The notes under the pieces are model-generated. The model saw nothing but the letters and a program-made list of their open reading frames with translations, searched no databases and was not told where the DNA came from. 27,178 bases of DNA, from positions 1 through 27,178 of IMG/VR virus record IMGVR_UViG_3300033388_002123. One strand, 5' to 3'. Position 1 is the first letter of the stretch. Each line of letters starts with the position of its first letter. Origin of the DNA: a virus. Below, piece after piece: positions 1-27,178 of this stretch. Both the position numbers and the translations under genes were made by a program.

Positions 1-638
1 AGCGCCGCAGCAGATACGCGCTCTTTTGTATCACCTTCCATAATCTGTTTGGAAGATAGTGTGTTTATACCACTTGGCGAGTAGTCGGTACCAGCCTCGA
101 CACGACCGATTGCTTCCATAGCAGCAGGGTCTGTTGGGTCTACTGATATACCAGCACGCTGGCCAGCACGTAACCCTTGGAACTCTCTACCAGCACCACC
201 TTCTGTTTCATACGCTTCATATGGAGCTGGCTCTGTCTTACCCTCTAGTATTGCAGTCTCCTCTTCTGGTAGTGCGCTAGTAACTGCGCCAGCGGCTCCT
301 AGTGCAGAGCCTATGTTAGCTAGTCTCTGACCAGTAGTTATTGGAGCTAGCCCTGTGGTCGCCGTAGTAACGCCTGCGCCAGTAGCTGACTTCCTACCAC
401 TGGGGCCCATCTTCTTATTCTGAGTACGCAGACCTTCCTGCGTTTTCGGCTGCTTTAGCTTCTTACCCTGTGCGACCTTTCCGGTCTTCCCAGTAGTAGC
501 CCTGATCTTGGGCGCAGTAGCCTGACCCCCGCGAAGAGTTCTGCCGAGAGCTTGTACTCCTGTTTTCCCTACGTCATATATCTTCTTAGCGTGCGGCGCT
601 AAGGCTCTACCTAAACCCATTGCTAATCCAAGTGCCAT
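1..638 (-). CDS. putative internal virion protein, partial at the window edge
   Basis: Open frame of 212 codons that continues past the left edge, so the C-terminus is missing. The ATG at 636-638 follows a good SD (AGGAG about 7 bases upstream) and lies just after the stop of the 323-residue gene, so it belongs to the same leftward operon. The N-terminus (MALGLAMGLGRALAPHAKKI) is followed by a basic, Gly/Thr/Lys-rich stretch (residues about 25-100), an Ala/Gly-rich segment, and then a more acidic part. The composition and place at the distal end of the virion-gene block suggest an internal or ejected virion protein, but no family is recognised. It could also be another tail component. Confidence 0.7.
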   Translation of the reverse strand, partial: MALGLAMGLGRALAPHAKKIYDVGKTGVQALGRTLRGGQATAPKIRATTGKTGKVAQGKKLKQPKTQEGLRTQNKKMGPSGRKSATGAGVTTATTGLAPITTGQRLANIGSALGAAGAVTSALPEEETAILEGKTEPAPYEAYETEGGAGREFQGLRAGQRAGISVDPTDPAAMEAIGRVEAGTDYSPSGINTLSSKQIMEGDTKERVSAAA

Positions 639-648
639 ATCAAATCTC

Positions 649-1620
649 CTATGCTTCTGTGTTGTTACTGATAGAGGCCATTGAGTTCTGGCTGCCTATT
701 GCTGCTGCTGCGATTTTACCCATCTGTTCGGCTCCAGCCATAGCTGCTCCGACTTTATTCGCAGTACCTTCCGAATATGCCCTTACTTCAATATCACTCA
801 ATTTGAGGTCGCTTGACGCCTTGGTTGTATCATATCTAAATGTTAGTTCCTCACCGGCCATCTCTGCCTGATAGTAACTTAAAGTCAGGTTGTGTAGGGT
901 GGTGATGGCCTGTACAAGTGTACCGGCTTTAGCGTTTGAGGTTGAAGCCACGTTGATAATTGTGTTCATGTAGTTTGAAGCAGCAGACATAACGGCCATG
1001 TGCAGATTAGCTCCAGTTGATATTGCAAACCGTATATTCTCAAGCTCAAACTCCGCCTGCTTAATCGCTATATCTCTGGACAGCGCGTTGGCTGATTTCT
1101 GGTTAGCCTGCTGTATCTCTTTAACTAGCATCTGCTGCGCACCGGGGGGTATTGGAAACCCTTTGGATGCGAAGGTAGTAAATAGTTCAGACTCTGATCG
1201 TACAGCAGTTCGGTCTTCCCTTGCTCGTGCTCTGTCCCATATAGCTGCTTCTACGGCCGCTGGTAATCCCGTTCCACCGTTCTGGATCGTGTTGTTAATC
1301 CAGTCGCTTATAGTGGCTAGCTTGGCCGTATAGTCCGGGTAAAAGTCCGCTAAGAAATCGCTCAACCTGCTATCGAGTAGTGCTTGCAGCTCTACCATAG
1401 ACGCGTCGTATTCAGCGTTGAATGTACCATCTACTCCAGTTGGAGCGCTTCCCAGAGTTGGTACCGTAGGGGCGTTGATGATGTGCGGTACGGCTGGGGA
1501 TATATAACCGGCTGCTGCCGTGACCGCTGAATCTGAGTACGCCTGAGAAGACGTAATGGTGGAGTTAGCCGCAGCCCACGCTGCGTCTATCGTTGATTGT
1601 AGTAGTGACTCAGCTGACAT
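649..1620 (-). CDS. helical virion structural protein (unknown role)
   Basis: 323 residues, complete. The start ATG lies directly after the TAA of the upstream gene (AGGAAAATGTAAATG), with AGGA serving as SD. The N-terminal third is Ala/Ser/Thr-rich. The middle contains 'IWDRARARED', 'KGFPIPPGA' and 'SRDIAIKQAEFELENIRFAI', and the rest is mostly predicted helix. Proteins with a similar 'GF.IPPGA ... RDI.IKQAE.E' layout occur among phage tail and virion proteins, which supports a structural role without defining it. It is co-transcribed with the LamG/fibre-type genes upstream, so a tail-associated or internal virion role is likely. No enzyme motif is visible. Confidence 0.75.
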   Translation of the reverse strand: MSAESLLQSTIDAAWAAANSTITSSQAYSDSAVTAAAGYISPAVPHIINAPTVPTLGSAPTGVDGTFNAEYDASMVELQALLDSRLSDFLADFYPDYTAKLATISDWINNTIQNGGTGLPAAVEAAIWDRARAREDRTAVRSESELFTTFASKGFPIPPGAQQMLVKEIQQANQKSANALSRDIAIKQAEFELENIRFAISTGANLHMAVMSAASNYMNTIINVASTSNAKAGTLVQAITTLHNLTLSYYQAEMAGEELTFRYDTTKASSDLKLSDIEVRAYSEGTANKVGAAMAGAEQMGKIAAAAIGSQNSMASISNNTEA

Positions 1621-3378
1621 TTACATTTTCCTCGTCAATATGATCGGGATTAGTTCGAGTAGATCGAGCTCAAAATCAGACCCGTCTTTGTTTGACACCT
1701 CGAACTGCCAATACGCTGCTTTCAACCCTCTGCTCATCTTTATACGTGAAGTGCGTACACCCGTGCTTGTGTCGCTCACTTCGTACCAGTACTCCCGTTT
1801 TAGCCCATCTACGGCATCTGTGACTGTGGTTTTAAGCACAATGTTACCATCATTTCGCATCCCAAGATACGCTTTCATGACCCGTTTTTCACTATCGCTA
1901 TTAAAATCAGTGATTCCTGTAAGAATACTGGCCTCAATATCCGTTCCCGCGTCATCTGATCCGTCTAGGAGGTGGATTCCATCCTCTTTAGCCCCATAGT
2001 GAGCGCCATCAAACCGGCACATGGAATTGAAGTTATACCCCAGATACTGAGTACGTGCTCTGTTTTCAGTGTTTATAGCCACTCCAGTATACGTTTCGTT
2101 GTTGAGCACGAACGTAGTGATGAACGACATGTTATCAGATATCAAAGCACCAAGCGCGTGCATGCTGGAGGCAGCATCGAGTATGCTGGAGTCTTCGGCT
2201 ACCACTTTACTAATCACTAAATTGCCAGCGATAACAGTGGGGATGTTTGGGGCCTCGGTTAAAGTATTCCCCATGTTCATATTAGTGGCATAATTCTCCG
2301 CCAACTGAATTGCTTCTGGGATAGTCTCCACAGCTGACAGCATTGAAGAGAGCGCTTCATTAATATTGAACGAGTTAATTATAGCGGGGTTATGAGTTCC
2401 TAAGGATGTTAATACATCAGCTATTGAAGGCGCTTCCGTTAAGGTGTTCACCATGCTCATAACAGTAGACGGAGTAGCCCCGATGATGTTCATAGAGTCA
2501 TACAGCGCCTGTACCACGAGGGAAGTTACCGAGTCATTTAGATCGAAATCACCGATGGTTTCGGTTAGTGTTTCGGCAAAAATCTCAAACCCAGCCGAAG
2601 CATCAGTCATAGCGGAAGCTTCGATGATGGTTCTAGTCCATACAGTAGCGGGGTTTATTAGCGCCGTTCCGGTACCTGAGTTGTATATTTCAGTAATTTC
2701 GGCTGGTGTCAGGACCCTGTCCCATATCCCTATATCATCAATCTCTTCCCTAGGGTAGTAGTCCGCAAGGACGTTACCTAGCATCGGTCCGGCTGCTGAG
2801 TCTAGCTTTATAGCGACCGCAGTAGCTGAGGAAGTACCGGCACTACTTCCGTTGATGTATAAAACTGCGGCTCCAGTGGTAACGTTAACAGTGAACGCTA
2901 TATGATTCCACCCAGCCGACACGTAATTAGACCCTGTGCTAAAGTTTTTATTATTAGCGTAATTAACCGATATGGCCCCATTCCCACCAGTAAGCACGAG
3001 TACATATATCCCATTATTAGAAACGGAGGCGTTGTGGTTGTTTATATTAAATAGGACTTCTATCCAACCAGAAGGTGGAGGTACCGAGGTAAAATAACAC
3101 CACTGAGAAAGCGTGAGGGTGCTCGTTGTTTCAGAGCCAGTGCCCGGTAGCTGCACATATGGGGTAGAGGTTAACAGCTTAATACCATTGTTAAACTTAC
3201 CTGTTGTATGCGACTCACCGGCGGTTGATTCAGAGGTTAGCGTACCATCTAACGGGTTTGTAGTTATTTGATCTACTAGCGTAACATCTGTGCCAGTCTC
3301 ATCTAAAGCCCAGTAGTGCATCATGCCGTCCGTTGCTGCTGCGGCTGCGCTTGCGTAACCTCCTGATGGAAATGCCAT
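1621..3378 (-). CDS. LamG-domain tail/fibre protein with duplicated C-terminal domain
   Basis: 585 residues. Residues about 18-236 look like a LamG/concanavalin A-like lectin fold: 'HYWALDE' near the start, 'GWNHIAFTV' at about 156-164, 'LYINGSSAGT' at about 173-182, and the typical ending 'IDDIGIWDRVLTPAEI' at about 213-228. Residues 240-418 hold degenerate 'TLTEAP' segments (about 312 and 372). Residues 419-585 are about 75% identical, without gaps, to the C-terminus of the next upstream gene (residues 94-260 of the 260-residue protein). A glycan-binding virion protein, such as a receptor-binding or decoration fibre, is inferred. The SD is AAGGT. The upstream gene ends 5 bases before the ATG. 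Confidence 0.8.
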   Translation of the reverse strand: MAFPSGGYASAAAAATDGMMHYWALDETGTDVTLVDQITTNPLDGTLTSESTAGESHTTGKFNNGIKLLTSTPYVQLPGTGSETTSTLTLSQWCYFTSVPPPSGWIEVLFNINNHNASVSNNGIYVLVLTGGNGAISVNYANNKNFSTGSNYVSAGWNHIAFTVNVTTGAAVLYINGSSAGTSSATAVAIKLDSAAGPMLGNVLADYYPREEIDDIGIWDRVLTPAEITEIYNSGTGTALINPATVWTRTIIEASAMTDASAGFEIFAETLTETIGDFDLNDSVTSLVVQALYDSMNIIGATPSTVMSMVNTLTEAPSIADVLTSLGTHNPAIINSFNINEALSSMLSAVETIPEAIQLAENYATNMNMGNTLTEAPNIPTVIAGNLVISKVVAEDSSILDAASSMHALGALISDNMSFITTFVLNNETYTGVAINTENRARTQYLGYNFNSMCRFDGAHYGAKEDGIHLLDGSDDAGTDIEASILTGITDFNSDSEKRVMKAYLGMRNDGNIVLKTTVTDAVDGLKREYWYEVSDTSTGVRTSRIKMSRGLKAAYWQFEVSNKDGSDFELDLLELIPIILTRKM

Positions 3379-3382
3379 GTTC

Positions 3383-4165
3383 TTATACCTTTCTAGTTAA
3401 AGTGATCGGGATAAGCTTTATTACATCAAGCTCGAAGTCAGACCCGTCTTTGTTAGATAGCTCAAACTGCCAGTATTTAGCTTTTAGTCCTTTACCCATT
3501 TTTATACGAGTTTTACGAATCCCCGTGCTAGTATCTGATATCTCATACCAGTATTCTCTTCTTAACCCATCATCTGCTGATGTGATCGTAGCCTTTAGTA
3601 CTATGTTACCATCGTTCCTAATTCCAAGATACGCCTTATCTATACGCTTGTTTGTACGTATGTCAAAATCTGATATACCAGTCAGTATATGTGCATCTAT
3701 GTCCGCTCCTGCATCGTCCGCTCCATCGAGTAGATGTATCCCGTCCTCCTTAGCCCCGTAATGCCCTCCGTTGAATCTACACATAGAGTTAAAGTCATAT
3801 GCTGTATATTCAGTACGTGCTCCGTTTTCAGTATTTATGACAACACCAGTATAGGTCTCATTATCGAGTACGAATGTAGTAACAAATGCTGCTGTTTCGG
3901 TTAATAAAGACTGGAGTATCTGCTTAGTTGAGTTGCCGTCTGTAAGGTCAAAGTCGTCAGCAACTATAGCACCAACCACGAACTGATTCGCAATCGAGTC
4001 TGTCATAGCAGCTGAGTCTATTACAAGACCTGCTATACCGTACTCCACAGCAGGAGTTGTGTCTATCACGTTGAATGAGTTCGTGATTAAGAAACTTATA
4101 GCTGCCGTGACCGATTCTAGGAAGAATCTAGGGGCCTCAGTTATTGTGCGGGTGTAAGTTGCCAT
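3383..4165 (-). CDS. tail/fibre protein, paralogue of the LamG-domain protein
   Basis: 260 residues. It has no LamG domain, but its last 167 residues align without gaps to the last 167 of the 585-residue protein encoded next, with about 41 differences by hand count. Shared blocks include 'FNSMCRF', 'HYGAKEDGIHLLDG', 'AYLG.RNDGNIVLK', 'REYWYE.SDTSTG' and 'SNKDGSDFELD'. Upstream of this, 'AMTD' and 'DFDL.D' also match, so the duplication extends further N-terminally. The family is not recognised. The shared domain may be an assembly or anchoring module, with the neighbour gaining or keeping a lectin head. The SD is weak (AAGG) and overlaps the end of the preceding gene, which suggests coupled translation. 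Confidence 0.75.
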   Translation of the reverse strand: MATYTRTITEAPRFFLESVTAAISFLITNSFNVIDTTPAVEYGIAGLVIDSAAMTDSIANQFVVGAIVADDFDLTDGNSTKQILQSLLTETAAFVTTFVLDNETYTGVVINTENGARTEYTAYDFNSMCRFNGGHYGAKEDGIHLLDGADDAGADIDAHILTGISDFDIRTNKRIDKAYLGIRNDGNIVLKATITSADDGLRREYWYEISDTSTGIRKTRIKMGKGLKAKYWQFELSNKDGSDFELDVIKLIPITLTRKV

Positions 4166-4168
4166 ATC

Positions 4169-6325
4169 TTAAGCCTTAGCCATAAATGATCCAGTCACTG
4201 TAATAGGTATGTACCTAGGGGTTGTGTCTGGTAGGGGTTCTATAGTTGATAAGTCTACTGTATTAGGCAGCGTAATTGTAGTCGCATCGTATGTGTATGA
4301 ATTAATAGAGTTGTAGAACTCCTGAGGAGCTCTGACATCCCATGCATCTGCCGAGTCAAACGTCCACAGATACGCTGCAAACCCTTTAGGGAATGAAGTC
4401 ATAACCATCAACTCTGTGCCTTTTTTATACGTGTTTATCCCAGCTACTACTACTGACTGTTGTATATTTGGTTGGACTGGATTCGTATACGAACTTGGTG
4501 TCCACGCGTAGGCGAACCTATCCCCATCCCCATAAGGCGTAGTCCAGCAGCTTATAGTTGGAGTTGAAGCCGCCACCGCAATAACCCTAGTAAACAGCGT
4601 TTCTGGAGTACTGTCTAGCCCTACATATAGCTTCTGGGTAATTGTTCTTGTCCGCGCCCCATAGTTCTTAACTGTACACGCCGCTGACGTTGAGTTATGA
4701 GTTTGCGTAGAGTAGTCATCTTGTATAACTTCCGCTATCTGATGTTTGGGGTCTATGAAACCCAGATGCCCCGTCACACCGCTTCCTGACCCTGACCAAG
4801 TACCGGCATTACTACTGTCCAGCGACGTAGTTGATGAGGAGGTAATACCGTATGTCTGCACCGTAGCGGTTGGGTTTTGGCTGAAGAACAAAGTTTCTGT
4901 CTGAGCACTACTAGTAGTGTGCGACAAACTCCCATAAACCCACGATGTCGAGGGGTAGGCAGTACCGGGAGAGCAGCTAACAGACCCTATTGTATTACTG
5001 TAAGAAAACGAATCGCTAGTAGTTAGCGCGGTGCTAACCCCAGCGTACACCATAGTATCGCCCACATAATCAATAGCGAGTATTTTATAGTTACCACCAT
5101 TTACACTTTTCGTTACAGTCCCTGACGCACTTCCGATTCTGTTAGCCTGAGTAGTATTAGGGCAGTCTATGTAGTATAACGCCTCGTCATCAGTGTATGT
5201 CGTAGTAGATGTAAGCTGACATATATGAGCGTTGTCCTCCTGCCGCTCAACTTGAGAAGCTACTATAGTAGGTGGTGTTGCAATATCAGGGTCGAATGAT
5301 ATATCAGTAATTTCAAGTTTACATCTATATCTATCATCAGTAGCAGGCGTAGTTGTATACCACTCACGCGACGCTATCTGCGCCTCAGTACCGCTTTCGT
5401 TAAACGACCACTTACCTATATTAGCAGATAAGTCAGGGAAGCCTGACCCAGAGTCTACGGTAATATACGTAAACATAAGAGTTTGTGTAGACGAAGTAAG
5501 GTCGCTCATCGGCGCTGTCCAGAAATCCTCTCTCCATATCCCCCGTGAAGTGCTGAAGTACCCCACTATAGCTTGCAACCATTTTCTCCCCGTACTATCT
5601 GTACGAAAAGAAGCAGCGGTTACATACACTGATGCTGGGATGTCGATTAACAGCTTGCCTTTATAAAATATCTCAGAGCTGAATAGAGCTTCATAGCTAT
5701 ATCCGGAATCAGTCGTACCGTCTACAGATTGTGCTTTAACAACTCTGTAGAAAAAGTTCGAAGATATATGCCTTACCTCCTGACCAACAAACACTTCAGC
5801 GTCCCAGTAAGATGAGTTGGTGTAGTGGTCGACGTTACGTATAATCTGATCGGGGATCATATTCTGTGTCCCTTTCCACGACAAGCATTCACCGATAGGG
5901 CCTACCCAGCTATTTACCCCGGCCTTCGCTCCGTCGCTAAAATATTTTACCTGCTTTGGGTGTCTCCACGCCTGCGTGTCGCTTACTGCTGTAGGGACGT
6001 TATATAGGGAGTCTCGGTGCTGTACTGTATCAGCCCATAGGACAGCGGTACCTAAACTAACAGTGAACGGTTCATGCCACCCGTTGAAAGATACGGAGTC
6101 ATGCGGAGTGGTTATGAAGGGCCCTACTAGAGCTTTCTTACCAGCCTTGATATAGATATTATCCATCCCTGCAATATGGACAACGCGGATATCAACTGAA
6201 CTAACAGGCCTTAGGTGGCTCCTCGCAATACCGAGGGCCTTTATTTTTCGCAGCTCACTACGTGCTAAAGGCAGCCAAGTGGCTGCCTTTACCTTATCGC
6301 CTTCAAGGAGTACACGCTCTACCAT
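4169..6325 (-). CDS. large virion/tail protein of unknown family
   Basis: 718 residues from the ATG at 6323-6325. A GTG one codon earlier (6328) is equally possible. No clear SD is present. The upstream gene ends TAA-TGA only a few bases before, so translation probably re-initiates. The N-terminus is basic and helical ('ARSELRKIKALGIARSHLR'). Residues about 60 onward are rich in Ser, Thr, Tyr and aromatic residues with beta-like alternation, and have many Thr/Ser pairs, as in long extended or beta-propeller virion proteins. There is no detectable transmembrane segment or catalytic motif. Its size and place between the nozzle-like protein and the LamG fibre point to a tail or tail-fibre component. 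Confidence 0.75.
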   Translation of the reverse strand: MVERVLLEGDKVKAATWLPLARSELRKIKALGIARSHLRPVSSVDIRVVHIAGMDNIYIKAGKKALVGPFITTPHDSVSFNGWHEPFTVSLGTAVLWADTVQHRDSLYNVPTAVSDTQAWRHPKQVKYFSDGAKAGVNSWVGPIGECLSWKGTQNMIPDQIIRNVDHYTNSSYWDAEVFVGQEVRHISSNFFYRVVKAQSVDGTTDSGYSYEALFSSEIFYKGKLLIDIPASVYVTAASFRTDSTGRKWLQAIVGYFSTSRGIWREDFWTAPMSDLTSSTQTLMFTYITVDSGSGFPDLSANIGKWSFNESGTEAQIASREWYTTTPATDDRYRCKLEITDISFDPDIATPPTIVASQVERQEDNAHICQLTSTTTYTDDEALYYIDCPNTTQANRIGSASGTVTKSVNGGNYKILAIDYVGDTMVYAGVSTALTTSDSFSYSNTIGSVSCSPGTAYPSTSWVYGSLSHTTSSAQTETLFFSQNPTATVQTYGITSSSTTSLDSSNAGTWSGSGSGVTGHLGFIDPKHQIAEVIQDDYSTQTHNSTSAACTVKNYGARTRTITQKLYVGLDSTPETLFTRVIAVAASTPTISCWTTPYGDGDRFAYAWTPSSYTNPVQPNIQQSVVVAGINTYKKGTELMVMTSFPKGFAAYLWTFDSADAWDVRAPQEFYNSINSYTYDATTITLPNTVDLSTIEPLPDTTPRYIPITVTGSFMAKA

Positions 6326-6331
6326 CACTCA

Positions 6332-6907
6332 TTATGTAGAAGTGATGTTCAGAGTATATGTTACGTTTAGAACATCTGCGGATAACACTGCCCTAGAAGC
6401 AGTGAACGTACTCGACGCTAGCAACACACCGGTGCCGTCTGACTTACCTGAAGTAGATGAAATGAACGCCCCGTAAATAGTATCCCCAGTGTTGATAGTA
6501 AACACTGCTGGTGAAGCCGTGTTAGTCATAGACTCCGCTGTAGATGGTACGTCAATATACTCCGGTCTGGTCGCTTCGTCATACCCTGTAAAGTCACCGG
6601 CAGCGGCTTCGATGCCGGTGTGAACATCAGCAGCGGCAGGCGTGTAACCAGAGCCGTTGAAGATATCTACATACCATGTGGATACCTTGGCTGTAGCGCC
6701 AAGTACCACATTCAAGATGTGGTTCAAACCCTCATCAACTACGAGGTTCTTATCCCTTTCTACGCCTAGGCTTTCGCCGTTGCGTGTAAGTTCATGTTCG
6801 AAAAAACCACCGATAACTACTCCCTGCTTAGGAAACAGAATACCAGTATCGGTCTTCTCGTAGTTACTATTACGTACCTCTCTGGCAAACTCTTTTCTAT
6901 GCTTCAT
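6332..6907 (-). CDS. phage structural protein (tail-associated, unknown)
   Basis: 191 residues with a strong SD (GGAGAGGAAAG before ATG). The N-terminus is charged ('MKHRKEFAREVRN'), followed by 'RDKNLVVDEGLNHILNVVLG' and 'STWYVDIFNGS', then a Ser/Thr/Ala-rich beta region ending 'VLNVTYTLNITS'. The pattern 'NLV.. GLNHIL..V.G.......WY+.+F.G' recurs in small phage virion proteins near tail genes, which is the basis for calling it structural. It lies between the nozzle-like protein and the large virion protein in one operon, with a 15-base gap from the former. Confidence 0.7.
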   Translation of the reverse strand: MKHRKEFAREVRNSNYEKTDTGILFPKQGVVIGGFFEHELTRNGESLGVERDKNLVVDEGLNHILNVVLGATAKVSTWYVDIFNGSGYTPAAADVHTGIEAAAGDFTGYDEATRPEYIDVPSTAESMTNTASPAVFTINTGDTIYGAFISSTSGKSDGTGVLLASSTFTASRAVLSADVLNVTYTLNITST

Positions 6908-6922
6908 CTTTCCTCTCCTGTG

Positions 6923-8185
6923 TTAAACATTATATCGTACTATTTCTGCTGTAGCTACGTCGCCAATAGCGGCGTTGTTAGCTGATGTATCGTTATCTTT
7001 TAAAAGCCCTATATATTGGATATTACCATTATACTCCCGTAGAAGGCCAGAGCCAACCTCAGACGGAGAAAAAGACCAAGTATCCTCAGTCAGATTAACT
7101 AGCTTTCCATCCCCGCCACCAGCGTAAACACCTGAATCGGATACCCACATCAACGCAATACCGGGCTGCAAGCCTTTGATATTACTACCATCTGTCTTTA
7201 TCAGCGTGTGCTCAATAGCCTTTGAGTCGTCAGAGATTATGAGTGAAGTCTCTTTCGGGTTACTGCCGTGTTGGTAGTAAGTTTTATCCGCGCTGAAGAA
7301 CATACCGTTTTTCACGCTCCCCATCAGTGTTATATCTTCCGGGAACTGTAGATAATTCGAAGCCATCCTGAAATGACCAAACGCATATGGGTCTGAGTAA
7401 TATACTGCGTCTCCTACAGCTACGTACATCATGCCGTAGTGATATTCTATGTGGCTACCTACAGGCGGTGGTGTAACGAACTGCGTCTTAAGCGGAGACG
7501 TAGAATGCATGTTACTTATCCCGAAAGACGTAGTACCGTTGGTCAGTTGTTGTACAAAGTACAGTTCGTCTCCGTTATGACGAGTACAGTATACGTTTAT
7601 ATAGGCTATGTCTGAATCCGCGCTGACCGGTATGTTAGTTAAGTCGATCCCTCTATTAGCCGTCAATGTTATCTGGACGGCCAGTGTGGCACCAGACTCC
7701 TCTCCATCAGCTCTCTGCTGTGTGATAGCCACATCATAGTCCCCGGCTAACATACCACCGGATACTGAAGTTAGTGTTGGTTGGTGGACAGGTAGAGCCA
7801 CACCCCATGTCATATCGACGCCGTTGCGGATCATGCCGTTTATGTCACCGTCCGTATAGTATACATCCCCGTTTACTTCGGCGTAAGACATGCGTTGGTT
7901 AGGCGTTAACCCAGAACGTAGAACCGTAGAAGTTAAGTCAGCGTTGAGCTGCTTAAGGTCGCCGTCCTCGACGAAAAAAGCCATAGTCTCATCCGGCGTT
8001 GACCATAGCGAGTGGCTGCCTGTTCCAGCTAACGCCAGTGCGTACCCCCTGCGCCTCTTCAATCGGAAGGTACTATCAATATCTACGTTGTTCGCTTCAC
8101 GAAGTTCGTATGCACCGTCCTCGTCTTTTCCAAGACGCTCCTCGGCCTTTACGTTGTTAATCCCTTTGAACTTTTTAATTTCCAC
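6923..8185 (-). CDS. head-closure / tail nozzle protein (P22 gp10 / T7 gp12-like)
   Basis: 420 residues. The start is GTG (8183-8185), fixed by GGAGG eight bases upstream, located inside the 3' end of the 41-residue gene. The N-terminus ('KGINNVKAEERL', 'LREANNVDID', 'LKRRRGYAL') is typical of packaged-DNA stabilisation and nozzle proteins, which begin with an 'I...N......a...L..A.Nvdi...g.l..R.G' block followed by a beta-propeller. Later blocks 'MYVAVGDAVYYSDP' and 'ITLMGSVKNGMFFSADKTYY' also fit this family. It would sit below the adaptor ring and close the portal channel. Gene order (adaptor, small protein, nozzle) agrees. Confidence 0.8.
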   Translation of the reverse strand: MEIKKFKGINNVKAEERLGKDEDGAYELREANNVDIDSTFRLKRRRGYALALAGTGSHSLWSTPDETMAFFVEDGDLKQLNADLTSTVLRSGLTPNQRMSYAEVNGDVYYTDGDINGMIRNGVDMTWGVALPVHQPTLTSVSGGMLAGDYDVAITQQRADGEESGATLAVQITLTANRGIDLTNIPVSADSDIAYINVYCTRHNGDELYFVQQLTNGTTSFGISNMHSTSPLKTQFVTPPPVGSHIEYHYGMMYVAVGDAVYYSDPYAFGHFRMASNYLQFPEDITLMGSVKNGMFFSADKTYYQHGSNPKETSLIISDDSKAIEHTLIKTDGSNIKGLQPGIALMWVSDSGVYAGGGDGKLVNLTEDTWSFSPSEVGSGLLREYNGNIQYIGLLKDNDTSANNAAIGDVATAEIVRYNV

Positions 8186-8187
8186 AG

Positions 8188-8313
8188 TTAATGCCTCCGG
8201 CTCAAGCCTTTTTCTGGCTTAGCAACAATCACCAGAAGGTGCTCATCCATCTGCCGAAAAGTAAGTCTGAGCGGGACACCCGTCCGACGCACCAGCTGAG
8301 CCGGAGAACTCAT
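8188..8313 (-). CDS. 41-residue protein between adaptor and nozzle genes
   Basis: Short frame beginning MSSPAQLVRRTG and ending KGLSRRH. It is supported by an ATG that abuts the adaptor stop (TAAATG), an SD (GGAGG) seven bases upstream inside the end of the adaptor gene, and a stop two bases before the GTG of the nozzle gene. It fills the only gap between these two genes. It is basic, with no recognised family or motif. It may be a small structural or assembly factor, or serve to couple translation to the nozzle gene, whose SD lies in its last codons. Conservation in relatives would settle whether the protein matters. Confidence 0.55.
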   Translation of the reverse strand: MSSPAQLVRRTGVPLRLTFRQMDEHLLVIVAKPEKGLSRRH

Positions 8314-9411
8314 TTACAGCCCTCCATATCGTACCGTACCGGGACGGCGGGTCTTACGTGTTAGTTCACCCTTCAGCTTATCTATCTCGGCATCAAACTC
8401 TGCCATTTTAGCTACAGCTTTTACTGGGTCATAAGTATCGGAATCTGTATCGTCCAGAGCTTTCGATTTAGCGTATATGAGTAGCGCCATCTGGTGTCTG
8501 GTATCAGTTAGTTCGGTTGTGACTGAATCAGCTGTGATCGTAGTTGCTGGGTATCTAACGTAGTATAGCGTAATACTTGAATGCACATGCTCGATTGTGC
8601 GCAGGACTGATGCTGATGTTATCGTAGAATCGCTGGACGCCCCACTGGGATTCTCCAGTCTTACCCACAAGGACGTGCCTGTAGCCACCCACGCTTCGTC
8701 TACATCTATAGCGTTGTCGCCACCAGCGAAGATATCTGAAGCCCCTTGGGTAGTGCCTATATACACTCGGCTGTTATTCGCCGTTTTGTTCACAGTTACA
8801 GTATAGGTTTCACCGGCTACCGTAGTGGCCTCTTGATCTATGAAGCATACTCGCGCGCCGCCACCCGACCCGTAATCAAGTACAAGTTCCCCTGCAACTA
8901 CTGTCGCGGTAGCAGTACCTGTAGTCCCATCAGTCCAGCCTGTAGTGGCGGTATCGAAATCTGGATTAGTGAGCATCTCTTCAGTAGTTTCATCTACACC
9001 TCCGTCGTACTGAGGAGTTAGCCTCGCTTTACCAAATACCTCGTCAACTACGAACATACGTGGTGTGCCCGTAACGGTTTCCCAGTTCGTTGTTAGTTCG
9101 TCCCCATACTCACCTGTAGCTAGTAAACCATCAAGTTCGTTGAAGTTAACTATCTCTAGTGGAGTATTAACATCCTCCATCTTTACCCTACGGAAGCGAA
9201 TAGCATCAGTTGGGAGCGTTACATATGGCATCTCATGCGGATCGACATCTACTACAACAGTGTCTTTGAATATCTCCGTCCGCGCAGCAAACTCACGCTC
9301 AGCCTCGTTCAAGAGGATAGCGACTTGGTCGTCAGACCATAGATACGGCTCTTCCGTATCAGCATTCTGAATACGAAACTGAGTTATTAAGGTTTCTATA
9401 GAATGAGCCAT
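8314..9411 (-). CDS. head-tail adaptor with inserted jelly-roll (CBM-like) domain
   Basis: 365 residues. Residues 1-140 ('SIETLITQFRIQ', 'WSDDQVAILLNEAEREF', 'LPTDAIRFRRVKM', 'GTPRMFVVDE') and 271-365 ('ITLYYVRYPAT', 'LTDTRHQMALLIYAKSKAL', helical end) have the layout of podovirus head-tail adaptors that dock under the portal. Between them, residues about 145-271 form a separate beta-rich unit: it opens 'LTNPDFDTATTGWT', continues 'AGETYTVTVNKT', and ends in a 'SITSASVL'-like strand. That is the usual appearance of a carbohydrate-binding-type jelly roll. An insertion at this place is unusual. The next gene upstream ends 3 bases before this ATG. Confidence 0.8.
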   Translation of the reverse strand: MAHSIETLITQFRIQNADTEEPYLWSDDQVAILLNEAEREFAARTEIFKDTVVVDVDPHEMPYVTLPTDAIRFRRVKMEDVNTPLEIVNFNELDGLLATGEYGDELTTNWETVTGTPRMFVVDEVFGKARLTPQYDGGVDETTEEMLTNPDFDTATTGWTDGTTGTATATVVAGELVLDYGSGGGARVCFIDQEATTVAGETYTVTVNKTANNSRVYIGTTQGASDIFAGGDNAIDVDEAWVATGTSLWVRLENPSGASSDSTITSASVLRTIEHVHSSITLYYVRYPATTITADSVTTELTDTRHQMALLIYAKSKALDDTDSDTYDPVKAVAKMAEFDAEIDKLKGELTRKTRRPGTVRYGGL

Positions 9412-9414
9412 GAT

Positions 9415-9711
9415 CTATGTAGTCTCCGTTGCGGTGTATTCATACACCATTTCGTCCATATTATACTGGTATTGGGGGGTGTTAGATACCCCATAATTTA
9501 TCGTTATGACCTCGCTGACTGAGTATTCGTAGAGGCTTTGAGCCAGAGAGCACACAGAAGTCACCGCAGATACCGTGTAATTATAAACAACATCGGAAGT
9601 TAGCGCCCACGTTCCCTGAAAAAACGCTGCGATACACGCAAACCAGCCATCCGCAGTGACGCACTCAGTGTCAGCTGTAACATCAGCACTATCTGCGGTA
9701 ACTATCGTCAT
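9415..9711 (-). CDS. small hypothetical protein, Tyr/Thr/Val-rich
   Basis: 98 residues. The ATG overlaps the upstream stop by one base (TAATG), with SD GAGGT seven bases before, so translation is probably coupled. The sequence is rich in Thr, Val, Tyr and Ala and poor in Lys/Arg, with repeated 'YEY' and 'TADS/TADTE'-like segments and a semi-hydrophobic central stretch ('WFACIAAFFQGTWAL', about residues 23-37) that might be membrane-active or buried. Four Cys lie in the first 60 residues but not in a zinc-binding pattern. Its position directly before the adaptor suggests a minor virion component. No family is recognised. Confidence 0.65.
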   Translation of the reverse strand: MTIVTADSADVTADTECVTADGWFACIAAFFQGTWALTSDVVYNYTVSAVTSVCSLAQSLYEYSVSEVITINYGVSNTPQYQYNMDEMVYEYTATETT

Positions 9712-9989
9712 TAGTCAACCTCAGTCTGAATGAGCGCCGCATCATCCCGAAGCGCCTGCATTGCGGTTTCCTTTGTGGCTTCCACTGCATCGACCTCCGC
9801 TTTCGCTTGATCCGCCAAATGATCCCGCATTGCGGCCATTTTTAATATACGCAGAGCAAACTGTTCTGGGGTTTCACCGTCTAGTTTTTTTCGTTGGTAC
9901 CAGACAGCGAAATAAGGGCGTAGCCTTCTATTAACGGTGACAGTTACATCTATATTATTTGCAGCTGCTGGTAATCTTGATATTGCCAT
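9711..9989 (-). CDS. small hypothetical phage protein with helical C-terminus
   Basis: 92 residues with a clear SD (GGAGAG seven bases before ATG) formed partly by the end of the fibre-like gene. The N-terminal half ('IDVTVTVNRRLRPYFAVWYQ') is beta-like. The middle 'DGETPEQFALRILKMAAMRDH' and the remainder are strongly helical and charged, likely coiled-coil. A segment like 'GETPE.FA.R.LK..A..D' appears in small proteins of many phage tail regions, so it is probably a real, conserved virion-module gene. Its role is unknown. It is translationally coupled to the following 98-residue gene. Confidence 0.7.
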   Translation of the reverse strand: MAISRLPAAANNIDVTVTVNRRLRPYFAVWYQRKKLDGETPEQFALRILKMAAMRDHLADQAKAEVDAVEATKETAMQALRDDAALIQTEVD

Positions 9990-10001
9990 TTTTTTGCTCT
10001 C

Positions 10002-11636
10002 CTAGTGTTTAACAGTTAAATCGCCTTGTGTTACTGATATTGAATTACTAACATCTGATGTGCCCCACTGAGCCGTTACCAATAAAGCACTTGATGTAGT
10101 TGTATTAATACTGTGGGTAGTTGCTTCTGCGTCACTTATTGTTGAATTACTGTCTGAGTATTCAGCGAAATCTATAACAGTCCCGCTAGAGCCGATTGTC
10201 CTTACTGTTAAGTGGTACTCAAATTTCCATCCCGTTGAACCATTAGGGGGGACTGCGGCTATAGTGTGGATTATTGATCCGTCTAAGGATACCTCAAAAG
10301 TAATAGCCTCGGAAGCAGACTTAGCGTTCAAGTGACCTGAGAGGTTAAGTAGCAGCCTTTGATCTATATATACCCCGTCAGCTGCAAGGGTATAAGTGTA
10401 TATAGTTTCTTTTGCGGCAGTAGTATCGAAAGTAGTTGTTGAAGTTATTACGTCATATGTTCTAACTAGCGCGCCTCTTACACCATCAGTGAAGTATAAA
10501 TGACCGTCTATATACTCCATCGCCCCGTCTTCAGGGGTTGTCATCAACGTACCGCTTTGTAGTTTAAGCGGGGACGTACCTGCTGTTGCGGTTCCTGCTG
10601 GTAGTGTCAGTCCATTCGCTTGGATGTTAACTCTTCCGCTTCCTGTTAATGCTGGGTCTATTACTAAATCAGATGCATTATAATAAATAGAGGCATCCTG
10701 ACCCGCACCAAAAACAATATCTGCACCTGCATCATCACCGGCCAACCAAATCCCGGTTGCTGTTCCTGAAATTTTTGCAGGGTCTTGTTTGGTGATCTGG
10801 ATGCCAAGAACATCAACGGAAGGTGTTCCAGAAATAACCGCAGGGGTCATCACTTCCACGAAAAGACCACGGACTGTCGTTGGCATTGAGCCGCTCAATG
10901 TGGCATTGTAAGTGTTCGTCGCGACATGGAAACCGTTGAGTTCATCTGCGACAAGGCCGCTACCGCTCACATCAAACAGTAATGCGCCTACACGGTATGC
11001 AGAAAGTATACCGGCGCTTTTGGATGTCGTTCTGCTAAAGTCTGCAACATACATTGCCCCTTCTGTCCAATCCCCTGAAACCCCTGACGCTGACTGTATA
11101 AGTTCCGACACAATGCCTTCTACTCTAGGAGGAAAAGCGTCTACAACCCCTGCCATAGTACATGTACCGCGCAAAGCCGTGGCTGATGAGTTTGATGTAG
11201 TTGACGTGCTTATTATGTCAAAACCAAGACCAATCACTTCCGATGATGCACTGGTCTTGGTTATATCAAGGCCGCTATTCATTGACATGTTTTTTGGGAT
11301 TGCCCCCCTGTTTACATCAGGGTCGATTTGCAGTTCTGTACCATCCCAATGAAAAGACGCATCACTACCATTTCCGAAAAACAACTTGTTGCTGTCCGTG
11401 AAACTAGTGTTGCCTGTCATTACCCCACCGGATAACGGCAGGTAATCAGCGCTATCAAAGTCGCTTATCTGGCTTTCGGTGATACTGATAGACGCTTGGG
11501 TAAAGTGGATCGTGCCTTCAGCTGCATGCGCGTACATCTCAACGAAGTTTGCGTTAGTTTTCTCAAACGCCGTGAATAGGTCCTCGCCTGTCTCGTCACC
11601 AGCGATCGTCCCGTGGTTTATATCCTGTATAGCCAT
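10002..11636 (-). CDS. tail fibre / receptor-binding-like protein
   Basis: 544 residues. Evidence for a fibre comes from 'DYLPLSGGVMTGN' (about residues 64-76), a motif common in phage fibres. Two copies of an 'FG.G.DAS...L.IDP' module also occur, at about residues 87-106 and 309-328, as does the typical fibre segment 'MEYIDGHLYFTDGVRGALVR' at about 373-392. The last 150 residues look like a beta-sandwich tip. Residues 110-305 between the two modules are Ser/Thr/Gly-rich and could be an inserted or exchanged shaft. The start overlaps the upstream stop (TAATG), so it is probably coupled to the BppU-like gene. Finding a fibre gene between capsid and adaptor genes is notable. Confidence 0.75.
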   Translation of the reverse strand: MAIQDINHGTIAGDETGEDLFTAFEKTNANFVEMYAHAAEGTIHFTQASISITESQISDFDSADYLPLSGGVMTGNTSFTDSNKLFFGNGSDASFHWDGTELQIDPDVNRGAIPKNMSMNSGLDITKTSASSEVIGLGFDIISTSTTSNSSATALRGTCTMAGVVDAFPPRVEGIVSELIQSASGVSGDWTEGAMYVADFSRTTSKSAGILSAYRVGALLFDVSGSGLVADELNGFHVATNTYNATLSGSMPTTVRGLFVEVMTPAVISGTPSVDVLGIQITKQDPAKISGTATGIWLAGDDAGADIVFGAGQDASIYYNASDLVIDPALTGSGRVNIQANGLTLPAGTATAGTSPLKLQSGTLMTTPEDGAMEYIDGHLYFTDGVRGALVRTYDVITSTTTFDTTAAKETIYTYTLAADGVYIDQRLLLNLSGHLNAKSASEAITFEVSLDGSIIHTIAAVPPNGSTGWKFEYHLTVRTIGSSGTVIDFAEYSDSNSTISDAEATTHSINTTTSSALLVTAQWGTSDVSNSISVTQGDLTVKH

Positions 11637-11995
11637 TATGTGTTACTCAGCGTTATGTCCTGAAGCACCTTCACAGTACCTATACCGATAGTCTCTACAT
11701 CAGGAGGGGAACCTCCTATGACACGTTGTATGTCGTATTTATAAACCCCCACCGGTATTGCGTCGGTTTCTGTTGAGGTGAGCGTAAAGGTGACTATGCC
11801 ATTCGTAGCGTCACCCCCCAATGCCGTGACATTAGACTGGTGTATAGCCGCCGAGTCCGCGTCATCAATAAGAGTTTTTAACGTGATCCAGAACACCCAG
11901 TTTGTTATATCTACCGCGTTGCCGCTAGTAGCGTTTGTAACGGTGAATGTATATACCTTAGTGTCCCCACGATAAAAGTTACTTAGTGTGATCAT
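11636..11995 (-). CDS. BppU/Ig-like N-terminal-domain structural protein
   Basis: 119 residues. The pattern 'FYRGDTKVYTFTVTNATSGN AVDITNW' followed by a central 'GIVTFTLTSTETDAIPVGVY' and 'YDIQ' resembles the N-terminal domain of phage baseplate-upper-type (BppU) proteins and related Ig-like attachment domains ('rGDt..~~f.v.d..g.pvDlt' then 'G.Y.ydiq'). It probably acts as a small attachment or decoration piece working with the fibre encoded next, with which it shares a one-base stop/start overlap. The upstream stop also overlaps its ATG (TAATG), so three genes are chained by coupling. Confidence 0.65.
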   Translation of the reverse strand: MITLSNFYRGDTKVYTFTVTNATSGNAVDITNWVFWITLKTLIDDADSAAIHQSNVTALGGDATNGIVTFTLTSTETDAIPVGVYKYDIQRVIGGSPPDVETIGIGTVKVLQDITLSNT

Positions 11996-12528
11996 TAACC
12001 CGCCTTCGCCCTTTTCTTAGGAGCTGCTTTTCGTTTCTTAGGAGCTGCTCTTTTCTTAGGAGCTACTTTCTTAGTAACTACGGTAGTTGTTATGGTTTCT
12101 TCTATTTCTTCGCTTTTAGCCTCTACCTTCGCACCCGCGTTAGCCTGACTAGCTTCCTGATGACGAAGAGCCTTGTACTCATCCCACAACAGGCTGTTTT
12201 CTTTCTCGTCGACTTTGAATTTTGTTTTTAGTCGAACCTCTTTAAGGACTGGAACTCCGGCTGCGGTGAACGTACCTCGTTCGTTAAGCGCGACCATAGT
12301 ATCATACGCTTCGAATACAGCCGCTTTTCGTGCCATTCCGACTGGAGCTGGTATTTGTGCTTTTCTTTGTAGTGATGGTAGTTCTTCACCCTCTGCCGGT
12401 ATAGCGCCTTTGGCCATAACAGCTTCTATACAACTGGGCGGGACGTTAACAGGTACGTCTCTTTTAAAACCGATAGTATGACCTAGAGTGGTCGATACTG
12501 TAATATCTCTATTCATAACCATTTTCAT
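11995..12528 (-). CDS. virion-associated protein with lysine-rich histone-like tail
   Basis: 177 residues with SD GGAGAG. Residues 1-60 ('VSTTLGHTIGFKRDVPVNVP', 'PSCIEAVMAKGAIPAEG') look like a small phage domain often found just after capsid genes. Residues 65-120 are mixed helix. Residues 130-150 are acidic and Thr-rich. The last 25 residues are built from 'APKKR' repeats, like a histone H1 tail, and are encoded by three 18-21 bp DNA repeats containing TTTCTTAGGAGCTGCT (or a one-base variant) on the plus strand at 12013, 12034 and 12052. The basic tail could bind packaged DNA or RNA; this is inference. It is the first gene after the terminator at 12548-12580. Confidence 0.7.
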   Translation of the reverse strand: MKMVMNRDITVSTTLGHTIGFKRDVPVNVPPSCIEAVMAKGAIPAEGEELPSLQRKAQIPAPVGMARKAAVFEAYDTMVALNERGTFTAAGVPVLKEVRLKTKFKVDEKENSLLWDEYKALRHQEASQANAGAKVEAKSEEIEETITTTVVTKKVAPKKRAAPKKRKAAPKKRAKAG

Positions 12529-12547
12529 TGCTTTGCTCTCCTACTAG

Positions 12548-12580
12548 AAAAAAAGGGAGGCGAGATGCCTCCCTTTTTTA
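12548..12580. terminator. bidirectional intrinsic terminator
   Basis: Stem GGGAGGC (12555-12561) pairs with GCCTCCC (12567-12573) around a 5-base loop. It is flanked by A7 on one side and T6 on the other, so it can end transcripts in both directions. It lies in the 63-base gap after the putative decoration gene on the leftward strand. It would partly separate capsid gene transcription from the fibre and adaptor genes downstream. Confidence 0.85.
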
Positions 12581-12591
12581 GTTTACTACTC

Positions 12592-13029
12592 TTACGCCGG
12601 TGCTACAGGCTGAACTTCATTGGCCCTGTCGTCGAGAATATACTCAACATCGAGATAGCCAGCGCCAGTAGTTGATGCGTCAGTAGCAATCGCTACGTCC
12701 AGATCAATGGTATCTAGAGTTGAAAACCCTGTTTCACCATCGGCCCCGAACTGACCCGTGAAGTTAGTGCGGCCGAGGGTTTTGAGGTCGGTATCTGCTA
12801 AATACTTAGCAGCATCCCCACCAATTCCTACAGACGCCGTAACTGCCCCGGTAGAGTCGAAGACCGTGGTGACGGCTAGCGCCCCACCTACGATCGTAGC
12901 TCCAGCAGGCATATCCATTGCTGCAAAAACGGTAGTTGCAGTAACTGCACCAGCGTTAAAGTCAGCAAACGTGAAATACACACGAGCGAACAGCGGATAC
13001 TGTCTGTTAGTGCTTTTTGTAATAGCCAT
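12592..13029 (-). CDS. putative head decoration / capsid-associated protein
   Basis: 145 residues with a strong SD (GGGGG eight bases before ATG). It is Ala/Thr/Val/Gly-rich and beta-like, with 'AMDMPAGATIVGGALAVTT', 'VTASVGIGGDAAKYL' and 'GYLDVEYILDD'. It lies immediately downstream of the major capsid gene (15-base gap) and immediately before a strong terminator, the usual place for an abundant decoration or head-fibre protein. The assignment rests on position and composition; no defining motif is visible. Alternatives are a stabilising cement protein or a minor capsid protein. Confidence 0.7.
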   Translation of the reverse strand: MAITKSTNRQYPLFARVYFTFADFNAGAVTATTVFAAMDMPAGATIVGGALAVTTVFDSTGAVTASVGIGGDAAKYLADTDLKTLGRTNFTGQFGADGETGFSTLDTIDLDVAIATDASTTGAGYLDVEYILDDRANEVQPVAPA

Positions 13030-13044
13030 TTTTAAATCCCCCTA

Positions 13045-14157
13045 TTAATACGCTGTGTTGACACGTAGAACACCGAAGTCTTCGTCGGTGTCTGTGACTT
13101 GAGATTTGAAAACTGGCTTCAGCATACCTGCGATCTTACCTACAGAGATACCCTGTTGGTTGTCGTAGTCAAAACCCTTTTCCACCCATTCAGGAGTACC
13201 GATGTCTGCATAACCCATTGCCTGCGCACCGCAGAACAATACTGCCTGACCATCGACATCTGAACCTGAACCCCACTTGCCAGAACCTGAAGTCGCGCCA
13301 GAAGTGTTATACACATGACGGTGTTCGCGGATAGCTAGACCATCTACATAGATAACGTCGGTGCCTTTGAACAGCGGATTACCATCAGACCGTTTCATCG
13401 CATTGCGATAAGCAGCTAGGAAATCAGTATCCATCTTCAACCGAGCCAAGCCCTGAGGAGTCATGAAGACATTATAAACTTCCATGCCTTCTGAACCACG
13501 AATTGGCTTGATGTAGTTGTCCTTCATGTACGCCTTCACTCTAATCAGCATTTCCCAATTAGGAATGTCGGTAGCTTCAATCGTAGCGGTATTACCGGCA
13601 TCGAGAGTAGTTGTAGACAAATCCCAGTTAAGATGACGATTAGTAGATGGAGCGGTTACATCCCCTGCATAAGACAGGTATTGTAAATCCGAGCCCGTAC
13701 GCGCCTGACCGGTATTTTTCTGAGAATATGCAACCCCAGAAAGAGTCAGAAACGCCATCTGATCCATACGATCAGCTAACCAGTAAGCTAGTACGTCTTT
13801 TGAATTTTCGCGGAATTTAACGACAGACTTCTGTTCAGCCATACGGCCTTCATGTCTGTTAGCGTGACGCAGCTGATCGATCTGGATTACCTGATCATAA
13901 GCCTTGTTAGCTTCTTCGTTACCTTCCAGTGTGCGATCCCCTGCAACACCATCGCCTTCTAAGTCAGCAACCAATGTGATTACTGCACGAGCACCACGCT
14001 CGTCCTTAGTCAGCTCTGTAATGCGCTGGATCATTGAGTCAGCACTTGAACCCATATAACGGTTCATGAACTGGTGATTACGTGCGGCTTTCCAAAGATC
14101 ACGAGACCATACGGTCTTTTGTTCATCGGTCAGAGCACCGTAGTTTGTTAATGCCAT
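13045..14157 (-). CDS. major capsid protein, N4 gp56-type family
   Basis: 370 residues from the ATG at 14155-14157, chosen because GGAGG lies eight bases upstream. An in-frame TTG at 14172 would give five more residues but overlaps that SD. Family blocks are visible: 'RDLWKAARNHQFMNRYMG' near the N-terminus, 'ITLVADLEGDGVAGDRTLEG' and 'NEEA', 'IDQLRHANRHEGRMAEQKSV', 'LAYWLADRMDQMAFLTLSG', 'FMTPQGLARLKMD' and 'YGNQ-like YDNQQGISVGKIAG' near the end. These match the HK97-fold capsid family named after phage N4 gp56. Length is normal. It is preceded by a 142-base untranslated leader with two hairpins, unusual in this otherwise packed operon, which may help high expression. Confidence 0.92.
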   Translation of the reverse strand: MALTNYGALTDEQKTVWSRDLWKAARNHQFMNRYMGSSADSMIQRITELTKDERGARAVITLVADLEGDGVAGDRTLEGNEEANKAYDQVIQIDQLRHANRHEGRMAEQKSVVKFRENSKDVLAYWLADRMDQMAFLTLSGVAYSQKNTGQARTGSDLQYLSYAGDVTAPSTNRHLNWDLSTTTLDAGNTATIEATDIPNWEMLIRVKAYMKDNYIKPIRGSEGMEVYNVFMTPQGLARLKMDTDFLAAYRNAMKRSDGNPLFKGTDVIYVDGLAIREHRHVYNTSGATSGSGKWGSGSDVDGQAVLFCGAQAMGYADIGTPEWVEKGFDYDNQQGISVGKIAGMLKPVFKSQVTDTDEDFGVLRVNTAY

Positions 14158-14299
14158 TAGGCTATCCTCCAAACAATTAAAAAATAAATGTCTTGGTTTG
14201 CCAGTTCTCGCTCTGACCGCGAAATATCAACCTGTTTTAGGGCTGGAAGAAGCCCGGTTTTTATCGTAAAACCAGTCGTTAAGTCCGAGTCTAGCGCTT
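14158..14299 (-). promoter_or_regulatory. capsid-gene leader with two hairpins
   Basis: 142 bases without a gene between the zinc-ribbon gene and the major capsid gene. Two adjacent perfect inverted repeats are present: GGTTTT/AAAACC (14256-14273, 6-base loop) and GGGCT/AGCCC (14240-14255, 6-base loop). Neither is followed by a U-run on the leftward strand, so neither looks like a terminator of the late transcript. They may be RNA-processing or stability elements for capsid mRNA. No convincing promoter was found. The SD GGAGG for the capsid gene is at the end nearest the gene. Confidence 0.4.
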
Positions 14300-14485
14300 T
14301 TAAACGCTGTCGTCAAATATATTTGTCAGCCCGATTACTCTTTCTTTACAAGAGCTACAAAACACATCCCCGCCAAAATGGAGTTTGAACGTGGTACTCC
14401 CGCATGCGCATACCCATATTTTGGGCCCCTGTTCGGGCTGTTCCTTAGCCGTCTTAGGGGGCCCAAACGGGATTACTTCGCCCAT
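14300..14485 (-). CDS. small zinc-ribbon protein
   Basis: 61 residues from the ATG at 14483-14485, which sits one base after the Tad2-like gene's stop and has a weak SD (GGTGG). A start at 14557 would overlap the upstream gene by about 70 bases and is less likely. Residues 1-20 are polar and Pro-rich ('GEVIPFGPP'). Cys26-X-Cys28 and Cys43-X2-Cys46 ('CACG' and 'CSSC') form a likely zinc ribbon. 'WVCACGSTTFKL' and 'VFCSSCKERV' are typical of short phage zinc-ribbon proteins. The function is unknown. It follows the Tad2-like gene directly, so the two may be a functional pair or simply inserted together. Confidence 0.65.
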   Translation of the reverse strand: MGEVIPFGPPKTAKEQPEQGPKIWVCACGSTTFKLHFGGDVFCSSCKERVIGLTNIFDDSV

Positions 14486-14486
14486 G

Positions 14487-14762
14487 CTACGCTGCCACCA
14501 CCCAGTCTTCTGCGAATAAATCCGATTGAGAAGCCAGCCAAACACCCACTTCCCCATCCACGTATTTCATATCCAGATGCGGCTTGTAAGTAATCTCCGT
14601 ACCTTCAGGGTAAATCCCCAGCAACGGAGCTCTGTTAACTATGAACGTAGAACCGGGGACTTTGAACACAAACACACCCTTACCGTTCCAACCCTCACGA
14701 GCCACTTTGTGACCTTTCTCAAGCAGCTCTAGGGCTACGTCAAATCCGAATACTTCGCTCAT
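14487..14762 (-). CDS. Tad2-like (DUF2829) putative anti-Thoeris protein
   Basis: 91 residues. The family pattern is clear throughout: 'GHKVAREGWNGKG' (17-29), 'PGSTFIVNRAPLLGIYPEG' (36-54), 'HLDM' (62-65), 'VGVWLASQSDLFAEDW' (72-87). This is the DUF2829 / Thoeris anti-defence 2-like family. Characterised phage Tad2 proteins block Thoeris immunity by sequestering the cyclic-ADP-ribose-type signal, and length here is normal. Not every family member has been tested, so the role is inferred. The ATG overlaps the scaffold stop (ATGA) with a strong SD, so it is expressed with late capsid genes, a surprising time for a counter-defence gene unless an internal promoter exists. Confidence 0.8.
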   Translation of the reverse strand: MSEVFGFDVALELLEKGHKVAREGWNGKGVFVFKVPGSTFIVNRAPLLGIYPEGTEITYKPHLDMKYVDGEVGVWLASQSDLFAEDWVVAA

Positions 14763-15817
14763 ACCATATCTCCTCTCATTGCTTTCTTGGTTGCTTCTGG
14801 CAGCGCATCATACTCTGCGTCTGTCAGGTCTCTTGCATCTGGGCTATCATCGCTCATACCGCTAGAGCTGCTATCTTCGCCAGCATCATCTAAATTAGCT
14901 GGTTGGCGTTTAGCTGTATCCAGATTCTTTTCGACATCAGTCTTCTTCTTATCAGCCTTTTCGACCTTCTTGTCGTCCTTTTCGTCTTTGTCCTCTTCCT
15001 CTAATGTGTACCCCATAGCAGGGAGCACATAGTTCGCAGCCTGAATAAGCGCATCAGAAGCGGACTCACCGTTAGCCATGAACGCTTGTTGTAGTTGAAG
15101 CACTTGGTCGTTCGCTTCCTGATTATACTCTTCGGCTGATTCGTTGAATATAGGAAACTCAGACTCAAGAGCTGACAGTACAGTATCCAGACGAGACGCT
15201 TCATGGACCTCTGCGGTTGTGGTCGCAGTCGTCTTTGAAGCAGAGTCCTCCATCAACACAGCGTTATACTCACGTTCGAGTTTACGGGACTGCGCCATCA
15301 GAGTAGACACCGTTTTCGAGTCACCTTCTTTCATGGCTTCTGCGATCTTAGTATCAATTTCAGTTAGCGCTGTCTCGTGAGTTTCTGCCGCTGAAGGGGT
15401 ATCGTCCTTCGTGGGTTTCTCCTCAATGGCATCCAACTTGGCCTGTAACGCGTCAGCGCGCTCTCTTTCTTTGTTGGCCTTAGCCGTAGCTGCATCAAGA
15501 CGGAACTTCGGAATCTTTATGTTCTTCGACTTATCCGCGTCTTTATCCGCGTCTTTATCCGCGTCTTTATCCGCGTCATCATCAGACTTAGAGTCCTCAA
15601 CGTCTGCCTTCTTGTCATTCTTACCGTCATCGTCGGCGGACTCTTTCTTTTTCTCGCCTTTAGCAAGAGCCTCATCTTCAGCCGAGACGTCTTCTTTCTT
15701 ATCATCGGCCTTTTTTGGTTCAAGCTCATCACCTCGGTCCTCAGCTTCTACCTTAGTACCTTCGTCGTCTTTCTTATCGTCGACCTTATCGTCGACCTTC
15801 TCTGCTGCTCCGCTCAT
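14759..15817 (-). CDS. capsid scaffolding protein
   Basis: 352 residues, very acidic and Lys/Asp/Glu-rich at both ends. Residues 1-95 are low complexity, including four 'DADK' units encoded by a 12-bp tandem repeat (15531-15578). The central part (about 110-280) is helical and includes 'KANKERERADALQAKLDAIE' and 'LDTVLSALESEFPIFNE' segments. The C-terminus ends 'LTDAEYDALPEATKKAMRG', a short helical segment suited to capsid binding. Composition, length and place between portal and capsid genes match scaffolds that pair with N4 gp56-type capsids. SD GAGGT. It overlaps the next gene by four bases. Confidence 0.85.
   Translation of the reverse strand: MSGAAEKVDDKVDDKKDDEGTKVEAEDRGDELEPKKADDKKEDVSAEDEALAKGEKKKESADDDGKNDKKADVEDSKSDDDADKDADKDADKDADKSKNIKIPKFRLDAATAKANKERERADALQAKLDAIEEKPTKDDTPSAAETHETALTEIDTKIAEAMKEGDSKTVSTLMAQSRKLEREYNAVLMEDSASKTTATTTAEVHEASRLDTVLSALESEFPIFNESAEEYNQEANDQVLQLQQAFMANGESASDALIQAANYVLPAMGYTLEEEDKDEKDDKKVEKADKKKTDVEKNLDTAKRQPANLDDAGEDSSSSGMSDDSPDARDLTDAEYDALPEATKKAMRGDMV
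15531..15578 (-). repeat. 12-bp tandem repeat, four copies, inside the scaffold gene
   Basis: The plus-strand unit TTATCCGCGTCT occurs four times in a row (the last copy ends in A), encoding four Asp-Ala-Asp-Lys units. The copies are almost identical, so the array is probably young and prone to copy-number change in frame. Confidence 0.9.
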
Positions 15818-15825
15818 GTGTTACC

Positions 15826-16017
15826 TCACTTAGTTAGTGTTAGTTTTGATCTTAAACTAGAGACCTTCTCAAGCTGCTTCTTCTCTTCACCTGCTTCTTT
15901 CATAGCGGCTTTATACCGCTTCGAATCATTTACGACTTCAATCGCTCGCTTCAAGGTGCGGAGGTCGTCTTCCGCTTCCCACTTAGCGTCTTGTTCTATC
16001 TGTTTTGTAGTTATCAT
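15826..16017 (-). CDS. small helical hypothetical protein
   Basis: 63 residues with a strong SD (GGAGGG five bases before ATG). It is highly charged and predicted all-helical ('EDDLRTLKRAIEVVNDSKRY', then 'EKKQLEKVSSLRSKL'), suggesting a short coiled coil. It lies between the portal-proximal small gene and the scaffold gene, with only 8 bases to the latter, so it is likely a head-assembly accessory. No family is recognised. Confidence 0.65.
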   Translation of the reverse strand: MITTKQIEQDAKWEAEDDLRTLKRAIEVVNDSKRYKAAMKEAGEEKKQLEKVSSLRSKLTLTK

Positions 16018-16026
16018 TATACCCTC

Positions 16027-16245
16027 CTACGGCGTTTTAGGTGTCTGGGGCGGCTTACGTCCGAGCAACTTATCAAGCATTATCGACACGAACGGTCTCG
16101 GCTTTGGTTTAGCTGCCGCTTTCGGCTTCGGTTTCGGTATGGGTTTAATCGGCTGCTTCTTCCGAATCGACCCTGTGGCTGCTCCTTCCAGAGCATCCAA
16201 CTGTTCCTGACGGGTGGCATACCCACCAAATAAATTCTTAGCCAT
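16027..16245 (-). CDS. small Pro/Lys-rich hypothetical protein after portal
   Basis: 72 residues from the ATG at 16243-16245, which overlaps the portal stop by eight bases. SD GGAG is seven bases upstream. A longer frame from 16299 has no reason to be used. Residues 1-22 ('NLFGGYATRQEQLDALEGAA') are normal protein. Residues 27-51 are a Lys-Pro repeat region ('KPIPKPKPKAAAKPKPRP'), then 'FVSIMLDKLLGRK'. The basic extended linker could contact DNA or RNA or span subunits. The role is unknown. Coupling to portal suggests a portal-vertex or head-assembly accessory. Confidence 0.65.
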   Translation of the reverse strand: MAKNLFGGYATRQEQLDALEGAATGSIRKKQPIKPIPKPKPKAAAKPKPRPFVSIMLDKLLGRKPPQTPKTP

Positions 16246-18310
16246 TCTGTTTCTCCTGTTTAGCGCTGACTTTATCGTCAAGGCGTTGTTGGATTGCATC
16301 TATTCTATCATCTTCGTTCTTCTGACGCTCCTGATTTAGACGCGTTTTTTCATTCGTATCTCTATCAGAAGCCTCTTTCTTTCTAAGGTTAAACTCAAGT
16401 ACTTTCATCGGATCGAGCGCCGTGCCGTCTTCCTTCGGTTCTTGGTTCTCAATCTCAAGGCCATCAGCCCTCTTCATGTGAAGCGTAGCCTGAGCACGGT
16501 TAACCATAGCTTTAGTCTGCTTTTCAGCGATCTCGACCTCTTTCTCCTGCAACTCAAGCTCTTTGAGTCTACGCTCATACTCCTGTTGTTCAGGAGTCTG
16601 CTGCTGGCTTTCTATGATCTCAGACTTGTTCTCTAAAGACGAGTTCTGAATGAGTACAGAGTCCGGCAGATCAACCCCTAACTCACGCAGCTGTACGGCT
16701 TCTTGGAACTGGGTTTCTTGGAAGTTACTTCTCGCAGGGGCAGTAGTGACAATCACGTCGTACGTACCAATAGTCAGGTCGTTTACTATCTTGCCCTCTG
16801 GAGTAAGCTCATTAATCTTTATCTGTTCGTTTTTAGCATCCAGTCTATTACCGGTGATGTTAAATATACGTTCCTCAGTATAGAACGTCTGTATCAAATC
16901 CAGAATACGTTCAGCCAACAAGTGACGAGTCCGAGCCAAGTTATCCATTGGCTTGGCCAGATTCACGGAGCCTGCTACCTGCTTGGCTTGAATCGCCTTG
17001 GCAGCTACGTCCGCTCTATCAAACCCGCGAGCAGAGTCGGAGACCCCGGAAATCTGTTTGATGAACTCATCAGCCTTGAAACTTATGCGATCCAGCCCCG
17101 TCGGCACTGTGTTTGGAGTAATCTTCTCCATGTCGGTAGTGTCTTCAAGTTCGACCACCAGACCGGTCTCGGCACCGCGCTCCTCAAGTTCTTCGATGGT
17201 CATGTTCTGTAGCGAGCCCTGCTTCACCTTCCACCCGCTGTTAGCGGTCGTGTTTACGATGTGCAGCTCCTGCGACGCTGTCTTGTTCAGCAAGTCTTGA
17301 GAGTTAAGCAGGTTCTCTACGATACCGATAGTCCGGCCATGTCTGAAGAACGGGAAATATGGGACGATTGTGAAGTGCTTGTAGGGCGACCACGCATCGT
17401 GGAGCACCGCGTTCAAACACGTCACTGTCCAGCGAATCTGTTCAACTCTACGCCTGATCAGCGCGATGCCTACTTTCTTAGCAACCATTCTGGCTTTCTG
17501 AGTAGACCAGTTCTCAGGTACAGCGCGTAGATCACCAGTAGTCCTATCGACGAAGTGCAACGCATAACGAAGACTTTTATACTGGCGCTCGATAATCCGA
17601 TACTTACGGGCCGTGTTACTGTCATCCTGATTAGCGTTGTCAGGAGGGATTACAAACCCGCCAAAGCTCTGGTGTGTCCTATCAACCGCATCATAGTCGT
17701 GCGGTAAAGAACTGCCGTTGGTTTTTACTTTCTTAGCAACACTTCTTCCGTAAAGACGGTCAATATCATCAAGCGTCATCCACTTAGTGATAGTAACGTC
17801 TTTCCAAGTATCAGGATCATATTCTTCGGCATCAGCATCCAAAACCACGTTACGTGGGTTCATGCTGTTGACTTTAACATCGCCTTTCATCTGGTGGTCG
17901 AACTCTACACGAACATCGTAGAATCCTCGTGAGGTTATAAACCCATCATCAGCGACGTTGGCTTCCTTCCAATCAAGCTTGTTAGCGTTAGCGATTTGAA
18001 TGTAGAGCTTGTTGAGGGTCGCAGCGACCTGCTCATTACCACCATGAGACGGCTTAAACGAGATATCGGCTCGGTTTTTGAGCTGTTCGCCCATGACCGT
18101 AGCAGTCGTCGCTAGAATCTTGTTAATGGTGAGCGCTGGCTTCCCTTGGCGCTCTAGTCTCTTCTGGAGTATCGGGTCCCATTGTAACCCAGCAAAATAG
18201 TCATCACATACATTCGCTTTTTTTACGAATGTAAGATGCCCATTATCTCGGCCGTATGTATACCGGTCGAAGTTATCTTTGATTAATTTCGCGTGCGCAG
18301 CGGAACTCAT
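16238..18310 (-). CDS. portal protein, P22-like
   Basis: 690 residues. 'DYFAGLQWDPILQKRLERQG' and 'KPALTINKILATTATVMGEQ' near the N-terminus, 'NSMNPRNVVLDADAEEYD' at about 150, 'FFRHGRTIGIVENLLNSQDL' in the middle and 'ISGVSDSARGFDRADVAAKA' later match the P22-like portal family. The last 120 residues are helical and rich in Gln, Glu and Lys ('QTPEQQEYERRLKELELQEK'), as in the C-terminal barrel or crown of long portals. It forms the dodecameric ring where DNA enters and leaves the head. SD GAAGG. It follows TerL by 36 bases, which hold a 12-codon mini-frame ending in ATGA overlap with this start. Confidence 0.9.
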   Translation of the reverse strand: MSSAAHAKLIKDNFDRYTYGRDNGHLTFVKKANVCDDYFAGLQWDPILQKRLERQGKPALTINKILATTATVMGEQLKNRADISFKPSHGGNEQVAATLNKLYIQIANANKLDWKEANVADDGFITSRGFYDVRVEFDHQMKGDVKVNSMNPRNVVLDADAEEYDPDTWKDVTITKWMTLDDIDRLYGRSVAKKVKTNGSSLPHDYDAVDRTHQSFGGFVIPPDNANQDDSNTARKYRIIERQYKSLRYALHFVDRTTGDLRAVPENWSTQKARMVAKKVGIALIRRRVEQIRWTVTCLNAVLHDAWSPYKHFTIVPYFPFFRHGRTIGIVENLLNSQDLLNKTASQELHIVNTTANSGWKVKQGSLQNMTIEELEERGAETGLVVELEDTTDMEKITPNTVPTGLDRISFKADEFIKQISGVSDSARGFDRADVAAKAIQAKQVAGSVNLAKPMDNLARTRHLLAERILDLIQTFYTEERIFNITGNRLDAKNEQIKINELTPEGKIVNDLTIGTYDVIVTTAPARSNFQETQFQEAVQLRELGVDLPDSVLIQNSSLENKSEIIESQQQTPEQQEYERRLKELELQEKEVEIAEKQTKAMVNRAQATLHMKRADGLEIENQEPKEDGTALDPMKVLEFNLRKKEASDRDTNEKTRLNQERQKNEDDRIDAIQQRLDDKVSAKQEKQNG

Positions 18311-18345
18311 AGGCCTGTACCTTCCTGTGTGTTAAAGCTATTCAT
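18307..18345 (-). CDS. possible 12-residue leader peptide before portal
   Basis: ATG with SD GGAG six bases upstream (in the end of the terL gene), encoding MNSFNTQEGTGL. Its TGA overlaps the portal ATG (ATGA). It may exist only to couple portal translation to ribosomes leaving terL. There is no evidence that the peptide itself has a role. Confidence 0.3.
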   Translation of the reverse strand: MNSFNTQEGTGL

Positions 18346-18346
18346 A

Positions 18347-20377
18347 TCAAGCTCCCATGTGACTCTGATTGCCTTTACCCTGCTCTGCCAAAATTTTATT
18401 AAGCTTCTTTTTAATGCCTTCGTTCTTCTTGTGACCCGGTTTCTGTGGCTCCTTCCTGCCCGACACCATCCTCATCAGCCATGCCAATGCGTCAACTATA
18501 TCATCATGTAGCCCTCCGGGGAACCTTAATAGCTCTTGAACCGCCGGTTCTGTCCAAGTCTGTCCGCTTGGGAATTGTACCATACCCTGCTGCATCCGTC
18601 CCTGAAGGGGCCTCGCTCTGACCCATTTATCCGTAATAGGCCTTAGATCATGGTTAAAAGTCGGAAACTGTTTCCGCCTCTTCATCTCTTTTTTGAGTGT
18701 TGGCCAGAGGGCTATCTCCAACGCCCCTTTTTCAATCCCAACCTGCATTACGTTCGTATACTTCTTCTGGAAGTCTAGCACAGCCTCGGCGATAAACTGC
18801 GTATCTGACTGTTTAAACCGTAGAATTTCCAGGATGTGCAAGTTCCCCTGCCAATCTAATCCGCCGCATGCCCCCACAGTGAAGTCATTCTGCTGCTTCT
18901 CGCCGATGGCTAAGTCCCACGCCTGAAACAAGTGCATCTCAGCCTGTGGGGGTACCGAGCTAGTAAACCGGAGCATATCCTTAGTGAAGTATATCCCCTC
19001 GTCAGGAACTGGGTTCTGCTGGTACAGCGCAGACCAGTGACGGGGCTGCATAGACCGCTTCATATTACGTAAACGACCTATAGGATACCGGCTGTCATGC
19101 AGTGCCTGCCCTTTCTGTCTAACCTGACGAGTTGCTGAGCCCCCATCATCCTCGTGGATGATCGCTCCGTCCTCCGTAATATACTCATCCTCAGTCGCCA
19201 TGGCTGGGTACGACACAACCTCCCAGTCGTCAATATCACCCAACTCCTCAGTATAACTTAGGAGTTCGGTCGCGGCTGCTTCGTATTCCGGGGTACCGGG
19301 CTCGCTTTCAGACATTGTGAGCTCTGCGTACTCCATAAGCTCTTGAAACTCTTTCTTCAACTCCTTCATCTGGAGTAAGAGTCGCCCTGAGAGGTCATCA
19401 TCATGCCACCTAGTCTGAATAACTAAAACCCCGCCTCCCGGCGAGAGACGTGTTTTGGCGGTCGATCCCCACCAATCCCATACTTTGCCCCTCTGGGTGT
19501 CTGAATCAGCCTCCTCTGCATCCTTAACTGGGTCATCGATGATAAACACGTGCGCACCCTTACCCGTAATACCACCGCCAACGCCAGCAGCGACATACCC
19601 ACCCTCAGCAGTCGTGAGCCAAGATTCAGCACTTTGTGACTTCGGGTGTAGTTTAGACTTTGGAAACAGCTTTGAATAATAGTCGTCCTGAATAATCGAC
19701 TGGACTTTTCGGCTAAAACCGACAGGAAGAGATACGGCATAACTCGCAGCGATTATCTCCCAGTCTGGGTGCTGTCCGAGCATCCAAGCAGGGAAGTTCT
19801 TCGACGCGATCTCAGACTTGCCATGCCTCGGTGGCATAAACAACATCAACCTCGGCGCTTCACCTTTCTCGACTGCCTTTACAAACTTCTCGAGACGTGT
19901 GCATATATCCTGATGTACCCAGCCTGCGTCGTAGCTTTTATTAAATTTTTGGATAAACGGTAGTAACTTTCGACGACAGAGGGCCCTCTGCGCGATCTCC
20001 CTCTCCGCTCCTGACATCTGCTTCTTCTGCTTTAACAGGTCTACGAGCTTCTTCTCTCGCTCCTTATGAACCTTGGCAGCTTCGTCCTTCGCTGCATCCC
20101 TTCGCCTCTTCGATTGTGTCTTCTGCGTCACTGCGGACTGCTCCTGAGAGTGTCTCAGTTTTTCTGCGCCCACGGCCAGCGCTTTCACTTGTCTCTCAAC
20201 TTCTCTACCCATCGAGTGGACTTCATTCTTCTTAGCTAACGCAGCCGCTTTGTCATCGGCTTCACATGCCTTGCACACGTCTTTGCGGTATCTTGGTTTT
20301 CCGTCTTTAGGGGGGACTTGGCTGAATCGGTTTAACGCGCAGAGCCTGTCGCATCTTGTACAGTGTTTACTTGCCAT
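18347..20377 (-). CDS. terL: terminase large subunit with N-terminal zinc ribbon
   Basis: 676 residues, longer than the usual 450-550. The ATPase domain has a Walker A-like 'PPRHGKSE' (182-189), Walker B 'VFIIDD' (277-282) and coupling-type 'QTRWHDDDLSGRL' (321-333). The RNase H-like nuclease has 'AWDLAIG' (D488), 'GIEKGALE' (547-554) and 'GGLHDDIVDALAWL' (621-634). Two additions stand out. Residues 1-40 carry CX2C-X25-CX2C (C6, C9, C35, C38), followed by a basic helical linker to about 140. An acidic helical insert lies at about 338-385. It drives DNA packaging through the portal and cuts the concatemer. SD GGAAG. It overlaps terS by 11 bases. Confidence 0.92.
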   Translation of the reverse strand: MASKHCTRCDRLCALNRFSQVPPKDGKPRYRKDVCKACEADDKAAALAKKNEVHSMGREVERQVKALAVGAEKLRHSQEQSAVTQKTQSKRRRDAAKDEAAKVHKEREKKLVDLLKQKKQMSGAEREIAQRALCRRKLLPFIQKFNKSYDAGWVHQDICTRLEKFVKAVEKGEAPRLMLFMPPRHGKSEIASKNFPAWMLGQHPDWEIIAASYAVSLPVGFSRKVQSIIQDDYYSKLFPKSKLHPKSQSAESWLTTAEGGYVAAGVGGGITGKGAHVFIIDDPVKDAEEADSDTQRGKVWDWWGSTAKTRLSPGGGVLVIQTRWHDDDLSGRLLLQMKELKKEFQELMEYAELTMSESEPGTPEYEAAATELLSYTEELGDIDDWEVVSYPAMATEDEYITEDGAIIHEDDGGSATRQVRQKGQALHDSRYPIGRLRNMKRSMQPRHWSALYQQNPVPDEGIYFTKDMLRFTSSVPPQAEMHLFQAWDLAIGEKQQNDFTVGACGGLDWQGNLHILEILRFKQSDTQFIAEAVLDFQKKYTNVMQVGIEKGALEIALWPTLKKEMKRRKQFPTFNHDLRPITDKWVRARPLQGRMQQGMVQFPSGQTWTEPAVQELLRFPGGLHDDIVDALAWLMRMVSGRKEPQKPGHKKNEGIKKKLNKILAEQGKGNQSHMGA

Positions 20378-20867
20378 CCGCTTCCTTCACCTCTTCGTAC
20401 TCAGCGCCTTCGATAACGACGCCTGATTCTTCGGAAGCCATCACCAACAGCTCGTCGTCACTAAAATCATCGTATTTAGCAGCGATGCGCTTCTGGGATT
20501 TGTTAAGTGTGATTTTCTTCTCCTCAGGGGCGTAGAAACCGAGCATCTTATTCAGCTCCTGCACCCCTCGGATCATGGCCATTGGGTCTGACATCATGCG
20601 AGCCATATCAATCGCTTCCATGGTCATCGCATGCAGGTCTTCCCTTCTGAGGCTCAAGGTTGTTAGGGTATCAGCCCTAACCCGCTCGATTTCAGCGATG
20701 ACAACAGGGTCGTCCATATATTCGTACGCAGACTTACGCTCTTTAAGTCCGACAGCTTTACCTGCCTGTGCGACATTCAGACCCATCCCTATGTGTTGCG
20801 CGAACTCTAGTTTTCGCTGGTTCACAGAATCTTCGGACTGTGATAGCGCGGTCTCGTTTCTAGCCAT
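20367..20867 (-). CDS. terS: terminase small subunit
   Basis: 166 residues. The N-terminal half contains a helix-turn-helix-like segment ('RKLEFAQHIGMGLNVAQAGK' then 'AVGLKERKSAYEYMDDPVV'), the usual DNA-recognition part of small terminases. The middle is an oligomerisation helix ('MTMEAIDMARMMSDPMAMIR' and 'GVQELNKMLGFYAPEEKK'), and the C-terminus is acidic. It directly precedes and overlaps terL by 11 bases, which confirms the call. It would recognise the packaging site and regulate TerL. No strong SD is visible before the ATG. Confidence 0.85.
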   Translation of the reverse strand: MARNETALSQSEDSVNQRKLEFAQHIGMGLNVAQAGKAVGLKERKSAYEYMDDPVVIAEIERVRADTLTTLSLRREDLHAMTMEAIDMARMMSDPMAMIRGVQELNKMLGFYAPEEKKITLNKSQKRIAAKYDDFSDDELLVMASEESGVVIEGAEYEEVKEADGK

Positions 20868-20921
20868 ATTTCGGGAGTTTAGCAGGCTCTGTACTAATTT
20901 GTAAAGGTTTTATGGAGTTTT

Positions 20922-21341
20922 TTAAGCGGCATGCTTATTTTGCTTCTCGCTGTTAGCTTTCTTCGTCAGTATCTGGAGGTTCTCATGTACATGGAGACCG
21001 CAGACATTCTTACCTCGAAACGGAACTACGTGGTCAACTTCGAACTCCTCTCCCTTCGCGTAGCACTCCCTGTATATTTTTAGTATTTTTTTACGGTCCG
21101 CCCACTTAACGAGGGCTTGTTTCTTAGCGCTTCTTCCCTGTCTTATTTTTCTAAGCACGTTGTCGTGGTTTCTCCACGCGGGGTCTGCGCGCCTTTTACC
21201 TGTTTTCCTCTTCGAAGTAGCTTGGTTCTTACATACTCGGCACCTAGACTCTGGGTGGAATGGGAGGGCTTTGCCGTATCTCGAATAATATTCTGAGTAC
21301 GATTTAACTTCATAGCATCTACTACATTTTTTGGTTCCCAT
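20922..21341 (-). CDS. HNH endonuclease next to the terminase genes
   Basis: 139 residues. N-terminal zinc ribbon C6-X2-C9 ... C34-X2-C37. Middle is very basic (about 40-90). The HNH (beta-beta-alpha-metal) motif reads 'FEVDHVVPFRGKNVCGLHVH' (about 100-119), with catalytic-type D103-H104, then H119-E120-N121-L122 and N130. HNH nucleases beside terminase genes assist DNA packaging in several phages (HK97 gp74 type); a free-standing homing nuclease is the alternative. It is the first gene of the leftward block and begins next to the divergent control region. The SD (GAGGT) is somewhat far from the ATG (about 11 bases). Confidence 0.85.
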   Translation of the reverse strand: MGTKKCSRCYEVKSYSEYYSRYGKALPFHPESRCRVCKNQATSKRKTGKRRADPAWRNHDNVLRKIRQGRSAKKQALVKWADRKKILKIYRECYAKGEEFEVDHVVPFRGKNVCGLHVHENLQILTKKANSEKQNKHAA

Positions 21342-21608
21342 ATGCGTAGTCTACCTCACTAAGTGAAAAAGTACAAATTTTTCTTATCTTTACGAGCGAT
21401 CGTCCCCCTCCCCAACGTCAAAAGACAGCCCCCACTTCGGATTCGGACTCTCACCAGCCGTTGGAAGGACCCAAACTACTACCCCGTACCCCCTTCGTCT
21501 CTTAGTCCCACAACACACAGCAGCACCCTACGTACCTTAGCTCATCGCATGCGCTCTGAGCTCTTCAGTCCCCTGTAGTACTTTTAATTCATTCAGGAGA
21601 TACATCAC
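21342..21608. promoter_or_regulatory. divergent control region between late and early blocks
   Basis: 267 bases without a convincing gene, between the leftward HNH gene and the first rightward gene. The left part contains a small palindrome CACTAAGTG (21358-21366). On the leftward strand it has a possible TTGTAC/TAGACT pair spaced 17 bases (weak). The middle is unusually C-rich on the plus strand. The right end holds hairpin element A (21539-21581) and the SD for the first early gene. Promoters for both directions are expected here but none matches the consensus well. Confidence 0.5.
21539..21581 (+). promoter_or_regulatory. hairpin-TTCAGT regulatory element, copy A
   Basis: Ten-base arms AGCTCATCGC and GCTCTGAGCT (8 of 10 pairs) close an ATGC loop. 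One base later comes TTCAGT, then three bases, then CTGTAGTAC. Ends about 27 bases before the first early ATG. Copy B has the same layout and spacing. Confidence 0.65.
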
Positions 21609-21770
21609 ATGACACAATTCGAACAATTAGTTCAACTCCATGCAGAGCTAGCAAACCTTGAGCGTAGCACCCATATAGACACACCAGTTCTCTATAACGG
21701 TGCGAGGGCAGCTATTGAGCGAGATATCAAAGAAGTTGTTAATTCTAGGTTCTACCCACAATCAGCCTAG
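21609..21770 (+). CDS. 53-residue early protein (unknown)
   Basis: ATG with SD GGAG nine bases upstream, starting MTQFEQLVQLHAELANLERS and ending FYPQSA. It is the first rightward gene after the control region and directly follows regulatory element A, so it is likely among the earliest expressed. Predicted helical, with no recognised family or motif. Its stop codon lies inside the left arm of regulatory element B, so the gene and the next control element overlap. Confidence 0.65.
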   Translation: MTQFEQLVQLHAELANLERSTHIDTPVLYNGARAAIERDIKEVVNSRFYPQSA

Positions 21771-21806
21771 TGCATGCGCACTAAGCTATTCAGTTCACTG
21801 TAGTAC
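21764..21806 (+). promoter_or_regulatory. hairpin-TTCAGT regulatory element, copy B
   Basis: Arms AGCCTAGTGC and GCACTAAGCT (9 of 10 pairs) around an ATGC loop, then one base, TTCAGT, three bases, CTGTAGTAC. Position 5 of the stem is T-A here and C-G in copy A, a compensatory change. It lies 32 bases before the 132-residue gene's ATG and overlaps the stop of the previous gene. Confidence 0.65.
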
Positions 21807-21838
21807 ATTTCAATTACATACCTTAGGAGGTATATACC

Positions 21839-22237
21839 ATGGCCAAAGCCACTTCAAAATCAACTGCTAAGAAACCAACCACTGTTCCTGCTCCTTGTTA
21901 TTTGCGTGCTGGTACTGACGCAAAAGACCTGACCTCTGGTCAGATCAACTTCGAAGGCATCGAGTGCACTATGCTCGTAGATGCCAAGGGTAACATTGGC
22001 ATTCATAAGAACGTAAAGACCGCACTTGGCTACGCCGTCAAGCCCATCGCTAAAGGCAACTTTAAAGCTTCCAATAGCAAAGCTGAAGGCGTGCCGGACT
22101 TGAATGGTTTCGTAGAAACCAAGAAAGGTTCTAAGTTCCGCTTAGTTGCTTGGTTCCACGAACAGAATGGCGACGAGTTCTACGTAGTACGCTACGACGC
22201 TATGGTTCGTAAGGGTAAGCTGTTCAGGGTTCAGTAA
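21839..22237 (+). CDS. 132-residue early protein with very strong ribosome site
   Basis: Begins MAKATSKSTAKK with an optimal SD (TTAGGAGGT, six bases before ATG), so high expression is likely. The first 30 residues are Lys/Ala/Thr-rich and probably flexible. The rest is compact and beta-like, with 'FEGIECTMLVDAKGNIGIHK', 'VPDLNGFVETKKGSKFRLVA' and 'WFHEQNGDEFYVVRYDAMVR'. The 'PD..G.....G......W....G..F' pattern recalls small OB-like or DUF736-type proteins, but this is only a resemblance. It could bind nucleic acid; the basic charge fits. It is preceded by regulatory element B and followed by a stable hairpin. Confidence 0.75.
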   Translation: MAKATSKSTAKKPTTVPAPCYLRAGTDAKDLTSGQINFEGIECTMLVDAKGNIGIHKNVKTALGYAVKPIAKGNFKASNSKAEGVPDLNGFVETKKGSKFRLVAWFHEQNGDEFYVVRYDAMVRKGKLFRVQ

Positions 22238-22252
22238 TAAACTTACATCTAA

Positions 22253-22274
22253 GCGGCCAGCTTTAGTTGGCCGC
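22253..22274 (+). promoter_or_regulatory. stable hairpin between early genes
   Basis: GCGGCCA (22253-22259) pairs perfectly with TGGCCGC (22268-22274) around an 8-base loop. No T-run follows; an SD-rich purine stretch (GAGGAAGAGGAG) does. It is more likely an mRNA stabiliser or processing site than a full terminator. Confidence 0.55.
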
Positions 22275-22294
22275 GAGGAAGAGGAGATAAGAAA

Positions 22295-22483
22295 ATGAGA
22301 GAACTTAGTTTTATAGTTAGCGCACAAGTACCTGACGGTGTATCCGAAGAAGAGGCTTGTGACTTCGTGCTTACAGCAGTGAGCGCATGGGGAGGCAGCT
22401 TAGACCCACAAGACTCCATAGCTCACCTGTCAGACTTTTCAGTTCATCTGTATAACCGGGAGAACGAGAATGTTCAATCTTGA
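22295..22483 (+). CDS. 62-residue early protein (unknown)
   Basis: ATG with SD GAGGAG eight bases upstream. Starts MRELSFIVSAQVPDGVSEEE. The N-terminal strand-like segment followed by 'VSEEEACDFVLTAVSAWGGS' helix resembles a small alpha/beta fold, acidic overall. It overlaps the next gene by 14 bases, so the two are probably translated together. No family recognised. Confidence 0.65.
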   Translation: MRELSFIVSAQVPDGVSEEEACDFVLTAVSAWGGSLDPQDSIAHLSDFSVHLYNRENENVQS

Positions 22484-22676
22484 TCCACCGCCGCAAGCAG
22501 CTGTTCAACAGCTCGCAGCTAAAGCGGATATTTACGAAGATGAAGCGATGCGGTATCTCCGCTGCGAGCAACTACGTGAAGCTATCGCTGAAAAACTAAC
22601 CGTGCAAGATTATAATAATCTACTACTTGCACTTATCGATCTTAATGATCCATTTAAATCTAACGGAGTATACTAA
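22470..22676 (+). CDS. 68-residue early protein (unknown)
   Basis: ATG preceded by GGGAG within the end of the upstream gene. Starts MFNLDPPPQAAVQQLAAKAD, with mostly helical sequence after the Pro run and an acidic character ('DIYEDEAMRYLRCEQLREAI'). It overlaps the previous gene by 14 bases. Part of the block of small tightly packed early genes. No family recognised. Confidence 0.65.
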   Translation: MFNLDPPPQAAVQQLAAKADIYEDEAMRYLRCEQLREAIAEKLTVQDYNNLLLALIDLNDPFKSNGVY

Positions 22677-22750
22677 CAGTGTATTTTGAATCGATTACAT
22701 CTAAACCAATTGCTTGGGAAACCAAGCCTATTCAAACTAGGAGAGTTACT

Positions 22751-22993
22751 ATGTTATTCGACTTTAATAAACTATCAGAAGCTGGCTTCAACGTATGTAT
22801 TGACGCCAAAGATGAAAACATAATCCATGTACACGGCAACATGGATAGAGATACTCATGCAGCATTAGTTGAAAAAACACGAGAGTTAGTATCTTCGCTG
22901 TCGTTTATTAACGACATGGAAAAAGACTACGCGATTGAAAAGATCATTAATACATTACAAGAGGCGCAGATTAAATCCCTGCTATTCAGTTAA
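22751..22993 (+). CDS. 80-residue early protein (unknown)
   Basis: The ATG at 22751 has an excellent SD (AGGAGAG). An in-frame GTG at 22679 with GGAG ten bases upstream would add 24 residues and close the gap to the previous gene, so the start is uncertain. The protein is acidic with an alpha/beta look ('FNVCIDAKDENIIHVHGNMD' then helices). Its stop overlaps the next ATG by one base (TAATG). No family recognised. Confidence 0.65.
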   Translation: MLFDFNKLSEAGFNVCIDAKDENIIHVHGNMDRDTHAALVEKTRELVSSLSFINDMEKDYAIEKIINTLQEAQIKSLLFS

Positions 22994-23181
22994 TGTACAT
23001 ACCATCTGAGATCACAGCAGATCAGTGCTTACAAATGCGCGAGAAGTTAAACTGCTCTATGCACGCAGCTAAGCAGATACTAGAGTACGAAGCTCTTCGC
23101 ACCTATCTCTCGCAAGCTACGAGCATTGATGAATTGAAACTCGTCATGCAGGATGTTCTTGACGCGGTGTACTGCCCGTGA
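22993..23181 (+). CDS. 62-residue early protein (unknown)
   Basis: Starts MYIPSEITADQCLQMREKLN; the ATG overlaps the upstream stop (TAATG), so it is probably expressed by coupling, as no clear SD is seen. Predicted helical; 'MREKLNCSMHAAKQILEYEA' has the look of a UBA-like or small helix-bundle segment, but this is not firm. Overlaps the next gene by four bases. Confidence 0.6.
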   Translation: MYIPSEITADQCLQMREKLNCSMHAAKQILEYEALRTYLSQATSIDELKLVMQDVLDAVYCP

Positions 23182-23390
23182 AAACTCCACTCGATGAACT
23201 AGCCGATGCCTGCGAAGAACTGGCTAATTTATTCGGCTCTGAACTTCCTGCGGATATTAAAGCCGTAGAAGAGCAGCTCGCAACAATAGAACGGTTAGTT
23301 CCCCACGTCTTCGAGACACGTCCTTGGTACGTTAGGTTATATCAGAGTATTAAAAAACGAGGATGTGTTCCTTCGTGGTTTGGTAAGTAA
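23178..23390 (+). CDS. 70-residue early protein (unknown)
   Basis: GTG start overlapping the previous TGA (GTGA). Starts MKTPLDELADACEELANLFG and ends with a basic, aromatic tail ('KKRGCVPSWFGK'). The first 45 residues are acidic and helical. It is the last gene of a coupled small-gene run, before a non-coding stretch holding element C. No family recognised. Confidence 0.6.
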   Translation: MKTPLDELADACEELANLFGSELPADIKAVEEQLATIERLVPHVFETRPWYVRLYQSIKKRGCVPSWFGK

Positions 23391-23523
23391 AGTGTGTGTC
23401 TTTTACTGCTGCGCGTTAAGCCTATACCGCTCTGGTGTTTGGATATAATGCGCGCAGCAGTATTCAGTTTACTCGCTAAAAATAATATCCTTTTACACAA
23501 TTATAATCAAAGGAAAATAAGAA
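23391..23523 (+). promoter_or_regulatory. non-coding stretch with long inverted repeat and element C
   Basis: A perfect 12-base inverted repeat, TACTGCTGCGCG (23404-23415) and CGCGCAGCAGTA (23451-23462), encloses 35 bases that include TATAAT (23444-23449). TTCAGT follows at once (23463-23468). ATGCGC, seven bases, then TNTTCAGT is shared with elements A and B at the same spacing. An AT-rich stretch and an SD-like AAGGA come before ATG 23524. It may be a promoter within a cruciform, an operator, or an RNA leader. Confidence 0.55.
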
Positions 23524-23569
23524 ATGAAAAGTCGAAAGACCTGTATATATAGCAGTTGAGCATACTCAC

Positions 23570-23740
23570 ATGCCAACTCCTACTAATTTATGCTTCATAG
23601 ACCCAGAGATCATAGCTGAATTAAACGAACAGGAGGATTCTAACAACGATCCCGCGCTCATTCTTGAGCAGTATCAGGATCAAATAGACGACATATTTGG
23701 AGAACGAAACTTTGACCTATTTATAGGTCGCTTAAAATAA
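23570..23740 (+). CDS. 56-residue acidic early protein, possibly frameshifted at its start
   Basis: From the ATG at 23570 the frame gives an acidic protein starting MPTPTNLCFIDPEIIAELNE. That ATG has no SD. The same frame stays open upstream to 23528, giving protein-like sequence, and 46 bases upstream an ATG (23524) with a good SD (AAGGA) lies one base out of frame. Removing one A from the AAAA run at 23527-23530 would join them into a 71-residue protein starting MKVERPVYIAVEHTH. Either a one-base insertion has damaged the gene, or a short leader peptide (MKSRKTCIYSS, ending 23559) is translated first. A strong terminator follows. Confidence 0.5.
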   Translation: MPTPTNLCFIDPEIIAELNEQEDSNNDPALILEQYQDQIDDIFGERNFDLFIGRLK

Positions 23741-23743
23741 ACT

Positions 23744-23778
23744 AAAGCCCACATGCTACCCAGTATGTGGGCTTTAAT
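23744..23778 (+). terminator. intrinsic terminator, 11-bp stem
   Basis: AAAGCCCACAT (23744-23754) pairs perfectly with ATGTGGGCTTT (23765-23775) around a 10-base loop. The T-run is short but the stem is strong. The A/T flanks make it usable in both directions. It separates the small-gene block from the membrane-protein block. Confidence 0.8.
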
Positions 23779-23803
23779 CACTCAACTCAACAGAGGAAAT
23801 TAA

Positions 23804-23989
23804 ATGCATAATATTAATTTAATTCTTCTAAGCTTAATTAACACAACTCTCGGCTGTCTATTATGGGGAGTTATATTTGGAATCTTCGGAATCCATACAA
23901 CCTATGGTGTCACAGCCTACCTAGGTTGCAAAACAGTAAACAAGATTTTCAACCAACAAGGAGACCCATCATGGGAATCAAACACGTAA
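23804..23989 (+). CDS. small membrane protein 1 of 4
   Basis: 61 residues, SD GAGG. Hydrophobic segment about residues 5-30 ('LILLSLINTTLGCLLWGVIF'), then a polar tail. One membrane span is likely. It overlaps the next gene by 19 bases. First gene after the terminator at 23744. The function is unknown; holin-like, exclusion or membrane-remodelling roles are all possible. Confidence 0.65.
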   Translation: MHNINLILLSLINTTLGCLLWGVIFGIFGIHTTYGVTAYLGCKTVNKIFNQQGDPSWESNT

Positions 23990-24231
23990 CTAATGCCATT
24001 AGGCAAACTATCAACACAATTGTATTCTACGCAGCTTGTATGTTCATGGCACTAGCCATAGCCGCCTCTATGTTCATGTCTTTCATAGTCGGTATGGTAC
24101 TAACCATGTACGGATTTACTAAATCGACTCTGTCGACTGCTGGAAATAAGATTAATGGTTTCTTCACATCTATGAAAGCTCCTGCCGAACAGATGCAAGA
24201 AGAAACTCTAGCTAACGCAGCAACCGCTTAA
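23971..24231 (+). CDS. small membrane protein 2 of 4
   Basis: 86 residues from the ATG at 23971, chosen for its AAGGAG seven to eight bases upstream. A longer frame reading from 23863 lies out of frame over the previous gene and is not needed. A hydrophobic region about 17-49 is rich in Met, Ala and Ile ('FYAACMFMALAIAASMFMSF'), probably one long or two short membrane spans. The C-terminal tail (about 50-86) is polar and carries 'KAPAEQMQEETLANAATA'. The role is unknown. Confidence 0.65.
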   Translation: MGIKHVTNAIRQTINTIVFYAACMFMALAIAASMFMSFIVGMVLTMYGFTKSTLSTAGNKINGFFTSMKAPAEQMQEETLANAATA

Positions 24232-24269
24232 TTTCCTCCAGCCAAGGACGGCATCTTTTAACTAACAAT

Positions 24270-24460
24270 GGGAGTAGACGCTCATGATCACTAAACACCT
24301 AAACATATATATTATACTTTTAATATGCAACATACTACTTGCAACCGTACTCCAGCTTTTTATCATTTGGGCTATAAGCTTTGCATCAATACAGTTTGGA
24401 GCTTACTTACTCGGGTATTACCTTCTTCCTTTCATAAAGGAGTGTAGACGCTCATGATCA
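24270..24460 (+). repeat. duplicated translation-initiation sequence (two copies)
   Basis: GTAGACGCTCATGATCA occurs at 24274-24290 and again at 24444-24460, each just after a GGAG-type SD and covering the start codon of a membrane-protein gene. The copies are 170 bases apart and could recombine, deleting membrane gene 3. Confidence 0.8.
24284..24457 (+). CDS. small membrane protein 3 of 4 (57 residues)
   Basis: Short frame starting MITKHLNIYIILLICNILLA, with SD GGGAG nine bases before ATG. Two hydrophobic segments (about 8-32 and 36-50) with little charge between them, then a basic end ('KECRRS'). Its stop overlaps the next ATG (ATGA). The 17 bases around its start (GTAGACGCTCATGATCA) recur at the next gene's start, so the initiation regions share a recent origin. 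Confidence 0.6.
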   Translation: MITKHLNIYIILLICNILLATVLQLFIIWAISFASIQFGAYLLGYYLLPFIKECRRS

Positions 24461-24756
24461 TGTTCACAGGAATTATATTCGCAGGAATCATAGCTGCTAT
24501 CAGTATGATCTTCCTACTACTCAAATTAGATATCCGCAAAGTATGCGGATATGACATATATGTAGACATTGGGTTTACATTCCTGCTTGCTTGGATGCTT
24601 GCAGGCACATTTACAGGGATGATGGCAGCCTTGCTTGGAGGATGCTTGGTATCAATCTTCCTATACATCATGAAACGAAGTGTAGGCTATAAGAAATTAA
24701 CATTTAACCATTTCAAACTACATTGGAGACATTATAATGTCGAAAAACAATTCTGA
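24454..24756 (+). CDS. small membrane protein 4 of 4
   Basis: 100 residues; ATG overlaps the previous stop (ATGA), SD AAAGGAG about 11 bases upstream. Three hydrophobic segments: about 3-23, 38-55 and 57-73, with 'DIGFTFLLAWMLAGTFTGMM' and 'AALLGGCLVSIFLYIM'. The 'GT..GM.AA..GG...S..L' layout is common in small phage membrane proteins of unknown role. The C-terminus (74-100) is basic and aromatic, likely cytoplasmic. Overlaps the next gene by 20 bases. Confidence 0.65.
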   Translation: MIMFTGIIFAGIIAAISMIFLLLKLDIRKVCGYDIYVDIGFTFLLAWMLAGTFTGMMAALLGGCLVSIFLYIMKRSVGYKKLTFNHFKLHWRHYNVEKQF

Positions 24757-25453
24757 AAAGAACGCAACACCAAAAGAAACAGGTACTACTGCTGAAATAC
24801 AAGATGCTACTAAAATACAGCACGGTCTACCTGCAACCACCATGGGTGCTAACGCAACCAAAATGAAATCCATGGCTGCTAATCTAAATAAGATTAAAGA
24901 TGCCATGGCAGAAGCTACAGCTGAAGAAGTTCTTACTGTACTTCAACTCTCAATGAAACAATCAGCTGAAAGCACTTTAGTTGAACTACCCACTCCATCT
25001 GGCCATTTCCTGGCTGCTAAGATGGCAAGCGCCATGTGGATGTCTCTCCGTGATGAACTTGTCAGCGGACACATGCGCGTTGAAAAGATTCAAGAAGACA
25101 AACTCATTCTTTCAAATCGCATGGAAAAGAACGAATTCCGCTCAGATACAGAAAAGGCGGGAGCTACTCGTACTCTTAACTATTATGAAGGCTTGGAAGA
25201 AAAATACGCAGAAATCATCGAGATGCTCAGCCATACTTACGCTTTGTATAACAAAGCTGCAAAAGCTCTGCATGACGAAGATGATGTACGTCAACAAGGT
25301 ATTCCAGAAGATGAACGCACTTACACACAACTCGCTTCTTTACGTTGGGTAAGTGCTTCAGACAAAACTGCTAACCCAGCTACATGGGAACGCGACAATG
25401 ATCTGGAACGTCTAACACGTCAAGCTAAATTCTGGATTCAGTATAATACATAA
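24737..25453 (+). CDS. 238-residue early protein of unknown function
   Basis: Strong start: GGAG with ATG eight bases on, inside the end of membrane protein 4. Residues 1-40 are polar and probably flexible. Residues 40-215 are almost all helical and charged ('MAANLNKIKDAMAEATAEEV', 'LLVELPTPSGHFLAAKMASA'-like middle, 'GLEEKYAEIIEMLSHTYALY'). There is no signal sequence, membrane span, Walker motif or zinc site. It is the largest protein of the early block before the primase. It may act in DNA metabolism or host takeover; this is a guess from position. Confidence 0.75.
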   Translation: MSKNNSEKNATPKETGTTAEIQDATKIQHGLPATTMGANATKMKSMAANLNKIKDAMAEATAEEVLTVLQLSMKQSAESTLVELPTPSGHFLAAKMASAMWMSLRDELVSGHMRVEKIQEDKLILSNRMEKNEFRSDTEKAGATRTLNYYEGLEEKYAEIIEMLSHTYALYNKAAKALHDEDDVRQQGIPEDERTYTQLASLRWVSASDKTANPATWERDNDLERLTRQAKFWIQYNT

Positions 25454-25462
25454 CCCCTAATT

Positions 25463-25600
25463 AGAAACCCAGGTTGTAACTTTTCAGACTAGCTTATACT
25501 TACAATCTAATGGCGATTGAGAGTTTGATTAAACCTGGGTTTCTTCCACTTAGCGAGGTATCCTCGCAGGGCTTCGACCGAACTGCCGAAGCCCTATTTT
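25463..25600 (+). ncRNA. structured non-coding region with three hairpins, ending in a terminator
   Basis: Three inverted repeats in a row: AGAAACCCAGGTT/AACCTGGGTTTCT (25463-25475 and 25532-25544, 13 of 13 bp, 56-base loop); GCGAGG/CCTCGC (25553-25567, 3-base loop); AGGGCTTCG/CGAAGCCCT (25568-25595, 10-base loop) followed by ATTTT. A reading frame crosses this from 25510 but its better start is at 25612. The set could be a small RNA, a riboregulator or tandem attenuators. A weak TTGTAA/TATACT pair (25474-25500) could be a promoter. Confidence 0.45.
25568..25600 (+). terminator. intrinsic terminator
   Basis: AGGGCTTCG (25568-25576) pairs with CGAAGCCCT (25587-25595), 10-base loop, then ATTTT. 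It ends 12 bases before the next gene's ATG, so it may act as an attenuator. Confidence 0.65.
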
Positions 25601-25611
25601 GGAGGCACCAA

Positions 25612-25797
25612 ATGACTGAAATAATCAGACTCAAATCAACAGGACAAGAAATATTTCTTATCCCTAACATAAGCTGCTACCAAAACAGAGCATGCTTTCT
25701 TCGACCATTCACAGGATTAGAAGGATCAAATTCAAATGATAAAGGTGAAATACTCGAACTACGTAAAGGCAGTATCACAGTCGATAGTTTACCCTAA
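25612..25797 (+). CDS. 61-residue protein of unknown function
   Basis: Starts MTEIIRLKSTGQEIFLIPNI with SD GGAGG six to seven bases before ATG. An in-frame upstream ATG at 25510 would add 34 residues, but that stretch is occupied by hairpins and has no SD. The sequence looks like a small beta protein ('FLIPNISCYQNRACFLRPFT', 'EILELRKGSITVDSLP'). Placed between two strong terminator-like structures, it may form its own transcription unit. Confidence 0.6.
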   Translation: MTEIIRLKSTGQEIFLIPNISCYQNRACFLRPFTGLEGSNSNDKGEILELRKGSITVDSLP

Positions 25798-25804
25798 CCA
25801 GTTT

Positions 25805-25861
25805 AGCCTTCCAGCTTGCGCACTATATCAGCGCACACGTCTACAGCTGGAAGGCTTTTTT
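25805..25861 (+). terminator. terminator with an internal hairpin
   Basis: Outer stem AGCCTTCCAGCT (25805-25816) and AGCTGGAAGGCT (25845-25856), 12 of 12 bp, followed by TTTTT. The loop itself contains TGCGC/GCGCA (25817-25821, 25831-25835). The 3' arm carries GGAAGG, an SD-like sequence for the mini-frame at 25863. Confidence 0.75.
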
Positions 25862-25862
25862 A

Positions 25863-25904
25863 ATGCTACAAGACAAAGCGAAACAACCGTGGGGTGAGCT
25901 ATGA
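25863..25904 (+). CDS. possible 13-residue leader peptide
   Basis: ATG eight bases after GGAAGG in the terminator's 3' arm, encoding MLQDKAKQPWGEL. Its TGA overlaps the next ATG (ATGA at 25901-25904), so it could couple translation of the 61-residue gene to a read-through transcript. No evidence for a function of the peptide itself. Confidence 0.25.
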   Translation: MLQDKAKQPWGEL

Positions 25905-26086
25905 CAGAAAAACAAGAACCAGAAATGCAGTCCTTTAACTACTCATCTATGAAACGACTACGAAAAGCAGAAACATTCAATACGCCACAAGGCAAAATCA
26001 CAATACCCACATCATACACAAAAATAAACTACCTAACTCACACCGTAAGAGTCCCGCACTGGGTCAAACTTCATTTCGTCAATTAA
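25901..26086 (+). CDS. 61-residue basic protein of unknown function
   Basis: Starts MTEKQEPEMQSFNYSSMKRL with an SD-like GGGGTGAG upstream. Overall basic, with 'KKRLRKAETFNTPQGKITIP'-type middle and an aromatic end ('VRVPHWVKLHFVN'). It lies directly before the putative origin region and could bind DNA, but this rests only on charge and place. No family recognised. Confidence 0.55.
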   Translation: MTEKQEPEMQSFNYSSMKRLRKAETFNTPQGKITIPTSYTKINYLTHTVRVPHWVKLHFVN

Positions 26087-26525
26087 TGCACGGTTGAGAA
26101 GTCGATTTTCACTTAACTCTATGGTTACTCAAGCAAAACACCTCTAAAAGTTGAAAAACTGCCCTTTTTTCGAATAAACCTCGTCTACACCTCTGTATAC
26201 AAATATAGCCTATATATACTAACTATACTTTATATATGTACAATGTATATATAATATATCAACTATCCAACTAAACACCTGTTCCCTGTGTAAGATCAAT
26301 GACTTAAGAGGTTGAGAAAACATCAACCAGTTGAGAAAAATATCTCAACTTACACCACACTTAAAATAAGGGTATTAATACCCCAAAAATAGTGTGACTA
26401 CTCGTTTTAAAAGTTGAGAAATTTAACCCCCAAAAAGTTGAGAAATTCGACCTTTTGCTATACCGACTAAAAAGGCGTAGACTCTTGGAAAAACGCCCAA
26501 GTAGAAACTGAATAGGAACGAGCAA
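26087..26525. other. putative replication origin: iterons plus AT-rich segment
   Basis: 439 bases without a gene. GTTGAGAA occurs five times on the plus strand at 26093, 26311, 26330, 26413 and 26437. There is a variant (GTTGAAAA) at 26150 and an inverted TCTCAACT at 26343-26350. A very AT-rich stretch (about 26194-26270, many TATATA steps) could be the unwinding element. A perfect palindrome GGGTATTAATACCC (26370-26383) sits within flanking CACACT/AGTGTG. It lies directly upstream of the primase gene. This layout is typical of iteron origins, but replication has not been shown. Confidence 0.6.
26438..26464 (+). promoter_or_regulatory. possible promoter of the primase gene, overlapping an iteron
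   Basis: TTGAGA (26438-26443), part of the last iteron, then 15 bases, then an extended -10 (TGCTATACC, 26456-26464). The spacing is short. Overlap of the iteron with the -35 would allow an iteron-binding protein to control its own operon. Confidence 0.35.
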
Positions 26526-27178
26526 ATGAAGAATACAGTAACTTTTCTCTACGCCTCTAATGGTAAGCCCCTCACAAAAACCTACCGCAGACCCCAGAAG
26601 AACAAACCAATCACTAAGGACAACTACCCCCTAATCAGTAAGTTCAAATCTGAAACTGAAGCACACACTACTTTAAAATCTCTATATGTAGCTATTAAAA
26701 GACATGCACTCGCAGGAGCTTGTCTACTTAAAGGTGAGATACAGCGTGAGCTAAACAACGAATCTCGTGCTGGTTCGACAACACCTGAGTCCAAAACTGA
26801 TTGGCTGTGTCTTGATTTTGATGGGGTGGAAGGGATAAGTACCCCTACCCAAGCACTTAAAACCCTAGGACTTGACCATATAAACTACATAATTCAATAC
26901 TCAGCTTCTTCGGGTATAACTTCTGATGCATTCAACGCCCACATCTTCATAAAGCTCTCAGAACCAGTCATGCCTGAACTGATTAAGCGGTGGCTGCAAT
27001 ACCAAAATCTTAATCTTGAATTACTGTCAAGCCAAATAAGTCTCACCCGAACCCACAATGCGCTGAAATGGCCTCTAGACGTCTCTGTCAATCAGAACGA
27101 CAAACTTCTTTACATCACACCCCCTACTGTATACGACGGGATTAAGAACCCATTCTCGTCGATCTCCCAGCGCATTAA
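26526..27178 (+). CDS. archaeo-eukaryotic-type primase (likely primase-helicase), partial
   Basis: 217 codons run off the right edge. ATG 26526 with SD AGGAA. Residues 1-90 are a basic N-terminal region. The catalytic-type signature follows: 'WLCLDFDGVEG' (93-103, D97-x-D99 as the metal-binding pair), 'QYSASSG' (124-130), 'FNAHIFIKLSEP' (136-147, H139 in the S-x-H-like motif), then 'DVSVNQNDKLLYITPP' (185-200). This order matches the AEP primase domain of phage replication proteins, which usually continues into a helicase. It would prime DNA synthesis at the iteron region just upstream. The rest of the protein is not in the window. Confidence 0.75.
   Translation, partial: MKNTVTFLYASNGKPLTKTYRRPQKNKPITKDNYPLISKFKSETEAHTTLKSLYVAIKRHALAGACLLKGEIQRELNNESRAGSTTPESKTDWLCLDFDGVEGISTPTQALKTLGLDHINYIIQYSASSGITSDAFNAHIFIKLSEPVMPELIKRWLQYQNLNLELLSSQISLTRTHNALKWPLDVSVNQNDKLLYITPPTVYDGIKNPFSSISQRI

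Follow-up and report, generated by a model that had tools for sequence, protein, structure and literature searches.

Genomic context of the early region

The window, that is, the whole 27,178-nt stretch of DNA analyzed here, corresponds to positions 1-27178 of a 33,978-bp IMG/VR virus record (labelled L025 here). Leftward structural genes begin at a terminase small-subunit-like gene at 20867, and a rightward set of small early genes starts at 21609 (Table 1). A tandem paralogous segment was observed within the leftward structural genes (1621-2118 and 3383-3880, 71% DNA identity). The window portal is 44% identical to the portals of Pseudomonas phages KPP25 and phiR18, the primase/helicase-like gene shows 37% identity to its KPP25/phiR18 counterpart, and the gene layout is that of KPP25. 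From these identities and the common layout, the window phage is classified as a distant KPP25-like podovirus. At the DNA level, blastn against phages found no relatives of the window, and an exact DNA search of viral contigs with the window hairpin returned zero matches. No relatives were found for the 132-aa product of the second early ORF. Many relatives also conserve the CACTTCGGATTCGG block, which lies next to the terminase genes on the upstream side of the hairpin and is frequently accompanied by GAGTCTC repeats.

Table 1. Features of the early region, with positions in the window.
Feature	Position	Strand	Remarks
HNH/endonuclease VII-like gene	20922-21341		
CACTTCGGATTCGG in C-rich stretch	21433-21446 (stretch 21402-21446)	+	Candidate cos/packaging site, by position only
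Copy A hairpin	21539-21562	+	AGCTCATCGC - ATGC - GCTCTGAGCT, 8/10 pairs; from sequence and fold
TTCAGT, copy A	21564-21569	+	
CTGTAGTAC, copy A	21573-21581	+	Counterpart of TTGTGTAGT in relatives
First early ORF, 53 aa	21609-21770	+	Downstream of copy A
Copy B hairpin	21764-21787	+	AGCCTAGTGC - ATGC - GCACTAAGCT, 9/10 pairs
TTCAGT, copy B	21789-21794	+	
CTGTAGTAC, copy B	21798-21806	+	
Second early ORF, 132 aa	21839-22237	+	Downstream of copy B
Copy C, doubtful member	23404-23468	+	13-bp perfect stem, then TTCAGT; without CTGTAGTAC

Hairpin units in the window

A preliminary description of this DNA had reported a repeated module upstream of the early genes, and its layout of stem, ATGC loop, one base, TTCAGT, three bases and CTGTAGTAC was recovered in identical register in copies A and B. 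The two copies lie 225 bp apart with 85% identity across 39 nt, and the stop codon of the first early ORF sits within the left arm of copy B. CTGTAGTAC is absent elsewhere in the 34-kb record, in which TTCAGT-N3-CTGTAGTAC has exactly two exact matches (A and B). The 10-base stem arms are present but imperfect, with two T.C mismatches in copy A and one C.A mismatch in copy B. Similarly, the proposed compensatory change exists at pair 5 (C-G in A, T-A in B), but other differences between the copies break pairs, so that A and B alone provide weak covariation. Single-strand RNA folds gave a modest gain over shuffles (z scores of -1.6, -2.2, and -3.6 for A, B, and C, respectively), and the minus strand of copy B gives the better pairing. 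The distance of about 60-80 bases to a start codon holds for A (70 nt) and B (75 nt), but the ATG at 23524, 61 nt past copy C, opens only 11 codons (23524-23559) with a fair ribosome-binding site (RBS). This short ORF may encode a leader peptide or be no gene at all.

A systematic scan for stems ending just before each TTCAGT of the record yielded copy C and one further case. Copy C pairs its right arm with a distant left arm, as previously described (arms 23404-23416 and 23450-23462, 33-nt loop), and TTCAGT follows directly after the stem, but CTGTAGTAC is missing. The further case is a candidate fourth copy, D, located beyond the window (record 33863-33975, L025 13364-13476), with a perfect 13-bp stem, an 81-nt loop and then TTCAGT; the record ends 3 bases later. 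A stem matching C or D in strength ends at 0.05% of positions, and both exceed 99.9%. Because C lacks CTGTAGTAC and the record stops before the downstream part of D, we consider them doubtful members. Other strong hairpins were seen inside the early region at 23743-23776 and 25805-25856, the second being terminator-like with TTTTTT after it.

Beyond the window, the record also carries an 80-nt tmRNA-like RNA (record 32299-32378, L025 11800-11879; Rfam tmRNA, 68 bits, E 2e-26). It has the tRNA-like domain only, a 14-nt loop replacing the 308-nt mRNA-like domain. Carried by a phage, a mini-tmRNA of this kind might compete with trans-translation in the host. A related phage (G001, near 45.2 kb) harbors a permuted tmRNA (L183 1573-1863; Rfam RF04321, 130 bits), and Y RNA-like (YrlA) matches below threshold lie close to it.

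The hairpin unit in related phages

The corresponding loci of relatives were reached via TerL relatives, and their divergent region holds the hairpin unit. KPP25-like first-gene leaders consist of a 7-12 bp hairpin, usually 13 nt, TTGTGYAG, an RBS and ATG, while the hairpin sequences are unrelated between phages and between copies in one phage. For example, the stems GGATTCGGG-aaaagca-CCCGAATCC, GCGTTCGAA-aaaagca-TTCGAACGC, TCGGATTGGG-aacagca-CCCAATCCGA, AACGACGGG-taaacca-TCCGTCGTT and GCCGCCG-caag-CGGCGGC are all followed 13 nt on by TGTGTAGT, with the RBS and ATG after it. The KPP25 unit reads GTGATTCGC-gga-GCGAATCAC, 10 nt, TGTGTCTT. The two Kochitakasuvirus leaders compared (KPP25 and CRPAP1904) have identical hairpins, these genomes being too alike to inform on covariation. 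As in the window, two copies with differing stems were found in L004, L009, L035, L054, and others. Loops span 3-9 nt in the relatives (4 nt in the window), and the conserved partner stands 8-14 nt after the stem. In the window copies, the spacing is shorter, at 9-10 nt, and CTGTAGT takes the place of TTGTGTAGT.

Among 26 units, each of the seven basal stem positions occurred with all four Watson-Crick pair types. Pairing at these positions reached 97%, compared with 32% when right arms were re-dealt, but this set was picked for good hairpins, which partly explains the 97%, and the count is therefore better evidence for free stem sequence than a test of structure. Pairs were counted by script rather than with a covariance model, because the MAFFT alignment of the modules was not structural. 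The order stem, motif and RBS-ATG was seen 19 times, and a reversed motif once. The motif-to-stem distance is mostly 10-13 nt, whereas the motif-to-RBS distance spreads over about 18-39 nt; this fixed stem spacing and variable RBS spacing indicate that the motif belongs to the hairpin and argue against a translation element. TTCAGT was dropped as the conserved core, being common to the window copies only and not kept in relatives. By comparison among these phages, it is instead the CTGTAGT / TTGTGYAG sequence that is conserved along with the hairpin.

Conservation of the stem, on which the preliminary description had staked its proposal, was found in many relatives. Since the unit recurs at the same place, with unrelated stems, in many of these phages, we consider it a real control element. 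None of the Rfam 15 covariance models matched at A, B, or C, and a literature search confined to open-licence PMC texts found no description of the hairpin unit, which is apparently an undescribed control element.

Independent leaders and position of the units

Independent leaders were gathered by the conserved CCACTTCGGATT block only, blind to hairpin and motif. In contrast to the 26-unit set, the resulting 36 new non-redundant leaders represent an unselected test of the unit. A strong hairpin was present in 25 of them (4.1 in shuffles) and the full unit in 8/36 (0.14 in shuffles), several again with the 13-nt spacing. The hairpin occurred without the motif in 17/36. In ten 20-kb early regions, all 13 units fell inside the first 3 kb. 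The first early gene, with no upstream gene to terminate, also bears the unit.

RNA-level and DNA-level signals

In the leader hairpins of relatives, taken as a class, sense-strand mispairs comprised 81 G.T (G.U) vs. 22 A.C. Flank composition predicts about half, and the bias stands after allowing for composition, which suggests selection at the level of the early RNA for the leader-hairpin class. The motif-bearing hairpins alone gave 12:5 (p 0.14, not significant). Unfiltered 20-kb early regions showed no G.U bias because their hairpins are mostly intragenic; once restricted to intergenic hairpins, the trend came back weakly and was not significant. We also observed T enrichment at +2 to +7 past the stem. 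In L049, a terminator-like hairpin with a GCCTTTTC tail, and then TGTGTATC, stands ahead of each of the first early genes, and several units with a T tract resembling standard terminators were found in L049, L053, and L045. Most first-gene hairpins have no T run; at A, B, and C, no T run follows the stem and no forward terminator was called. As stated in the preliminary description, no standard host promoter was found at A, B, or C, where sigma-70 -35/-10 hexamers are absent. No early promoter was identified upstream of the hairpin.

A proposed leader element of immediate-early mRNAs and its alternatives

Of the readings offered earlier, we now favor the RNA leader. With somewhat better than even confidence, we propose that the unit is an RNA-level leader/intercistronic element of immediate-early mRNAs, attenuator-like, in a large KPP25-like phage group. 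What is conserved, judging from the comparison of leaders, is stem structure rather than stem sequence, together with a U-leaning spacer, TTGTGYAG, register and position. The host RNA polymerase would transcribe across the unit, and the hairpin would fold behind it co-transcriptionally. A terminator-like or pause-like attenuator would thereby set the transcription entering each immediate-early gene, and attenuation could possibly be released by a phage or host factor. The precise role may be attenuation, antitermination or mRNA processing/stabilization. This reading is favored by the class-wide G.U bias, the presence of some plain terminators and the absence of sigma-70 boxes at the units. Several observations count against it, namely the C.A mismatch of copy B (a wobble on the other strand), the non-significant G.U bias in motif-bearing hairpins and in the second set, the lack of an identified upstream early promoter, the 17 leaders without the motif, and the shorter spacing and CTGTAGT of the window copies.

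The main rival is a hairpin-containing promoter for the host polymerase, in which TTGTGYAG/CTGTAGT would lie near -10 with the hairpin upstream, each immediate-early gene having its own start. Such a promoter would agree with units that precede separate genes only in its initial 3 kb of early region, with the usual 13-nt register to a conserved octamer, with an ATG distance that would yield a normal short 5' leader, and with the absence of any other promoter at the units. However, the motif is unlike a sigma-70 -10 box, TATA-like boxes beside units in relatives are rarer than in shuffles, the free stem sequence leaves no double-stranded binding site, and the class-wide G.U bias points to RNA. 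We regard this promoter as unlikely, though worth keeping in view. Ordinary intrinsic terminators or mRNA-stabilizing hairpins between early genes, with the motif as a separate feature, seem less probable still. The standard-looking T-tract units of L049, L053, and L045 would suit them, but the first gene bears a unit although nothing upstream needs terminating, most first-gene hairpins are devoid of a T run, and unrelated stems keep one fixed register to the motif.

The preliminary description had also suggested an N4-like promoter, in which a virion RNA polymerase would initiate at the hairpin, extruded in the template strand. Hairpins near the early-region start, numbering two or three in each genome as they do in N4, and the better minus-strand pairing of copy B are in line with this suggestion. 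On the other hand, the recommended search for a phage RNA polymerase gene revealed no N4-type enzyme: with E values up to 10 allowed, neither N4 mini-vRNAP nor the RNAPII large subunit had a relative in the 12 records searched (the window's own record and 11 relatives; the former is a 34-kb fragment whose absence of a polymerase is weak evidence by itself), while the N4 positive control matched. A PF00940 (single-subunit polymerase) search matched 0/13 records, the control genomes being likewise unmatched. In the 2050-aa large virion protein of phiA008, the sole domain found was SNase (nuclease), with no PDB relative. Loops of 3-9 nt and the stem-to-motif ruler also differ from the 3-nt loop and -17 to +1 layout of N4, and this version, which is not supported, is very improbable. 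Even less credible is a chance repeat, with A and B derived from one recent duplication and their pairing accidental. Two copies in one genome could represent a single duplication, and copy A has two mismatches, but the recurrence of the arrangement in many relatives and in the independent test set already contradicts it. Finally, attC-like and transposon-end readings were dropped, since the surroundings of the units showed no recombinase and, in the relatives, the unit is bound to gene starts.

Whichever of the RNA leader or the host-polymerase promoter is considered, a broader proposal can be made, which we hold only tentatively. A large podovirus group without its own RNA polymerase would mark its immediate-early genes by a structure-coded signal for start or entry of the host polymerase, made of a free-sequence hairpin and a fixed ruler to TTGTGYAG. 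It would constitute a new promoter class or an autonomous pause/antitermination RNA. In open-licence PMC texts, we found no account of how KPP25-like early transcription starts or is apportioned. The hairpin and motif at the first-expressed genes offer a concrete and portable target, which would tell whether a phage steers the host polymerase via RNA or DNA shape, without its own polymerase or a standard promoter.

Comparison with known systems

The units resemble intrinsic terminators and hairpin-stabilized pauses in their GC-rich hairpin and T-leaning tract, and the hairpin-to-motif spacing is on the order of bacterial RNA polymerase pause spacing. They differ from a standard terminator by the conserved TTGTGYAG downstream and by their placement before the first gene. 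The HK022 put RNA, of about 70 nt with two stem-loops, acts in antitermination on the host polymerase (PMC9378689). Like put, the present unit would be a structured RNA near the early transcript start of a phage using the host RNA polymerase, for which the distance to a downstream site would matter (PMC9378689). Unlike put, the unit, as known here from sequence, has a single short hairpin joined to a conserved octamer and is repeated several times within a genome. The N4 vRNAP promoters have a 5-7 bp stem and a 3-nt loop, with the start about 5 nt after the stem (PMC4496689). As in the N4 early promoters, hairpins stand before the first early genes and variable stem bases are tolerated if paired (PMC4496689), but no vRNAP was found here, loops are 3-9 nt long and the stem base lies about 13 nt from the motif. 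The ESAS of cluster K mycobacteriophages have sequence-conserved arms with SigA-like hexamers (PMC3203893, PMC11373665). The unit resembles ESAS/SAS in being an inverted repeat that stands ahead of some of the non-structural genes, in multiple copies and close to the start codon (PMC3203893, PMC11373665), whereas its arm sequence is free and sigma hexamers were not found. Hence, HK022 put, the N4 promoters and the cluster K ESAS each share features with the unit, and each fails one tested defining feature.
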